Source: Acidobacteriota bacterium (lineage in GTDB: Bacteria; Acidobacteriota; Blastocatellia; Pyrinomonadales; Pyrinomonadaceae). Taken from it: a stretch of DNA of 64,000 bases. Under the pieces are notes generated by a model. The model was not told the DNA's origin. It searched no databases and saw only the letters and a program-made list of their open reading frames with translations. Shown here one piece after another: positions 1-64,000 of this stretch. The position numbers and the translations under genes were made by a program. Each line of letters opens with the position of its first letter. Position 1 is the first letter of the stretch. Location: the NCBI GenBank assembly GCA_003222975.1, contig QHXN01000019.1:1-64000 (forward strand), in the 5' to 3' direction.

Positions 1-297
1 CTCAGAAAGAACTGGCTGAACGACGCCGTCAAGGGCTACGTCGTGCCGCACCCGCAGCGCGTGCTGTTTGATTTTTCTAACTTGAAGGTCTATGTGCCCG
101 AGCCGGACTACATGCTGGCGATGAAGACGCTGGCGGCGCGGGTTGACGAGTCGGACAGGGGCGATGTGGAACTGCTCATCAAGATTCTGGGCCTCAAAAG
201 CACCGGCGAGGTCTTCGACATCCTTGAGAAGTATTACCCGCGTCAGCAGATCAAACCCGCGACGCAGTTCTTCGTCGAGGAGTTATTCGGACAATGA
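1..297 (+). CDS. DUF6036-like nucleotidyltransferase-fold protein, 5' truncated
   Basis: The reading frame is open from the first base of the window, so only the C-terminal 98 residues are present. The visible part includes an NWLNDAVKGY segment, a V-x-V-P-E-P-DYMLAMK segment and a terminal KPATQFFVEELF motif. These resemble the C-terminal half of DUF6036-type proteins, which have a minimal nucleotidyltransferase fold. The catalytic GS...DxD part would lie upstream of the window and cannot be checked. The stop overlaps the start of the next gene by an ATGA junction at 294-297, so the two are translationally coupled. The family call is from memory of the motif; a substrate cannot be given. A toxin-antitoxin or regulatory role for the pair is inference. 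Confidence 0.6.
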   Translation, partial: LRKNWLNDAVKGYVVPHPQRVLFDFSNLKVYVPEPDYMLAMKTLAARVDESDRGDVELLIKILGLKSTGEVFDILEKYYPRQQIKPATQFFVEELFGQ

Positions 298-647
298 CGA
301 CGCTGCGTGAGGTCAGAGAACAGATCAAGGGCGACCCGAAGAACTGGCGCGTCCACCTGATGGACTTCGTTGACGACTTTCGTTACTACAAAGACCCGCG
401 CATGGTGGCCGAGCCGTTCGAGTTGACGGACGACCGCGTTGACGCGTTGCTGGCCTCGACCGCCGAGGCGTTGTGCGACGAGTTGGGAATCGAAGCGCCG
501 GAGTGGCTTGCGAGCGTTCCCGCGTGCCGCGACCCGTATTTCGTCGGCGGGCTGGAGAATCTCAAGGCGATCTCAATCGTCGAAAGTCCCTTGCGGTTTC
601 GCATCCGCAAGATTTTCGTGCTCGAAAATTTTCTGAGTCGCGTTTGA
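294..647 (+). CDS. Partner protein of the DUF6036-like gene
   Basis: A 117-residue soluble protein whose ATG overlaps the stop of the upstream nucleotidyltransferase-fold gene by 4 nt. It has no signal peptide or membrane segment. The C-terminal half carries a P-EWL segment, a P-Y-F-VGG segment and the terminal ESPLRFRIRKIFVLENFLSRV-like block. I associate this block with small proteins encoded next to DUF6036 genes, some of which carry a helix-turn-helix in front. No helix-turn-helix is obvious in this copy. The tight overlap argues that the two products act together, possibly as an antitoxin-like or accessory pair. This is inference; no activity can be read from the sequence. Confidence 0.5.
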   Translation: MTTLREVREQIKGDPKNWRVHLMDFVDDFRYYKDPRMVAEPFELTDDRVDALLASTAEALCDELGIEAPEWLASVPACRDPYFVGGLENLKAISIVESPLRFRIRKIFVLENFLSRV

Positions 648-669
648 AGACGGGGCGGCGCAAAAAACA

Positions 670-990
670 ATGGCCGATTCGAGGCTCGACATACTGCGGA
701 TGATGCATGAGAGCGACCCCGACAACACGGCGGTCATGTTCGGGCTGGCGAAGGAGTACGAGAAGGCCGGGCGCTTCGACGACGTGATCGAGACGCTCGC
801 CGGCTACCTCGAACGCGCCGACGACGAGGGCAACGCCTACGGCATGCTCGCCTCCGCCTACCTTCGGACGGGCCGGCGCGAGGCGGCGCGCAGGGCTTAC
901 GAAAAAGGGGCCGAGGTCGCGCTCGCGCACGGCCACCCCTCGATGGCCGAGGACTACAGGTTCGCGATTGAAACAGAACTTGACGACTGA
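670..990 (+). CDS. Small TPR-repeat protein
   Basis: A 106-residue soluble protein made almost entirely of two to three tetratricopeptide-like helical hairpins. Visible TPR-like positions include NTAVMFGLAKEYEKAGRFDD (residues about 19-38) and NAYGMLASAYLRTGRREAA (about 56-74), with the usual A-x-x-Y-x-x-x-G-R spacing. There is no signal peptide, so it is probably a cytoplasmic adaptor. It begins 22 nt after the preceding gene and could be in the same transcript. The family is recognisable but the binding partner is not. Confidence 0.75.
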   Translation: MADSRLDILRMMHESDPDNTAVMFGLAKEYEKAGRFDDVIETLAGYLERADDEGNAYGMLASAYLRTGRREAARRAYEKGAEVALAHGHPSMAEDYRFAIETELDD

Positions 991-1008
991 AACGCTGGAA
1001 GGAGCGCC

Positions 1009-1215
1009 ATGCAAGAGATTATTTTTCTCGTTGAAGACGCGCCGGAAGGCGGCTTCACGGCGCGCGCCCTCGGCGAAGACATTATCACTGAGGCCGACGA
1101 CTTGGACAGCCTGCGGGAAATGATTCGCGATGCGGTGCGCTGTCACTTCGACGAAGGTAAGTCACCGCAACTGATCCGGCTTCATTTTGTCAGAGAAGAA
1201 GTGCTCGCCGTATGA
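1009..1215 (+). CDS. hicB: HicB-type antitoxin
   Basis: A 68-residue protein with the short HicB partial RNase H fold: a beta strand (EIIFLVEDAPEGGFTARALG), then the I-x-T-E-A-D-x-L-x-x-L-x-x-M-I-R-D-A helix that is the family signature (about residues 27-44), then CHFDEGKSP. There is no C-terminal helix-turn-helix, so this is the compact HicB form. An AAGGAG ribosome site lies just before the ATG. It overlaps the toxin gene by 4 nt (ATGA at 1212-1215), giving the order antitoxin then toxin. In the family HicB neutralises HicA and represses the promoter. Proteins of this type are often mislabelled as 2-oxoisovalerate dehydrogenase subunits, a risk here because a true E1 gene follows. Confidence 0.85.
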   Translation: MQEIIFLVEDAPEGGFTARALGEDIITEADDLDSLREMIRDAVRCHFDEGKSPQLIRLHFVREEVLAV

Positions 1216-1454
1216 AGTTGCCGCGTGATGTTTCGGGCGACGCCCTGGCTAAGACGCTCAAAGCTCTCGGCTACCGGGTCACCCGCCAGACAGGCAGTCA
1301 TCTACGGCTGACTACAATCGAAGGCGGCGAACATCACGTCACAGTTCCGCGGCATGATCCTTTGCGCGTCGGCACGTTCGCAACCATTCTTGATAGGGTA
1401 GCTAATCACTTCGGTGTTAGCCGGAATGAGATATTAGACAGACTTGGACTCTGA
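1212..1454 (+). CDS. hicA: HicA-type mRNA interferase toxin
   Basis: An 80-residue protein with the double-stranded-RNA-binding-like HicA fold: L-A-K-x-L-K-A-L-GY near the N-terminus, the R-Q-T-GSH block with the catalytic histidine at residue 30, then HHVTVPRHDPL and the C-terminal I-L-D-R-V-A helix. HicA proteins are ribosome-independent mRNA endonucleases. Translation is coupled to hicB by a 4-nt overlap. Length and catalytic histidine are normal, so the toxin looks intact. It lies 24 nt upstream of the E1 dehydrogenase gene, which has its own ribosome site, so some read-through from the toxin-antitoxin promoter is possible. Confidence 0.9.
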   Translation: MKLPRDVSGDALAKTLKALGYRVTRQTGSHLRLTTIEGGEHHVTVPRHDPLRVGTFATILDRVANHFGVSRNEILDRLGL

Positions 1455-1478
1455 GGTTATTTAGGAGAACAGGCAATC

Positions 1479-3599
1479 ATGGCGACCGAGATTAAGGCGC
1501 GCGAGTACCGGGGCCTGGGCCGCGACGAGTTGGTCGGCATCTACCGCGCGATGTACCTGTCGCGGCGGCTCGACGACAAGGAGATTCAGCTCAAGGGGCA
1601 GAACAAAATCTTCTTCCAGATTTCGGGCGCGGGGCACGAGGCCGTGCTCGTCGCCGCGGGCGTGGCTATGCGCGCGGGCTACGACTGGTTCTACCCTTAC
1701 TACCGCGACCGCGCCCTCTGCCTGCAACTCGGCATGACCGCGACCGAACAACTCCTCTCGGCTGTGGCCGCCGAGGCCGACCCCAACTCGCACGGTCGCC
1801 AGATGCCGTCGCACTGGGGCCACCGCGCGCTGAACATCGTCTCGCAGTCGTCGCCCACCGGCACGCAGCTCTTGCAGGCGACGGGCTGCGCCGAGGCGAG
1901 CTACCGTGCCTCGCTCGTTGACGAACTCAAAGACAAGGTCGCGGGTTTCAAGGGCGACGAGGTCGTCTATTGCTCGGCGGGCGACGGCACGACGAGCGAG
2001 GGCGAGTTCTGGGAGGCTCTGAACACGGCGAGCAACTTACGGCTGCCCGTCCTCTTCCTCATCGAAGACAACGGCTACGCCATCAGCGTGCCCGTCGAGG
2101 TGCAGACGGCGGGCGGCGACGTGTCGCGCCTCGTCTCCGGCTTCCCCGACCTGCTCGTCGAGCGCTGCGACGGCACAGACCCCGTGGAGTCTCTGGAGGC
2201 GTTGCGGCGCGCGGTCGAGTATTGCCGGCAAAGAAAAGGCCCGGCGCTCGTCCACGCGAAGGTGATTCGCCCCTACTCGCACTCGCTCTCCGACGACGAG
2301 AGGCTCTACCGACCGGACGAGGAGCGCACGGGTGAGGCCGAGCGCGACCCCATCAAACGCTTCGGCGCGCTCCTCGTGGACGAGGGCCTCGTCACGCAAG
2401 AAGAGTTGCAGCAGATCAAGGACGAGGTTGATCGCGAGGTGAACGAGGCGACGGACGCGGCGCTCGCGAGCCGGCAGCCCGCGCCGGAGACCGTGACCGA
2501 GTTCGTCTATTCGCCCGACGTTGACCCGACTTCCGATGAGTTCGACACGGAGGCGGGCGCGCAACTGACGGGCAATCCCGGCACGATGGTTGACCTCATC
2601 AACCGCTGCCTGCACGAGGAGATGGCGCGCGATCCGGCAATCGTCGTCTTCGGAGAGGACGTGGCGGATTGTTCGCGCGAGCAGAACCTCGACAAAGTCA
2701 AAGGCAAGGGCGGCGTCTTCAAGGTGACGGCGAACCTGCAACGCAAGTTCGGCGCGGCGCGCGTCTTCAACTCGCCGCTCGCCGAGGCCAACATCGTCGG
2801 CCGAGCGATAGGCATGGCGACGCGGGGCCTCAAGCCCGTCGTCGAGATACAGTTCTTCGACTACATCTGGCCCGCGTATCATCAGATCAGGAACGAGCTG
2901 GCCTTGATGCGCTGGCGTTCGGGGAACGAGTGGAAGTGCCCCGTCGTCATCCGCTGCCCCGTCGGCGGCTACCTCAAAGGCGGCGCGGTCTATCACTCGC
3001 AGTCGGGCGACACGCTCTTCGCGCACATTCCGGGACTCCGTGTCGTCTATCCGTCGAACGCGCTCGACGCCAACGGACTGCTGCGCACGGCCATACGCTC
3101 GGACGACCCCGTGCTCTTCCTCGAACACAAGCACCTCTACCGGCAGGCTTACAACAAGTCGGCCTACCCCGGCGATGATTTTATGATCCCCTTCGCCAAG
3201 GCTAGAACAGTCCGCGAGGGCACAGACCTCACAATCATCACCTACGGCGCGCTCGTCCAGCGCTCGCTCGTCGCCGCGCGTAACGCCGAGCAGCAGCAGG
3301 GCATCAACGCCGAGGTCATAGACCTGCGCACGCTCGCGCCCTACGACTGGGAGACGATTGCCGCGAGCGTCAGGAAGACCAACAAGGCCGTCGTCGCCCA
3401 CGAGGACACGCGCACGCACGGCTTCGGCGCGGAAGTGGCCGCGCGCATCTCGGAGGAATTGTTCGAGTACCTCGACGCGCCCGTCCGCCGCGTCGCCGCG
3501 CTCGACACCTTCGTCGCCTACGCCCCGCAGCTCGAAGACGCCATCCTCCCTCAAGTCGAGGACGTGTACCGCGCCATCACGGAACTGTATTCTTACTGA
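1479..3599 (+). CDS. Fused alpha/beta 2-oxoacid dehydrogenase E1 (branched-chain type)
   Basis: A 706-residue thiamine-diphosphate enzyme in which the E1 alpha and beta chains are one polypeptide. It decarboxylates a 2-oxoacid and transfers the acyl group to the lipoyl domain of E2. The alpha part covers about residues 1-330 and carries the ThDP/Mg motif GDG at 168-170 and N198 (DNGYAIS). The beta part starts near residue 365, with FGEDVAD and the [18 protein letters not shown] region. An AGGAGA site precedes the ATG. The DNGYAIS wording favours the 2-oxoisovalerate (branched-chain) group over pyruvate dehydrogenase, but substrate choice is inference. No E2 or E3 gene is nearby, so the partners must be elsewhere. 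Confidence 0.9.
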
Positions 3600-3637
3600 G
3601 AAGCAAAGCCGACCCTGTTAAGCGCCGGGAGGTAGTA

Positions 3638-3669
3638 GAGGTGAGGCGGTCGCCCGGTTCGACCACCTC
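3638..3669. other. Interrupted hairpin between E1 gene and the next gene
   Basis: GAGGT at 3638-3642 pairs with ACCTC at 3665-3669 and GGTCG at 3648-3652 pairs with CGACC at 3660-3664, leaving a 5-nt bulge on the 5' side and a 7-nt loop. No T-run follows, so it is not a classical terminator. It may be a processing or attenuation structure downstream of the E1 gene. The GGTTCGACC wording resembles a tRNA T-arm, but no cloverleaf can be drawn. Confidence 0.3.
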
Positions 3670-3704
3670 AATATTTACCGACGAAGCCCGGAGGTAACGA
3701 CATC

Positions 3705-4310
3705 ATGCCGAAGCGAAGCGGCGCGGCAACTTCACAAGGTCATGCCGTGCTGAAGACGTTGCATGAAATACTTGAGCGATGTGAGAAGACGGGAGCGCGT
3801 CTGGCTTATCCGGGAGAAGGAGGCGAAAGACGTTTTCGCGGCTGGCTCGTCAGTGATTTGCTGGCAAAGACTCTCGGCTGGCACACCGATAATATCGTTG
3901 TGGGCGAACGCTTCGACATTCTTCTGCAAGACGAGAGCGGCTTCCCAATAATCACCATCGAGACGAAAACGCCGTATCACAAGGCAACCGCAAAAGAACA
4001 CGCCGACTTTGAAGAACGGCTGTCGGGCTACGGCACGCTGCATACCGCCTATTTCACCAACGGCGCGGAGTGGGAGTAGTTGGAGATACTCGCCCCGGCG
4101 GGCGTGCAGGAGATTCAGTCGCGCTCCGTGTTGCGTCTTGAGAGCGCCACGCCCGAAGAGGCCGAAGCCTTCTTCGCGCCGCCCGACGCGCAAACGGCGG
4201 CGGCGATTATCAACCTCGTCACGCAACTGACCAAAACAAAGGCCGGGGCGGAGGCCGAGAGACTCGAAAAAAAACTGTCGCAGATCACCGGCCCGCTTCT
4301 CACGGCTTAA
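3705..4310 (+). pseudogene. Small HsdR-N-like protein gene interrupted by an in-frame amber codon
   Basis: Codons 1-124 (3705-4076) are followed by TAG at 4077-4079. The same frame then continues at once from a TTG at 4080 to a stop at 4308-4310, for 201 codons plus the amber. The first part holds a LLAKTLGW-T-D-N-I-V-VGERFDILL block and the I-x-x-IETKTP segment, with the D...E-x-K pattern of a PD-(D/E)xK nuclease-like domain as found at the N-terminus of type I restriction subunits. The second part is a helical, acidic and alanine-rich continuation with normal codon use. Either a nonsense mutation split the gene, or two short proteins are made, the second from the TTG. Family assignment is moderate; the split is seen directly. 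Confidence 0.55.
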
Positions 4311-4486
4311 CGGCAGCCTGAATCGAGGCTATCCCGCCGGGCAATCTCCGACGCAGCCTCCGCAATGCTCTTTTCCGCCGCCGCCGAGTCCGGGTCTCCC
4401 TCGCGAAATCATGCGAGTTTTCACCCCCGACATCGCCCCTCCGAGCCGAAAATCTCGGTTTTGCCTTAAAAACGCCCGAATCCGAA
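4311..4486. other. Non-coding stretch before the 21-bp array
   Basis: No reading frame with coding character, promoter or terminator is supported here. The stretch is GC-rich and leads into the palindromic array that starts near 4487. Confidence 0.4.
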
Positions 4487-4717
4487 GGCCGCAGTCGTAA
4501 TTCCGGGCTTCAGTAATACGATACTAAGCCTCAGTAATGCGATACTGAGGCTTAGTATCGTATTACTGAAGCCCGGTAACACGATACTCAAGCTTGGTAT
4601 CGCAGTATTGAAGCTTAGTATCGCGATACTGAGGCTTGGTATCGCGATACCGAAGCCCGGTAACACGATACCAAGCTTGAGTATCGCGTTACCAAAGCCC
4701 GGTATCGTGTTTCCGAG
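4487..4717. repeat. Tandem array of about eleven 21-bp palindromic units
   Basis: Ten clear 21-bp units begin at 4508, 4529, 4550, 4571, 4592, 4613, 4634, 4655, 4676 and 4697, with a degenerate unit before the first. Each unit is itself a near-palindrome around GTATCGCGATAC-like cores flanked by CTTGG/CTTAG/CCCGG and their complements. Because 21 is three times seven codons-worth of bases, both strands can be read as a heptapeptide repeat (for example GIAIPSL, SIAILSF, NTAIPSL on the minus strand). Neither frame has a convincing start or ribosome site. There are no unique spacers, which excludes a CRISPR array. A related isolated unit occurs near 4780. Function is unknown. Confidence 0.85.
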
Positions 4718-4964
4718 GTCGAAGATTACAGCCGCGGCTGCCGGGATCGGGTTCACGGGCGCGCCGCGATGCCGTACACAAACTTGTATCGTATTATTCC
4801 GGCCCGCGCCCGGACGCCCGCGCCCGTCCCCGCTAAGTTTTTGTGAGCCTTCACCTTCCCACGGCGGCATGCACGTTGCCAACTATCCCTTTGTTCTGCC
4901 GTCTGGGCAGACGTTCATTAGTCGGAAACATTGGGAAATTTCTAGCTAGAGGGGGGAAGAACGA

Positions 4965-5891
4965 ATGAGCAGACGTTTGCTTTACCTGGCCGGATGCTGC
5001 GCGCTAGTCGCGGCCCTGGCCTCCATCTCTTTCGCGCAGACGACCGTCACGACCACGCAGACGCAGGCCGTGCAGAATCCTGACGGCACTTGGACGGTCA
5101 TCCAGTACCCGGTCAACAAGGAGGTCATCGTTGACTTCGCGCCGGGGACGACTTTCGCGACCTCGCACGGGCGTGCGAGGATCAAGCGCATGGGCGACAA
5201 CACGGCGATTGCGCTCGACCTGTCGGGCCTGCCGGCGGATACGACGGGGCTGAACCTGTACGCCGTTGACCCGTTCGGCAAGGTGACGATGATTGGGCCG
5301 GTCACCATCTCTAACGGCGTCGCCCAGCAGACCTTCACGACGCCGCTCGACCGCTTCATGCTCGTGCTCAGCCCCGACGCCGACATGACGACCTACGCGC
5401 CCGACACCGCCTACGCGTTCCGCAGCGCCGTGCCGGAAGGGTTCGCCGTCGTGCCGCTGACGAGCGCCGCGGGCGAGAAGGTCGCCGCGACCACGACCGC
5501 GGGGGCGACTACGGCCTACACCGCGCCGATGCTGGGCATTCCGAGGTTCCACCGCGGCTCTGACACCTTAATCAAGACGAGGCTGGCGGGTGCCATGACG
5601 GGCGCGCGCGTCAACTTCAACATCACGCCGCGCAAGGACGGCCCGACCGAGATCATCGCGCGCTTCCACCAGTTGAAGAACGCCCCGGCGGGCCAGGTCT
5701 ATGTGCTGTGGGCCGTCTCGCCGGACAACAAGTACGTCAAGCTCGGCCAGGTCGTGAACACGGGCGGTCGCAACGAAGCGGAGATCAAGTCTGAGACGAC
5801 GCTCGCGGACTTCGGCCTCCTCGTCACGCTCCAGTCCGAGGCCGAGATGCCCGCCGGCGATGTCGTCGTCACGGGCTACCTGACTCCATAA
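4965..5891 (+). CDS. Secreted protein of unknown function
   Basis: A 308-residue protein with a clear signal peptide (MSRRLLYLAGCC then a hydrophobic stretch ending SFAQ, residues about 1-25) and a GGGGGAAGAACGA ribosome site before the ATG. The mature part has two beta-rich modules: residues about 45-135 (I-V-DF-APGT-T-F, DLSGLPADTTGLNLYAVDP) and about 200-308 (VNFNITPRKDGPTEI, APAGQVYVLWAVSPDNKYVKLGQV). The second resembles the anti-sigma-K C-terminal fold, in which APAG-x-x-Y-x-LW is typical, but no sigma-binding part or membrane anchor is present. It stands alone between the palindromic array and a strong terminator, so it is probably monocistronic. Function unknown. Confidence 0.8.
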   Translation: MSRRLLYLAGCCALVAALASISFAQTTVTTTQTQAVQNPDGTWTVIQYPVNKEVIVDFAPGTTFATSHGRARIKRMGDNTAIALDLSGLPADTTGLNLYAVDPFGKVTMIGPVTISNGVAQQTFTTPLDRFMLVLSPDADMTTYAPDTAYAFRSAVPEGFAVVPLTSAAGEKVAATTTAGATTAYTAPMLGIPRFHRGSDTLIKTRLAGAMTGARVNFNITPRKDGPTEIIARFHQLKNAPAGQVYVLWAVSPDNKYVKLGQVVNTGGRNEAEIKSETTLADFGLLVTLQSEAEMPAGDVVVTGYLTP

Positions 5892-5949
5892 GGCGAGGGA
5901 CGAAGAAGGGACTTCGGCGTCCGCCCTTCGGGGCGCACGTGAAGAGCTT

Positions 5950-5988
5950 GAGAAGGCCGCTTCCCGAAAAGGGGCGGCCTTCTCTTTT
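5950..5988 (+). terminator. Intrinsic terminator after the secreted-protein gene
   Basis: GAGAAGGCCGC at 5950-5960 pairs perfectly with GCGGCCTTCTC at 5974-5984 across a 13-nt loop, followed by TTTT at 5985-5988. It lies about 60 nt after the stop at 5891. Confidence 0.85.
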
Positions 5989-6066
5989 CATCACGGCCTG
6001 AAGACGGTTGTTTTTCTCGGAAAATTAGGCCGCAAACTTGCCCGACACAACTTCGTCACAAAGTAA

Positions 6067-6094
6067 TTGACTTCGCCGAAAATCCCGTCATAAT
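6067..6094 (+). promoter_or_regulatory. Probable sigma-70-type promoter of the protease/TPR gene
   Basis: TTGACT at 6067-6072 and CATAAT at 6089-6094 are separated by 16 nt. They lie about 140 nt upstream of the ATG at 6234 in otherwise GC-rich sequence. Similarity to the consensus is five of six at each box; no start site can be shown from sequence alone. Confidence 0.5.
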
Positions 6095-6233
6095 TGTTTG
6101 CACGTCGGCGGACGGCCTCCCGACGCCGGACGCGCCGCGAGAATCCGAGTCGGGTTTCGCCCGTCGAAAACCCCTCCCGACAGAGCCGTACAGTCCGAGG
6201 CTCGTTCACCCCTTTGAGAAGAAAGCCCTGAAG

Positions 6234-7379
6234 ATGAAACGCAAGCTTCCCCCGTGGCTGGCGCTGCTGGCCCTGTTTGTCTTCGCCGCGTCCGCCTCCG
6301 CCGAGGAGTCGCTGCCCGAACTCGTCCGCCGCGTCAAGCCCTCGGTCGTCTCGGTCATCACCTACAACGCCGCGGGCGAGGTCACGCTGACCGGCAGCGG
6401 CTTCTTCATCCGGCCCGGACAGGTCTTGACGAATCTGCACGTCGTCGAGGGCGCGCACCACGCCGAGATACGCACCTTCGAGGGCAAGGGCAAGACCTAC
6501 AAGGTCGCCGGTCTCGTCGAGGTTGACGAGGACGGAGACCTCGCGGTCTTGCGCGTTGACATGCCCGCCGGGCGCGCGAGCGTGGCCGAGACGACGGCGG
6601 TCGTCCCCGACGAGGGCGAGAGGATTTTCGTCATCGGCAACCCCCTGCGGCTCGAAGGGTCTGTCGCCGACGGCATCGTCTCGGCGGTGCGCGAGGTTCC
6701 CTCTTTGGGGAACATCGTGCAAATCACCGCGCCCATCTCGCACGGGAATTCCGGCAGCCCCGTCTTCAACATGCGCGGCCAGGTGGTCGGCGTCGTCACC
6801 ATCCGCGTGATGAACGGCGAGAACATCAACCTCGCGCTCGGCGTGTCGCGCGTCGCCGCCCTGCGCGCGGGCGACCACCTCTTCGGCTTTGGCGAACTGG
6901 CCGAGAGGCTCAAGGCTTCGCAGAGGCCCGACTCGATCTCCGACTGGTACTACCGCACGGGGCTGAACTCCCTGTGGCTCGGCAACTACGACAGCGCGCT
7001 CGGCTACTTCGAGACGGCTGTCAACAGGAACCCCGCGCGCGTCGAGGCGTGGATACAGGTCGGCTTCTGCAAGGTCAAGCAGGGCAAGAACCAGGACGCC
7101 ATACGCGCCTTCGAGCAGGCCCTCCGGCTCAAGCCCAACTCCTACGAGGCGCTCTCGAAGCTCGGCGACGCCTACTACTACGCGGGCAATTACTACAAGG
7201 CGCTCGAATCCTACAAGCAGGCCGTCTCGCTCAGGCCCGACCTCGCCGAGGGCTACTACAACCTCGGCTCCGTCTATCTGGAAATGGGCGACCGCGCCGC
7301 GGCCATCGCGCAGTCCAACCTGCTCAAGCCGCTCGACGACGCGCTCTACAAGAAGCTCCGGCAAGAAATAGAACGTTAG
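6234..7379 (+). CDS. Exported trypsin-like serine protease with C-terminal TPRs
   Basis: A 381-residue protein with a signal peptide (MKRKLPPWLALLALFVFAASASA). The protease domain spans about residues 28-215 and shows the full HtrA/trypsin-type triad: H69 in TNLHVV, D102 in DEDGDLAVLRV and S173 in GNSGSP. Instead of PDZ domains it has a TPR domain (about residues 225-375) with repeats such as WIQVGFCKVKQGKNQDAIRAF and YYNLGSVYLEMGDRAAA. It is therefore an HtrA-like periplasmic protease with substrate recognition by TPRs. The TAG stop at 7377-7379 shares its last base with the start of a long inverted repeat. The product probably acts in envelope protein quality control; substrates are unknown. 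Confidence 0.88.
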   Translation: MKRKLPPWLALLALFVFAASASAEESLPELVRRVKPSVVSVITYNAAGEVTLTGSGFFIRPGQVLTNLHVVEGAHHAEIRTFEGKGKTYKVAGLVEVDEDGDLAVLRVDMPAGRASVAETTAVVPDEGERIFVIGNPLRLEGSVADGIVSAVREVPSLGNIVQITAPISHGNSGSPVFNMRGQVVGVVTIRVMNGENINLALGVSRVAALRAGDHLFGFGELAERLKASQRPDSISDWYYRTGLNSLWLGNYDSALGYFETAVNRNPARVEAWIQVGFCKVKQGKNQDAIRAFEQALRLKPNSYEALSKLGDAYYYAGNYYKALESYKQAVSLRPDLAEGYYNLGSVYLEMGDRAAAIAQSNLLKPLDDALYKKLRQEIER

Positions 7380-7470
7380 GGTAAAGAGTGGAAGAGGGTA
7401 AAAGGGGAAAGGGGAGTTGCGCGAAGTCCGCCGCTCCCCTTTCCCCTTTTACCCTCTTCCACTCTTACCC
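7379..7470. repeat. Long inverted repeat, GGGTAAA/GGGGAAA family; bidirectional terminator
   Basis: The arm at 7379-7416 pairs with 7434-7470 over 37 bp with a single extra A, around a 17-nt loop. Arms are runs of short G-rich words about 7 nt long (GGGTAAA, AAAAGGG, GAAAGGG). It separates two convergent genes: the protease stop is at 7377-7379 and the M16 peptidase stop on the other strand is at 7476-7478. Such a stem would end transcription from both sides. Confidence 0.85.
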
Positions 7471-7475
7471 GTCCT

Positions 7476-8903
7476 TTATTCTCCCGCCTGCTGCGTGAAG
7501 ACGCCCTTGTCTATGCTCTGCGGCTTGCCGAGGACGACGAACTGGAGGTTGCGCATGTAGGTGTTGGCGACGCGCTGCACGTCGGCGGGCGTGACGGCGC
7601 GCAGGCGTTCGAGGAAGACGACGGAGTTGCGCCAGCCGCCGCCGATCAGCTCGTACTGGGCCAGTTCGCCGGCCTGCGCCGCGTTGGTCTCCTGGCCGAG
7701 GTAGTAGCGCGTCAGGAACTGCTGCGCCGTGCCCTTCACCTCGTCCTGGCTGACCGGCTCGTGTTGCAGCCGCGTGATCTCGTCGAGCATCACCTTCACG
7801 GCCTGGTTGGCGTCAACGGCGGTGACGTAGATGCCGCCGGTGTTCGCGCCCTCGCTGCCGAGGAAGGCGTCGGGCGCGTAGGAGAGGTTGCGGCGGACGC
7901 GCACCTCGACATAGACGCGGTTCTGCAAGATCGAAGAGGCGACGCGCATCGGGTAGATGTCGGGCGACGTGAGCGGCGGCGCGGCGAAGACGCCCTTGAT
8001 GTAGTTGGTCGGGATGTCGCGCGCCGTCACCGCCACGGTCGGCGTGCGGAACGAGAGCTGCGGCAACGGGTCGGGCCGGTAGTCGCCGCGCGGGAGCTTG
8101 CCGAACGACGCCTCGACCTTCTGCTTGATCTGCTGCGCGTCCACGTCGCCGACGACGACCAGGAGGAGCCGCGAGGTCTGCATCATCTGCTGGTGGAAGC
8201 GGCGCACGTCGTCGAGCGTCAGGCGCGAGACGGAGGCGACCGTGCCGTGCGGCTCGTTCATGTAGGGGTGGCCGGCGTAGGCGACGCGCGACTGTAGGAG
8301 GTCGAGGAACGAGTCGGGCGTGTCCTCCTGGTCGCTCAGGGCGACGAGCAGACGGTTCTTCACGCGCTGGAAGTCTTCGGGCGCGAAGCTGGGGTGCAGC
8401 GCCGCGTCGGCGAAGATGTCCCACGAGCGGTCGAAGTAGCGGCGCGTGCTGCCCAGGGTCAGCACGGAGTAGTCGTAGTTGATGCCGTAGCTGAGGCCCG
8501 TGCCCGTGCGCGAGAGCGCGCGGCGCATCTGCTCGCGCGGGAAGCTCTGGCTCGCTTCGGTCGCCACGTCCAACATCAGCGCCTCCACTCCCGCATTCTC
8601 CGCCGTCACGTTGCGCGAGCCGCCGCGCATGAAGAGGCCCGCGACGACCGACTGGCTCCCCTCGCGCCGCTTCACGAGAACCTTCAGCCCATTAACTTCA
8701 AACTCCGTGACGAGCCGCAGGCTGTCGCTCACGTCTCGCGCGACTGTGGCGTCGGCGCGCGCCGCGTCCGCCGCGGGCGTGGGCGTCGTCGCGCGTGCGG
8801 AGGGCGACTGCGCGGGCGCGGGCGGCGCGAGCAGGAGCAGCAGAAGCGTGCAGGCCAGCGGCCACGCCGCGCGCGGACGCCCTAAGTTAATCGTCTTTCT
8901 CAT
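7476..8903 (-). CDS. M16-family peptidase-like protein, catalytically inactive subunit
   Basis: A 475-residue exported protein with the two-lobed insulinase/processing-peptidase (M16) fold. The start chosen is the ATG at 8901-8903, preceded by an AAGGAAG site; a longer form from 8930 adds nine residues. A signal peptide (about residues 8-32) ends near PAPAQ. The zinc motif HxxEH is absent: the corresponding place reads NAGVEALMLDVATE, so it cannot bind zinc in the usual way. The C-terminal M16 half is present (YAPDAFLGSEGANTGG). The upstream gene encodes an M16 protein with an intact HLYEH site 45 nt away, so the two probably form the active/inactive heterodimer known for bacterial M16 pairs. 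Confidence 0.85.
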   Translation of the reverse strand: MRKTINLGRPRAAWPLACTLLLLLLAPPAPAQSPSARATTPTPAADAARADATVARDVSDSLRLVTEFEVNGLKVLVKRREGSQSVVAGLFMRGGSRNVTAENAGVEALMLDVATEASQSFPREQMRRALSRTGTGLSYGINYDYSVLTLGSTRRYFDRSWDIFADAALHPSFAPEDFQRVKNRLLVALSDQEDTPDSFLDLLQSRVAYAGHPYMNEPHGTVASVSRLTLDDVRRFHQQMMQTSRLLLVVVGDVDAQQIKQKVEASFGKLPRGDYRPDPLPQLSFRTPTVAVTARDIPTNYIKGVFAAPPLTSPDIYPMRVASSILQNRVYVEVRVRRNLSYAPDAFLGSEGANTGGIYVTAVDANQAVKVMLDEITRLQHEPVSQDEVKGTAQQFLTRYYLGQETNAAQAGELAQYELIGGGWRNSVVFLERLRAVTPADVQRVANTYMRNLQFVVLGKPQSIDKGVFTQQAGE

Positions 8904-8948
8904 CTTCACTTCCTTCGACACCTCGCTCATCCTTCAAACTCCCCGGAC

Positions 8949-10472
8949 TCATCTACCCGACGCCGCGCCAGCCGCGCGAGGTGCGTCGCCGCCGACTAAA
9001 TCGTTCTCGGTCAGGCCCGAAGCCTTCAGAGACTCCTCCGACATGACCGCCAGCCCGACGTGCGGCTTGCCCTGGACGTAGGTCGAAACGTAGCGGCTGA
9101 TGTCCGAGCGCGAGGTGGCGCGCAGGCGCTTGAGGTAGCCGCGGAAGTAGTCGAGGCCGGTCGAGGCCCACCAGAAGCTGACGACGTGCGAGTAGTCCGA
9201 GAGCTTCTCGCGCGAGTAGAGGTCGTCGGCCTCGACGAGCGCCTTGGCGCTCTCCAGCTCGTCGTCGGTGAAGTAGTCGGGGTCGTTGAAGTGCGCGATC
9301 TCTTTGTAGGCGGCCTGCACCGCCGCGCGCGCCTTGTCGGGCGTGGTCTGGATGATGAGCGAGATCGGCCCGACGTTGCGCTGCGTGTAGTAGCCGAAGG
9401 CGAGGTTCGTCACCAGCCCGGTGTCCACGAGGTCGCGCTGGAAGCGCGAGTCGGGCTGGCGCAGGATGAAGGAGAACACGTCCGCCGCGTAGGTGGCCGC
9501 GTCGTCCTTGCCGATGGAAGGCCCCTGCCAGCCCAGCTCGACGACGACGTTGTTGACGGGCCGCGTCAGCACCGCACCCTCGCTTTTGGGGAGCGGCGGG
9601 TGCTCGACCAGGGGGAACTCTGCGAACGGGTCTTTCGCGCGCCGCGGCCAGTCGCCGAACAGCTCGTCGGTGAGTTGGAAGACGGCCTGGGGCTGCACGT
9701 CGCCGGTGACGACGATGGCCGAGTTATTCGGCACGTAGTAGCGCGACTGGATGAGGCGCATGATGTCGGTCGTCGCAGAGCGCACGGTCTTGATGTCGCC
9801 GCCGGGGTTCTTGCGGCTGGGGTACTTGTAGAAGAGGCGCTTGTTCATCTCGTCGCCGAGGTCGCCGTAAGGGTTCGACTCGTTGCGCTCCAGCTCGCCG
9901 ATGACGACCTCGCGCTCCTGCGCGAACTGCCCCTCGTCGAACGACTGGAAGCGCGCCTGGTCGCGCATGAAGCGCATGGCGACGGGGAAGTTCGGCGTGG
10001 TCGTCGTGAAGTAGTAGTCCACCACCTCCTCGTGCGTCTCGCCGTTGTAGACGATGCCGAGCTGGTCAATGTTCTTCAGGTAGTCGGCCTTCGCCGCGCG
10101 CTCCGGGCTGACCTTGAAGAACATGTGCTCGTAGAGGTGCGACAGCCCGTTCAGTTCCGGCGGCTCGGTGAACGAGCCGTTGCGCACGGCCAGCTCGACC
10201 GTGACGAGCGGGACGGAGTGGTCTTCCAGGACGATGACCTCCAGCCCGTTCGGCAGAATCTTGTTGACGAAGGGCGCGGCCTCTGCGAGCGGCCCCGAAG
10301 GCACGGGGGCGGGCGCTGGTTTCTGCTGCGCGGCCTGCGGCGCTGTCGCGGCGGCTTTCCTCTGGCGCGGCGCGGCTGCCGCGCGGGGCGCTAGTCCCGG
10401 CAGCGAAGCCGCGAGCATCGAGGCGGCGAGCGCGAAGACAAAAAGATTGCGTCTGAGCAGTTTTAACTTCAT
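8949..10472 (-). CDS. M16-family zinc metallopeptidase, active subunit
   Basis: A 507-residue exported peptidase. The ATG at 10470-10472 is chosen because a GAAGGT site precedes it and a signal peptide follows (LLRRNLFVFALAASMLAASLPG). A long alanine/proline linker covers residues about 30-60. The M16 zinc motif is H112-L-Y-E115-H116, with the downstream acidic region FAQEREVVIGELERNE supplying the third ligand. The second lobe contains YYTQRNVGPISL. It is followed 45 nt later by a paralogue without the zinc motif; together they should form a periplasmic oligopeptide-degrading complex. Substrates are unknown. Confidence 0.9.
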   Translation of the reverse strand: MKLKLLRRNLFVFALAASMLAASLPGLAPRAAAAPRQRKAAATAPQAAQQKPAPAPVPSGPLAEAAPFVNKILPNGLEVIVLEDHSVPLVTVELAVRNGSFTEPPELNGLSHLYEHMFFKVSPERAAKADYLKNIDQLGIVYNGETHEEVVDYYFTTTTPNFPVAMRFMRDQARFQSFDEGQFAQEREVVIGELERNESNPYGDLGDEMNKRLFYKYPSRKNPGGDIKTVRSATTDIMRLIQSRYYVPNNSAIVVTGDVQPQAVFQLTDELFGDWPRRAKDPFAEFPLVEHPPLPKSEGAVLTRPVNNVVVELGWQGPSIGKDDAATYAADVFSFILRQPDSRFQRDLVDTGLVTNLAFGYYTQRNVGPISLIIQTTPDKARAAVQAAYKEIAHFNDPDYFTDDELESAKALVEADDLYSREKLSDYSHVVSFWWASTGLDYFRGYLKRLRATSRSDISRYVSTYVQGKPHVGLAVMSEESLKASGLTENDLVGGDAPRAAGAASGR

Positions 10473-10621
10473 AAGACCTTCACGAATTTTCACCGGGGAT
10501 GCGTCGCGCGTGCGCGCTTGACGCGACGGCGGGCGAGTCTCTCCCTCCTGGCTCCTGACGCCGACCCGATTCTGGTTCCCACTTTTGAGGACGATGATAG
10601 CACGCAGGGTTGCTCTCGGAA

Positions 10622-10703
10622 AAAGGCAAAAGTAAAAAGGCAAAAGAAAGGGACAGCACGCCTGCCTCCCTCTTTTGCCTTTTGCCTTTTTACTTTTGCC
10701 TTT
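10622..10703. repeat. Inverted repeat, GGCAAAA heptamer family
   Basis: The arm at 10622-10646 (GGCAAAA, GTAAAAA, GGCAAAA) pairs over 25 nt with the arm at 10671-10703, which has one extra GGCAAAA heptamer as its complement. It lies in the intergenic region between two divergent genes, the M16 operon and the amidohydrolase, so it is not acting as a simple convergent terminator. The ATG of the amidohydrolase is 45 nt downstream. Confidence 0.8.
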
Positions 10704-10747
10704 ATTATTCCGTCGCTCTTCCAGCCTTTCTTTCGCGGAGCTTCCCC

Positions 10748-12082
10748 ATGAAGAGAATCGCCGTCGCGCTCGCGTGTCTCCTCGCGCTGGCCTCGTCTGT
10801 TTTCGTCCCGCGCCACGCGGCGCAAGTAGAAGTTGACCGCTCGCTCGCCGACGAGATTTTTAAGATCAGGGCCATAGACCACCACGCGCACCCCTTGCGC
10901 GCCACGCGCGAGGGCGAGGAGGACAAGGAGTACGACGCGCTCGCGCCCGACGTGCTCGAACCCTCGCCGCTGCCCGTGCGCCTGCGCCCCGACAACCCCG
11001 AATTCATCGGCGCGTGGCGCGACTTCTGGGGCTACCACTTCGACGACATGGCGGAGGCGCACCTGCGCGAAGTCGTCGAGGCGCGGCGGCGCGCGGCGCG
11101 CGAGCAGGCGGAAGGCTACCCCGCGTGGGTGCTCGACCACCTGAACATCGAAGTGATGTTCGCCAACCGCGTGGCGATGGGGCGGGGACTCACGCCGCAG
11201 CGCTTCCGCTGGGTCGCCTTCGACGACGCGCTGATGCTCCCTTTAAGCTCCGAGACGGTGCGCAAAGCCAACCCCGACTACGCGGCCTTTTACCCCGGCG
11301 AGGATTCACTGTTGAAGCGTTACCTCTCGGAGTTGAAGATAACCGCCGTCCCCTCGACCTTGCGTGAGTACATGGCGCGCGTCGTCACGCCGACGCTCGA
11401 ACGGCAGAAGCGCGCGGGCGCGGTCGCCGTCAAGTTCGAGGCCGCGTACCTGCGCCCGCTCGACTTCGCCGACGCGAGCGAGGGCGAAGCCGCGCGCGCC
11501 TACGCCAGATACGCGCGCGGAGGCGCGCCGACCGCCGCCGGGTACAAGCCGCTTCAGGATTTTCTCTTCCGCTACATCGCGCGCGAGGCCGGAAGGCTCG
11601 GCATGGCCGTCCACATCCACACGGGCGCGGGCGTCGGCGGCTACTACGGCATCACGGGCGGCAGTCCGATGATGCTCGAACCCGCCTTCAACGACCCCAC
11701 ACTCCGCAAGACCAACTTCGTCCTCATACACGGCGGCTGGCCCTTCGCCGACCAGACGGCGGCGCTCCTCTTGAAGCCGAACGTCTATGCGGACTTCTCC
11801 GCGCAGACCTTCGTGCGCACGCCGCGCGCGCTCGCGGCGACCTTGCGCGGCTGGCTTGAAACCGTCCCCGAAAAAGTCATGTTCGGCACGGACGCCTTCG
11901 CCATCACGCCCGAAGTCGGCTGGGAGGAAGTCGGCTGGCTCTCGAACAAGACTGGCCGCGAGGCGCTGGCGATTGCCCTCACCGGCATGATGCGCGACGG
12001 CGAGGTCACGCGCGAGCGCGCCTCGGAGATCGCGCGCATGGTCATGCGCGACAACGCCGCGAGGCTCTACGAGCTGAAATGA
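10748..12082 (+). CDS. Exported amidohydrolase-superfamily protein
   Basis: A 444-residue TIM-barrel metal-dependent hydrolase of the amidohydrolase 2 type. The ATG at 10748 is chosen because a signal peptide follows (MKRIAVALACLLALASSVFV). The metal motif IDHHAHP is at residues 43-49. Later signature strands are VHIHTG (about 293), VLIHGGWP (about 325) and MFGTDAF (about 380), giving the expected His and Asp ligands. Related proteins include decarboxylases and the N-terminal domain of FluG-like proteins, so both hydrolysis and decarboxylation are possible; no substrate can be named. The TGA stop at 12080-12082 lies inside an ATGAATG-type repeat arm. Confidence 0.8.
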   Translation: MKRIAVALACLLALASSVFVPRHAAQVEVDRSLADEIFKIRAIDHHAHPLRATREGEEDKEYDALAPDVLEPSPLPVRLRPDNPEFIGAWRDFWGYHFDDMAEAHLREVVEARRRAAREQAEGYPAWVLDHLNIEVMFANRVAMGRGLTPQRFRWVAFDDALMLPLSSETVRKANPDYAAFYPGEDSLLKRYLSELKITAVPSTLREYMARVVTPTLERQKRAGAVAVKFEAAYLRPLDFADASEGEAARAYARYARGGAPTAAGYKPLQDFLFRYIAREAGRLGMAVHIHTGAGVGGYYGITGGSPMMLEPAFNDPTLRKTNFVLIHGGWPFADQTAALLLKPNVYADFSAQTFVRTPRALAATLRGWLETVPEKVMFGTDAFAITPEVGWEEVGWLSNKTGREALAIALTGMMRDGEVTRERASEIARMVMRDNAARLYELK

Positions 12083-12161
12083 TGAATGATGAATGCGGAA
12101 TGATGAATGAAAAGACGCAAGCCGCCTGATATTCATCATTCATCATTCCGCATTCATCACT
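12078..12161. repeat. Inverted repeat, AATGATG heptamer family
   Basis: The left arm (12078-12113) is AATGATG, AATGATG, AATGCGG, AATGATG, AATGA in strict 7-nt register. The right arm (12131-12160) is its near-complement, including the AATGCGG marker word. The left arm contains the stop of the amidohydrolase gene, and the sulfate transporter ATPase stop on the other strand is at 12157-12159, inside the right end. A single arm of the same family is found at 37706-37737. Confidence 0.85.
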
Positions 12162-13437
12162 TCTGTGTGTCGAGTGTGCGGCTGGCGCGCTCGGAGGCGA
12201 GGGCGAAGTTGGGGAGGACGCGGAAGGCCGTCAGGCAGACGGCGACGCGGTCGCCGACCTTGAGCGCCGTCGCGCTCACCTCCGGCTTCGGGCGCGTGAC
12301 GAAGATGGGCACGCCGAGGCTCGTCTCCGGCGTGTTGATGGTGACCTCGTAGAGCGGCGGCTCGCCCGCCGAGGGCAGGCGCGCGACGAGGTCGAGCCTG
12401 ACCGTCAGGCGCTCGTATGCGCCGACGAAGTGCTTCTCCTCGATGACGCCGTTGGTCAGGCGGCGGCAGCCTTCGGGGAGCGCGCCCGTCAGGCTCAGGT
12501 GAACGTCCTCGGGGCGGAAGACCAGCTTCACGGACTGCCCCTCGCGGAAGCGCGCCGACTCCGCGCCCGCCTCAATCGAAGCCGTGCCCAGCTCCACGCG
12601 CCCGCCCGCGGCGACGCCTAAGAGGAGGTTCGCCGCGCCGAGGAACGTCGCCACGTACTCGGTTTCGGGTCGGTTGTAAACCTCTTCGGGCGTGCCCACC
12701 TGTTCGAGGTGTCCGGCGTGCAGCACCGCGATGCGGTCGCCGAGTTCGAGCGCCTCCTCCTGGTCGTGCGTGATGAAGATGGCGGGCACGTTGACCTCCC
12801 TGAGCAGCGCGCGAATCTCGCGGCGCAGGCGCACGCGCGTCTGCGCGTCGAGAGCGCCGAACGGCTCGTCGAAGAGGAGCACCTGCGGCTGGTAGGCGAG
12901 CGTGCGCGCAATCGCCACGCGTTGCTGCTGGCCGCCCGAAAGCTGATGAGGGTACTTCTTGCGGTGCTCTTCGAGGTGGACGAGCTCGAGCAGGCTCTTG
13001 ACCTTCTCTTTGACCTCGCGGCGGCGGCGGCCACGTATGCGCAGGCCGTAGCCGATGTTCTCCTGGACGGTCATGCGCGGGAACAGAGCGTAGGACTGGA
13101 AGATGACGCCGACGCCGCGCTCGCGCGCCGGCAAGTCCGTCACGTCGCGCCCGTGGAGGATGACGCTGCCGGAGTCGGGCTGCTCAAGGCCCGCGATGAT
13201 TCGCAGGATGGTGGTCTTCCCCGACCCGGAAGCGCCCAGGAGCACGAGCGCCTCGCCCACGCCCACGTCGAAGCTCACGTCTTCGAGCACGCGCGTCTTC
13301 TTGAAGCTCTTGCTCAAGGCCCGCACGCTCGCCGCCACCTCGACCTCGGCGGTCTCTTGCGCGCGCGCCGCCCCGTCAGCGCCCGCCGCCGCGCTTTCCA
13401 CGAAGCCCCTGTCGTCCGCGGCCTGTTTCGGCATCAT
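12157..13437 (-). CDS. cysA: Sulfate/thiosulfate ABC transporter ATPase
   Basis: A 426-residue cytoplasmic ATPase. Walker A is GASGSGKT at residues 68-75, the signature is LSGGQQQR, Walker B is VLLFDEP followed by FGALD, and the switch histidine is in FITHD. A C-terminal TOBE-type domain of about 150 residues (FLGAANLLLG to the end) fits the CysA/MalK/PotA subgroup. The N-terminal 35 residues are an alanine-rich extension before the domain. It sits 12 nt downstream of the permease gene and follows a sulfate-binding protein, which supports sulfate as substrate. Molybdate cannot be excluded from the ATPase alone. Confidence 0.85.
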   Translation of the reverse strand: MMPKQAADDRGFVESAAAGADGAARAQETAEVEVAASVRALSKSFKKTRVLEDVSFDVGVGEALVLLGASGSGKTTILRIIAGLEQPDSGSVILHGRDVTDLPARERGVGVIFQSYALFPRMTVQENIGYGLRIRGRRRREVKEKVKSLLELVHLEEHRKKYPHQLSGGQQQRVAIARTLAYQPQVLLFDEPFGALDAQTRVRLRREIRALLREVNVPAIFITHDQEEALELGDRIAVLHAGHLEQVGTPEEVYNRPETEYVATFLGAANLLLGVAAGGRVELGTASIEAGAESARFREGQSVKLVFRPEDVHLSLTGALPEGCRRLTNGVIEEKHFVGAYERLTVRLDLVARLPSAGEPPLYEVTINTPETSLGVPIFVTRPKPEVSATALKVGDRVAVCLTAFRVLPNFALASERASRTLDTQK

Positions 13438-13449
13438 CCCCGTGCAGCC

Positions 13450-14283
13450 TCACTTGACTTCGAGCCAGTCGCGCGCGAAGAAGAGGATGAAAAAGATGAC
13501 GAAGGAGAAGAGAGCCAGCACGATGGCGACGGCGTTGGCGGCCTCAACCTGCCCCTCGTTGAACTTGGAGAAGATGTAGAGCGGCGCGGTCTGCGTGCTC
13601 ATGGCGAGGTTGCCGGAGACGAGGATGGTCGAGCCGAACTCGCCGATGGCGCGCGCGAAAGTCAGCAGAGCGCCCGTCACAATCGCGCCGCGCAAACTGG
13701 GGAGCGTCACGTGCCAGAAGGTCTGCCAGCGCGTCGCGCCGATGGTCGCGGAAGCCTCTTCGAGCGAGCGATCCATCGTCTCGAACACTGACATCAGCAC
13801 GCCGAAGGCGAGCGGGAAGGTGACGAAGATGTTCGCGAGGATGATCGCATAGGGCGTGAACATGATCTGCAAGTCGGGCGGCAGGAATCTTCCGATCAGC
13901 CCGTACTTCCCCCACAGGAGCAGCAGCGCGAAGCCCGCCACGGCGGTCGGGATGGCGGTCGGCAGCGAGATGATGACGATGATGGCAGTGCGCCCCAGGA
14001 ACATGTAGCGCGAGAGCACGTAGGCCGCGAGCAGGCCGAAGAGGACGTTGAAGAGGGTCGCGTAGAAGCTCGTCACCACCGAGAGCTTCAGGGCGAAGAC
14101 GGCTTCGGGCGCGGTCAGCGCCGCCCAGAAGCTCCCCAGCCCCTTGCTCGTCCCGAAGATGAAGATGGAGGCGAGCGGCAGCAGAACCAGCGGCAGCATC
14201 AGAAGGATGACCATGCCGAGGCTGAACGGCTTCACCACGTCGAAGCCGCGCACGTGGCGCATCGTCGCGATTGCTGAACTCAT
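13450..14283 (-). CDS. cysW: Sulfate ABC transporter permease (CysW-like)
   Basis: A 277-residue inner-membrane permease with six predicted membrane segments and the BPD-transport EAA loop (EEASATIGATRWQTFWHVTLP). The start taken is the ATG at 14281-14283, preceded by GAGGTGG; a longer frame would run into the adjacent palindrome. The segment AIGEFGSTILVSGN is typical of CysW/CysT proteins. Canonical sulfate importers have two different permeases (CysT and CysW). Only one is encoded in this cluster, so it either homodimerises or pairs with a product made elsewhere. Confidence 0.85.
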   Translation of the reverse strand: MSSAIATMRHVRGFDVVKPFSLGMVILLMLPLVLLPLASIFIFGTSKGLGSFWAALTAPEAVFALKLSVVTSFYATLFNVLFGLLAAYVLSRYMFLGRTAIIVIISLPTAIPTAVAGFALLLLWGKYGLIGRFLPPDLQIMFTPYAIILANIFVTFPLAFGVLMSVFETMDRSLEEASATIGATRWQTFWHVTLPSLRGAIVTGALLTFARAIGEFGSTILVSGNLAMSTQTAPLYIFSKFNEGQVEAANAVAIVLALFSFVIFFILFFARDWLEVK

Positions 14284-14293
14284 ATTCCACCTC

Positions 14294-14369
14294 GTGAACC
14301 GTAAACCGTAAACCGTGACAAGATAAAACTGTTCTTCACTTGTCACGGTTTACGGTTCACGGTTCACGG
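14294..14369. repeat. Inverted repeat, CCGTAAA heptamer family (copy 1)
   Basis: The arm at 14294-14322 (GTGAACC, GTAAACC, GTAAACC, GTGACAAG) pairs with 14339-14369 over about 29 bp with one mismatch. The loop begins ATAAAA. It lies inside the sulfate operon: the stop of the binding-protein gene (forward 14364-14366) is part of the right arm, and the permease ATG is 11 nt from the left arm. A close relative, including the GACAAGATAAAA junction, is at 41702-41779. Confidence 0.88.
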
Positions 14370-15440
14370 CTTTTTCTTCACTTGATTCCGCCACACGCCG
14401 TCTATCACTTCGGGGTACGCGCGATCCCAGCCGCCGAACAGCTCGACCGTGAAGGGCAGCTCGATGTGCGCCAGGCCGGGGTTCGCTTCGTTGAACTCTT
14501 CGTGCGTCACGGCGCGGAAGTTGTACTTGACGAAGGCCCGCTGCGCCTCGTCGTCCCAGAGATACTGCATGAAGGCGTCAACGAGCGGGCGGTCGTCCGG
14601 CGCGACGTTGCGGTCTATGACCGCCGCCGGGTGCTCGCTGAAGATGGTCGCGCGCGGGACGACGATCTCTACACCTGCGCCTGCCTGCTTCATCTGCAAG
14701 CCTTCGAGTTCGTAGGTGATGAGCGCGTCGCCGTAGCCGGTCTCGAACTGCGTGCGTGCGGCGCGCGCCGAGTCGGGGGTGGAGAAGACGCGGCCCCAGA
14801 CGGACTTTAAAAGTTGCAGGGCGCGCGCCTGGTCAACGCCGCCCGTCTCGGCCTGCGACTTCTTCAGCTCCGAGCCGTAGATGGCGAGTATGCTCCACTG
14901 CGCGCCGCCCGATCCGTCCGGGTCGGGGTGGATGAGCTTGACGCCGGGGCGGCCTAAGTCTGCGAAGTCGCGTATGCCTTTCGGGTTCCCCTTGCGGACG
15001 AGGATGATGAAGGGGGTTTTGTTGACGATGCCCCCGAAGGGCATCGCCTTCCAGTTCGACGTGACCGCGCCCGCCTTCGACAGCCGCTCAACGTCGCGCT
15101 CGATGGAGAAGATGCCGACCTGCGCGCCGACGCCCTGAAGGATTTGGTTCGTGATCGTCTCGGAGCCAGCGTAGGAGGCCGTGAACTTCACGTCCTCGCC
15201 GTGCTCCCGCTTCCACTTCGCCGCGAAGCCGGGCAGGACGCCGTTGTCCATCACCTCCTTCATCACCGAGAAGGCGTAGATGGTGATGTTGCGCTGGCCG
15301 CCCGGACGCGAGCCGGTCTGCGACTTCGGCAGGCATGCGCCCGCCGCCGCCAGCGCCAGCGTCATCAGCACCGCCGCGCCGCGCGCGAGCCTCCTGTCCT
15401 TCGGGTATAGTCTTCCCCGTGCGGCGATTCCCATGTCCAA
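14364..15440 (-). CDS. Sulfate-binding lipoprotein of the ABC importer
   Basis: A 358-residue periplasmic binding protein of the sulfate/thiosulfate Sbp group. A positively charged start and hydrophobic stretch end in a lipobox-like LAAAGAC, so the mature protein is probably lipid-anchored. Characteristic segments are the ITNQILQGVGAQVGIFSIERDVERL region, FIILVRKGNPKGIRDFADL (about residue 158-176), the DPDGSGGAQWSI sulfate-binding loop and GDALITYELEG. It is the first gene of an operon continuing with cysW and cysA. The C-terminal stop is provided by the neighbouring palindrome. A second ATG two codons inside could also be the start. Confidence 0.87.
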   Translation of the reverse strand: MDMGIAARGRLYPKDRRLARGAAVLMTLALAAAGACLPKSQTGSRPGGQRNITIYAFSVMKEVMDNGVLPGFAAKWKREHGEDVKFTASYAGSETITNQILQGVGAQVGIFSIERDVERLSKAGAVTSNWKAMPFGGIVNKTPFIILVRKGNPKGIRDFADLGRPGVKLIHPDPDGSGGAQWSILAIYGSELKKSQAETGGVDQARALQLLKSVWGRVFSTPDSARAARTQFETGYGDALITYELEGLQMKQAGAGVEIVVPRATIFSEHPAAVIDRNVAPDDRPLVDAFMQYLWDDEAQRAFVKYNFRAVTHEEFNEANPGLAHIELPFTVELFGGWDRAYPEVIDGVWRNQVKKKP

Positions 15441-15707
15441 TACTCCCCCGCCCGTCTCCGGCCCCCGGCCTGTCCAGAACTAAAATTTTCCGGCTTCTAT
15501 AGCACACTTCGGCCCATTCGGGAAGCTTTCCCGCACGCGTCGGGCGGTTGCGGACAACGCCCGGCGCGCAAACACAAGCCGGTGTCCACGTGCCGCGCGC
15601 TTCACGGCGGCTCGCGTTTTGTGCGATGCTATCCGCCGCCGGACTCTTCGGGGCCGCGACGCCAGCGGGCCAGCCGGACGAATCAAAATTTTCGGAGACT
15701 GAAAAGA

Positions 15708-16190
15708 ATGCGAAAGCTTTTCTTAGCGGCAGTGGCCGCCGCGTGCGTTGCCGCCGCCGTCCTGCTCGCCGCGTGCAAGGCGACGGACACGGCGGGGAAC
15801 CTGCGCGCCGGCTCGACCGCCCTCAACTCGCCCGCGCAGCCCGTGCAGGCCGCGAACCCGGCGGACGCCGCGCCGCGCATCACGGTCGCCGAGCTGCAAC
15901 AGAAGCTTGAGAAGGGTGGGGTAGTCATCTACGACACGCGCGCGAAGTCCGCTTACGACCAGGAGCACATCAAGGGCGCGCTCTCGATGCCGACGGGCGA
16001 AGTCGCCAACCGCACGGGCGAGCTGCCGAAGGACAAGCTGATCGTCTTCTACTGCACTTGACCGAGCGAGCACACGAGCGCCGGTGCGGTGCTCACACTC
16101 AAGTCGAAGGGCATGGAGAACGCCGCCGCGCTGCTCGGCGGCATGAACGCTTGGAAGAGCCAGGGGCTGCCGATGGAAAGCACGAAGTAG
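15708..16190 (+). CDS. Rhodanese-like lipoprotein with probable selenocysteine at an in-frame TGA
   Basis: The frame runs from ATG 15708 to TAG 16188-16190 (160 residues) if TGA at 16059-16061 is read as residue 118. The N-terminus is a lipoprotein signal (MRKLFLAAVAAAC then LLAAC). The rhodanese domain begins near residue 62 (ITVAELQQKLEKGGVVIYDTR, DQEHIKGALSMP) and reaches the active-site loop VFYCT-U-PSEHTSAG. After the TGA, coding continues with ALLGGMNAWKSQGLP, the usual rhodanese end. In homologues of this type I recall a CxCP motif, so the TGA replaces the second cysteine. A hairpin fitting a bacterial SECIS follows immediately. It would be a membrane-attached sulfur- or selenium-transfer enzyme. 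Without decoding, a 118-residue protein lacking the domain end would result. Confidence 0.8.
16062..16100 (+). promoter_or_regulatory. bSECIS-like hairpin for selenocysteine insertion
   Basis: Directly after TGA 16059-16061, GAGCAC at 16068-16073 pairs with GTGCTC at 16089-16094. An inner CGC (16079-16081) pairs with GCG (16086-16088) around the four-base loop CGGT, with a 5-nt bulge on the 5' side. GAG 16064-16066 can also pair with CTC 16098-16100. The apical loop starts 20 nt after the TGA and has G at its second position, within the commonly quoted 16-37 nt range for bacterial SECIS elements. Confidence 0.7.
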
Positions 16191-16300
16191 GAGACGGGGA
16201 GAGAGGGGGACGGAGAGACGGGGTGAAGCGGAGGCCGGGCGCGGAGGGTCATTACCATCCTCGCTCCGTCTCCCCGTCACCCCGTCTCCCTTTCTCCCCG
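16191..16300. repeat. Imperfect inverted repeat, GGGGAGAC family
   Basis: The left arm (about 16191-16242) is a series of 8-nt words such as GGAGACGG, GGAGAGAG and AGAGACGG. The right arm (about 16265-16300) is a diverged complement (CCGTCTCC, CCGTCACC). It begins on the base after the TAG stop of the rhodanese gene, so it is probably its terminator. Confidence 0.7.
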
Positions 16301-16421
16301 ACCTTTTCTGTTGCCTTGCCGCGCGCTGCTGTGTAAAACTCCGCGCACGACAGCCGCGCCGTCGCGGCGGCAACAAGTTCACAAGCGCAATCCGGGAATC
16401 TCAAGCAGGCGGAGGAAGACT

Positions 16422-18203
16422 TTGCTTCGAGGACTCTTTCGCACCAAAAGCCTTGACGACATACTCGCCGTCGCGGGCGGCCCGCAGTTCTCTCTAAAGC
16501 GCACGCTCGGCGCGTTCAACGTCACGCTCCTTGGCATCGGCGCGATCATCGGCGCAGGGATTTTCGCGACCGTCGGCACGGCGGCCGCGGGCGACGCCCA
16601 GCGGCCCGGCGCGGGGCCTTCGCTGATGCTCTCGTTCGTCATCACGGCGGTCGTCTGCGGCTTCACGGCCCTGTGCTACGCGGAGTTCGCCTCGATGGTT
16701 CCCATCTCAGGCTCCGCCTACACCTATTCCTACTCGACGCTCGGCGAGCTGGTCGCCTGGATCATCGGCTGGGACTTAATCATCGAGTACGCCGTCGGCA
16801 ACATCGCCGTCGCCATCAGTTGGGCCAACTACTTCCGCACGCTGATGGGCAACCTCGGCGTGCACATCCCCGCCTGGCTCGCGACCGACTACCGCACGGC
16901 CCTGAGCCTGCGCGCCGCGAACCCCGCGGGCTTCGCCGAACAGTTCGGCGGAGCGCCGCACCTCTTCGGCTACCCTATCATCTTCAACCTGCTTGCCCTG
17001 GGCATCGTCGCGCTCATCACCGTCGTCCTCGTCTGGGGCATCAAGGAGTCGGCGGAGTTCAACGCCGGGATGGTTCTGATCAAGATCGCGGTGCTTCTGT
17101 TCTTCATCGGCATCTCGCTCTACTACGTCTCGCCGAAGCAGATGACCGCGAACTGGCACCCGTTCCAGCCGAACGGCTGGCACGGCACGTTCACCGGCGC
17201 GGCCCTCGTCTTCTTCGCCTATATCGGATTCGACGCCGTCAGCACGGTGGCCGAAGAGTGCAAGAACCCGGCGCGCGACCTACCCATCGGCATCATCGCG
17301 TCGCTCATCGTCTGCACCGTACTCTACGTCGTCGTCGGCGCGGTCTTCGCGGGGCTGATCCCTTACAGCGAGCTTGTGACGAAACTGACGACCGAGCAGG
17401 CCGAGCCTCTGACGATGGCGCTCGACCGCGTCGCGCCCGCAGGCACGACGTGGCCCTCGACTATCGTCGCCTTCGGCTCGGTCATCGCGCACACCGCCGT
17501 GCTTCTGGTCTTCCAACTCGGACAGCCGCGCATCTTCTTCTCGATGGCGCGCGACGGCCTTCTGCCGTCGAAGTTCGCGAGCGTCCACCCGCGCTTTAAG
17601 ACGCCGCACGTGACGACGATACTCACCGGCGTCTTCGTCGGCGTGTTTGCCGCCTTCGCCAGCATTGACGAGGTGATTGACCTGACGAACATCGGGACTC
17701 TCTTCGCCTTCATCCTCGTCTGCGCCGGCATCATCGTGCTGCGCTACAAAGACCCGGCGCGCGTGCGCCCGTTCCGCGTACCCTTAGGGCCGTGGCTCTT
17801 CCCCGTGCTCGGCGTCGTGTCCTGCTTCTTCCTGATGTTCTACCTGCCGCCCGCCTCCTGGTGGCGCTTCATCGGCTGGCTCATGCTCGGCTTCTCGATC
17901 TACCTCTCCTACGGCTACACGCGCAGCGCCGTCGGCGCGAAGCTCGGTCGCCCGACGCGCGCGCCCGCGCCGCTGAAGGTCGCCGCGCTCGGCTTCCTCC
18001 TGGTCGCAATCGGCCTCTTCACCATCCCGCACGACCTCGGCCCGACGGCGCTCGTCCAGGCGGCGACGGACGCGGCAGCCGACCGGCACGAGCGCGCGCT
18101 CTACGGCCTCATCATCATCGTCATCGGCCTCGTCATGGGCATCGCCGGCGCGTCAATCGGAGCGCCGCGCGACGCGGGCGGCGCGGCGGCGAACGCGGGC
18201 TGA
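16422..18203 (+). CDS. APC-family amino acid permease (cationic amino acid transporter type)
   Basis: A 593-residue inner-membrane transporter with twelve or more hydrophobic segments. A TTG start at 16422 is chosen because GGAGGAAG ends 3 nt upstream and the product then begins LFRTKSLDDILA, a typical N-terminus for the CAT/YfnA group. The first helix has the substrate motif GIGAIIGAGIFATVG, followed by YAEFASMVPISGSAYTYSY. The last part (from about residue 540) has two further segments and a glycine/alanine-rich tail. The longer frame from 16311 lacks a ribosome site. It should import an amino acid by cation symport; specificity cannot be read. Confidence 0.87.
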   Translation: MLRGLFRTKSLDDILAVAGGPQFSLKRTLGAFNVTLLGIGAIIGAGIFATVGTAAAGDAQRPGAGPSLMLSFVITAVVCGFTALCYAEFASMVPISGSAYTYSYSTLGELVAWIIGWDLIIEYAVGNIAVAISWANYFRTLMGNLGVHIPAWLATDYRTALSLRAANPAGFAEQFGGAPHLFGYPIIFNLLALGIVALITVVLVWGIKESAEFNAGMVLIKIAVLLFFIGISLYYVSPKQMTANWHPFQPNGWHGTFTGAALVFFAYIGFDAVSTVAEECKNPARDLPIGIIASLIVCTVLYVVVGAVFAGLIPYSELVTKLTTEQAEPLTMALDRVAPAGTTWPSTIVAFGSVIAHTAVLLVFQLGQPRIFFSMARDGLLPSKFASVHPRFKTPHVTTILTGVFVGVFAAFASIDEVIDLTNIGTLFAFILVCAGIIVLRYKDPARVRPFRVPLGPWLFPVLGVVSCFFLMFYLPPASWWRFIGWLMLGFSIYLSYGYTRSAVGAKLGRPTRAPAPLKVAALGFLLVAIGLFTIPHDLGPTALVQAATDAAADRHERALYGLIIIVIGLVMGIAGASIGAPRDAGGAAANAG

Positions 18204-18220
18204 CGGAGGGAAGAAGAAAG

Positions 18221-18363
18221 CAGGAGGCAGGGGCCGAACGGCAGGAGCATTAGGGAGTCGGAGTATTTAAGGCAGCCGGTCATGTGAGACCCGGCTGCCT
18301 TATAGTTTTACCTGCCTCCTGCCGTCTGCTCCTGCCTCCTGCCGTTCGGCCCCTGCCTCCTGT
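18221..18363. repeat. Inverted repeat, GCAGGAG family, flanking a terminator
   Basis: The left arm 18221-18247 (CAGGAGG, CAGGGGC, CGAACGG, CAGGAG) pairs with the right arm 18328-18363, which carries one extra unit. Between them lies a separate ordinary terminator hairpin (18269-18301). The element sits between the convergent amino-acid permease (stop 18203) and Rieske oxygenase (stop at 18368) genes. Confidence 0.82.
18269..18309. terminator. Bidirectional intrinsic terminator inside the inverted repeat
   Basis: AAGGCAGCCGG at 18269-18279 pairs with CCGGCTGCCTT at 18291-18301 over an 11-nt loop. A T-rich tail (TATAGTTTT) follows on the plus strand, and on the minus strand AAATAC-complement bases follow. 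It lies between convergent genes. Confidence 0.8.
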
Positions 18364-18367
18364 CTTT

Positions 18368-19495
18368 TCAGAGTCCCGCCAGCAAGCTTGTGTAAAGAAG
18401 CCTGTGGAAGAGGTGCTCGCCCGCCTCTCGCCGGACGGAGAGGCGGCCCGCACGGTAGGCGCGCGAAGAGAGTCCGCGCTGGACTGACTTGCAGATCGAA
18501 ACGTCCTCGTCCTGAATCCTCTGCCCCACGTCGATGCTCGCGAGGTTTCGCGGGCGCGCTGATTCCGACACGTCCGCGAAATAAAAATCGAAGATCACTT
18601 CCGTCCGCTCGACCCCGCGCGGCAGGACGAGATTCGTGTCCAACACGCCCTCGTACCAGTTGACCATGAAGTTCGGATAGACCCAGTAGTACAAGGCGCG
18701 CTCGCCCCCGCGGACAGCGCCCGTCTCTGCTTCCGCGCCCTTGCTCACGACCGGGCTTGACTGCAAGCAGAAGCGTTCGCCGTTCTCAATCGTGTAGTTG
18801 CTGTAGTCGAGGACGCTGTCCAGACCTTTGTGCAGATAGGGGACGTGATAGCCGCCGTCGAGGTAGTTGTCAACGAAGACCTTCCAGTTGCACTCGAACG
18901 AGTAGTGACGCCGCTCCATCCATCGAAGGTTCTTGAAGTCCAGCGGGCGCGTCTGTTCGATCAGTTCATTGCTCAGAAACTCTTCGAGGGTGGGGCCGCC
19001 GCGCCCCGTCTTCACGAAGACCCAGTTCTCCCACTCCGCGCACTCGACGGGCACGAGGCCACTGGCCGCGCGGTCGAAGCCGCACACGCCCGCGAAGTCC
19101 GGCGTGCCCTTCAACTCGCCTTCGAGCGTGTACGTCCAGCCGTGATAAGGGCAGCGAAGCACGCGCGCCTCGCCCTCCTCTTCGGTCACGACGGCGGCGG
19201 CGTGGTGGCGGCAGACGTTGAAGAAGCCGCGCAAGGTCTTATCGCTCCCGCGCACGACGACGACCGGCTCGCCCGCGATCTCGCAGGTGACGTAGCGGCC
19301 CGGCTCGCCAACCTGATCGGCGCGCGCCGCCAACTGCCACGAGCGCGCGAACACAGTCCGCCGCTCCAACTCGAAGACGCGCGGGTCTGTGTACCACGGC
19401 GCAGGGATCGTCCACGCCTCGGCGAGCGGCGCGGCAGCGTCGTAGCTCTCAACGATTTCTCTGAGTGAAGGCGACACGGACTCGCGCTCCTTCAT
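18368..19495 (-). CDS. Rieske non-heme iron oxygenase, alpha subunit
   Basis: A 375-residue ring-hydroxylating-dioxygenase-type alpha subunit. The Rieske [2Fe-2S] ligands are C95 and H97 (NVCRHHA) and C115 and H118 (CPYHGW). The mononuclear iron site is in NYLDGGYHVPYLH with H217 and H222. Length and motifs fit the choline monooxygenase / glycine betaine oxygenase subgroup, whose members N-demethylate quaternary amines. Its ATG overlaps the stop of the upstream GcvT-like gene by 4 nt (19492-19495), so the proteins are made together. N-demethylation is inferred from this pairing. A reductase component is not encoded nearby. Confidence 0.87.
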   Translation of the reverse strand: MKERESVSPSLREIVESYDAAAPLAEAWTIPAPWYTDPRVFELERRTVFARSWQLAARADQVGEPGRYVTCEIAGEPVVVVRGSDKTLRGFFNVCRHHAAAVVTEEEGEARVLRCPYHGWTYTLEGELKGTPDFAGVCGFDRAASGLVPVECAEWENWVFVKTGRGGPTLEEFLSNELIEQTRPLDFKNLRWMERRHYSFECNWKVFVDNYLDGGYHVPYLHKGLDSVLDYSNYTIENGERFCLQSSPVVSKGAEAETGAVRGGERALYYWVYPNFMVNWYEGVLDTNLVLPRGVERTEVIFDFYFADVSESARPRNLASIDVGQRIQDEDVSICKSVQRGLSSRAYRAGRLSVRREAGEHLFHRLLYTSLLAGL

Positions 19496-20694
19496 GCGAC
19501 GGGCGTCGCGGTCTTTCGCTTCGGGTTGAAGAAGGGCGTCTTGACGACCGTTGCCCCGACGCGATGGCGGACGGCCTCGACCGTGAACTCCATCTCAAGG
19601 CGCGTGCCCGGCTTCGCGTGCTCGCGCTTGACTGTGGCGAGCGCGATCAACTTCTTCAGCGTCGGCGACCAGGTGGTCGAGGTCGCGCGGCCCGTCTGCG
19701 CGCCGCTGTTGTAAACAGGCACGGCCACGCGCGACGCGATTGCGGGGATCGTCGGCGGCAAGCCCGCCTCTTCGTACAGACGCTCGACTCCCGTCCAGTC
19801 AACCTCCAGCCCGACGATCTCGCGCGCGTGCCCGCGTTTCTGCTCTTCAATCAAAGCTGATTGGCCGACGAACTTCGCCTTGTCGAGATTGACGAGGCGT
19901 CCGAGTCCCATCTCGAACGGCGAATACTTCTGCGACTCAATGAGCGCCTTCTTGCTGCCGTGGAAGTCAACGTCAATCAGGAGCAGACCGGCCTCGACGC
20001 GCGCAACGTCCATCGCGAGCATCCCCGCCGGGTGGATGTCGAACGCGCGGCCCGCGTCCACGAGCGCGTCCCAGACCTTGACCGCTCCTTCGGACGGAAT
20101 CCAAATCTCGTAGCCGAGGTCGCCCGTGTAGCCCGTGCGCGAGACCTCGACGCGGACGCCCGCGATCTCGCCCGCAGTGACGCGGAAGTATTTCAGGCTC
20201 TCTATACCAGCGTCTTTAACAAGACTCTTGAGCAGGCGGCCCGAAGTCGGGCCTTGCAGCGCGAGTGCGGAAACACTTTCGGAGATGTCTTCAATCTCCA
20301 CGTCCAGCCCGGCGGCGTTCTGCGTGAACCAGCGAAGGCTTGGGTCGGCGGCAGTCCAGCGGTACGTGTTCTCCGCGAGGCGCGAGACCGTCCCGTCGTC
20401 AATGACCTTGCCGCGCTCGTCGCACCAGGGCGTGTAGATGACCTGCCCCGTTTTCACCTTGCTCACGTCGCGCGTCACCACGCGGTCAACGAGCCGGGTG
20501 GCGTCCGGGCCGTCGAGCCGATACTTGAAGAGTGGCGAGATGTCTATGAGCGCGGCGGCGTTCCTGATCGCGTTGTACTCGTGCTCGTGGTGCGGTTCGT
20601 AAGAGCTGACGGCGTAGTAGCCCGACCACTCGCGGTAGCTCAGGCTCTCGCAGAGCGGAAACGTTCTTTCGTGGAAGGCTGTTCCGATTGGCAT
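19492..20694 (-). CDS. GcvT-family aminomethyltransferase-like protein
   Basis: A 400-residue protein with the tetrahydrofolate-binding GcvT fold: NAAALIDISPLFKYRLDGPDA near residue 45-65, SVSALALQGPTSGRLL (about 140-155), the SRTGYTGDLGYEIWIP segment (about 185-200) and a C-terminal GcvT-C domain (KFVGQSALIEEQK onward). It is not next to other glycine-cleavage genes. Instead it is coupled to a Rieske oxygenase by a 4-nt overlap. It may therefore transfer the one-carbon unit released by oxidative demethylation to tetrahydrofolate. The exact donor is unknown. The start at 20692-20694 gives a full-length N-terminus. Confidence 0.85.
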   Translation of the reverse strand: MPIGTAFHERTFPLCESLSYREWSGYYAVSSYEPHHEHEYNAIRNAAALIDISPLFKYRLDGPDATRLVDRVVTRDVSKVKTGQVIYTPWCDERGKVIDDGTVSRLAENTYRWTAADPSLRWFTQNAAGLDVEIEDISESVSALALQGPTSGRLLKSLVKDAGIESLKYFRVTAGEIAGVRVEVSRTGYTGDLGYEIWIPSEGAVKVWDALVDAGRAFDIHPAGMLAMDVARVEAGLLLIDVDFHGSKKALIESQKYSPFEMGLGRLVNLDKAKFVGQSALIEEQKRGHAREIVGLEVDWTGVERLYEEAGLPPTIPAIASRVAVPVYNSGAQTGRATSTTWSPTLKKLIALATVKREHAKPGTRLEMEFTVEAVRHRVGATVVKTPFFNPKRKTATPVA

Positions 20695-20800
20695 GGAAGA
20701 GTCTCAAATGTTTGATTGTTACGGACGCGTGATTGTCACGGCGAGCGATTATATGTATGCTGGCGATTCTTCATCAAGCTCTAAGCAATTTCTCCGACAC

Positions 20801-22381
20801 ATGAATCAAAAGTACGACGTTATCGTCATCGGCGGCGGTCACAACGGGCTGGTCAACGCCGCGTACCTTGCGCGCGCGGGCAAGCGGGTTTTAGTTCTTG
20901 AGCGGCGGCACGTGCTCGGCGGGGCGGCGGTCACGGAAGAAGTTTTTCCGGGCTTCAAGTTCTCGGTCTGCTCTTACGTAGTGTCGTTGCTGCGGCCAGA
21001 GATCATCCGCGAGTTGGATTTGCCGCGGCACGGCTTGGAAATCCTGCCGCTCGACGGCACGTTCACGCCGATGCCAGACGGCGACTACCTGTGGCGTGTG
21101 AACGACCACGCGAAGACGCGGCGCGAGATCGCGCGCCACTCCCGGCTCGACGCCGAGGCTTACGACGAATACGGCAAGGCGATGGTCGAGATGGGGCGCT
21201 TCGTCAAGCCGATCATGGCGATGACGCCGCCCGACCCGACCTCCCTGAACGTCAAGGGCCTGCTCAACCTGCTCTTCCTCGGTCGCCGCTTTCAAAAACT
21301 TTCGCCCGAAGACAAGTACAACCAGGTTCAGTTGATGACGATGAGCGCGGTGGACTTCCTCGACCAGTGGTTCGAGACCGACGTGCTCAAGGCGACGATG
21401 TCCGCGTCGGGAATCATCGGCACGTTCCTCGGCGTGCGCTCGCCCGGCACGGCCTACGTTCTGCTTCACCACTACATGGGCGAGATTGACGGCGCGTTCC
21501 GCTCCTGGGGATTGGCGCGCGGCGGGACGGGCGCGATCTCGAACTCGATTGCCGACGCGGCGCGCGAGGCCGGCGCGGAGATTCGCACCGAGTCGCCGAT
21601 TGCGAAGGTCGTCGTGAAGAACAATCGCGCGACGGGAGTCGTCCTTGAGAACGGCGACGAGATTCACGCAGGCGTAGTCTCTTCGAGCGTTGACCCGCGG
21701 TTGACGTTCATGAAGATGGTCGGCAGTGAGCACCTGCCCGCCGATTTCGTCGAAGACATCAAGCGCTACAAGTTCCGCGGCTCTTCGGGCAAGGTCAATC
21801 TCGCTTTGGACGGCCTCCCCGACTTCAAATCCCTGCCGGGCGCGGGCGCGCACCTGCGCGGCGCGATCTCCTTTTCGCCGAGCGTCGAGTACATGGAGCG
21901 CGCCTACGACGACGCGAAGTACGGTCGCTTCTCGCGCCGCCCATACATTGACATGGTCATCCCTTCTTTAACAGACCCCTCGGTCGCGCCGCCGGGCAAG
22001 CACGTCGTCTCGTGCTTCGTGCAGTACGCGCCTTATCACTTGAAGGAGGGGACGTGGGACGGGCGGCGCGAGGAGTTCGGCGACACGGTCGTTGAAACGA
22101 TTGCCGAGCACGCGCCGAACATCAAAGACCTCATCCTGCACAGACAGGTCTTGACGCCGCTCGACCTCGAACGCGAGTTCGGACTCTCCGAGGGCAACAT
22201 CTTTCAGGGAGAACTCACACTCGAACAACTCTTCTTCCTGCGGCCCGCGCCGGGCTGGGCGCAGTACCGCACGCCGGTTCGCAACCTTTATATGTGTGGC
22301 TCGGCGACGCACCCCGGCGGCGGCATCATGGGCGCTTCGGGGCGCAACGGGGCGTTGAAGATTCTGGACGACTGGAGATGA
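20801..22381 (+). CDS. FAD-dependent oxidoreductase, phytoene-desaturase/PYROXD2-like (copy 1)
   Basis: A 526-residue flavoprotein. The ATG at 20801 is chosen since the dinucleotide-binding motif VIVIGGGHNGL follows within ten residues; an upstream frame has no such support. The N-terminus continues AAYLARAGKRVLVLERR and GGAAVTEE. The C-terminal FAD motif is YMCGSATHPGGGIMG. These mark the NAD(P)/FAD oxidoreductase group near phytoene desaturases and animal PYROXD2, not a sterol or carotenoid-specific enzyme. It is divergent from the GcvT/Rieske pair and precedes a paralogue by about 120 nt. The substrate is unknown. Confidence 0.85.
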   Translation: MNQKYDVIVIGGGHNGLVNAAYLARAGKRVLVLERRHVLGGAAVTEEVFPGFKFSVCSYVVSLLRPEIIRELDLPRHGLEILPLDGTFTPMPDGDYLWRVNDHAKTRREIARHSRLDAEAYDEYGKAMVEMGRFVKPIMAMTPPDPTSLNVKGLLNLLFLGRRFQKLSPEDKYNQVQLMTMSAVDFLDQWFETDVLKATMSASGIIGTFLGVRSPGTAYVLLHHYMGEIDGAFRSWGLARGGTGAISNSIADAAREAGAEIRTESPIAKVVVKNNRATGVVLENGDEIHAGVVSSSVDPRLTFMKMVGSEHLPADFVEDIKRYKFRGSSGKVNLALDGLPDFKSLPGAGAHLRGAISFSPSVEYMERAYDDAKYGRFSRRPYIDMVIPSLTDPSVAPPGKHVVSCFVQYAPYHLKEGTWDGRREEFGDTVVETIAEHAPNIKDLILHRQVLTPLDLEREFGLSEGNIFQGELTLEQLFFLRPAPGWAQYRTPVRNLYMCGSATHPGGGIMGASGRNGALKILDDWR

Positions 22382-22397
22382 AGGGATGAAAGGGATG

Positions 22398-22482
22398 AAG
22401 AGACAGGGGGACGGGGAGACGGGGAGAGGAAAACTTTTCGGCCTTTCCCCCCGTCTCCCCGTCCCCCTGTCTCCCCGTCTTC
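22398..22482. repeat. Inverted repeat, GGGGAGAC family
   Basis: The arm at 22398-22431 (ACAGGGGG, ACGGGGAG, ACGGGGAG, 8-nt period) pairs with 22442-22482 over about 30 bp. A short run of GATGAAG/GGATGAA words (22376-22397) that includes the stop of the upstream oxidoreductase (TGA 22379-22381) leads into it. It separates two same-strand paralogues. Confidence 0.85.
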
Positions 22483-22500
22483 TTTGCAGGTCTTGATTCC

Positions 22501-24111
22501 GTGTCAAACACACGAGACAGAATCGTCATCATCGGTGCGGGGCACAACGGACTCGTCGCGGCCTGCTATCTCGCGAAGGCGGGACTCGCGCCGCTCGTGA
22601 TTGAGCGCCGCGAGGTGGTCGGCGGCGCTGCCGTCACCGAGGAGTTTCACCCAGGCTTTCGCTGCTCGACGCTCGCGCACTCGGCAGGCCCGCTGCTGCC
22701 GCAGGTGGCGCGCGAGCTTGAGTTGGAGCGACACGGGCTGACGTTCATCACGCCGGAGGTTCGCGTCTTCGCCCCCGCAGCCGAAGGTCGGTCGCTGTGC
22801 ATCTATACGGACGCGGCGCGCACGGCGCGCGGGCTTGAACGGCTCTCGGCGCACGACGCCGCGAAGTACACGGAATTCCGAGAGAGCTTCGCGCGCATCG
22901 GTCGCGTGCTTGCGCCGCTCATGTGGCGGACGCCGCCCTCGGTTGACAGTCCCACGCTCGGCGACCTCTGGAACCTCGGCAAGCTCGGCAAAAACTTTCG
23001 CGGCTTGGGCAAAAGGGACGCTTACCGACTGCTGCGCTGGGGGCCGATGGCCGTGGCAGACCTCGTGGCCGAGTGGTTCGAGACGGAGTTGCTTCGGGCC
23101 GCGGTCGCCGCGCGCGGAATCACGGGCGCGTTCGCGGGGCCTTGGTCTGCCGGGACGAGCCTGGGGCTGCTCGTGCAAGCGGCCTTCGACGGCCAGCCTC
23201 TCGCGCCCGCCTCGTTCGTCCGCGGCGGCATGGGCGCTTTGACGCAGGCGCTCGCCGACGCCGCGCGGGCCGCGGGCGCTGAAGTTCGCACGGGCGCAGG
23301 CGTCGGGCGCGTCCTCGTCAAAGGCGGGCGGGCGGTGGGCGTCGTGCTCGACGGCGGCGAGGAGGTTGCGGCGCGCGCCGTCGTCTCGAACGCAGACCCG
23401 CGCACGACCTTCCTGCGGCTCGTTGACCCGACGGAACTCGACCCGGACTTCCTCACGAAGATTCGCAACTACCGCTCGACGGGCGCGGCGGCAAAAGTTA
23501 ATCTCGCGCTCGCCGGACTGCCCTCCTTCGCGGCGCTGAAAACTGCCGGCGCGGACGGCGCGGCAGAACTGCGTGGCCGCATACACATCGGGCCGGACAT
23601 AGACTACCTTGAGCGCGCCTTCGACGCGGCGAAGTACGGCGACTTCTCACACGAGCCTTACATGGACATCACCATCCCGACGCTCGCCGACCCCACGCTC
23701 GCGCCCGAAGGCAGGCACGTCTGCTCCGTCTATGTTCAGTTCGCGCCCTACACTTTGAAAGAAGGCGACTGGGCCTCGCGCCGCGAAGAGTTCGCCGACG
23801 CGGTTGTCAAGACGCTTTCTACTTACGCGCCGAACGTCGCAGACTTAATTCTTCAGCGCCAGATCATCACGCCTCTCGACCTCGAACGCGAGTACGGACT
23901 CGCGGGCGGCCACACGCTCCACGGCGAGATGTCGCTCGACCAGTTCTACGCCTTCCGCCCCGTCATCGGCTGGGCGCAGTACCGCACGCCCCTGCGCGGA
24001 CTCTACCTCTGCGGCGCGGGCACGCACCCCGGCGGCGGCGTCACCGGCGCTCCGGGCGCGAACGCGAGCCGCGAGATTCTGAAGGACGTTAAAGAGTTGC
24101 TGCGCTCCTGA
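22501..24111 (+). CDS. FAD-dependent oxidoreductase, phytoene-desaturase/PYROXD2-like (copy 2)
   Basis: A 536-residue paralogue of the preceding gene, starting with GTG at 22501. The FAD motif is IVIIGAGHNGLVAACYLAKAG at residues about 8-28, followed by GGAAVTEEFHPGF. The C-terminal FAD loop is LYLCGAGTHPGGGVTGAPG. Shared blocks with copy 1 include AGAE-R-T, FVRGGMGAL-like glycine segments and TPLDLEREYGL. The tandem arrangement suggests duplication followed by divergence, or a heteromeric enzyme. A weak ribosome site precedes the start. Substrate unknown. Confidence 0.85.
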   Translation: MSNTRDRIVIIGAGHNGLVAACYLAKAGLAPLVIERREVVGGAAVTEEFHPGFRCSTLAHSAGPLLPQVARELELERHGLTFITPEVRVFAPAAEGRSLCIYTDAARTARGLERLSAHDAAKYTEFRESFARIGRVLAPLMWRTPPSVDSPTLGDLWNLGKLGKNFRGLGKRDAYRLLRWGPMAVADLVAEWFETELLRAAVAARGITGAFAGPWSAGTSLGLLVQAAFDGQPLAPASFVRGGMGALTQALADAARAAGAEVRTGAGVGRVLVKGGRAVGVVLDGGEEVAARAVVSNADPRTTFLRLVDPTELDPDFLTKIRNYRSTGAAAKVNLALAGLPSFAALKTAGADGAAELRGRIHIGPDIDYLERAFDAAKYGDFSHEPYMDITIPTLADPTLAPEGRHVCSVYVQFAPYTLKEGDWASRREEFADAVVKTLSTYAPNVADLILQRQIITPLDLEREYGLAGGHTLHGEMSLDQFYAFRPVIGWAQYRTPLRGLYLCGAGTHPGGGVTGAPGANASREILKDVKELLRS

Positions 24112-24231
24112 CGGGGTTGACGGTCAGGTCGTGGGCGCGCAACGAGGCACTGACCTCACGTGATATAAGCATGAAGGGAGCGGCGGTCGAAGGATGAGGC
24201 GGCCCGTGATTTAAGAGGATGCGGGGCGTTC

Positions 24232-24669
24232 TCAGATGAATAACTCTGCCGAGACGTGAAAGAAGTCGGCGAGTGCTTTCGCCTGCGCCTTGCTTATCCC
24301 GCGCTTGCCGTTGACGACTTCCGAGGCGATGCCCTTAGACCGGAAGATGTGCAAAAGGTCGCTCTGCTTGAGTCCCCGCGCCGCCATCAATTCTCTCAGG
24401 ATTTCGTGCGGCGTAGCCCCTCCAAGATGATAAAAATCTCGCTCGAATTGTTGAACCAAGTGTGCGAGAAGATCAAGCAGGGCGTCTTCTTCGGGCGTGC
24501 GTCGGTCGCCCTTCTCGATCAGCTTCTCGGTTTCGGCAAGCATTCGGTCGTTCTCTTCTTCCGTCTCGATTCGGACGGGCAGCACTTTGGCGAGTAGCTT
24601 GCCGTACCTCTGCGGGTTGATTTTAACCGCCGCAGTCTTTCTTCCATTTTTCTTTGTCGTATTCAGCAT
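24232..24669 (-). CDS. higA: HigA-family antitoxin
   Basis: A 145-residue protein with an N-terminal HigA extension (RIETEEENDRMLAETEKLIEKGDRRTPEEDALLDLLAHLVQQFE region, residues about 33-75) and a C-terminal XRE helix-turn-helix (GLKQSDLLHIFRSKGIASEVVNGKRGISKAQAKALADFF, about 97-137). In this family the protein neutralises the HigB nuclease and represses the promoter. Its start lies inside the toxin gene (overlap 24623-24669), in toxin-first order, as is normal for higBA. Confidence 0.85.
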   Translation of the reverse strand: MLNTTKKNGRKTAAVKINPQRYGKLLAKVLPVRIETEEENDRMLAETEKLIEKGDRRTPEEDALLDLLAHLVQQFERDFYHLGGATPHEILRELMAARGLKQSDLLHIFRSKGIASEVVNGKRGISKAQAKALADFFHVSAELFI

Positions 24670-24922
24670 GCGTCAACACTTTCTTGATGTATGTAGTCTG
24701 TGCCCGGTAATCAATCCTGACGATTAACCGGTAATGATTGCCCTTGATGTTAAATACCGTGCAAGTGCCGACGGCATCCGCATGCGGGTATGTCTGCCTG
24801 GCATCCACTATATTTTTCCAATCGGCTCTCTCTACAACTGCGAGCCACGCAGCTAAAGAAGATTGAGAATCAGCATACTGCCCGACGAAGAGACTGATTA
24901 TTTTCCTGCCGATAACAAGCAT
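24623..24922 (-). CDS. higB: HigB-family toxin
   Basis: A 99-residue RelE-superfamily mRNA interferase of the HigB type. Recognisable pieces are WLAVVERADWKNIVDARQTYPHAD (residues about 26-49), VFNIKGNHYRLIVRIDY (about 56-72) and the C-terminal IKKVLTHAEYDKEKWK, which ends the family. The basic and tyrosine residues used for RNA cleavage are present, so the toxin looks intact. It is the first gene of the pair and overlaps higA by 47 nt. The local sequence is less GC-rich than its neighbours, consistent with acquired DNA. Confidence 0.85.
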   Translation of the reverse strand: MLVIGRKIISLFVGQYADSQSSLAAWLAVVERADWKNIVDARQTYPHADAVGTCTVFNIKGNHYRLIVRIDYRAQTTYIKKVLTHAEYDKEKWKKDCGG

Positions 24923-25104
24923 TTAATATTTCTCTCCTCCCGTAATTTTCTTTTTGGATCGTCTTTCGCATAACTTTCTTTAAGCCCCCTTGAATGTTAA
25001 GTTGTTTTTAATAGCCGCAGGTTCTCATAAAGAGAACTCATTGTCAAATCACCTGCTGTGGTTTTCAGGAGAAAGACTTTCTTGGCCGTCGGAGGAACAC
25101 ACGA

Positions 25105-26979
<1,875 letters not shown>

Positions 26980-26990
26980 GATTACCGGGC

Positions 26991-28079
26991 ATGAGCACAC
27001 GACACGACGACTCTCGCGGGTCGCGACCGGGCGGGGGCGTCAAACCTCTCGGCGAGGGCCGCGGCTTTAACCGCGAGCGGCTCCCCAAACATCTCCAGGA
27101 GACGCTTCCAGCGCCGCACGAGTCCGTCACGACCCGGAGCCACCTTCGAGTCAACGACATCCACGAAGGCGACGCGCGCCTCCTGCTCCCGCGCATCGAG
27201 CCTGACAGCGTAGCCCTCAGCGTCTGGTCTCCCCCGTACTTCGTCGGCAAGCAGTACGAGTCGCACCTCACGTTCGACACTTGGCGCTCGCTGATTAAAA
27301 CGGTCATCACGCTTCACTACCCCGTCATCAAACCGGGCGGGTTCCTTGCCGTCAACATCGCCGACATACTGTGCTTCAAAGATAAGTCCATGCCGAAGGT
27401 GCAGGCCGAGGTCATCAGCCGCCGCAAGTCTAAAGTGACGAGGGAGGACGTGCTGCGCGCCGCGGGCGAGCACCCGGAGATGAATCGTTATCAGTTGGCG
27501 GAATTGCTCGGTTGCAGCGAGCAGACGATTGACCGGCGGCTCAATGGCAATAACATCCGCGGCGGGAAGTACGAGACGCAGACGCGCGTCCGCGTCGTCG
27601 GCGGCATGGTCGAGGAGTGGGCGCTCGCCGCGGGCTTCTACACTTACGACCGCCGCGTCTGGGTCAAGGACGCGGCCTGGGAGAACAGCCGCTGGGCCTC
27701 GCTCTCGTACCGCGCCGTTGACGAGTTCGAGTACATCTACATCTTCTGGAAGCCTGGCATCACGACGGTTGACCGCTCAAGGCTCACGCCCGAAGAATGG
27801 AGGGACTGGGGTTCGCGCGGCGTCTGGAGCTTCCCGTCCGTCCGCGCCAACGACGACCACGAGGCCAAGTTCCCCGTCGAGCTGCCGCGCAGGCTGATCC
27901 GTCTGCTCACCGAGCCGGGCGAAGTCGTGCTCGACTGCTTCATGGGCAGCGGCACGACCGCCGCCGCCGCGGTAATGGAGGAAAGAAAGTTCATCGGCAT
28001 CGAAATCGAGAAGAAGTATGTAGCTCTTGCGAAACAACAACTCAGAAGGGTGCAACCGAAACTGCCCGATGTTCATTGA
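26991..28079 (+). CDS. Site-specific DNA methyltransferase, probably N4-cytosine, of an SfiI-like system
   Basis: A 362-residue beta-class DNA methyltransferase. The catalytic motif IV is SPPY at residues 80-83, as in many m4C enzymes. The AdoMet motif is FMGSGTT at 317-323, followed by FIGIEIEKKYVALA. An insertion at about residues 140-185 contains a helix-turn-helix-like block (NRYQLAELLGCSEQTIDRRL). The next gene overlaps by 11 nt and encodes an SfiI-like nuclease. The pair probably recognises a related GC-rich interrupted site, but specificity is inference. The methylase frame is intact although the nuclease is broken, so it may persist as an orphan. Confidence 0.87.
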   Translation: MSTRHDDSRGSRPGGGVKPLGEGRGFNRERLPKHLQETLPAPHESVTTRSHLRVNDIHEGDARLLLPRIEPDSVALSVWSPPYFVGKQYESHLTFDTWRSLIKTVITLHYPVIKPGGFLAVNIADILCFKDKSMPKVQAEVISRRKSKVTREDVLRAAGEHPEMNRYQLAELLGCSEQTIDRRLNGNNIRGGKYETQTRVRVVGGMVEEWALAAGFYTYDRRVWVKDAAWENSRWASLSYRAVDEFEYIYIFWKPGITTVDRSRLTPEEWRDWGSRGVWSFPSVRANDDHEAKFPVELPRRLIRLLTEPGEVVLDCFMGSGTTAAAAVMEERKFIGIEIEKKYVALAKQQLRRVQPKLPDVH

Positions 28080-28783
28080 TCCCCAGAGCCTCGAAACCGA
28101 CCCCGCCCGGCTGGAAGGGGTCGAGAAGGCATCAATGCGGATGGTGACACACGCCGTCTATGACTTCCGCGAAACGGCTGCTTACATCTTCGCCAACGAG
28201 AAAGACAAAGTGGCCGACATCGGCGAAGACATCACGCGCGAGGCGCTCGACCGGATGGGCGTCTCAAGAATTGACGAGCGACTGTTCGGCAAGGTGGACT
28301 ACAAGAAGGCGCGCTACGTCTTCCATCCTGAATACGCCCTGCGGCAAGCACTCTTCGTTGACTCGAAGGCCGAGAAGGTGGCAGACCAGACTACGGCCAC
28401 TCTGCAAACGGCGCAGACATCCCTCCGCATCCGACACGCGCGCCGGCGTTCCGGTTGACGAAGCCGGGACGCTGCCGCGCGTACTCGTAACCAGCAAGGC
28501 AAGCTACCTCACGACCACCATCATCGTAAAATACGACTATCAAGAGTTCGCCGCAGGCGATTACCGCCTGGCGGCAATCACGGTCGCCGCACTTCCCAAC
28601 GGCATGCTTCAGGACGTTTACAACCCGTCGGCGACAGACACAATCTGGCGCGCGGGGCGGAACGCGCCCACCCGCGGCGAGCCGTTCAGAGTTCGACTGG
28701 TCTTCGGCTTGTTGAAGGCTAAAATGAACTGGCGCGTGCAAACCATTCCGATGGCAGCCGTGCCTTTCACTTGGGAAGATTAG
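28069..28783 (+). pseudogene. SfiI-like restriction endonuclease, frameshifted
   Basis: The first frame (28069-28458) gives MFIDPQS... with the conserved GKVDYKKARY and LFVDSKAEK blocks, which line up with the SfiI active-site region (D77, D98 and K100 against D79, D100, K102 of SfiI). It runs out at a TGA at 28456-28458. A second frame, one base along, continues the same protein: RAGVPVDEAGTLPRVL, then TTTIIVKYDYQEF, LAAITVAALPNGMLQDVYNP, ARN-x-PTRGEPFRVRL and a tryptophan-rich end to 28783. The switch lies near 28430-28445 in a CG-repeat. One extra base explains it. It could be a real mutation or a sequencing error. The gene overlaps the methyltransferase by 11 nt. Confidence 0.8.
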
Positions 28784-28835
28784 CCGCCTTCCAAACGCCA
28801 CACGCGCCAGCCCGCCTTTACAATTTCTGCTCGAC

Positions 28836-28857
28836 ACTTTGAACTTTGAACTTTTTT
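28836..28857. repeat. Single arm of TTTGAAC heptamers
   Basis: ACTTTGAACTTTGAAC followed by TTTTTT forms two 7-nt words in register. No complementary arm was found nearby. A weak GGGC/GCCC hairpin (28858-28871) with a T-run follows, which may terminate the nuclease gene transcript. Confidence 0.45.
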
Positions 28858-29020
28858 GGGCGATAATGCCCGTCTTTTAGCGAGACTAAAAACCGGTTCT
28901 GTGCGGACAGGGGGCACCTCCTCTCGTGCGGCCAAGTTTGTCGCCCGCGCCGAAGCCGCGCCGCCCCCGGCGTATTTTTCACTCGCCACTCTTTAGACGG
29001 ACAGAAAGGAATCGTTCACC

Positions 29021-31697
<2,677 letters not shown>

Positions 31698-31720
<23 letters not shown>

Positions 31721-31780
31721 CGAGTGACTAGATAAAAACTGCTGGCTTGTCACTCGTCACTCGTCGCCCGTCACTGCCTT
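31698..31780. repeat. Inverted repeat, GTGACGA heptamer family
   Basis: The left arm 31698-31731 (GTGACGA, GTGACGG, GTGACGA, GTGACTA in strict 7-nt register) pairs with 31746-31780 with a few mismatches. The loop begins GATAAAA, like the loops at 14322 and 41727. The TGA stop of the pyrophosphatase (31718-31720) lies in the left arm. The bioY start is about 10 nt after the right arm. Confidence 0.86.
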
Positions 31781-31790
31781 CGGAGGTCTA

Positions 31791-32384
31791 ATGAGCAGTT
31801 ACGCCAAAGCCGAAACGCTGGTGGGCGCGGTCGTCGCGCCGCTGGACTGGGTGAGGTCTGCGGCGCTCGTCGTCGCGTTCAGCCTCTTCGTGGCGCTCGC
31901 GGCGCAGGTCGTCGTGCCGCTGCCGTGGACGCCCGTGCCTCTGACGGCGCAGACGTTCGCGGTGCTTTTGACGGGCGCGCTCTTAGGCTCGCGCCTCGGC
32001 GCGCTCGCGCTCATCGCGTACCTCGCCGAGGGCGCGGTCGGGCTGCCGTTCTTCAGCGGCGGCGCGGGCGGCGCGCACTTCCTCTTCTTCAGCGCGACCG
32101 CGGGTTACCTCTTCGCCTTCCCCGCAGCGGCCTTCGTCACGGGCCACTTGGCGGGGCGCGGCTGGGACAGGCGACTGCTGACGGCGGCGGCGGCGATGCT
32201 CCTGGGATCGCTCGTCATCCTCGCGGGCGGCTGGGCGTGGCTCGCGCTCTTCCTTCGGAGCGGCGTCGAAGCGTTTCGTTTGGGCGTCGCGCCGTTTCTG
32301 GTCGGCGACCTCTTGAAGATCGCGCTCGCCGCCGCGGCCCTGCCCGCGGGCTGGGCGCTGCTGCGCCGCAAGGCTTCACGCTAG
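31791..32384 (+). CDS. bioY: Biotin transporter S-component BioY
   Basis: A 197-residue membrane protein with six predicted segments. The conserved BioY pieces are visible: VVPLPWTPVPLTAQTFAVLL (about residues 44-63), GALLGSRLGALALIAYLAEGAVGLPFFSGGAGG (63-95) and GYLFAFPAAAFVTG (about 105-118). BioY is the substrate-binding component of the energy-coupling-factor biotin importer, and can sometimes work alone. No EcfA/T genes are beside it. A CGGAGGTCTA site precedes the ATG. Confidence 0.9.
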   Translation: MSSYAKAETLVGAVVAPLDWVRSAALVVAFSLFVALAAQVVVPLPWTPVPLTAQTFAVLLTGALLGSRLGALALIAYLAEGAVGLPFFSGGAGGAHFLFFSATAGYLFAFPAAAFVTGHLAGRGWDRRLLTAAAAMLLGSLVILAGGWAWLALFLRSGVEAFRLGVAPFLVGDLLKIALAAAALPAGWALLRRKASR

Positions 32385-32408
32385 ACCGGAAGGCGGCACA
32401 CTTTCGCG

Positions 32409-32446
32409 GCGGAGGCCGCCGAGAGATGGCACTCGGCGGCTTCCGC
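32409..32446 (+). terminator. Terminator-like hairpin after bioY
   Basis: GCGGAGGCCGCCGAG at 32409-32423 pairs with CTCGGCGGCTTCCGC at 32432-32446 with one G-T wobble across an 8-nt loop, followed by a short ATTT. Confidence 0.7.
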
Positions 32447-32615
32447 ATTTCTGGCCGACCCCTTTTGACATCCGCGGAAAGCAGCCTGTAAAATTTTCTT
32501 TGAATCGTCGGGGCGCGCCCTCAAAAGTAGTCAGCGCGCCGCCAAGTGTGTCCGCCCTGCTCGGTCTCCTCGCGGCGCGGACTTCCCTGTAACTTCAAAG
32601 CGGAAAGAGATAGAA

Positions 32616-34613
32616 ATGAGACGTTCGGCCCTCGCCCTCTTCGCACTAATCTGCCTGCTCCTCGCCGCGCAGGCCGCCCCCGCCAAAGACACCTGGACGA
32701 GCGTGCGCTCGAAGAACTTCTTCCTCATCGGCAACGCCTCGGAGAAGGACATCCGCCAGGTGGCGACGCGGCTGGAGCAGTTTCGCGACGCCTTCTCGCG
32801 CCTCTTCGCGGGTGCGAGCTTCAACTCGCCCGTCCCCACGACGGTCGTCGTCTTCAAGAGCGACTCGTCGTACAAGCCCTTCAAGCCGGTCGTTGACGGC
32901 AAGGTGGACGACGTGGCCGGCTACTTCCAACCGGGCGAAGACGTGAACTACATCACGCTGACGAGCGAGCGGCGCGCGGAAGACCCCTTCGCCGTCATTT
33001 ACCACGAGTACGTCCACCAGCTCGTCGCCAACACCCTGGGCCGCGGCGGCGTCCCGCCCTGGTTCAACGAGGGGCTGGCCGAGTATTACAGCACCTTCGA
33101 GGTCAGGGACGACCGCAAGGTCGTCCTCGGCAACCTCATCGCGCGCCACCTGCAACTGCTGCGGCAGAGCAAGCTCATCCCGCTCAAGCAGCTTTTGGAG
33201 GTCAACGACTACTCGCTCGACCGCAACAAGCAGGAGGCGAAGTGGGTCTTCTACGCCGAGTCGTGGGCGCTCGTCCACTATCTCATACAGGGGAACGGCG
33301 GCAGCCGCTTGCCGCAGTTGAACAGCTTCCTCGGCCTCTTCGCCAAAAACACGCCGACCGAGCAGGCGTTCGCCGAGGCGTTTCAGACCGACATCCCGAC
33401 GATGGAGAAGGAGCTTCGGCGATACGTCGAGGGTCACTCGTTCATGGGGCAGATCGCGACCTTCGAACAGAAGCTCGCTTTCGACTCCGACATGCGGGCC
33501 GCGCCGCTCACCGATGCCGAGGCCGAAGGCTACCTCGGCGATCTGCTTCTCCACACGAACCGCCCCGAAGACGCCTCTGCACGCCTCGAACACGCGCTCC
33601 AACTCGACCCAAACCTCTCCGCGGCCCGCGCCTCGCTCGGCATGGCGCGCCTGCGCCAGAAGCGCTTCGACGAGGCCAAGGAGCAACTGCGCCAGGCGGT
33701 CGCTGCGGGCGCGCAGAACTACCTCGCGCACTACTACTACGCATACGCCCTCAGCCGCGAAGGGATGGACGAGACGGGGCGCGTCCGCGGCTACGACGCC
33801 GAGACCCTGCGCGCGATGCGCGGCTCGCTGCTGAAGTCCATCGAGCTGCGGCCCGACTTCCCCGAAAGCTACCACCTGCTCGCCTTCGTTGACCTCGTGA
33901 CGGGCGACAAACTGGACGAGGGCGTGCAGCTCCTCGCCCGCGCCCGCTCGCTCTCGCCCGGCAACGAGCGCTTCGCCTTCGTGCTCGCGCAGCTCTACCT
34001 GCGGCAGGAGAACTACGAGGCCGCGCGCAAGACCCTGGAGCCGCTCGCGCACGACAACGCAGACCCGCAGATGCGCGCCAACGCGCAATCGCTCCTCGCC
34101 TCCATCGAGACGGTTCAGGAGCAGGCCGCGCGCTACAAGGCCGCGCGCGAGGCTTACGAGAAAGGCGGCGGCGACGCGGGCGGGCCGCCGCGCCTCATGC
34201 GCCGCGGCGACGGGGACGCGAGCGCCGGCGCGCAAGGAAGGCAGGCCGACAGGTCGGACGAGGAGCTTGCGTCGGACGCCTTCTCCTCGGCGCTCAACGA
34301 TGCCCTGCGCAAGCCGCTCGCGGGCGAGACGCGCGCGCGCGGCGTGCTCACGCGCATCGAGTGCAGCGCGCGCGGCATCGTCTTCGTCGTCCGCGTCGGC
34401 GAGAGCCTGCTGCGACTCTCCGTCAAATCCTTCGACGAAGTTCACATCATGGCCTTCACGCCCGAAGCCGGCGGCGAGCTGACCTGCGGCCCGCGCAAGA
34501 CAGAAAGTCCGGTCGTCGTCACCTACCGCGCCGCGCCGGACGCGCGCGCCAAGACCGACGGCGCGATCACCGCCCTCGAATTTGTGCCCGCCAATTTTCA
34601 GTTGAAGCAGTAA
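32616..34613 (+). CDS. Exported DUF1570-type metallopeptidase with TPR region
   Basis: A 665-residue secreted or periplasmic protein with a signal peptide (MRRSALALFALICLLLAAQAAPA). A gluzincin-type zinc motif HEYVH is at residues 130-134 with the downstream NEGLAE (E152, E156) supplying the third ligand, as in DUF1570 proteins. The C-terminal half, from about residue 290, is a TPR solenoid (DLLLHTNRPEDASARLEHAL, ASLGMARLRQKRFDEA, LLARARSLSPGNERFA), then a final domain of about 120 residues. The ATG follows AAAGAGA at 32605. Peptidase activity is expected from the motif; substrate unknown. Confidence 0.85.
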   Translation: MRRSALALFALICLLLAAQAAPAKDTWTSVRSKNFFLIGNASEKDIRQVATRLEQFRDAFSRLFAGASFNSPVPTTVVVFKSDSSYKPFKPVVDGKVDDVAGYFQPGEDVNYITLTSERRAEDPFAVIYHEYVHQLVANTLGRGGVPPWFNEGLAEYYSTFEVRDDRKVVLGNLIARHLQLLRQSKLIPLKQLLEVNDYSLDRNKQEAKWVFYAESWALVHYLIQGNGGSRLPQLNSFLGLFAKNTPTEQAFAEAFQTDIPTMEKELRRYVEGHSFMGQIATFEQKLAFDSDMRAAPLTDAEAEGYLGDLLLHTNRPEDASARLEHALQLDPNLSAARASLGMARLRQKRFDEAKEQLRQAVAAGAQNYLAHYYYAYALSREGMDETGRVRGYDAETLRAMRGSLLKSIELRPDFPESYHLLAFVDLVTGDKLDEGVQLLARARSLSPGNERFAFVLAQLYLRQENYEAARKTLEPLAHDNADPQMRANAQSLLASIETVQEQAARYKAAREAYEKGGGDAGGPPRLMRRGDGDASAGAQGRQADRSDEELASDAFSSALNDALRKPLAGETRARGVLTRIECSARGIVFVVRVGESLLRLSVKSFDEVHIMAFTPEAGGELTCGPRKTESPVVVTYRAAPDARAKTDGAITALEFVPANFQLKQ

Positions 34614-34659
34614 GCGCCGAGCCGCCCGAAGCATTGAACGAGCGCCCCGCCGTTGTAGA

Positions 34660-35094
34660 ATGGGCGTCATGGCGACGTACAGGATCAGGGTGCGCTCGCG
34701 CGTGCGCGAGGAGTTGGTCGAGTTCACCGGCGAGGTGCGGCGCGTCCTCGCCGAGTCGGGCGCGCGCGAAGGCGTCTGCCATCTCTACGTGCGCCACACG
34801 ACCGCGGGCCTCACAATCAACGAGAACGCCGACCCGGACGTGCCGCGCGACATGCTCCACGCGCTTCGCACGCTCCTGCCGCAGCACGGCATGGGCTTCC
34901 GCCACGGCGAGGAGAACTCCGACGCGCACATCAAGACCTCGCTCACGGGCACGAGCGTCACCGTCCCCTTCGCCGAAGGTGAACTCCTCCTCGGTCGCTG
35001 GCAGGGAATTTTCCTCTGCGAGTTCGACGGCGGGCGCGAGCGCGAGGTGATAATGACTATCATGGGGGAAAAGGGGAAGGGGGAAAAAGGGTAA
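34660..35094 (+). CDS. YjbQ family protein
   Basis: A 144-residue protein of the YjbQ/UPF0047 family: the conserved VCHLYVRHTTAGLTINENADPDVPRDM block (about residues 39-65), the HGEENSDAHIKTSLTG segment and GRWQGIFLCEFDGG. Some members have been linked to thiamine phosphate synthesis as a secondary activity, and the true cellular role is not settled. The last nine residues (GEKGKGEKG) and the stop are encoded by the left arm of a palindrome, so the natural C-terminus is extended. An alternative ATG is at 34669. Confidence 0.85.
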   Translation: MGVMATYRIRVRSRVREELVEFTGEVRRVLAESGAREGVCHLYVRHTTAGLTINENADPDVPRDMLHALRTLLPQHGMGFRHGEENSDAHIKTSLTGTSVTVPFAEGELLLGRWQGIFLCEFDGGREREVIMTIMGEKGKGEKG

Positions 35095-35152
35095 AGGGGC
35101 GGGGCGTTCTTGTCTCCCCTTTGCCCCTTTACCCTTTACCCTTTTTCCCCTT
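35064..35152. repeat. Inverted repeat, GGGTAAA/GGGGAAA family
   Basis: The left arm (35064-35104) of GGGGAAAA, GGGGAAG, GGGTAAA-type words pairs with the right arm (35115-35152). It lies between the convergent yjbQ-like gene, whose stop TAA (35092-35094) is in the arm, and the adenosyltransferase, whose stop is at 35157-35159. Same family as 7379-7470. Confidence 0.82.
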
Positions 35153-35156
35153 CTTT

Positions 35157-35735
35157 CTACCACGCCCGCGACCAGCGCGGCCCCTCGTGCTCGCCGTCGC
35201 GCAGGCGCGCGTTGACGCCCGCGCGGAGTTCGAGCAGGCGGCTCAGGAGCCAGAGCAGGTCGGAGAGGCGATTAAGGTATGGGACGACGTGCGGGTTCAG
35301 TTTGACGCCCGACTCCGAGAGGCGCACTACGCAACGCTCGGCGCGTCGGCAGACGGTGCGCGCGAGGTCGTAGCCGGCGGCGGCAGCGTGCTCGCCCGGC
35401 AGAGACCAGTCGGACAAAATTCCTTCGGTCGCTTCGATGCGGTTGACGTGCGCGGTCAGGGCTTCGACCATCTCCGGCGTGACGTAAGTCGTCGGCGACT
35501 CTTCGCCGCCCGCGGGACTCGCGATTGCGCCCGCGACCGTGAACAGCTCGCGCTGAATCGCCTTCGTCAACTCCCTCACCTCCGCGTCCTCGCAGATCGA
35601 GCGAGCCAGTCCCATCGCCGCGCCCAACTCGTCAACCGTCCCGTAAGCCTCCACGCGCAAATCGGCCTTCGACACGCGCCCGCCGCCGATGAGGCCCGTC
35701 TCGCCCTTGTCGCCGTGCTTCGTCGCTATGCTCAT
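35157..35735 (-). CDS. Cob(I)alamin adenosyltransferase, PduO type
   Basis: A 192-residue enzyme that transfers the adenosyl group of ATP to cob(I)alamin to form adenosylcobalamin. The ATG at 35733-35735 has a GAGGAG site. The N-terminal ATP-binding motif TKHGDKGETGLIGGGRVSK is at residues 5-23, then DELGAAMGLAR (about 35-45) and RRAERCVV (130-137), all typical of the PduO family. It is the last gene of the cobalamin uptake operon, so imported corrinoid is converted to the coenzyme form directly. The frame continues upstream in an overlapping reading frame of btuC, but that part is not coding. Confidence 0.92.
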   Translation of the reverse strand: MSIATKHGDKGETGLIGGGRVSKADLRVEAYGTVDELGAAMGLARSICEDAEVRELTKAIQRELFTVAGAIASPAGGEESPTTYVTPEMVEALTAHVNRIEATEGILSDWSLPGEHAAAAGYDLARTVCRRAERCVVRLSESGVKLNPHVVPYLNRLSDLLWLLSRLLELRAGVNARLRDGEHEGPRWSRAW

Positions 35736-35758
35736 AAAACTCCTCTGGCCGTCAGCAT

Positions 35759-36814
35759 TCACATAGCCGTGTAGCGTTGCTGTCGTCTCAGCAGCCACAA
35801 AAAGACCGGGCCGCCCGCGAGCGCCGTGATCGCGCCGACGGGCAGCTCGCCCGCGCCGAACGACGTTCGCGCCAGCGCGTCGGCCAGCATTAAAAACGCT
35901 GCGCCGAGGACGAACGAGCAGGGCATGACGACCCTCACGTCCTCGCCGAAGAGGAGGCGGACGGCGTGCGGAACGATCAAGCCGACGAAGCCGATTGTGC
36001 CGCCGACGGCGACCGTCACGCCGACTATCAGGGACGACGCGACATAGACCAGACGCTCGCTCCGCCGGACGTTGACGCCGAGGCTCTGCGCCGTCTCCTC
36101 GTCCACGGCCAAGAGGTGCAGGTCGCGCGTCATGGCGAGCAGCACGAGCCAGCCCGGAACTAAAAACAGGAGCATGCGCCAGACGAGGTCGAAGCCGACC
36201 ACGTCGAGGCTGCCGATCATCCAGCGCAGTATCTGAAGGGCGCGCGAGTAGTCGGCGAAGTATTGCAGGATGACGACGCCCGCCGCCGCGACCGTGTTCA
36301 CGACGACGCCCGCCAGCAGCAGCGCGCCCGGCAACACGGTCGCGCCCGTGCGCGCGAGCCTGTAAACCAGCACGACGCTCGCGCACGCGCCGAGGAATGC
36401 CGCGACGAAGACGACGGGCAAGCCCCCGACGCGCGCGCCCATCCCGAACGCAATCGCCACGCTCGCGCCCAGTGCGCCGCCGCCCGACACGCCCAGCGTC
36501 AGAGGCTCGGCCAAAGGGTTTCGGAACAGAGCCTGCAACGCCGCGCCCACGAGTCCGAGCGACGCGCCCACCACGCCCGCCAGCACCACGCGCGGCAGGC
36601 GCAGCTCGAAGAAGATCACGCGCGCGCGCTCGTCCGTCCTCAAGGCCAGAAGGTCGAGTCGCTGGTATCCGACCCACAAGGCCACGAGCGTCGAGGCAAC
36701 GAGCACGAGCGCCAACAGGACGAGCGCGCGGCGCAGGCGCGCGCCGGCGACCACAGATTTTTGATTTGCGACTTTTGATTTTTGATTTATCGCCAACTCG
36801 CGCGCGCCTTCCAT
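35759..36814 (-). CDS. btuC: Vitamin B12 ABC transporter permease (BtuC/FecCD family)
   Basis: A 351-residue inner-membrane permease with nine to ten membrane segments. FecCD signatures are LRLPRVVLAGVVGASLGLVGAALQALFRNPLAEP (about residues 65-98) and GFVGLIVPHAVRLLFGEDVRVV near residue 265-286. An ATG at 36812-36814, with GAGG about 7 nt upstream, is chosen; a GTG at 36823 and a GTG at 36754 are alternatives. Codons 4-22 (INQKSKVANQKSVV) come from a repeat arm. The gene overlaps the operon context of B12 uptake, so cobalamin is the substrate rather than siderophore iron. Confidence 0.87.
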   Translation of the reverse strand: MEGARELAINQKSKVANQKSVVAGARLRRALVLLALVLVASTLVALWVGYQRLDLLALRTDERARVIFFELRLPRVVLAGVVGASLGLVGAALQALFRNPLAEPLTLGVSGGGALGASVAIAFGMGARVGGLPVVFVAAFLGACASVVLVYRLARTGATVLPGALLLAGVVVNTVAAAGVVILQYFADYSRALQILRWMIGSLDVVGFDLVWRMLLFLVPGWLVLLAMTRDLHLLAVDEETAQSLGVNVRRSERLVYVASSLIVGVTVAVGGTIGFVGLIVPHAVRLLFGEDVRVVMPCSFVLGAAFLMLADALARTSFGAGELPVGAITALAGGPVFLWLLRRQQRYTAM

Positions 36815-36863
36815 CCCTCGCACCTCATTCTAAATCCCAAATCGAAAATCAAAAATCGCAAAT
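36755..36863. repeat. Inverted repeat, GATTTTT heptamer family, spanning the btuC start
   Basis: The arm 36755-36789 (GATTTTT, GATTTGC, GACTTTT, GATTTTT, GATTTAT) pairs imperfectly with 36831-36863. The 41-nt loop contains the btuC ribosome site and ATG on the minus strand. The first arm is translated as the btuC N-terminus. The other arm lies in the 50-nt gap before the upstream btuD stop at 36866. Confidence 0.8.
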
Positions 36864-36865
36864 GT

Positions 36866-37687
36866 TCACAGTTCCGACCAGACGAACGTGTGGCCGAAGG
36901 CGCGTCGGGCGCGCACGTGCTCGTCGCCGTAGATTCCGGCGAGCACGTCCTCGCGCAGAACCTCGGCGGGCGCGCCCGCGGCTGTGATCGCGCCGCGGCG
37001 CATGGCGAAGACCGAGTCGAAGGCCGGGTCTAAGAGCATCAGGTCGTGCGTGATGATGAGGGCCGTCATCCCTTGCTCGTCGCGCAGGCGGCGCAGGTGG
37101 CGTATGAGTCCGGCGCGGTGCTTGAGGTCGAGCGCCGCCGAAGGCTCGTCGAGCAGAAGGCACTCCGGCTCCTGTGCGAGCGCGCGGGCGAGCGCGACCA
37201 TCTGCCGCTCGCCTCCCGAAAGCTCCGTGACGGGCCGCGACTCAAGGTGCGCGGCGTCAACGGCCCGGAGCGCCGCGCGCGCCGCTTCGACATCGCGCGC
37301 CGACTCGAAGCGGAAGCGCGTCGTGTAAGGGCTGCGGCCCGTGAGCACGACTTCAAGCGCGGTGAAGGGGAAGACGGTCGAGACGGTCTGCGGCACGTAG
37401 GCGACGCGGCGCGCTCGCACGCGCGGCTCTATTGCCGCGAGCGGCACGCCGCCGAACAAGACCTCGCCGTCCGCGGGCTTCAGCAGCCCCGCGAGCAGGC
37501 GGACGAGCGTTGACTTGCCCGACCCGTTCGCGCCGACGAGCGCCGCCAGACGCCCCCGCCCGACCGCGAGCGACGCCCCGCGCACCACCTCCGGCCCGCC
37601 CTCCGCGTAGGCGAAGCTCACGCCGCGCGCCTCGACGAGCGCACCGTCGCTGCCGCCACTCTTCACGTCTTCCATCGCGACATCCAA
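36866..37687 (-). CDS. btuD: Vitamin B12 ABC transporter ATPase
   Basis: A 273-residue ATPase of the BtuD/FecE group. Walker A is GANGSGKST at residues 52-60, the signature is LSGGERQ, and Walker B is CLLLDEPSAALD. The Q-loop (YVPQTV) and switch histidine (IITHD) are present. Start taken at 37687 with an alternative ATG four codons inside. It lies between the binding-protein gene and the permease, with which it forms the uptake complex. Confidence 0.9.
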   Translation of the reverse strand: MDVAMEDVKSGGSDGALVEARGVSFAYAEGGPEVVRGASLAVGRGRLAALVGANGSGKSTLVRLLAGLLKPADGEVLFGGVPLAAIEPRVRARRVAYVPQTVSTVFPFTALEVVLTGRSPYTTRFRFESARDVEAARAALRAVDAAHLESRPVTELSGGERQMVALARALAQEPECLLLDEPSAALDLKHRAGLIRHLRRLRDEQGMTALIITHDLMLLDPAFDSVFAMRRGAITAAGAPAEVLREDVLAGIYGDEHVRARRAFGHTFVWSEL

Positions 37688-37705
37688 GACACGCCCGCGC
37701 CTTCG

Positions 37706-37737
37706 TCATTCATCATTCCGCATTCATCATTCATCAC
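37706..37737. repeat. Single arm of the AATGATG heptamer family
   Basis: CATTCAT, CATTCCG, CATTCAT, CATTCAT words match the right arm of the element at 12131-12160, including the CATTCCG marker, but no complementary arm is found nearby. It covers the gap between btuF (stop at 37734-37736) and btuD (start 37687). Confidence 0.75.
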
Positions 37738-38681
37738 TTCTTCCCGAACGCCTCCGGGTGAATCAGCTCGGCGAACTTGCGCGCGGTGTCGCCGACGAAC
37801 TGCGAAGGGTGCAGAACCGTCTCGTCGCGGACGGGATAGACGCGCCCGTCGCGCACGGCGCGCAATGTGGGCAGTTCCTTCCAGACGGCCAGCGTGTCCT
37901 CGTCAAACGTCCCGCCCTCCTTGTGCATCATCAGGTCGAGGATCACTTCGGGGTCGAGCGAGACGACGGCCTCCTTCTGGAGTTTCCCCCAGCCCCCTTG
38001 GGCGGGCGGCGAGACGGGGTCGCCCCCCGCGGCCTCGATGAGCTGCGCGATGAAGCTGCCCCCGGCGGCGGTGTAGATGTCGCGCAGCGTGCCGGGCACG
38101 CGGTCAACGACGCAGAGCACGCGCCGCCGCGGCAGTTTTTCGGTCGCGAGCCTGACCGTCTCGACGCGCGCGCGCGTCTGCTCGGCGAGGTCGTGGGCCG
38201 CCGCCGTGTCGCCTGTGGCCGCGCCCGTCATCTCGATGGCCTTCAAAGCGTCTTCGAGCGTGCGGCCCGGCACGGCGAGCGTGCGCACGCCCATCGCCTC
38301 GACCTTGTCTCGGACGAACTGCGCCTGCGCGTCGGCGAAGACGACGAGGTCGGGGCGCAAGCCGGCGATCTGCTCCATATTCGGGTTGTTCCAGCCGCCG
38401 ACGCGCGGGAGCTTGTTGACCTCCGGCGGATACGTGCAGTAGTTCGACACGGCCACGACGCGGTCGAATGCGCCGAGGCCCGCCAGAATCTCCGTCGTGC
38501 TCGGCGACAGAGAGATGATGCGCGCCGGCTTGACCGCGCGCGGCGCGCTCGTGCCGCCGCTGCCCGCGCGTTTGCAGCCCCCGCCGAGCAGCAGCGCGAG
38601 CGACAGAAGGACGACACCGGCGGCGACGACTTTATTCGACAACCTTTTCAACGGACTTCTCCTCATCCCTCGCGGCGTCAT
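37734..38681 (-). CDS. btuF: Cobalamin-binding lipoprotein (BtuF-like)
   Basis: A 315-residue periplasmic substrate-binding protein with a lipoprotein signal (LKRLSNKVVAAG... then LLLGGGC). The type III binding-protein fold is marked by RIISLSPSTTEILAGLGAFDRVVAVSNYC (residues about 53-81), PNMEQIAGLRPDLVVF and the later LIEAAGGDPVSP. It delivers the corrinoid to BtuCD. The first ATG (38679-38681) overlaps the upstream DUF5522 gene by 50 nt; a second at 38664-38666 is possible. Neither has a strong ribosome site, which suggests translational coupling to DUF5522. Confidence 0.87.
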   Translation of the reverse strand: MTPRGMRRSPLKRLSNKVVAAGVVLLSLALLLGGGCKRAGSGGTSAPRAVKPARIISLSPSTTEILAGLGAFDRVVAVSNYCTYPPEVNKLPRVGGWNNPNMEQIAGLRPDLVVFADAQAQFVRDKVEAMGVRTLAVPGRTLEDALKAIEMTGAATGDTAAAHDLAEQTRARVETVRLATEKLPRRRVLCVVDRVPGTLRDIYTAAGGSFIAQLIEAAGGDPVSPPAQGGWGKLQKEAVVSLDPEVILDLMMHKEGGTFDEDTLAVWKELPTLRAVRDGRVYPVRDETVLHPSQFVGDTARKFAELIHPEAFGKK

Positions 38682-38919
38682 CAGCCGCGACGCGGTAAGG
38701 GCAGTGCCGACAGCCGCTCTCGCAGCAGTAGCCGCGCCGCAGATGGTAGCGCGCCGTGAACACGACGAACGCGCCCTCGCGGTAAAAATCTTCGCCCTCT
38801 TTCCAGGGAGGGGGAGACGCAGGGACGGGGAGACGGGGAGAAGTGTAGGCAGGACGCGCTTGCGCGTTCTCCTTCTCGCCCCGTCTCCCCGTCCCCCTGT
38901 CTCCCCGTCTCTCGTTCAT
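38632..38919 (-). CDS. DUF5522-like small cysteine-rich protein
   Basis: A short protein of up to 95 residues. The conserved part is EGAFVVFTARYHLRRGYCCESGCRHCPYRV-like, at residues about 47-76, with CC...C...C and H arranged as a metal-binding cluster; I associate this block with DUF5522. The only ATG in frame is at 38917-38919, so the first 40 residues would be coded by a palindrome arm and its loop. It lies between the B12 receptor and BtuF, overlapping btuF by 50 nt. This position suggests a role with corrinoid or metal handling, but that is inference only. Confidence 0.65.
   Translation of the reverse strand: MNERRGDRGTGRRGEKENAQARPAYTSPRLPVPASPPPWKEGEDFYREGAFVVFTARYHLRRGYCCESGCRHCPYRVAADDAARDEEKSVEKVVE
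38806..38911. repeat. Inverted repeat, GGGGAGAC family, overlapping DUF5522
   Basis: The arm 38806-38843 (ACGCAGGG, ACGGGGAG, ACGGGGAG, AAG) pairs with 38872-38911 with several mismatches; the loop holds a small CGCGCTTGCGCG hairpin. It lies between the receptor stop (38930) and the DUF5522 gene and codes for that gene's N-terminal residues. Confidence 0.82.
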
Positions 38920-38929
38920 CCTTCATCCC

Positions 38930-41383
38930 TCAGAAGTTGAGTGCCGCGCCCGCGCGCCCGTTGATGCCGGGCGTGCGGAAGCCGTTCTCGTAGTACTCCT
39001 GGTCGAACAGGTTCTCGACCTTGCCGAAGAAGCGAAGGCTGCGCGACTCGGAGAGCGGCAGCGTGTAGCTCGTCGTCACGTCGGCGCGGCGCTGACCGCC
39101 GAAGCGGTAGGCGCGGCTCTGGAAAGTCCGGTTGTCGAAGATCGGCGCAAGATAATTACTCGACGCCGTGAGGTTGAAGTTGACGGCGACGCGCTGACCG
39201 AAGCGCTCGGTGGCGACGAGCGTGAACTGATGTGTGGGGATGGCGAGCGAGCGCAGGATGTTTTCGATCTGGGGGCGGCGCTGGTCGCTGTTCGTGTAAG
39301 TGTAGGAGGCGAAGAGGTCGAGCGTGCGCGACGGCGCGAACGCGCCGCTCAGCTCCACGCCGCGCGCGAGTCCGCCGCCCGTGTTGAGGAAGCCGCCGAA
39401 GAGCCGACCGAACGGATCGTTCGGCGTGTCGCCGAAAGATACGACCTCTTGAAGTCTCGTGTAGAAGTAGGTCGCCGACAGGCGCGCGCGGCTCGCGCCG
39501 AGCGACTGGTCAACTCCGGCGTCGAAGGCGATTGAGCGTTCGGGCGCGAGGCGCGGGTCGCCGAGCGCGCTGAAGAAGCCGCCGAAGAAGGAGGTGCCGA
39601 AGCGCTCGAAGAGCGAAGGCTCGCGATAGCCGTTGCCGACGTGAGCGCGCAGCTTCGTGCCCGTCGAGCGGAAGAGGTAGGCGGCGGAGCCGTCGCCCGT
39701 GTAGGCATTGGGGGGCGAGACGAAATTGAGATTCGAGTAAGGCGTGCCGCCCCCAGGCGTAAAGCGCGGCGCGGCGAGCGCGAAGGTCTGCGCGCGGAAG
39801 GCCGCGGAGAGTTGCAGGCGGTCGGCGAGGAGGCGTAGCTGATCCTGCGCGAAGAAGGCGTGGCTGTGCTCGCTCACTTCGACCGTGGAGTTGCCGGCGG
39901 GCGTCACGTCGAGAGAGCGATTGCGGTAACTCTCCCGCTCGAACTCGTAGCCCGCGCTCAGGAAGTTGTGAGCGCCGAGTTGAAAGTCGGTGCGCGCGTC
40001 GAGCGTGTGGGTCGAGCCGTCGAAGTCGTCGCGCGTCGGCCCGCTCGGCCTGAAGGGAGAGTCGGCGGGGTCGCCGGGGACTGCCGGCCCGTCGCGGAAG
40101 GAGTTGCGCGTCACGAGGCCGTGGTAGGCGACCGAGTAGCCGAAGCGCTCCGAAGGGTGCTCGGCGAAGGTGACTGCGCCGGAGAAGAAGCGGCCCGCGC
40201 GCGAGTCGTCCGGGTCGTTGGCCGCGGGCAGGAACGTCGCGTCGCCGATGTTCAACTGACTCAGGCCGACGCCCGACTCGTAGCGCCTGACTTCGGCGCG
40301 TGGGACGGGACGCGCGGTGACGATGCCCGTCGCGGGCACGTTGCCGACGACCTGCGGCTCTGCGTTGAGCTGCGCGAACGAGTCGGAGGTGTAGAGCCTC
40401 GCGGACAGCGTCGCGGTCGGCGTGAGGCGCAGGAGGATGCGCCCCTGGCCGCTCGTGTTGCGCGTCGCGTCCTTAGAGTCAACGCCGCGCGTGACGTTGA
40501 GGTGCGAGACCGCCGCGCTGTAGATGACGCGGTCGGCCTCGCCCGCCGAGCCTGACACCTGCGCGCGCCCGCGCATGAGGCCGAGGCCGCCGCCCTCGGC
40601 GAAGAGTTGGCCGTGGAACGGGCCGCCGCCCTCGTCCGTGACGACGTTGACGACGCCGCCCACGGCGTTCGTGCCGTAGAGCGAAGAGCCGGAGCCGCGC
40701 AGGACTTCGACGCGGCCCGTGTCCGTCACGGCGAAGTCGGCGAGGAAGCCCGTCGCGTCGCCCTGCGCCGCCGCCGGGTCGCGGAAGCGCAGTCCGTCAA
40801 TGAGCAGGGACGTGTCCTGACTCCGCAAGCCGCGCGTCTTGATCGAGGTGAGCGCGCCGGGGCCGCCGAGCTGTTGCACGCGCAGGCCCGGCACGGTTCG
40901 CAGCGCACCGGCGATTGTCGCCTCGTCTCGGTCTTCGAGTTCGCGGCGACCGACGACCGTGACGGCCTTCGAGACCTCGTCAACGGTCTGCGGCGCGTCC
41001 GCCGCGGTGACGACGACCTCGGTCGAGACGCCCGCGACTTCGAGCCGCACGTCGAGCGTTGCCTGCCCGCCGCCGCGCGAGACTGTGACCTCGCGCGCGG
41101 CGCTGCTGGCGAACCCTTCGGCCTCGGCCTCGACGAGGTACGCGCCCGGCGCGAGCCGCTCGAAGCGGTACGCTCCGCCCTGGTCGGTCGTCGTCGAGAG
41201 GCGTAGCTGCGTGCGCCCGCGCGCGTACAGCGTCACGTTCGCCCGCGGAAGGGCCGCGCCCTGCGGGTCTGTGACGCGGCCCGACAGGGTCGCGCCGTGG
41301 TCTTGCGCGTGCGCGGTGGCGAAGCACGCGAGCGCGAGCGCGCACGCGTACAGGGTTGTGCGAATGAATGACTCTCTCCTCAT
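38930..41383 (-). CDS. btuB: TonB-dependent vitamin B12 receptor (BtuB-like)
   Basis: An 817-residue outer-membrane receptor. The ATG at 41381-41383 follows a GGAGGA site and starts a signal peptide (MRRESFIRTTLYACALALACFATAHAQ). A carboxypeptidase-regulatory-like domain (residues about 30-105, GRVTDPQGAALPRANVTLY) precedes the plug (VSKAVTVVGRRELED, TIAGALRTVPGLRVQQLGGPG, TSIKTRGL) and the beta barrel (C-terminal NLFDQEYYENGF...LNF). Placement under a cobalamin riboswitch and before btuFDC and the adenosyltransferase identifies the ligand as a corrinoid. Confidence 0.92.
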   Translation of the reverse strand: MRRESFIRTTLYACALALACFATAHAQDHGATLSGRVTDPQGAALPRANVTLYARGRTQLRLSTTTDQGGAYRFERLAPGAYLVEAEAEGFASSAAREVTVSRGGGQATLDVRLEVAGVSTEVVVTAADAPQTVDEVSKAVTVVGRRELEDRDEATIAGALRTVPGLRVQQLGGPGALTSIKTRGLRSQDTSLLIDGLRFRDPAAAQGDATGFLADFAVTDTGRVEVLRGSGSSLYGTNAVGGVVNVVTDEGGGPFHGQLFAEGGGLGLMRGRAQVSGSAGEADRVIYSAAVSHLNVTRGVDSKDATRNTSGQGRILLRLTPTATLSARLYTSDSFAQLNAEPQVVGNVPATGIVTARPVPRAEVRRYESGVGLSQLNIGDATFLPAANDPDDSRAGRFFSGAVTFAEHPSERFGYSVAYHGLVTRNSFRDGPAVPGDPADSPFRPSGPTRDDFDGSTHTLDARTDFQLGAHNFLSAGYEFERESYRNRSLDVTPAGNSTVEVSEHSHAFFAQDQLRLLADRLQLSAAFRAQTFALAAPRFTPGGGTPYSNLNFVSPPNAYTGDGSAAYLFRSTGTKLRAHVGNGYREPSLFERFGTSFFGGFFSALGDPRLAPERSIAFDAGVDQSLGASRARLSATYFYTRLQEVVSFGDTPNDPFGRLFGGFLNTGGGLARGVELSGAFAPSRTLDLFASYTYTNSDQRRPQIENILRSLAIPTHQFTLVATERFGQRVAVNFNLTASSNYLAPIFDNRTFQSRAYRFGGQRRADVTTSYTLPLSESRSLRFFGKVENLFDQEYYENGFRTPGINGRAGAALNF

Positions 41384-41500
41384 CTCGAAATCCTCCCGCG
41401 GCGGACGGGCGGCGACCCGGCGCGCGCGGGGAGAGGGAGCGGAAGGCAAAACCGAAGAAGGCGGAAAGCGTAAAGCTCGCCGCCCGCGGCACTCGAAACG

Positions 41501-41538
41501 AAAACGCCCTCGGTCTTCCGCGCGGAAGACCGAGGGCG
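41501..41538 (-). terminator. Riboswitch-associated intrinsic terminator upstream of btuB
   Basis: A perfect 34-nt palindrome at 41505-41538 (CGCCCTCGGTCTTCC, GCGC, and its complement) is followed on the minus strand by TTTT (41501-41504). It lies downstream of the cobalamin aptamer and about 120 nt before the btuB start, so it is the likely expression platform that stops transcription when cobalamin is bound. Confidence 0.85.
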
Positions 41539-41701
41539 TGTCGGATGAAAAGTGCCTGCCGGAGTCTCGCGCCTGCCTTGCGCGCGCCCGTCAAAAATTT
41601 CAAACGGCTTCCGCGCGCCCGCGTGCGTTAACTCCTCGACTCATGCCCGACGCCACTCGCCCTTTCCCGGAGCGTAAGCGGTCGCCTCCGTCAAAAACGC
41701 C

Positions 41702-41779
41702 GTGAACCGTGAACCGTAAACCGTGACAAGATAAAAACGGATTTCTCTTGTCACGGTTTACGGTTTACCGTTTACGGCT
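41702..41779. repeat. Inverted repeat, CCGTAAA heptamer family (copy 2)
   Basis: The arm 41702-41730 (GTGAACC, GTGAACC, GTAAACC, GTGACAAG) pairs with 41749-41779 over about 29 bp with a few mismatches. It is a near relative of 14294-14369 and shares the GACAAGATAAAA arm/loop junction. It begins at the 3' edge of the cobalamin aptamer (minus strand), between aptamer and terminator. Confidence 0.88.
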
Positions 41780-41782
41780 TTC

Positions 41783-41970
41783 GATGCAGGCAAGGTTTCC
41801 TGACTTCCGGCTCGGACGCGCCGCCCTCGTTTGCCTTCCCCATGTTCATGAGTGACCTCTCTAGTTGCAGAGAAGAAGGCGGCCCGAATCGCCGGTACAC
41901 AGTGGCGGGAACCGTGCGGGCTTTTCACCCGGCTTCCCTTTGAACCTGCGACGGTCGGCCCGCCTGCGTT
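41783..41970 (-). promoter_or_regulatory. Cobalamin riboswitch
   Basis: On the minus strand the core features appear in order: a P1 side GCAGGC (about 41961-41966), the GCCGGGTGAAAAGCCCGC stem-loop, CCGCCACTGT (about 41898-41908), a variable region, and the closing AGTCAGGAAACCTTGCCTGC block containing GCCTGC that pairs with P1 (near 41786-41791). This matches the cobalamin (AdoCbl-type) aptamer. It leads the B12 uptake operon; binding should reduce expression through the terminator at 41501-41538. Confidence 0.92.
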
Positions 41971-42153
41971 CAAGCAGCGGGCCGAATCAGCGATGAAAAC
42001 TTTAAATCCAAAGAGCGGACGCCCGGCTCGGAAAGTCTGCGGCGTGTTCGCCGCGTCCGAAGTTATTGGGCGTTGAGGTGAGACAAGCTATCACCGGCCT
42101 CGCGCGCGGTCAAGCCGCGGCGCTCCTGTGCCGGCGAAGCTCGACCAAAATTG

Positions 42154-42182
42154 TTGACTAACTTTCGTCGCTTCGTTGTATC
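42154..42182 (+). promoter_or_regulatory. Possible promoter of the secreted-protein gene
   Basis: TTGACT at 42154-42159 is followed after 17 nt by TGTATC (42177-42182), in an AT-rich patch 46 nt before the TTG start. The -10 match is weak, so this is a suggestion only. Confidence 0.35.
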
Positions 42183-42227
42183 TTAGGCGGCTCTAAAATG
42201 TAAACCGCAGGAAACAGGAGGTGCGCC

Positions 42228-43340
42228 TTGAGAAACAATGGAGAGTTCACTTCGGCTTTCATGCTTCTGTCGCTGGTGTTGGTCGCCCTGCTCCTCTCGC
42301 CCGGAAGCTCCGCCGCGAGTCAAGACCAACCGACAATCGCCAAAGACTCTGTCCAAGTCACCGCGTTTACGAATGGGGCTTATCACGGGAGCTACGACAC
42401 CTGGAGCTGGGTGCCCCAAATCACGTTCCGCGTCAACGGGCCAATCGCCAGCGGCAGCCAGCTCTACGTCGAGTTCACACAGCCCGGCAGCACCCCCTGG
42501 GTGAAGTTCGATTGCAAGACCGAGGAGACACAGCAGGGCCGCTGGTGGAAGACCGAGTGCGGAGGCCGAGACATTCCCGAAGATAAGAGCACGACCTACA
42601 CCGGCCCCGTCAGCTTCGCCATCAAAATGCGGAACGAGTTGGCGGGCGGCGACGCGACACTCTTCACCGGCAGGATGAAAGTCGGGAAGGTTCATTCCAA
42701 CGAGTCGGGGCCTAAAGCCGTTAACAAATTCGTCTATTACGTGGATCACGATTGGAACCTGCCCATAGGTTACGTCTTCCTGACCCCCGACGACACGAGG
42801 GGCATGAAATATCCAAGGCTCAACGTCGCGTTTTGGGTTCGCGGGGAGGCGGTGAATATGCAGCCCCACCTGTTTTATCAGGGTAAGGAAGTGGGCAAGA
42901 TGTTCTATCAGGGCGAAGAGATCGGCAAGGGCAGTTGCGAAGCAGAGGTGGAAAACGGAACCACGCATTTCGTTGACGACTCGGTTCCGCAAAAAGCAAA
43001 GTGGGCGCGCGTGATATGTAGCTTACCGAGCGTCCTGGGCTGGGACAAGACGGGGGAAGCGCCCGGCATGTTCGGGCCGCTATACGTGCTCAGTGCGAAT
43101 CCGGGCGATTACGAGTTCAAGCTGCTGTGGAATAATCATCTGGCGAGGTCTATCAAGTTCACGGCAGGGCCCGACGGAATTTCCGACAACGGCATCGCCG
43201 CCGCCAACAAGCTCGGCAGCAACCGCGTCATCGTTCCCGTTCAGATCATCGGAGACCAGGACGGCCAGTGGGACAGGGCGGCGTGGAAGACCGACGCGTT
43301 CTACGGCAACCCGCTGACGGGCTTCACGGCTTTGCAATAA
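42228..43340 (+). CDS. Secreted protein of unknown function
   Basis: A 370-residue exported protein. TTG at 42228 is the start, because an AGGAGGT site lies 5 nt upstream and a signal peptide follows (TSAFMLLSLVLVALLLSPGSSAAS). The mature part is beta-rich and opens with ITFRVNGPIASGSQLYVEF and W-V-K-FDCKTEE. A central block (YVDHDWNLPIGYVFLTPDD), a tandem LFYQGKEVGKMFYQGEEIGK and a C-terminal NPGDYEFKLLWNNHLARSIKF segment give no recognised domain. It is monocistronic and has its own hairpin terminator. Function unknown. Confidence 0.75.
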   Translation: MRNNGEFTSAFMLLSLVLVALLLSPGSSAASQDQPTIAKDSVQVTAFTNGAYHGSYDTWSWVPQITFRVNGPIASGSQLYVEFTQPGSTPWVKFDCKTEETQQGRWWKTECGGRDIPEDKSTTYTGPVSFAIKMRNELAGGDATLFTGRMKVGKVHSNESGPKAVNKFVYYVDHDWNLPIGYVFLTPDDTRGMKYPRLNVAFWVRGEAVNMQPHLFYQGKEVGKMFYQGEEIGKGSCEAEVENGTTHFVDDSVPQKAKWARVICSLPSVLGWDKTGEAPGMFGPLYVLSANPGDYEFKLLWNNHLARSIKFTAGPDGISDNGIAAANKLGSNRVIVPVQIIGDQDGQWDRAAWKTDAFYGNPLTGFTALQ

Positions 43341-43347
43341 ACCGGAG

Positions 43348-43382
43348 GGTAGCGTCTTAACTCGGAGAATTAAGACACTACC
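43348..43382 (+). terminator. Hairpin after the secreted-protein gene
   Basis: GGTAGCGTCTTAA at 43348-43360 pairs with TTAAGACACTACC at 43370-43382, one mismatch, 9-nt loop. No T-run follows, so it may act as a stability stem or weak terminator. Confidence 0.5.
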
Positions 43383-43485
43383 GAAAATCACTCGCGTCTT
43401 AAGCTTTTCAAACCAAGACACCATCCGCTGACGACCGCGCCCGAAGGCTCGCATAAAAATTCTGTGCGTGTGCCGGCAGCGCCGG

Positions 43486-44508
43486 TCACTTGTCCTTCTT
43501 TTCGGGCAGAGTCTTCCTAATCTTCTCTACTAACTCGCGCGTCGGCGAGGCGTACTCGCCCGCGGGGGCGAGGCGCAGGTACTCCTCGTACTCGGAGAGA
43601 GCGCGTGCAGGCTCGCCGACTTTGAGCAGGATGTTGCCGCCGAGCAGGTGAGCTTCGGCGAGGTCGGGCTTGAGTTGGAGGGTGCGGCCGATGTGCGGCG
43701 CGGCCTTCTTCACCTGGTCGGTGTCGAGATAGACGCGCCCCAACGCGAGGTGGCCCTGCCAGGACGCGTCGTCGAGCTTGAGCGCCGCGGCGAGCGACTC
43801 CTCGGCCTCGGCGTACTTCTTCAGGCGGCGTCGCGCCTCGCCGAGCGAGACGAGCGCGGCGACGGAGTGCGGGTCTGTCTCGACGGCGCGCGCGAGCACG
43901 GCCTCGGCGTCTTCCCAGCGCCGCGCCTTCATGTGCGCCGACGCGAGCAGGAGCTGCGCCTGGAAGAAGTCGGGGTAGATTTCGACGGCCCTGCGCAGGT
44001 GGCCGACTCCCTCTTCCGTCTTCCCCTTCGCCAGCGCCGCGCTCCCGCGCTCGAACTCCTTGCGCGCGTCATCCGGCACGCGCGCGTCCACAGCCGACGC
44101 GGGCGCAGGGGAGGCGGCGCACGCGGGCGAGGTCGTGTCGGGCGCGAGGTCAACGTCGAGGTAGGCGCGGAAGATGACGATCAGCTCGACCTGCCGCCGG
44201 TCGGTCTGGTAGCACGGGGCCGAGACGTTGACGACGTACTGGCCGCGCAGCAGGGAGGTGAAGTGGAAGCGACCGCGGCTGTCGGTCGCCATCTGGTCGA
44301 GCGTGCCGCCGCCGACCTTCTCCAGGACGACGCGCACGCCCGCGGCGGGCGACATGTTCCCGGCGAAGCGCACCTGTCCCGTGATGTCCACGGAACTGGT
44401 CGAGGGGTTGTAGGTGTCGCGGTCGCGCTCGCTGTTCTGCGCGCGGGCGAGGCGCGCGGGCGAGGCGAAGGCGAGGAAGACGAGCGCGAGAAAGATGTGC
44501 CGGGCCAT
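43486..44508 (-). CDS. Exported TPR protein with carboxypeptidase-regulatory-like domain
   Basis: A 340-residue protein. The ATG at 44506-44508 starts a signal peptide (ARHIFLALVFLAFASPARLARAQ). Residues about 38-115 form a carboxypeptidase-regulatory-like beta domain (VDITGQVRFAGNMSPAAGVRVVLEKVGG, FHFTSLLRGQYVVNVSAP). Residues about 145-325 form TPRs (ERGSAALAKGKTEEGVGHLRRAVE, LLASAHMKARRWEDAEAV, HLLGGNILLKVGEPARAL). It is about 155 nt downstream of a TonB receptor with the same strand, which may be functional context. Specific role unknown. Confidence 0.8.
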   Translation of the reverse strand: MARHIFLALVFLAFASPARLARAQNSERDRDTYNPSTSSVDITGQVRFAGNMSPAAGVRVVLEKVGGGTLDQMATDSRGRFHFTSLLRGQYVVNVSAPCYQTDRRQVELIVIFRAYLDVDLAPDTTSPACAASPAPASAVDARVPDDARKEFERGSAALAKGKTEEGVGHLRRAVEIYPDFFQAQLLLASAHMKARRWEDAEAVLARAVETDPHSVAALVSLGEARRRLKKYAEAEESLAAALKLDDASWQGHLALGRVYLDTDQVKKAAPHIGRTLQLKPDLAEAHLLGGNILLKVGEPARALSEYEEYLRLAPAGEYASPTRELVEKIRKTLPEKKDK

Positions 44509-44664
44509 GCTGAGTCTGCCCTCCCCTCTAATGACTGTGCGCGGCTGCGGGGCTGACGGCAATAGTCGTCCCCGGCGGTCGGAAAGGCAAGGAGGGAGGG
44601 CCAAGCCCTCCCTCCTCGGCAAGCGGACTCGCGCCGCGGCGAGTCTCGGTTCTTGAGTCGCGGG

Positions 44665-47600
44665 CTAGAAGCTGTACTTCATCCCGAACTGAATAAGGCG
44701 GGGCGGAACCGCCGTGTCGGTGATGCGCCCCAGCGTCGAGGCGGTGCCGATGTTCAGCGCCGACGGGAAGCGGAAGATCGGGTGGTTGAAGAGGTTGAAG
44801 AAGTCGGCGCGGAACTGGAACTGGTGGCGCTCGCCGATGTGGAAGCGCTTCATGACGGACAAGTCCCAGTCCGACTGACGCGGGCCGCGGAAGGCGTTGC
44901 GCGGCGTGTTGCCGAAGCCGGTCGCGCCGGGGTTCGAGGCGAAGCCCGCGGCGGGAATGATCGGCGCGGTGGTAAAGCAGGCCGGGTTGATGTAGTGGTC
45001 GAGCCGGTCTTCGATTCTTCCGGTGGTGTAGGCCGACTGGATGCTGGAGCAGATGAACTGCGCCGTGCCCGCGGCGGTTCCGAAGATGCCGCCCGACGTG
45101 CTGTCGGTGACGGAGAAGGGCAGGCCCTTCTGGTAGGTGACGATGCCGCTCAAGCTCCAGCCACGGAAGAGCTGGTTGTCCATGAAGCCACCTTTCGGCA
45201 CGGGGATGTCGTAGGAGTAGCTGACGACGAGGCGGTGCGGGCGGTCGAAGTCGCCGCGCGCGAAGTTCTGCTGCGGGTTCGACTGGTCGTTGTAGATGTT
45301 CGCGCCGTTCTGCCCGGCGCGCGTGGCGTTCAACTCGTCGGTCGAGAGCGAGCCGCTCACGTTGTCGCGCTCGCGCGAGTAGGTGTAGGCGGCCTGGAAG
45401 TAGAGGCCGGTCTGGAGGCGGCGCAGCACCGTCAACTGCAAGGAGTGGTAGGTCGCCTGCCCGATGTTGCCGGAGTAGCGCGCGCCGCGCTTGCGCGACA
45501 GGCCCAGGATTTGGTGGCGCAGCTCCTCGTTGTTCACCGTGTTGTTGGTGATCGTGTAGGTGTTGCCGCTGGTGTCGCGCACCGTGACCGGGTTCGACGG
45601 GCTGGCGACGACGGCCATGTACGGGTCCCAGATGCCGAGGCCGCCGATGTAGTGCGTCCCGACGTAGCCGACCTCCATCGCCCAGCCCTTCCAAAGCTCG
45701 TGCTGCCAGGTCAGGTTCCACTGCTGCGTGTAGGGCGTGTAGGCGTCGAGCGGCGCGGAGGTGAACGACGCGAGGTTGATCGAGCAGTCGGTGGCCGTGC
45801 CCCCGTAGTTGAGGCAGCGGTTGCCCGCCGCGTCAACGAAGATGGGCGCGACGTTCGGGTCGTTCGGGTCGAGCGGCCCCGTCCCGGCGGTGCGGCGCAG
45901 GCCCGCGAAGAAGGTGGCCGACGGGATGAAGGCCGAGGCGATGATCGAGGGCGGCGGGATGCTGCCCAAGGGGTTCGCCAGTTGGAAGGCCGCCGGGTTG
46001 GCGTTCGACGAAAGCGGCTGCACGGTGAAGGGCGCGGCCAGGGAGTTTTGCAGGATGTTCTGGTTCGACAGGCGCTGGTAGTAGAGGCCGTAGCCGCCGC
46101 GAACCACGTTCTTCTGATCGCCGTTGATGTCCCACGCGAAGCCGACGCGCGGCGCCCAGTTGTTACCGTCGAAGCACGACTTGAGCGCGCAGTCGGAGAC
46201 GCCGGGCGTGCCCTTGAAGCCCGCGAGATTAACCTTCTCCGGGATGAGGAAGGGATTGAGGCCGCGCGCCGCCAAGCTGGGGTCGAAGATGCCGGCGCGG
46301 AACAGCTTGTCGTGGCCGAAGCTCATCCCCTCCCAGCGCACGCCCAGGTTGAAGGTGAGCCGCGACGTGTAGCGGTAGTCGTCCTGGAAGAAGCCTGCAT
46401 AGTCGGTGGCGACGAAGTTGCGGGCCGGGTCGCCGAAGGCCGACTGGATGGCGGTGACGCGCCCCCGCAGGAAGTTCTGGAAGGCGGTGCAGTCGTTGGT
46501 GTCCCGCGTGCAGTTGGCGAGCGCCGCGCTTTGCGTGCCGGTGCCGCCGAAGGTGAGCGAGCCGCGCACGGAGAAGTTGTTAAAGCGGTTGAGCTGGTAC
46601 TGTATGCGCTCGCCGCCCATCCTCATGCTGTGCTTGCCGTGAATCCACGAGAAGGTGTCCACCAGGTTGTACTGGTTCGAGGTCGTGGCGCGGTCGTCGT
46701 TGACGCCCGTGCCGATGGAGTAGAGGCCCGTGATCGAGACGCGATACATGCCGGGGAACTGATCGCTGTTGGCGCGCGTCGCGCCGATGTCTTGAAGCGA
46801 GATGGGGTCGAAGGGGTGCTGGGCCGCGACGTAGCGGCTGTAGCCGGCCCTCAGCTCGTTGATCTTCGACGGGCTGAAGATGTGCGTGAAATTGAGCGAG
46901 AGGAAGCGGTTCTGCTGGATGTCGGTGCGCGGGAAGGTGATGGAGGTGTCTGTGCCGTAGGGCTTGGCGACCGAGCCGTTGTCCCAGAACCAGCGCCCGG
47001 TGAGCTTCTCCTTGCCGCCGCGCCAGAAGCGGTCGTAGCTGATGGTGTACTGGTTGTCGAGGACGGGGGCGACGCTCTTGAAGAAGCAGTTGAAGATGCC
47101 GCCGCTGACCGCGCCGCACCCGCTCTGCCCGGCGCGCGGGACGAGGAACGTGCCGCCGTAGCGCGCGTCCTTGACGTTGAGGATGTTGACGGCGATGGGG
47201 TCAATCTGCGCCGGGGTCAGGCCGAAGGCCGGGGCCAGCAGCGCCGCCGACGTGGTGCCGTCCGCGTTGGTCGGGATGGCCTGCACGATGGGGCTGGTGG
47301 TCGAGCCGGCGGGGTCAACGCCGTTGCGGGCGCGCACGCCCTGGTAGTTGAAGAACCAGAAGCCGCCCGCGCCGGGGACGGGGCCGGAGGCCGAGCCGCC
47401 GAAGACGGTCTGCAAGAGCTTGCCGCGCTTCGACCCGGCGCGGTTGGCGAAGAAGTCGTTGGCGTTCAAGGCGTCGTTGCGGTGCGTCAGGTAGAGTTCG
47501 TAGTGGTAGTCCTTCGAGCCGGTCTTGATGATGAGGCCGAGCGCCCCGCCGCCCTTGCTTCCCTGCGTCGCGTCGTAGAGCGAGGTGGCGATCTTGAACT

Positions 47601-48264
47601 CTTGCAGCACGTTCGGGTTCGGCAAAGGCACGGTGTCGAAGTGCGCGAGGTTGAAGTCGTTGACGTTGACGCCTTCGAGCGTGACGCTGTTGTTGCTGGT
47701 GCGCCCGCCATTGACGTTCACGTCAACGCTGCCGCGGCCCGCGGCGCGCACGTCGGTCGGCTCGGCGGCTGTGCCGGCGGAGAGCGAGAGGAGGAAGAGG
47801 ACGTTGGGGTTGGCGAGCGGCAGGCGCTCCATCGTCTGCGCGGTGATGGCCGTGCCCGTCACGGCGCTCGACGGGTTGATGAGAGTCGCTTCGGCCTGCA
47901 CCTCGACGGTCTCGGTGACGCCGCCGACGGTGAGCGCCACGTCCTGGCGCGTCGTCTCGGTGATGCGCACCTCGACATCTGTCACCACCGTCTTCTTGAA
48001 GTTCCTGGCCGTGACCTCGACGCGGTAGGTGCCGGGGGGCAAAAGCGTCGCCGAGTAGCCGCCGTCGGCGCTGGTTGTCGAGCGCCGCTCGGCCTTGCCC
48101 GTCTTCTCGTTGATGACATCAACGGTCGCGCCGGGGACGACCGCCCCCTGCGGGTCTGTGACGACCCCCGTGAGGCCGCCGGTCTGCGAGCCTTGCGCGA
48201 AGGCGGCGGCGCACAGCAGCGCGATGAGTAACCCGCTTGTCAGAAGGCGTAAAGCGCTTCGCAT
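44665..48264 (-). CDS. TonB-dependent receptor with carboxypeptidase-regulatory-like domain (acidobacterial Oar-like type)
   Basis: A 1199-residue outer-membrane protein. The start at 48262-48264 follows a GAGGAGG site and opens a signal peptide (MRSALRLLTSGLLIALLCAAAFAQ). Residues about 27-110 are the Cna-B-like/carboxypeptidase domain (TGVVTDPQGAVVPGATVDVINEKTG). The plug (TMERLPLANPNVLFLLSLSAG, VNGGRTSNNSVTLEG) precedes a very long beta barrel ending in LIQFGMKYSF. The long loops suit a large or polymeric ligand. The ligand is not known. It lies upstream of the TPR protein on the same strand. Confidence 0.87.
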   Translation of the reverse strand: MRSALRLLTSGLLIALLCAAAFAQGSQTGGLTGVVTDPQGAVVPGATVDVINEKTGKAERRSTTSADGGYSATLLPPGTYRVEVTARNFKKTVVTDVEVRITETTRQDVALTVGGVTETVEVQAEATLINPSSAVTGTAITAQTMERLPLANPNVLFLLSLSAGTAAEPTDVRAAGRGSVDVNVNGGRTSNNSVTLEGVNVNDFNLAHFDTVPLPNPNVLQEFKIATSLYDATQGSKGGGALGLIIKTGSKDYHYELYLTHRNDALNANDFFANRAGSKRGKLLQTVFGGSASGPVPGAGGFWFFNYQGVRARNGVDPAGSTTSPIVQAIPTNADGTTSAALLAPAFGLTPAQIDPIAVNILNVKDARYGGTFLVPRAGQSGCGAVSGGIFNCFFKSVAPVLDNQYTISYDRFWRGGKEKLTGRWFWDNGSVAKPYGTDTSITFPRTDIQQNRFLSLNFTHIFSPSKINELRAGYSRYVAAQHPFDPISLQDIGATRANSDQFPGMYRVSITGLYSIGTGVNDDRATTSNQYNLVDTFSWIHGKHSMRMGGERIQYQLNRFNNFSVRGSLTFGGTGTQSAALANCTRDTNDCTAFQNFLRGRVTAIQSAFGDPARNFVATDYAGFFQDDYRYTSRLTFNLGVRWEGMSFGHDKLFRAGIFDPSLAARGLNPFLIPEKVNLAGFKGTPGVSDCALKSCFDGNNWAPRVGFAWDINGDQKNVVRGGYGLYYQRLSNQNILQNSLAAPFTVQPLSSNANPAAFQLANPLGSIPPPSIIASAFIPSATFFAGLRRTAGTGPLDPNDPNVAPIFVDAAGNRCLNYGGTATDCSINLASFTSAPLDAYTPYTQQWNLTWQHELWKGWAMEVGYVGTHYIGGLGIWDPYMAVVASPSNPVTVRDTSGNTYTITNNTVNNEELRHQILGLSRKRGARYSGNIGQATYHSLQLTVLRRLQTGLYFQAAYTYSRERDNVSGSLSTDELNATRAGQNGANIYNDQSNPQQNFARGDFDRPHRLVVSYSYDIPVPKGGFMDNQLFRGWSLSGIVTYQKGLPFSVTDSTSGGIFGTAAGTAQFICSSIQSAYTTGRIEDRLDHYINPACFTTAPIIPAAGFASNPGATGFGNTPRNAFRGPRQSDWDLSVMKRFHIGERHQFQFRADFFNLFNHPIFRFPSALNIGTASTLGRITDTAVPPRLIQFGMKYSF

Positions 48265-48773
48265 AAAATCATCCTCCTCTGCCTGTTGGTTTGGACTCCC
48301 CGGAAACATCGGCTGGCCCGTCCGTGAAAGGGAGTCGCCGGAGGGCGGGTGCCGAAGAAGACTATTTGAAGACTACCCGTGGAGAAATAAATCAGCCGCG
48401 CCGCGAGGACGACGCGCTCGAACGACGAACCCAAGAGTTACCCTGTTGGCGAAAGGGTCGCCGTGTTGGCGCGACCCGAAGAATTTCTGCGAAGGAAATT
48501 AGTGGATGAAAAAGGTCGCGATAACTGCCGCCCCGGTTCAGGTGTGCGGGGCCTTACCGCCCTTGTTCGTTAGCTGGTATTTACAAAATTTACAAAAGGC
48601 AATCAGCATGCCCCGCCGGTCGGGGGCAGAAAACTTGGAGAGGCGCGCATTATAGTGCGGCGCAGCGTCCGGCGGAATATAATTTTTCGGATGCGCCATT
48701 CATTTTTCTGAACGCGGGCGGGCCTACGCACGGAATCGTCCGGCGCGGGTTCGACGCAAGAGGCGTAAAAGAA
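48265..48773. other. Intergenic region upstream of the TonB receptor and DUF72 gene
   Basis: No gene supported. A 9-nt direct repeat TTTACAAAA occurs twice back to back at 48580-48597, in an AT-rich patch about 320 nt upstream of the receptor start on the minus strand. It could be a promoter/operator region. The rest shows GC-rich non-coding sequence with no clear terminator. Confidence 0.4.
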
Positions 48774-49661
48774 TTGACCCACGAAACCACACGAGGCGGC
48801 GCGAAGGGGACGGCGCGAAGGCGCGTGCGTGTCGGCTGCCAGGGCTGGAACTACGAAGACTGGGTAACGCCGCCCGCGGGCGCGCCCCCCGTCTTCTACC
48901 CCCGCGGCACGCGCGCCGACCGCATGCTCGGCCTTTACGCGCGCGCCTTCGACACCGTCGAGGTGGACTCGACCTTCTACGCCGCCCCCTCGGACGCCGT
49001 CTTCGATGGCTGGAAGGAGAGGACGCCCGACGGCTTCACCTTCGCGCTCAAGCTGCCGCGCGAGATCACGCACGAGCAGCGCTTGCGCGGCGCGCGCGCG
49101 GCTGAAGCGCTTGAAGGCTTCTGCCGCGGCGCGCGCCGGCTAGGCCCGAAGCTGGCCGCCGTGCTCGTGCAAATGCCGCCGCAGTTCGAGGCCACGCGCG
49201 AGAACCTGCGCGCGCTCGAAGAGTTCCTGCCGCTGCTGCCGCGCGACATACGCTTCGCCGTCGAGCTGCGCGACCCGTTCTGGTTCGAGGAGGACTTGCT
49301 CGCGCCGCTCGCCCGATACGAGCACGTCTCGCTCGCGCTCGTCGAGGGGCCGTGGGCCGCGCGCGGGCGCGTCTGGCGCGCAGCCGCATCGCTGCTTCAG
49401 ACGGCAGACTTCGCATACCTGCGCTGGATGGGCGCGCGCGACCTCACGCGCTTCGACGTGGTCGCGCGCCCGCGCGACGCGAACCTCCAAAGGTGGGCCG
49501 CGGCGGTCGAGCGCCTCAGCGAGCGGAGCGCGGAGGTCTTCGCCTACTTCAGCAATTTCTACGAGGGCCACGCCCCGGCGAGCGCCAACAAGCTCAAGCG
49601 ACTGCTCGGCCTGCCCGCGGTCGAGCCTGAAGACCTGGAGAACCAGCCCTCGCTCTTCTGA
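48774..49661 (+). CDS. DUF72 (YecE-like) protein
   Basis: A 295-residue cytoplasmic protein of the DUF72 TIM-barrel family. Recognised parts are VGCQGWNYEDWV (about residues 20-31), FYPRGT, FDTVEVDSTFYAAPS (about 60-74), FTFALKLPREITH (about 87-99), AVLVQMPPQF and VFAYFSNFYEGHAPASANKL (about 258-277). The start is TTG at 48774; no ATG gives a full domain. The family is widespread and its reaction is unknown. The stop lies 2 nt before a palindrome arm. Confidence 0.88.
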   Translation: MTHETTRGGAKGTARRRVRVGCQGWNYEDWVTPPAGAPPVFYPRGTRADRMLGLYARAFDTVEVDSTFYAAPSDAVFDGWKERTPDGFTFALKLPREITHEQRLRGARAAEALEGFCRGARRLGPKLAAVLVQMPPQFEATRENLRALEEFLPLLPRDIRFAVELRDPFWFEEDLLAPLARYEHVSLALVEGPWAARGRVWRAAASLLQTADFAYLRWMGARDLTRFDVVARPRDANLQRWAAAVERLSERSAEVFAYFSNFYEGHAPASANKLKRLLGLPAVEPEDLENQPSLF

Positions 49662-49662
49662 G

Positions 49663-49803
49663 AACAGGAGGCAGACGGCAGGGGCAGGAGGCAGGGGCGG
49701 GAAGCATTCGGTCGGTTGTTCCTACTCTTGACTGCAATCATCTCCAGCATCAAGGCTCTCCCCATGCGGCTGCCTCCTGCCGTCTGCCCCTGCCTCCTGT
49801 TTT
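49663..49803. repeat. Inverted repeat, GCAGGAG family
   Basis: The left arm 49663-49697 (CAGGAGG, CAGACGG, CAGGGG, CAGGAGG, CAGGGG) and right arm 49769-49803 carry the same words, but in partly different order, so pairing is imperfect. A T-run (TTTTG) follows the right arm. It starts two bases after the stop of the DUF72 gene. Confidence 0.78.
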
Positions 49804-49888
49804 GTGCTATCCTTCCCCACGCTTAACTGCCCCTACAAACTGACTCTTCGGAACTGACTTCGGCCTTTGGAGGGAGGAGAATACTTTC

Positions 49889-50806
49889 ATGCGCCTTGTG
49901 TACGGATCGAAAATGCTTCTCGCGGCGGTCACGCTCGCCGCCGCGCTCGCGGCCTCAGCCTGTCAGCCGGCGGCGGAGACCAACACCTCGGCCAACGCGA
50001 ACGCCGGCAACGCGAACTCGACGGTCAACGTCAACAGCGCCAACAGCGCCAACATGACGACCTCGACCATCACGACCAACACCGGCCAGACCATCGAGGC
50101 CCGTGAGCCTGAAAAGTACAGCGCGACGATGGTCGCCACGCTCGCCACCACGGGCCAGCAGCAGGCGAAGGGGCAAATTGAGGTCAAGGTCGAGCGCAAC
50201 GGTTCGGATCGTCGCTACTCCGTAACGCTGCCCGTTTACGGCGAACTCATCTTCTTAGATAAGGCCGACAAGCGCTACGTCATCATGCCCACGCGCAAGC
50301 AGTACGCGGAGCTGACGCAGGAGATGACGGGCGTCAACATGGATCAGGTGCGCTCGATGACGCCGGGCCAGCTCGTCGCCTACGCCACGCGGCAGCAGGG
50401 CGTCGAACGCGTCGGCGAAGAAACGCTCAATAACCGGCAGGCTGTGAAATACAAGGTGGCGGGCCGGGCGCAGACGCAGACGACCGCAGGCCAGGTGCAG
50501 GGCGAGAGCTACATCTACGTTGACAAGGAGACGGGGCTGCCGCTGCGCATCGAGGGCTTCGGCCAGTCAACGGGCAACGTGCAGGGAGTAACGGGCGGCA
50601 ACATCGTCGTCGAGACGCGCGACCTGAAGACCGACGTGAACCCCTCTGACTTCGAGATACCGCAGGACTACGCGAAGCTCACGCCGGAGCAGGTGCGCCA
50701 GCAGGTGCAGCAGATCGTGCAGGCCGTGCAGGGCCTCATGGCCTTCATCAACGCGCAGCAGAACGCGGGCGCGCAGGCTTCGCCCGCCGGCTCGCCCGCG
50801 CGCTGA
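49889..50806 (+). CDS. Lipoprotein with DUF4412-like domain
   Basis: A 305-residue lipoprotein with a GGAGGAG site before the ATG. The signal ends in the lipobox-like AASAC at about residue 25. It is followed by a low-complexity asparagine/serine/threonine linker (to residue about 65), a domain with VATLATTGQQQAKGQIEVKVERNGSD and LIFLDKADKRYVIMPTRKQYAEL, and a C-terminal SYIYVDKETGLPLRIEGFG segment. This outline is like outer-membrane-lipoprotein-sorting or DUF4412 proteins that measure or bind lipid-like ligands, but identity is not certain. The next gene begins 22 nt later and is likely co-transcribed. Confidence 0.7.
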   Translation: MRLVYGSKMLLAAVTLAAALAASACQPAAETNTSANANAGNANSTVNVNSANSANMTTSTITTNTGQTIEAREPEKYSATMVATLATTGQQQAKGQIEVKVERNGSDRRYSVTLPVYGELIFLDKADKRYVIMPTRKQYAELTQEMTGVNMDQVRSMTPGQLVAYATRQQGVERVGEETLNNRQAVKYKVAGRAQTQTTAGQVQGESYIYVDKETGLPLRIEGFGQSTGNVQGVTGGNIVVETRDLKTDVNPSDFEIPQDYAKLTPEQVRQQVQQIVQAVQGLMAFINAQQNAGAQASPAGSPAR

Positions 50807-50828
50807 ACGCGAAGCGAAGGAGGACGCC

Positions 50829-51530
50829 ATGAGATTCATCCTCGCGCTCGTCGTCGGCATCCTGCTCGGCGGCGCGGGCGCGTACTTCCTCTTCGTCGGA
50901 GCGCCGCACGCGTATCTCGCGAAAGGCGAGACGGTGCGCGCGCCCGACGCCGCGGGGCCGCCGCCGGGCACGGCGGTCGTCGAGCTGAACGAGCAGTTCT
51001 TCGGCGCGCTGCTCTCGTCAATCTTCAAAGACTTGAACAAGCCCGCGTTCCCGCCGCAGGCCGCGGCGGCGGGCTGCCAGAATCAGGTCGTCGTTGAGCC
51101 GAACGCCGACGGCGTGCAGACGGGTGTGGTATTGCAGAACGGGCAGGTCACCGTCCCGCTCGCCTTCAGCGGCACGTACAACCTGGCGGGCTGCCAGACC
51201 CTGCGCGGCACGGCGGAGGCCAACATCGAGTTCCGCTTCGCCGCGGACGAGCAGACACTCTACGGGCAGTTGAACGTGACGGGCGTCAACGTCGAGGGCA
51301 TGTCGCCGCTCCTGGGCGGCTTCGTCACGGCCTTCGTGCAGGGCGCGATCAACCAGCGCGTCAACCCGCTCGTGCTCATGCGCGGCCAGCAGCTCACGCT
51401 CTCGATACCCGTCCAGGCCGCGGGCGGAAAACTCCAGGCGCAGGCCAAAGACGTGCGCGAAGAGGTCAAAGACGGCAAGCTCCGTCTCTACGTCACCTAC
51501 GACTTCAAAGGGACGAAGGGCGGACAGTAA
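50829..51530 (+). CDS. Membrane-anchored protein of unknown function
   Basis: A 233-residue protein with one N-terminal membrane segment (MRFILALVVGILLGGAGAYFLF) that may act as an anchor. The rest is a beta-rich periplasmic part including VVLQNGQVTVPLAFSGTYNLAGCQTLRGTAE and LTLSIPVQAAGGKLQAQAKDVREEVKDGKLRLYVTYDF, somewhat like LPS-assembly or lipid-binding beta folds. A GGAGGA site precedes the ATG. It follows the lipoprotein gene by 22 nt. No family recognised. Its TAA stop abuts a palindrome arm. Confidence 0.7.
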   Translation: MRFILALVVGILLGGAGAYFLFVGAPHAYLAKGETVRAPDAAGPPPGTAVVELNEQFFGALLSSIFKDLNKPAFPPQAAAAGCQNQVVVEPNADGVQTGVVLQNGQVTVPLAFSGTYNLAGCQTLRGTAEANIEFRFAADEQTLYGQLNVTGVNVEGMSPLLGGFVTAFVQGAINQRVNPLVLMRGQQLTLSIPVQAAGGKLQAQAKDVREEVKDGKLRLYVTYDFKGTKGGQ

Positions 51531-51659
51531 AGGCAAAAGTAAAAGGCAAAAGGCAAAAGAGAAGACGACAGTCCGCGCTGCTCTCGTCAACCGACGGCGA
51601 TGAAAGACACCGCGCTCGTCGTCTCCTACTTTTGCCTTTTGCCTTTTTACTTTTCCCTT
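51531..51659. repeat. Inverted repeat, GGCAAAA heptamer family
   Basis: The left arm 51531-51565 (GGCAAAA, GTAAAA, GGCAAAA, GGCAAAA) pairs with 51625-51659 with mismatches; the loop is about 60 nt. It begins on the base after the stop of the preceding gene. Confidence 0.8.
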
Positions 51660-51991
51660 CGATATCGGCCAGCCGTAGCTCACGAAGGCCGTGCGGCGCG
51701 CAGAGGTCGGGCGTCGCCACGTCGCGGCTTCAAAATTTCGGAGAGAAGTCTGGAAATTTGGAGTCGCCCGGCGACCGCCGCGCCTCACACGCGCCGACTT
51801 TGCGCGGAAATTCGCGCCCCCGCAAATGGCATCAGCGTTGCCTGTCTTGATCTGCGCCCCCCTGAACTCAATTTGAAGCACTGACGCCCCGACACCGGAC
51901 AAAAGGGCATGCGCTCCGAGTCCGGGCCGCGCGCCGGCAAGATAATCCGAACTCCTCGCTCGGACATGCTCGGACTCTAAGGAGAATGCTT
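51660..51991. other. Intergenic leader of the second Oar-like receptor
   Basis: About 330 nt of GC-rich sequence without a supported gene or promoter. An AAGGAG ribosome site at 51979-51984 decides the receptor start at 51992. Confidence 0.4.
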
Positions 51992-54900
51992 ATGAGTGAG
52001 AGAAAAAACGTCTTCAGGTTTTTGGCCTTGTCGTTCGCGGCGGCGCTGTGTCTGACCTTCGGCACGCCGGTACGGGCGCAGTCCACGGCGACTCTTCAGG
52101 GCACTGTGACCGACCCGCAGGGCGCGGTCGTGCCGAACGCTAAAGTGACGGTGCGCAGCCAGGCCACCGGCGCGGAGCGCATCACGCAGACCGACGCCGA
52201 GGGCAACTACCAGGTCGCCTCGCTCCAGCCCGGCCTCTACCGCGTCGAAGTCCAGGCGCAAGGGTTCCAGGCGCAAGCGGCCTCCGACCTGAGCGTCGAG
52301 GTGGCGCGCACGGTCGTGCAGAACTTCCAGCTCACCGTCGGCAACGTCACGCAGGAGGTGACCGTCACCGCCGTCCCGCCCGTCGTCGAGACGGCGACCA
52401 CCTCGGTCGGCACGGTCATCAACCAGCGCACCGTGCAGGAGATTCCCCTGAACGGTCGCCACTTCGTTGACCTCGGCCTGCTCATCCCCGGCTCGGTCAC
52501 GCCGCCGCAGAACGGCTTCCTCTCAGCCCCTTTGCGCGGGCAAGGGTCGTTCGCCTTCAACACCGCCGGCAACCGCGAGGACACCGTCAACTTCCAGATC
52601 AACGGCGTCAACCTCAACGACATGGTGCAGAACCAGATCACCTTCCAGCCCTCGATCAACACCGTGCAGGAGTTCAAGGTTGACAACTCGACCTTCAGCG
52701 CCGAGTACGGTCGCAACAGTGGCGCTATCGTCAACATCGCCACCCGTTCGGGGACGAACGAGTTCCACGGCGAGCTGTTCGAGTTCTTCCGCAACGACGC
52801 TTTGGACGCGCGCAACTTCTTCAACTTCACGCTGCCGCACCCGCCGCCCTTCAAGCGCAACCAGTTCGGCGGCAATATCGGCGGCCCGCTCGACCTGCCG
52901 CGCTTCGGCGAGGGCGGCCCCGCCACCTACAGCGGCAAGAACCGAACCTTCTTCTTCTTCTCCTACGAGGGACTCAGGCAGCGCCAGGGCCTCGACCTCA
53001 ACCGCCTTGTCTTAAGCGACGCGCAGCGCGCCTCCGTGACGAACCCCGTCATCGCCCGGCTCGTCCAGCTCATCCCGCGCGCGAACTTCTTCGACTCGAC
53101 GGGCACGCCGCGCTTCGTCGGCTCGGCCACCGCGCCCGTCAACATTGACCAGTGGACGATGGACATCAACCACACCATCTCGAAGACGGACATCCTGCAC
53201 GGCTATTACGCCTTCCAGCGCGACCTGCGCGGCGAGCCGAACCTACAGGGCGACACCATCCCCGGCTTCGGCGACACGCGCCAGTCGCACCGACAGATTT
53301 TCACGCTCAACGAGACGCACACCTTCAACTCGTCGCTCGTCAACGAGGCGCGCTTCGGCTTCAACCGCATCCACATCACGTTTTCGCCGAACACGCTTTT
53401 GAACCCCGCGGACTTCGGCATCAACGAGGGCATCAACCAGCCCATCGGCCTGCCGCAGGTCAACGTCAGCGGCAACGCCTTGAACTTCGGCGGCCCTTCG
53501 GGCTTCCCGCAGGGGCGCGGCGACACGACCTTCGTCCTCTCCGACACGCTCGCCTACCAGATGGGCAACCACTCGCTCAAGTTCGGCGGCGAGTTCCGGC
53601 GCTTCCTCAATAACAACTTCAACCTCGACAACGGCAGCTTCGTCTTCCCCACGGTCGCCTCCTTCATCGCCGGCAACGCTAGCTCCTTCACCATCACGCT
53701 CGGCGACCGCCCCAGCAGCATCTCGCAGGGCGCTTGGGGCGCGTTCGTGCAGGACAACTTCAAGGTGCGGCCCAACCTGACGTTAGAGCTGGGCCTGCGC
53801 TACGACTCGAACATGTCGCCCACCGAGCGCTACAACCGCTTCGTCGTCTTCGACCCGGCGACCGACTCGCTCGTCCAGGTCAACCAAGGTATCGCGCCCG
53901 TCTATCACACCAACAACAAGAACTTTCAGCCGCGCGTCGGCTTCGCCTGGGACCCGTTCAAAGACGGCAAGACCAGCTTGCGCGGCGCTTACGCCATACT
54001 CGCCGACCAGCCGGTCACGAACGTCGTGACGCCCGTGAGCGCCAACCCGCCGCTCGCCACGCCGCTCAACGTCACCACCTCCGGCACCAACCTCCACTTC
54101 GACAACGCCGCCGTGGTCGCCGGAGCGGCGGGCCTCGCGCCGCAGTCGGTTGACCACAACTTCGACAACGCATACGTCCAGTCTTGGAATCTCAACGCGC
54201 AGCGCGAGGTCACGCGCGGCCTCGGCATCACGGTCGGCTACTTCGGCTCGAAGGGCACGCACCTGCGCATCTCGCGCAACATCAACCAGCCGGTCGGCGG
54301 CGTCCGCCCGTTCGCGCGCCTCTCTGCCGCCAGCCCCATCCTGCCCGGCGCGGCGCTCGGCAACATCACGCAGATCGAGAGCACAGGGAACTCCAGCTAC
54401 AACGCCCTGTGGGTCACCGCCGAGAAGCGGCTCGCGCGCGGCTGGCAGTTCAACACCTCCTACACGTGGTCGAAGTCCATTGACTACAACTCGCTCAACT
54501 CGCAGGGCGTCATCGTGCAGAACAGCTACGACCTGCGGGGCAGCCGTGGCCTCTCGGACTACGACGCGCGCCACCGCTTCGTCTTCAGCACGATCTACGC
54601 GCTCCCCTTCCACGGCAATCAACTCGTCGGGGGCTGGCAGCTCGGCTCAATCGTCCAGGCGCAGAGCGGCAACCCCGTCAACATCATCACGAGCATCTCG
54701 GCCTTCAACGGCGTGGCGAACACGCTCCGCCCCGACGTGACCGCGACGCCCACGATCATCGGCAGCGTTGACCGCTGGTTCGACACCTCGGTCTTCGTCA
54801 ACCCGACCTCGCCCACGACCCACTTCGGCAGCCTGGGCCGCAACGTCGTCATCGGGCCGACGTTCAACAACACGGACTTCTCCGTCATCAAGAACACGCG

Positions 54901-55087
54901 GCTCACGGAGACGACGCGCATCCAATTCCGCGCCGAGTTCTTCGACCTCTTCAACCACGCGAACTTCGGCCAGCCGGGCCGAACCGTCGGCAGCGCCACC
55001 TTCGGCAAGATCACCAACACGCGCTTCGCCACGGGCGACTCCGGCTCCTCGCGCCAGATTCAGTTCGCACTCAAGCTCCTCTTCTGA
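51992..55087 (+). CDS. TonB-dependent receptor with carboxypeptidase-regulatory-like domain (acidobacterial Oar-like type)
   Basis: A 1031-residue outer-membrane receptor; the ATG at 51992 is 7 nt after AAGGAG, and an in-frame ATG two codons earlier is less well placed. A signal peptide (ERKNVFRFLALSFAAALCLTFG) is followed by the carboxypeptidase-regulatory domain (LQGTVTDPQGAVVPNAKVTV), a plug region (TVQEIPLNGRHFVDLGLLIPGSV, FNTAGNREDTVNFQINGVN) and a barrel (IVNIATRSGTNEFHGELFEFFRND, C-terminal FDLFNHANFGQPG). The LNGRxFVDL and RSGTNxFHG motifs mark the acidobacterial group. Ligand unknown. The stop is followed at once by a heptamer palindrome. Confidence 0.9.
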   Translation: MSERKNVFRFLALSFAAALCLTFGTPVRAQSTATLQGTVTDPQGAVVPNAKVTVRSQATGAERITQTDAEGNYQVASLQPGLYRVEVQAQGFQAQAASDLSVEVARTVVQNFQLTVGNVTQEVTVTAVPPVVETATTSVGTVINQRTVQEIPLNGRHFVDLGLLIPGSVTPPQNGFLSAPLRGQGSFAFNTAGNREDTVNFQINGVNLNDMVQNQITFQPSINTVQEFKVDNSTFSAEYGRNSGAIVNIATRSGTNEFHGELFEFFRNDALDARNFFNFTLPHPPPFKRNQFGGNIGGPLDLPRFGEGGPATYSGKNRTFFFFSYEGLRQRQGLDLNRLVLSDAQRASVTNPVIARLVQLIPRANFFDSTGTPRFVGSATAPVNIDQWTMDINHTISKTDILHGYYAFQRDLRGEPNLQGDTIPGFGDTRQSHRQIFTLNETHTFNSSLVNEARFGFNRIHITFSPNTLLNPADFGINEGINQPIGLPQVNVSGNALNFGGPSGFPQGRGDTTFVLSDTLAYQMGNHSLKFGGEFRRFLNNNFNLDNGSFVFPTVASFIAGNASSFTITLGDRPSSISQGAWGAFVQDNFKVRPNLTLELGLRYDSNMSPTERYNRFVVFDPATDSLVQVNQGIAPVYHTNNKNFQPRVGFAWDPFKDGKTSLRGAYAILADQPVTNVVTPVSANPPLATPLNVTTSGTNLHFDNAAVVAGAAGLAPQSVDHNFDNAYVQSWNLNAQREVTRGLGITVGYFGSKGTHLRISRNINQPVGGVRPFARLSAASPILPGAALGNITQIESTGNSSYNALWVTAEKRLARGWQFNTSYTWSKSIDYNSLNSQGVIVQNSYDLRGSRGLSDYDARHRFVFSTIYALPFHGNQLVGGWQLGSIVQAQSGNPVNIITSISAFNGVANTLRPDVTATPTIIGSVDRWFDTSVFVNPTSPTTHFGSLGRNVVIGPTFNNTDFSVIKNTRLTETTRIQFRAEFFDLFNHANFGQPGRTVGSATFGKITNTRFATGDSGSSRQIQFALKLLF

Positions 55088-55176
55088 GGCAGAAGGCAAA
55101 AAAGTAAAAAGGCAAAAGGCAAAAGAAGGAAAGGCGGCACGCCCGTCTTCCTCTTTTGCCTTTTTACTTTTGCCTT
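55088..55176. repeat. Inverted repeat, GGCAAAA heptamer family
   Basis: The left arm 55088-55130 (GGCAAAA, AAGTAAAAA, GGCAAAA, GGCAAAA) pairs with 55148-55176. It begins one base after the TonB receptor stop (55085-55087). The convergent gene on the other strand ends at 55190, so it is a likely bidirectional terminator. Confidence 0.82.
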
Positions 55177-55189
55177 CCGCGCGAGCGGC

Positions 55190-56530
55190 CTACTTCTTCT
55201 TCCGCGCCGCGGCAGCGACCGCCTTCGCCTCGCGTTCGAGCGCGGCGGAGACGCTTGCCTGCGCGCCCTCCTCCTTCGCGGTCGCGTTCGATTCGAGCTG
55301 CGCCGCGCCGCCCACGGCGAAGAGGCGGAAGTCAACGCGCGACTCGTAGCGCTCCGAGCCGGGCGTGCCGACGCCCGCCACGCGCCCGAACATGCCGCCG
55401 ACCTTGCTCGCCCCCGACTGCTTGAGCGCCGACAGGTCGGTGTAGAGAACCAGGTCGCAGTCCTTCTGCTTGGCCTCGGCCTCTGCCGCGGGCGCGCTCA
55501 CGGCGTCGAGCGGGACGGCTTCGAGGCCGCCGCCGTTGATGGAGCCGACGAGGCGCGAGCGCAGATCGTCGAGCGACACCTCGCCACCGGCGCGGTTGTT
55601 GATGGCGGCGACGCCGACCCGTATCGTGCCCGGCTGCTTCGGGCCGACGGACGAGGCCGCGCTGGCGACGCCCGCGCCCGCGCCCTCTCCGCCCTCACCC
55701 GCGGGCGGACGCGCTCCTGGCGGCATGCCCATCATGCCTGGGACGCCCGCCATGCCGGCGGGCGGGGCGAACAACTCCTGCATGCTCGCGGCCTGCGTGT
55801 AGCCGGCGGGGATGTCGAAGAGCGCGGGGTCGAGCGTGACGTTCGAGATGTCCGTGACCTCCATCGTGTTCTCGAATCCGCCGCCTGCGCCCTCGTCGCC
55901 GCCCCGCCCGCTGCTCTTGAAACTCGTCTTGACCATGACGGGGAAGCCGAGCTTCCCCGTGCCCGTCCGCTTCGTGCGAACCTGATCCGCGCGGTCGGGG
56001 CGCGTGCGGCGCGCGGGCGGCGCGGCGGGGCGATCCGTATCGCAGCTAAAGCCCGCCGCGAGGTCTATGTACCAGCCGTCGGTCTCACTCTCCATGTGGC
56101 CGGGGTTGCAGGCTTCGGGCGGCGCGTCGGTGACGCTCGAAGTCTTGATGTGGCGCGCGGTGTAGCCGAACATAGCTTTGCGCTCGCCCGTGTCAACGAT
56201 TGTTTCCGTCACGTTGACGATTGCGCCGCGCCGCGTCTGCGTCGGCCCCTGCGGCGCTGACGGGCCGGACTCCGCGGGCTGCCCCGTGTCGTCGAGCGAG
56301 ACGACGAAATACTTCTTCGTCTGTTCGCTGATCTGGATCGTGCGCCGGAGGTCGCATTGCTGGATGCTGGTCATCCCCGGCATCTCCGTGCGCTGGCGCT
56401 GGCCCTTGATATAGACGGTGCTCTCGCCGCCGCCGTAGCCGCCCGCGCCGTTCTTCCTCGTCACCTTCAGGTCGGCCAGCGCGACCGCCTGGACGCACAA
56501 CAACACCGCGAGCACTTTGATGAGCCTCAT
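55190..56530 (-). CDS. Exported protein with a C-terminal lysine tail, unknown function
   Basis: A 446-residue protein; the ATG at 56528-56530 follows AGGAGG and begins a signal peptide (RLIKVLAVLLCVQAVALADL). Residues about 25-100 include GGGESTVYIKGQRQRTEM and TKKYFVVSLDD. A middle domain has FENTMEVTDISNVTLDPALFDIPAGYTQ, like the DUF4412 ending. A proline/glycine-rich linker (about 270-305) follows, then a second alpha/beta domain (IRVGVAAINNRAGGEVSLDDLRSRLV, DCDLVLYTDLSALKQSGASKVGG) that looks like a curli-assembly CsgG-type or lipoprotein-assembly strand pattern. The end is AVAAAARKKK. Two domains are seen, but no certain family. Confidence 0.65.
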   Translation of the reverse strand: MRLIKVLAVLLCVQAVALADLKVTRKNGAGGYGGGESTVYIKGQRQRTEMPGMTSIQQCDLRRTIQISEQTKKYFVVSLDDTGQPAESGPSAPQGPTQTRRGAIVNVTETIVDTGERKAMFGYTARHIKTSSVTDAPPEACNPGHMESETDGWYIDLAAGFSCDTDRPAAPPARRTRPDRADQVRTKRTGTGKLGFPVMVKTSFKSSGRGGDEGAGGGFENTMEVTDISNVTLDPALFDIPAGYTQAASMQELFAPPAGMAGVPGMMGMPPGARPPAGEGGEGAGAGVASAASSVGPKQPGTIRVGVAAINNRAGGEVSLDDLRSRLVGSINGGGLEAVPLDAVSAPAAEAEAKQKDCDLVLYTDLSALKQSGASKVGGMFGRVAGVGTPGSERYESRVDFRLFAVGGAAQLESNATAKEEGAQASVSAALEREAKAVAAAARKKK

Positions 56531-56658
56531 TGAAATCACCCTCCTGAAAAGAGCGGCAGGTGCAATAGTGTGGGGCCGACGGCTCACGTTCAGGCCGCCG
56601 ACAATCATCGTCGCGGAAAATTTAGACGCGACCGGGGGGCGTTGGCAAGCCTTTAGAT

Positions 56659-56781
56659 AAGTCAAAAGGCAAAAGAGGGAAAGGCGAACAGCGCCGCCCC
56701 GTCATCACCGTTGATGAGAGACGTGCTGTCTGCCGTCTTCACTTTTGCCTTTTGCCTTTCGCCTTTTGACTTTTGACTTTC
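56659..56781. repeat. Inverted repeat, GGCAAAA/GTCAAAA heptamer family, within a gene end
   Basis: The left arm 56659-56690 (GTCAAAA, GGCAAAA, GAGGGAAA, GGCGAAC) pairs with 56739-56781. The right arm is translated as the last residues (KVKSQKAKGKRQK) of the DUF3618-like gene on the minus strand, and holds its stop (forward 56739-56741). Confidence 0.8.
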
Positions 56782-57263
56782 GTGCCGGCCTTCTTCGCGA
56801 CGCGCTTGCGCGCGGGCCGGCGCTCGCGCTCGGCCCGGAGGTACGCGTCGAGGTCGAGGCCGAACAGCTCTTTGACCTTCGAGGAGATGGTCGGCAGCAC
56901 GGCGTCGGCGAACCCGCCCAGCTCGGCCACGAGGTGCTCGCCCTTGCCCGGCCCTTTCTTCCGGCGGCGCGCGCCTTCGTCCTCGTCGTCGAAGGCGTGC
57001 GCGATGCCGAAGCCGATGATGATGCCGACCGAGACCGCGCCCGCGCCCCAGACCAGCGGGTTGCGCTCGAACTCCGTGCGCCAGTCGAGCACCTCGCCGA
57101 CCTCCGTCCTGACCGTCTCGACCGTGTCCTTGACCTCCTCGTACTGGTGCGTGACGACCGACTTGATCTCGGCCACGGTCTCGCTGATGGATTCGCGCGT
57201 GTCCTCCATCTGCCGTCGAAGCTCGGCCTTGCCCCCGGCCTCGCCGGCTCTCTTCTTGCTCAT
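56739..57263 (-). CDS. DUF3618/YtxH-like membrane-associated helical protein
   Basis: A 174-residue protein. The N-terminal half is a coiled-coil-like helix with the repeating phrase ELRRQMEDTRESISETVAEIKSVV, HQYEEVKDTVETVRTEVGEVLDW (residues about 14-61), which is typical of DUF3618/YtxH proteins. One membrane segment follows (NPLVWGAGAVSVGIIIGFGIAHAF, about 68-91). After that is a basic, lysine-rich linker and tail. The last 13 residues come from a palindrome arm. The protein probably sits at the inner membrane; role unknown. Confidence 0.75.
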   Translation of the reverse strand: MSKKRAGEAGGKAELRRQMEDTRESISETVAEIKSVVTHQYEEVKDTVETVRTEVGEVLDWRTEFERNPLVWGAGAVSVGIIIGFGIAHAFDDEDEGARRRKKGPGKGEHLVAELGGFADAVLPTISSKVKELFGLDLDAYLRAERERRPARKRVAKKAGTKVKSQKAKGKRQK

Positions 57264-57491
57264 CCGTCTCCCCTCCTCAACCGGCCCGTCTAAAATTTTC
57301 GTGGAGACACATTACAACACAAACGCGCACGTGCGTCGCGCCAAATTTTTCCGCCGCCGAGCCGGGCCGCTTCGCAACGTCGCCGCAAGAATTACGCCAC
57401 CTCGCGGACAAATCTTTGGAGTTAGATGAGGTTGAAAAAGAAACGTCGGGGCGAAGAGTCTGACGCCGACTCGGCGACTCAAGGAGGAGGT

Positions 57492-58016
57492 ATGGAAAGT
57501 AGGGCCAAGGCTTTAGGACACCCGATTCACCAGATGCTGATCCCGTTCCCGTTCGGGCTGCTCTCGACGGCGGTCATCTTCGACATCGTCTATCTGTTCG
57601 TGAGCGACCCGGCGACTAAGAATACTCTGTCGCTCGTCGCGTTCTGGATGATCGCCGCAGGTGTCGTCGGCGGGCTTGTGGCCGCGCCGTTCGGGCTGAT
57701 TGACTACCTCGCGATCCCGCAAGGGACGCGCGCCAAGTCTGTCGGGATGCTGCACGGCGTCGGCAACGTCTTCGTGCTCGTCCTGTTCGCCGCGAGCCTT
57801 TGGCTGCGCTACACCTCGCCCGCCGTCGCGGCCACGCACCAGCCGACGACCCTCGCGCTCGTCCTCTTGTTCGCGGGCTTCGTGCTCGCAGGCGCGACGG
57901 GCTGGCTCGGCGGCGAGCTGGTCACGCGCCTCGGCGTCGGCATGGACGACGGCGCGAACCTCGACGCGCCCAACTCGCTCACCGCGGACTCGGCGCACGG
58001 CGGCGCGCGCGGGTAG
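57492..58016 (+). CDS. DUF2231 membrane protein
   Basis: A 174-residue protein. The ATG at 57492 is chosen because AAGGAGGAGGT lies just upstream. It begins ESRAKALGHPIHQMLIPFPFGLLSTAVIFDI, the signature of DUF2231, and has four membrane segments (the second near SLVAFWMIAAGVVGGLVAAPFGLIDYL, the third VGNVFVLVLFAASLWL, the fourth LALVLLFAGFVLAGATGWLGG). The stop is immediately followed by the next gene, so it is co-transcribed with the SDR gene. Function is not established for the family; a redox or heme-related role has been suggested for some members. Confidence 0.87.
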   Translation: MESRAKALGHPIHQMLIPFPFGLLSTAVIFDIVYLFVSDPATKNTLSLVAFWMIAAGVVGGLVAAPFGLIDYLAIPQGTRAKSVGMLHGVGNVFVLVLFAASLWLRYTSPAVAATHQPTTLALVLLFAGFVLAGATGWLGGELVTRLGVGMDDGANLDAPNSLTADSAHGGARG

Positions 58017-58025
58017 GTGATGCAA

Positions 58026-59090
58026 ATGGGCAAGCAGAAAGCAAAGCCGGAAGTCGTCGTCATCACGGGCGCGTCCGCCGGAGTGGGCCGGGCGACCGCG
58101 CGCGAGTTCGCGCGCCGCGGCGCGCACGTCGGTTTGATCGCGCGCGGGCGCGACGGATTGGAGGGCGCGCGGCGCGAGGTCGAGCGGATGGGCGGGCGGG
58201 CGCTCGTCCTGCCGCTCGACGTGGCAGACCACGGGGCGGTCGAGGGCGCGGCTGAGGCGGTCGAGAATCAACTCGGCCCGATTGACGTGTGGGTCAACAA
58301 CGCGATGCTGTCGGTCTTCTCGCCCGTCAAAAAGATGAGGCCGGAAGAGTACAGGCGCGTGACGGAGGTCACGTACCTCGGCGTCGTCCACGGCACGCTC
58401 GCGGCTTTGAAGAGAATGCTGCCGCGCGACCGTGGAGTGATCGTGCAGGTCGGCTCGGCGCTCGCCTACCGCGGCATCCCCTTGCAATCGGCCTACTGCG
58501 GCGCGAAGCACGCCGTGCAGGGCTTCGTGGACTCGCTGCGCACGGAGCTTCTGCACGACGGGTCACGCGTGCGTGTGACGATGGTGCAGTTGCCCGCGCT
58601 GAACACGCCGCAGTTCTCCTGGGTCAAGTCGCGGCTGCCGCGCGAGCCGCAGCCCGTGCCGCCCATCTTCCAGCCGGAAGTAGCCGCGCGCGCCATCTAC
58701 TGGGCCGCGCACGAAGACCGGCGCGAACTCTACGTCGGCTGGCCGACCGTGAAGGCCGTCGTCGGCAACAAGGCCGCGCCCGGCCTCGCCGACTGGTACT
58801 TGGCGCGGATGGGCTACGACGCGCAGCAGACCTGTGAGCCGGTCTCGCCCGAACGCCGCGACAACCTCTGGGAGCCTGTGCCCGGCGACCACGGCGCGCA
58901 CGGCTCGTTCGACGAACGCTCGTCCGCCACGAGCACGCAGCTCTGGGCGACGACGCACCGCTCGCTCTTCGCGCTCGCCGGGGCGGGCGCGCTCCTCGGC
59001 GCGGCGGCCACGAAGCTCCTGCTTTCTTTGCGCGCCGCGCGCCTGCGCAACACGCAGGTCGAGCGCTTCCGCGCGGGCGGCCTGATGTGA
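58026..59090 (+). CDS. Short-chain dehydrogenase/reductase with C-terminal membrane segment
   Basis: A 354-residue SDR. The cofactor loop is TGASAGVGRA at residues about 15-24 and the catalytic YxxxK is SAYCGAKHA near residue 152-160, with the expected SALAYRG upstream. An extra C-terminal domain of about 100 residues holds a membrane helix (LFALAGAGALLGAAATKLLL). Start at ATG 58026; a GTG at 58017 and ATG at 58020 touch the DUF2231 stop. This long SDR class with a C-terminal anchor is seen in lipid-related enzymes, but substrate is unknown. It follows DUF2231 directly. Confidence 0.85.
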   Translation: MGKQKAKPEVVVITGASAGVGRATAREFARRGAHVGLIARGRDGLEGARREVERMGGRALVLPLDVADHGAVEGAAEAVENQLGPIDVWVNNAMLSVFSPVKKMRPEEYRRVTEVTYLGVVHGTLAALKRMLPRDRGVIVQVGSALAYRGIPLQSAYCGAKHAVQGFVDSLRTELLHDGSRVRVTMVQLPALNTPQFSWVKSRLPREPQPVPPIFQPEVAARAIYWAAHEDRRELYVGWPTVKAVVGNKAAPGLADWYLARMGYDAQQTCEPVSPERRDNLWEPVPGDHGAHGSFDERSSATSTQLWATTHRSLFALAGAGALLGAAATKLLLSLRAARLRNTQVERFRAGGLM

Positions 59091-59225
59091 GCGCGTGTGC
59101 GCGTGAGGGCAGCAAAAAAATTCGTTGCGCCCGGCGGGCGTCCGCGTTTAGAGTGCGAGACACGTAGGCGGCTTCGGTGTGGAGCTTCTTAGAAGCCGCT
59201 GTGGACTCAAGCGAGAGGAGGCCGT

Positions 59226-59789
59226 ATGGCGAAGAAGGACAAGCAAGGTGGCGGCGTGCTCGACACGGCGCGCAAGGTCGTTAGCGAAGTGATTGATAGC
59301 GCGGCGCGTCTGGTCGGTCAGGCCGGCGAGCAGGCGGCGGGCGTGGGCATCGCGGCTCTCGACACGACCGCGGGCGCGGTCGCCAGCGTTAGCCCGACTG
59401 CGGGCGAGGCGATCCGCCCCGGTCGCCCGACGAAGAGCGCCGCCAAGACCGCCGCGCGCGCGACCGTGGAAGGCGCGCGCGCAGGGGCCGAGGCCGCGAA
59501 GGAGGCCGTCGGCACGACCGCCGAAGCGACGCGCAAGGCCGCGCGACGGATTTCAAAGGCGGCGCGCGGGGCCGCGAAGCGGACTTCAAAGGCAGCGGGC
59601 AAGGCTACGAAGCGCGCTTCAAAGGCCGCGTCGCGCACCGCGAAGGCGGCAGCGCCGCGCGCCGCGCGCAAAAGCTCCGCACGCTCTTCCGCCAAGTCCG
59701 CGAAAGCGTCTGGCCGGAAGAGCGCCGGGAAGAAGGGCGCGGGGCGCGCGGGCCGAAAGAAGTCGAGCGCGAAGGGCAAGAAGAGGTAA
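59226..59789 (+). CDS. Histone H1-like alanine/lysine-rich protein
   Basis: A 187-residue highly basic protein with a GAGAGGAGG site before the ATG. Residues 1-70 are a short helical domain (LDTARKVVSEVIDSAARLVGQAGEQ). The rest is a low-complexity alanine/lysine/arginine/serine region with repeats such as RISKAARGAAKRTSKAAGKATKRASKAASRT. It ends KKSSAKGKKR. This is the composition of bacterial H1-like or HU-tail-like DNA-condensing proteins. DNA binding is inferred from charge only. Part of the composition may be driven by the GC-rich codon bias. Confidence 0.7.
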   Translation: MAKKDKQGGGVLDTARKVVSEVIDSAARLVGQAGEQAAGVGIAALDTTAGAVASVSPTAGEAIRPGRPTKSAAKTAARATVEGARAGAEAAKEAVGTTAEATRKAARRISKAARGAAKRTSKAAGKATKRASKAASRTAKAAAPRAARKSSARSSAKSAKASGRKSAGKKGAGRAGRKKSSAKGKKR

Positions 59790-59941
59790 GAGACAGTTTG
59801 AGGAGTCCCGCGAGGGGCTGAATGTTTGCGGCTCGCGTCGGTCGTTCTTTACCTTCGGTCACGCAACAAGCTTATAGACGGAGGACAGCGCCGACGCGCG
59901 CGCGCCCTCATCCCCTTCTCCAGCAGACCTCCGGCCCGAAC

Positions 59942-61222
59942 ATGCCGACGACGATTTTCAAAGCGACACTCGCGCTCCTGCTCCTCCTGCCACAGATGAC
60001 ACGAAGCGGCGGCGAATCGAAGCGCCCGCGCGCGCGCGACATCGGCCTCTTCGTCGGCGTGCTGCCCGCGGGCCGCCTCGACGCCATCACGGACGTTGAG
60101 GGCGTGAGAGTCGGCCACGCGACTCTCATCAAAGGCGACGACGTTCGCACCGGCGTCACGGCCATCCTGCCGCACGGCGGAAACCTTTTTCAGGAGAAAG
60201 TCCCCGCGGCCATCTTCGTCGGCAACGGCTTCGGCAAGCTCGCGGGTTCGACGCAGGTAGGCGAACTCGGCGAGATCGAGACCCCGATTCTTCTCACCAA
60301 CACGCTGAACGTCCCGCGCGTGGCCGACGCGCTGATTGACTGGATGCTCGCCCTGCCCGGCAACGAGGACGTGCGCTCTGTGAACCCCGTCGTCGCCGAG
60401 ACGAATGACGGGCAGTTGAACGACATACGCGGTCGCCACGTCCGTGCCGAAGAGGTCTTCGCAGCTTTGAAGTCGGCGAAGGGCGGCGAGGTCGAGGAGG
60501 GTTCGGTCGGCGCGGGCACGGGCACGGTGGCCTTCGGCTTCAAGGGCGGCATCGGCACGGCCTCGCGCGTCGTCCCCGCCAAGTACGGCGGCTACACCGT
60601 CGGCGTCCTTGTGCAGACGAACTTCGGCGGCGTGCTCACGATGAACGGCGCGCCCGTCGGGCGAGAGCTTGGCCGCTACTACCTCAAAGAAGACCTCGAA
60701 CCCGTGCCGAAATCCAAACTCGACGCGCGGGGCGAGCCGCCGCACGACCGCGCCGAAGCTTCTACTCACTCCGAGCGCGCCGAACCTCCGTCCGATTCCG
60801 ACAGCGCCTCTTCACTTAACTCCGACCGCGCCGACGGCTCCGTCATCGTCGTCGTCGCCACGGACGCGCCGCTCGACGCGCGCAACCTCCGACGCCTCGC
60901 CGCGCGCGCCATGCTCGGCCTCGCGCGCACCGGCTCTCCCTCGACCAACGGCAGCGGCGATTACGTCATCGCCTTCAGCACCGCGCCGCAGAATCGAATC
61001 AAGTACGGCGAGACGGCCCCGCGCCGCGTCGAACTCCTCCCGAACGATTCCATGTCCCCTCTCTTCCTCGCCGTTGTCGAGGCGACCGAGGAGGCCGTCT
61101 ATAACTCTCTGCTGCGCGCCACCACCGTCACGGGCCGCAACGGCGCTCGTGTCGAGGCCCTGCCGATTGATAAGACCGTCGAGATTCTGAAAAAATACAA
61201 CGCACTCAGAGCGATCCGGTGA
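59942..61222 (+). CDS. P1/DmpA-type aminopeptidase
   Basis: A 426-residue exported peptidase of the DmpA (S58) family. The ATG at 59942 is chosen because the signal-like segment (TTIFKATLALLLLLPQMTRS) follows. DITDVEGVRVGHATLIKGD (about residue 42-60) and VEEGSVGAGTGTVAFGFKGG are family marks. The autoproteolytic site and nucleophile are at DGSVIVVVATDAP, with the nucleophile Ser300. It would cleave itself between G299 and S300 to give two chains. A low-complexity insert (residues about 265-295) sits before the cleavage site. D-aminopeptidase or beta-peptidyl aminopeptidase activity is possible. Confidence 0.87.
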   Translation: MPTTIFKATLALLLLLPQMTRSGGESKRPRARDIGLFVGVLPAGRLDAITDVEGVRVGHATLIKGDDVRTGVTAILPHGGNLFQEKVPAAIFVGNGFGKLAGSTQVGELGEIETPILLTNTLNVPRVADALIDWMLALPGNEDVRSVNPVVAETNDGQLNDIRGRHVRAEEVFAALKSAKGGEVEEGSVGAGTGTVAFGFKGGIGTASRVVPAKYGGYTVGVLVQTNFGGVLTMNGAPVGRELGRYYLKEDLEPVPKSKLDARGEPPHDRAEASTHSERAEPPSDSDSASSLNSDRADGSVIVVVATDAPLDARNLRRLAARAMLGLARTGSPSTNGSGDYVIAFSTAPQNRIKYGETAPRRVELLPNDSMSPLFLAVVEATEEAVYNSLLRATTVTGRNGARVEALPIDKTVEILKKYNALRAIR

Positions 61223-61322
61223 GGAGGCTGGAGAGGCGCGGAGGGTATCAAGGCGCATGGTTATGTCCGCATCAGCGGCAGGTGATGACCGGCGCTAGGT
61301 TGTAAATTCTCTCAAGGCGGTC

Positions 61323-61916
61323 ATGGTGGAAAGTATGGAAAACTCGGCAGACGTAAACAGAGACAGAGACGCGCAGAACAGGCTGAATAACGCGGTCGCC
61401 GTCATGGTCGCCATCGTGGCGGCGTTCATGGCCGTGACGAAGGTGAAGGACGACAACATCGTGCAGGCCATGTTGCAGGCCAAGTCGGACGCGGTGGACA
61501 CCTGGTCTGAGTACCAGTCGAAGCGCATCAAGCAGCACCTGGAAGAGTTGGGGCGCGACCAGTCGCAGATGCTGCGCGCGTCTGTCCCGGCTGAGAGCGC
61601 GGCGCGGCTCGACGAGCAGTCGAAGCGTTACGAGGCGGAGATCGCGCGCTACCAGAAGGACGAGGACGAGTTGCAGTCGAAGGCGCGCGGGCTTGAGGCG
61701 CAGTACGACGCTTTGAACTACCGCGACGACCAGTTCGACCTCTCGGACGCGGCGCTCTCGGTCGCGCTGGCGATGCTCGCCGTGACGGCGCTGACGGGCA
61801 AGCGGTGGCTCCTCTGGGCCTCGCTCCTGTTCGCGGGCTTCGGCGTCGTCATGGGCGTGGCCGGACTCGTCGGCCTGCATCTGCACCCGGACTGGCTCAC
61901 GAAGCTGCTCTCTTAA
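61323..61916 (+). CDS. DUF4337 membrane protein
   Basis: A 197-residue protein with a membrane segment near the N-terminus (LNNAVAVMVAIVAAFMAVTKV, about residues 21-41), a coiled-coil region with QAMLQAKSDAVDTWSEYQSKRIKQHLEE (about 48-75) and AEIARYQKDEDELQSKARGLEAQYDALN (about 105-132), and two further segments near the end. This arrangement and the WSEYQSKRIK motif are typical of DUF4337. Function unknown. No clear ribosome site is seen before the ATG. Confidence 0.82.
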   Translation: MVESMENSADVNRDRDAQNRLNNAVAVMVAIVAAFMAVTKVKDDNIVQAMLQAKSDAVDTWSEYQSKRIKQHLEELGRDQSQMLRASVPAESAARLDEQSKRYEAEIARYQKDEDELQSKARGLEAQYDALNYRDDQFDLSDAALSVALAMLAVTALTGKRWLLWASLLFAGFGVVMGVAGLVGLHLHPDWLTKLLS

Positions 61917-62000
61917 AACCCCGGAACAGATCGGTCGCGGCGAGAGCAAAAGAGCACTAAGTCACACGAGCCACGCCGAAAAGGTTAAAGCGCGGGCGGC

Positions 62001-63326
62001 TCACTTGCCCTTCGCGGATTTCTTTGTCTCCTTCTCGACCGCCTTCTCGTCCGGCGCGTGACCTTCGGGGAAGGCGAAGACGTGGTAGTGGTCTCGAAGC
62101 TCGCGCAGCGCCTCGACCCTGCCGGCCTTTTTGAGCCGCGCGATCTCGCCCATCACGAACTCCTGCTCGCGCGCCGACATGAAGCGGTAGTAAATGTCGA
62201 AGGCGAAGCCGGTCGTGTGCGGCTCGACGCTGAAGTCCCCCGCGTTGGCGTTGCCGGACTCACGCAGCAGACGTTGATACTCATCCGTCCTGACGAGTGA
62301 GGTCACGGGCAGGGGGCGCTGGAACTCCGACTCGTACACTTGCGCCAGCTCCTCCAGCACCGCGAGCGCCGCCGGGCGGGCGAAGCTGAGCATGCGCTGC
62401 TGAAACTCCTTAACTGACGCCGGGTCGTGCAGGTCGTAGGCGCGACCGCCGAAGGAGCGCGCGAGCTGCGCGAGCGTGTCGTATTCCGCGTAGAGCGTCT
62501 GACGCTCTTTCGGCGTCCCGTACTCCGAGGCGACCAGCTTCTCTTTGTCCTTCAAATCGCCGAGGGCCTTCCTGCCCACGGCGGCGTCGGCTGTGAGACG
62601 TGCGCGCCCTTCCTTGTCCTTCTTGTCCGCCGCCTTGAGACGCGCGCCGAGGTCTTTTTGTTCGGCTTCGAGCGCGGCGCGCCCGGCGGCGAGTCCGTCC
62701 CTGTAAGCCTTTAGCTCGTCGTCGCCCGCGAAGAGAGGCACGCTCTTGCCTTGCTTCGCGTCGTAGTGTGTCAGTTCGCCCGTCGCCGCTCCGCCCACGC
62801 CGAAGAGGATGTAGCCGCGACCGAGCCGCGGCACTTCGACCAGTCCGTCGCCGCGCGCGATCATCTCTGCCAGCTCCGCGAAGTCGTGCGGTGTGCGGAC
62901 GCCGGCCTCGTTCGCCGAAGCCGCCTGTATCGCGAGGAAGCGGTGACGATCCGGGTACTGCTTCAACTCCGCCGGAACTTCGACCTTCGCCTGCCTGCCC
63001 GCCGGCTCGCCCCGATCCTCCTCGACTTTCGAGACCGCCTCGGCGTAAGGGTCGGGCGTCGGCGTGGGGTTAATCCCTAAGACGGCCTTCGCCTTTTGCA
63101 CGCCGCTTTTTAGAGGCGCGGGGTTGTGTCTCAGGTAAAGGAAGGCGGAGACGAGCGCGGCGAGGACGACGGCTATGAGTGCGGTGCGGCGTGTGAGTAG
63201 GCGCGAGAGGCCGCGTTGCTCTGTGGCAGGCGCGCTCTTCTCGCTTTCCGGCGGGACTTGAGGAGGAGGCGATTCTCCGCCTCCCGCTTCTTCCGCTTCC
63301 GCTTTCCCCTTGTGCTCGCCTTCCAT
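62001..63326 (-). CDS. DUF5715-like exported protein, possible M15-type carboxypeptidase fold
   Basis: A 441-residue protein. The ATG at 63324-63326 leads an acidic/proline-rich stretch, then a membrane segment (TALIAVVLAALVSAFLYL, about residues 47-64), so it is anchored by a signal-anchor. A long helical part follows (about 160-320). The C-terminal domain has LPVTSLVRTDEYQRLLRES (about 348-366) and EPHTTGFAFDIYYR, which resemble the VanY/M15 SxHxxGxAxD metal motif (H, D). Zinc-dependent peptidoglycan carboxypeptidase activity is inferred but the family's activity is not established. The end is lysine-rich. Confidence 0.72.
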   Translation of the reverse strand: MEGEHKGKAEAEEAGGGESPPPQVPPESEKSAPATEQRGLSRLLTRRTALIAVVLAALVSAFLYLRHNPAPLKSGVQKAKAVLGINPTPTPDPYAEAVSKVEEDRGEPAGRQAKVEVPAELKQYPDRHRFLAIQAASANEAGVRTPHDFAELAEMIARGDGLVEVPRLGRGYILFGVGGAATGELTHYDAKQGKSVPLFAGDDELKAYRDGLAAGRAALEAEQKDLGARLKAADKKDKEGRARLTADAAVGRKALGDLKDKEKLVASEYGTPKERQTLYAEYDTLAQLARSFGGRAYDLHDPASVKEFQQRMLSFARPAALAVLEELAQVYESEFQRPLPVTSLVRTDEYQRLLRESGNANAGDFSVEPHTTGFAFDIYYRFMSAREQEFVMGEIARLKKAGRVEALRELRDHYHVFAFPEGHAPDEKAVEKETKKSAKGK

Positions 63327-63340
63327 GTCGCCACTATAGA

Positions 63341-64000
63341 TTATTTCAGGCGCTGGTCGAACCAGTCGGCGGCGCGTCGGAGTATGTCGCGGCGGTGCTC
63401 GGTCTGCGAGACGGCGTGGCCTTCCCCGGCGTAGATGACGAGCTGCGTCTCCACGCCTAAAGTTTTCAGCGCGTGCCAGAACTCGTAGGACTGCGGGGCC
63501 GGGCACTCGGCGTCGCGGTCGCCGACCATGACGAGCGTGGGCGTCCGGGCGTTCTTGATGAAGTTGATGGGCGCGCTCTTCGCATAGACCGCCGGGTCGT
63601 CATAGACGGACGCGCCGAAGTAGGGAATCATCCACTGGTCAATCTGGTTCTCGCCGTAGTAGCTCTGCCAGTTCGCAATGCCGGCTCCGGCGATGGCCGC
63701 GCGGAAGCGGTTCGTCTGCGTCACAGTCCACATCGTCATGAACCCGCCGTAGCTCCAGCCGGTGATTCCCATCCGGTCGGCGTCCACGGGCGCGACCTTC
63801 AGCGCCTCGTCCACGCCGCGCATGATGTCCCGGAGGTCGCCGTGGCCGAAGTCTTTGACGTTGGCACGCGTGAAGTCTTCGCCCTGGCCGTAGCTGCCGC
63901 GCGGGTTCGGGAAGAAGAGGAAGTAGCCGTCCGTTGCGAGCGAGAGCGGCAGGCCGAGGCCGCTCCCCCAGCGCGGCATCATCTGCGAGGCCGGCCCGCC
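63341..64000 (-). CDS. S9-family prolyl oligopeptidase, 5' truncated
   Basis: The C-terminal catalytic domain of an alpha/beta-hydrolase peptidase; the frame is open to the window end, so the beta-propeller N-terminal part is missing. The HGGPASQ-like approach GGPASQ is at the very edge. The nucleophile is in GWSYGG, the Asp in VGDRDAECP and the His in GEGHAV. DPAVYAKSAPINFIKNARTPTL before the Asp is typical of the acylaminoacyl-/dipeptidyl-peptidase subgroup. The gene ends 15 nt from the downstream DUF5715 gene, in the same direction. Periplasmic location cannot be tested, because the N-terminus is absent. Confidence 0.9.
   Translation of the reverse strand, partial: GGPASQMMPRWGSGLGLPLSLATDGYFLFFPNPRGSYGQGEDFTRANVKDFGHGDLRDIMRGVDEALKVAPVDADRMGITGWSYGGFMTMWTVTQTNRFRAAIAGAGIANWQSYYGENQIDQWMIPYFGASVYDDPAVYAKSAPINFIKNARTPTLVMVGDRDAECPAPQSYEFWHALKTLGVETQLVIYAGEGHAVSQTEHRRDILRRAADWFDQRLK

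Follow-up and report, generated by a model that had tools for sequence, protein, structure and literature searches.

Rhodaneses with selenocysteine (Sec) in a CxU motif are an already described class of predicted selenoproteins. The CxU motif is form 2 of COG0607 in a 2022 review, which credits it to Zhang & Gladyshev 2005 (PMC9312934), and the family NF041203 is rhodanese form 3, with motif CxU, in a 2026 review (PMC13188914). The gene described here occupies positions 15708-16190 (+) of a 64,000-nucleotide stretch of DNA (the window; C101:1-64000) from the 4.9 Mb genome, in 153 contigs, of an acidobacterium of Pyrinomonadaceae type (the host). Its best NCBIfam match is NF041203 (rhodanese_LYCAU, "rhodanese-related (seleno)protein"). 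Like that family, its product has C-x-U at the same rhodanese loop (C116-T-U118) and a Sec/Cys swap at the same residue, and it aligns with profile positions 13-125 of 126. The score of 89.7 bits is below the cut-off of 115, and the protein was not assigned to the NF041203 equivalog. Other Pyrinomonadaceae members of the lipoprotein branch also miss the cut-off (L022, 81.9 bits; L033, 83.5 bits); among the members scored, only L079 from Pyrinomonas passes (125.2 bits). As a CxU rhodanese selenoprotein, the protein belongs to a kind predicted earlier, close to the curated family and outside its rule. Judging by the NF041203 score, annotation rules now in use would probably end such proteins at the UGA. 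No description of a CxU rhodanese selenoprotein in Pyrinomonadaceae or Blastocatellia was found in the literature examined.

The earlier note on this DNA had read a rhodanese frame interrupted only by TGA 16059-16061 and followed by 42 clean codons, and our analysis bears this out. The TGA is the sole internal stop in the frame, which ends 42 codons later at TAG 16188-16190. A probable ribosome-binding site, GGAGA (15695-15699, +), can be read 8 nt 5' of the ATG at 15708. With the TGA read through as residue 118, the translation is 160 aa long and matches Pfam Rhodanese (PF00581) at 60.3 bits (cut-off 22.2). The upstream half alone matches profile positions 1-65 at 34.4 bits, and the downstream half alone matches positions 72-101 at 14.8 bits, which by itself is under the cut-off. 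AlphaFold2, run on an alignment of the window protein with Cys homologues, likewise predicts a rhodanese fold, with pLDDT 94-98 over the domain. The active-site motif is YC116-T-U118-P-S-E121-H-T-S124. Positions 15708-15776 (+) encode a predicted lipoprotein signal peptide, modelled by AlphaFold as a helix at residues 3-25; it is a hydrophobic N-terminus ending in a lipobox (L-A-A-C23), as in bacterial lipoproteins, and lipidation is predicted. A lipobox similar to LLAAC23 is common to most of the homologues. An Ala-, Pro- and Asn-rich linker of low complexity connects the lipobox to the rhodanese domain.

Conservation of an in-frame UGA at one position, with Cys replacing it in homologues, is the usual mark of a selenoprotein, and this is the pattern found here. 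Homologues were sought in 60 relatives, and their DNA was used to read the codon aligned with the TGA. Among 52 family homologues, this codon is TGA in 48, TGC in three and TGT in one; because one of the TGC matches (L074) is a more distant rhodanese, the close-family Cys count is three to four. Two further matches, with GCC and AGT at this codon, are other rhodaneses and were left outside the family count. The 48 TGA genes are spread over 40 genomes and many genera, although as related sequences they overstate the number of independent events. Stop codons other than TGA were absent at position 118 among the homologues from the 60 relatives. Cys stands at this position in all 70 further homologues (Acidobacteriota, Verrucomicrobiota, Chloroflexota, Pseudomonadota, and others) from a scan that covered each species with one genome and yields Cys forms only, because its pattern demands a Cys codon; Sec forms were scored within the searched relatives. 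The earlier proposal that the TGA stands at the second cysteine of CxCP-type rhodaneses agrees with both sets of homologues.

Across 40 aligned homologues, D76, R78, P107, C116, residue 118 (C or U), E121, S124, and G145 are invariant, and L131 and G135 are nearly so. All homologues have Cys116, and residue 118 alternates between U and C. Pyrinomonas methylaliphatogenes has a Cys form of the subfamily alongside TGA paralogues. In a tree from 114 alignment columns, Sec and Cys forms are interspersed, with eight changes, of which at least three are forced by well-supported branches; the deep branches are weak. Downstream of the hairpin described below, mismatches at codon positions 1, 2, and 3 are 0.33, 0.29, and 0.62, and this third-position excess indicates protein-level constraint on the codons that follow the TGA, as in translated sequence.

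Bacterial SECIS (bSECIS) elements are recognized as hairpins directly 3' of the UGA with a G among the first loop positions, and the window has such a hairpin at 16076-16094 (+). Its stem of seven pairs, GAGCGCC/GGUGCUC, joins positions +15 to +21 after the UGA with +27 to +33, and the apical loop GGUGC (16083-16087) lies 22-26 nt past the UGA. The fold has a predicted energy of -13.8 kcal/mol, and an equally stable one arose in 0.05% of synonymous randomisations. When the homologues were folded one by one without constraints, the hairpins were scattered; the common stem emerged only by codon-anchored comparison, in which the 48 Sec genes were aligned on the TGA. Codon 6 after the TGA is Ser AGC in 41 of the 48. 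Codon 7 is GCC in 47 of 48 Sec forms (all 47 alanines) against 32 of 52 Cys forms (Fisher p 3e-6). Codon 8, which encodes Gly, Arg, or Ser, is NGT in 47 of 48, with T in 4 of 52 Cys forms (p 1e-22), and codon 9 is NNG in 48 of 48, with G in 22 of 52 Cys forms (p 9e-12). Elsewhere the same Sec genes prefer GCG, GGC, and CGC, unlike these frozen codons.

The conserved pairs are C21-G27, C20-G28, G19-Y29, C18-G30, and G17-C31, closing a 5-nt loop N-G-U-N-N at +22 to +26; loop variants are CGUGC (20 genes), GGUGC (13), and GGUCU (9), the rest being minor. Compensatory double changes occur at pairs 18-30 and 17-31, with C-G replaced by U-A in three genes and G-C by C-G in three. Stem pairs one to four are all complete in 43 of 48 Sec genes, compared with 8.8 expected by synonymous randomisation (maximum 17 in 1,000 trials) and with 14 of 52 Cys genes that encode the same Ser-Ala. 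A signature pattern for the element, TGANNNNNNGARNNNNNNAGYGCCNGTNNG, has three sites in the 4.9 Mb host genome, all in Sec-rhodaneses, and the reversed control pattern had zero matches in that genome. A bSECIS element at 16076-16094 is strongly supported by these comparisons. The earlier note had drawn another hairpin in this place (16068-16094, +; -13.9 kcal/mol), pairing GAGCAC at +7 to +12 with GTGCTC at +28 to +33 around an inner CGC/GCG and a CGGT loop. That stem is present as written, but its loop starts at +21 instead of +20 and the stem is unconserved. The two folds compete, since they share a 3' arm and differ in the 5' arm. We rejected the earlier-drawn hairpin as the SECIS and judge it incidental, since it can fold here and yet its six outer pairs are complete in one of 48 sequences; the bSECIS-type folding that had been proposed as a check came out in favour of a different stem.

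Insertion of Sec in bacteria requires SelA, SelB, SelD, and tRNA-Sec, and all four are encoded in the host genome. Matches were 512 bits for selA, 368 bits for selB, 355 bits for selD, and 73 bits for tRNA-Sec, to which ARAGORN assigns the anticodon TCA. All four sit on other contigs, consistent with the earlier observation that the window carries no sel gene, and the genome-wide check that had been suggested found the complete set. Among the 60 relatives, selA is over cut-off in 59. The exception is G023, in which tRNA-Sec over cut-off was not found and a TGA rhodanese was absent among the matches listed. The host SelD (C33:75199-76122, L018) is itself a candidate selenoprotein with an in-frame TGA in the motif C-A-G-U. 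SelD proteins that contain Sec are a known situation.

Taken from a single strain, the TGA would look like a nonsense mutation or a sequencing error in a pseudogene that had freshly lost its C-terminus. An open frame alone says little against this, because 42 open codons are unsurprising at 67% GC (P ~0.37), where frames are often open; conservation carries the proof. The identical TGA in 48 homologues from 40 genomes, coding constraint on both sides of it, and the frozen SECIS codons contradict this reading and make it exceedingly improbable. A conserved TGA might also be a genuine stop, with the downstream part translated separately or never, as in a regulated, for example selenium-responsive, truncation. 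A UGA that carries a SECIS terminates under selenium shortage, so a 117-residue product may occur at times. As the main role of the codon, however, termination is very unlikely: the 42 downstream residues, S124, L131, G135, and G145 among them, contribute a helix and strands to the rhodanese core, and the Cys homologues read straight through.

UGA is reassigned in some bacteria, and Trp or Cys could in principle be placed at residue 118 through an altered code or by a suppressor tRNA. Cys from a misacylated tRNA-Sec would be compatible with the sequence. Homologues substitute Cys rather than Trp, and the canonical tRNA-Sec(UCA) is present with SelA, SelB, and SelD, so decoding as another residue also has a very small probability in our judgement. 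The candidate selenoprotein put forward in the earlier note, a rhodanese lipoprotein, is thus supported by the conserved TGA/Cys exchange, the SECIS, and the host machinery. We consider it highly probable, on comparative evidence rather than protein chemistry, that UGA118 encodes Sec. SelB with tRNA-Sec(UCA) would decode it, directed by the hairpin whose N-G-U-N-N loop begins 22 nt past the UGA.

Besides this gene, the host genome carries at least three other candidates for Sec-rhodaneses, one on C105 and a tandem pair on C26. The C105 gene (17760-18113, -; L051) has a CSU motif, a long Lys-, Thr-, and Pro-rich tail at the C-terminus, and the same SECIS pattern. On C26 (L052; TGA at about 62.9-63.2 kb, -), a YC[AS]xPT-U-HAS form is in tandem with a CTU form, and similar genes are seen in L190 and L192. 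This second form reads C-A-S-P-T-U-H-A-S, with Sec five residues past the Cys, and is similar to the UxxS form that the reviews list. Sec is also predicted in the motif LFC[TA]UPNE in the C-terminal rhodanese of proteins of about 330 aa from Blastocatellia relatives (L194, L195, L196). Cys counterparts of these proteins occur in Terriglobia (L113-L156 and others). In the Sec and the Cys proteins alike, the N-termini look by eye like DedA-type membrane domains. A further Sec/Cys pair is CAU-HYEHSS in L187 (G004 C184) and CAC-HYEHSS in L053 (C22) of the host.

Upstream of the Sec-rhodanese gene, a divergent sulfate-type ABC transporter operon occupies 12157-15440 (-), with genes for a substrate-binding protein (14364-15440), a permease (13450-14346), and an ATPase (12157-13437). 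The operon matches TIGR00971 at 157.4 bits (cut-off 155.5); the best models for the permease and ATPase are sulfate, molybdate, and aminoethylphosphonate transporters, all under cut-off. The operon has a single permease gene in place of the expected two, CysT and CysW. The same arrangement and order is found in G002 and G003. Directly downstream is an APC-type amino-acid permease gene (16422-18203, +; PF13520, 201.6 bits), an adjacency kept in G001-G004 and G027. The sulfate-type transporter fits a sulfur theme, but it adjoins the Sec-rhodanese in this genus only; for the amino-acid permease, the adjacency extends to a few more genera. Because neighbours differ between genera, gene context says little on function. 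Just 3' of the gene (16192-16300), a purine-rich sequence, gagacggggagagaggggga, and a near inverted copy, tctccccgtcaccccgtctccctttctcccc, are possibly a terminator or repeat. Farther along the window is a cobalamin riboswitch (RF00174, 41772-41982, -; 65.7 bits).

The rhodanese fold suggests sulfur chemistry, and the lipobox suggests a protein lipidated on Cys23, whose domain would be held at the periplasmic face of the membrane. Foldseek gave 3nhv, 3tp9, and 3fnj as the nearest PDB structures. Compared with 3tp9 and canonical rhodaneses, the active-site loop has two extra residues; its length equals that of the loop in BH2092 (3nhv). In the profile alignment with 3tp9 and 3nhv, C116 falls on the catalytic Cys. 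Cys116, at the rhodanese persulfide position, could accept sulfane sulfur or make a mixed disulfide; Sec118 would then attack the sulfur bound to Cys116, releasing sulfide or a thiol and leaving a Cys-Sec selenenylsulfide, which a postulated thioredoxin-like reductant of the envelope would reopen. The protein would thus be a fast reductase of persulfides/polysulfides or of disulfides, not a plain cyanide rhodanese. This scheme, with Cys116 as carrier and Sec118 as resolving residue, is the most economical and most likely reaction, and we give it about an even chance.

In the ungapped phmmer alignment with 6mxv, it is U118 that falls on the catalytic Cys, and because the two alignments disagree, the roles of C116 and U118 could be swapped. 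In the same selenoprotein, Sec118 might be the nucleophile that carries sulfur or selenium, with C116 resolving, in a sulfurtransferase or in selenium/thiosulfate handling. In three genomes of the genus a divergent sulfate-type transporter lies beside the gene, which would suit such a role. The 3tp9/3nhv alignment and the invariance of C116, while residue 118 alternates between U and C, speak against it; we regard this assignment of roles as possible, with a probability well short of even. A broader proposal is that the envelope-anchored Sec-rhodanese branch, multiplied within single Pyrinomonadaceae genomes, is a selenium-dependent persulfide/disulfide reductase outside the cytoplasm. We advance it tentatively, as rather doubtful in its full breadth. 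No experimental test of Sec in extracytoplasmic sulfur chemistry of this sort was found in the literature examined.

Acidobacteriota are a large soil phylum whose selenoproteins are seldom treated in the literature examined, and this gene adds a clear, well-controlled case to their selenoproteome. Comparison of the 48 Sec genes with the 52 Cys genes offers a clean natural experiment on the mRNA positions required by acidobacterial SelB. In several genomes Sec and Cys paralogues occur together, which allows comparison of what selenium adds to a rhodanese.

Other described rhodanese selenoproteins (UxxS, UxxG, and TsoB, UxxxxU, NF045694) share the rhodanese fold and have Sec within the active-site loop or close to it, but their Sec position differs. 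TsoB is also a rhodanese/DsbD-like fusion, and the window protein scores 27.9 bits against its cut-off of 805. BH2092 (3nhv), the C-terminal domain of 3tp9, and GlpE (1gmx) share the fold, by Foldseek or profile search, and are without Sec. The Cys CxCP rhodaneses of Terriglobia and others have the same loop, YC[STA]CPxE[HAQ][TS]S, at 30-50% identity; they differ in having Cys for Sec, in lacking the SECIS signature, and often in the N-terminal domain, many of them ending longer proteins with DedA-like membrane N-termini. Unlike NF041203, to which it is nearest, the window protein is a predicted lipoprotein with a low-complexity linker. What is new here is the lipoprotein form, its prevalence in Pyrinomonadaceae, the presence of four candidate Sec-rhodanese genes in one genome, and a very regular SECIS.
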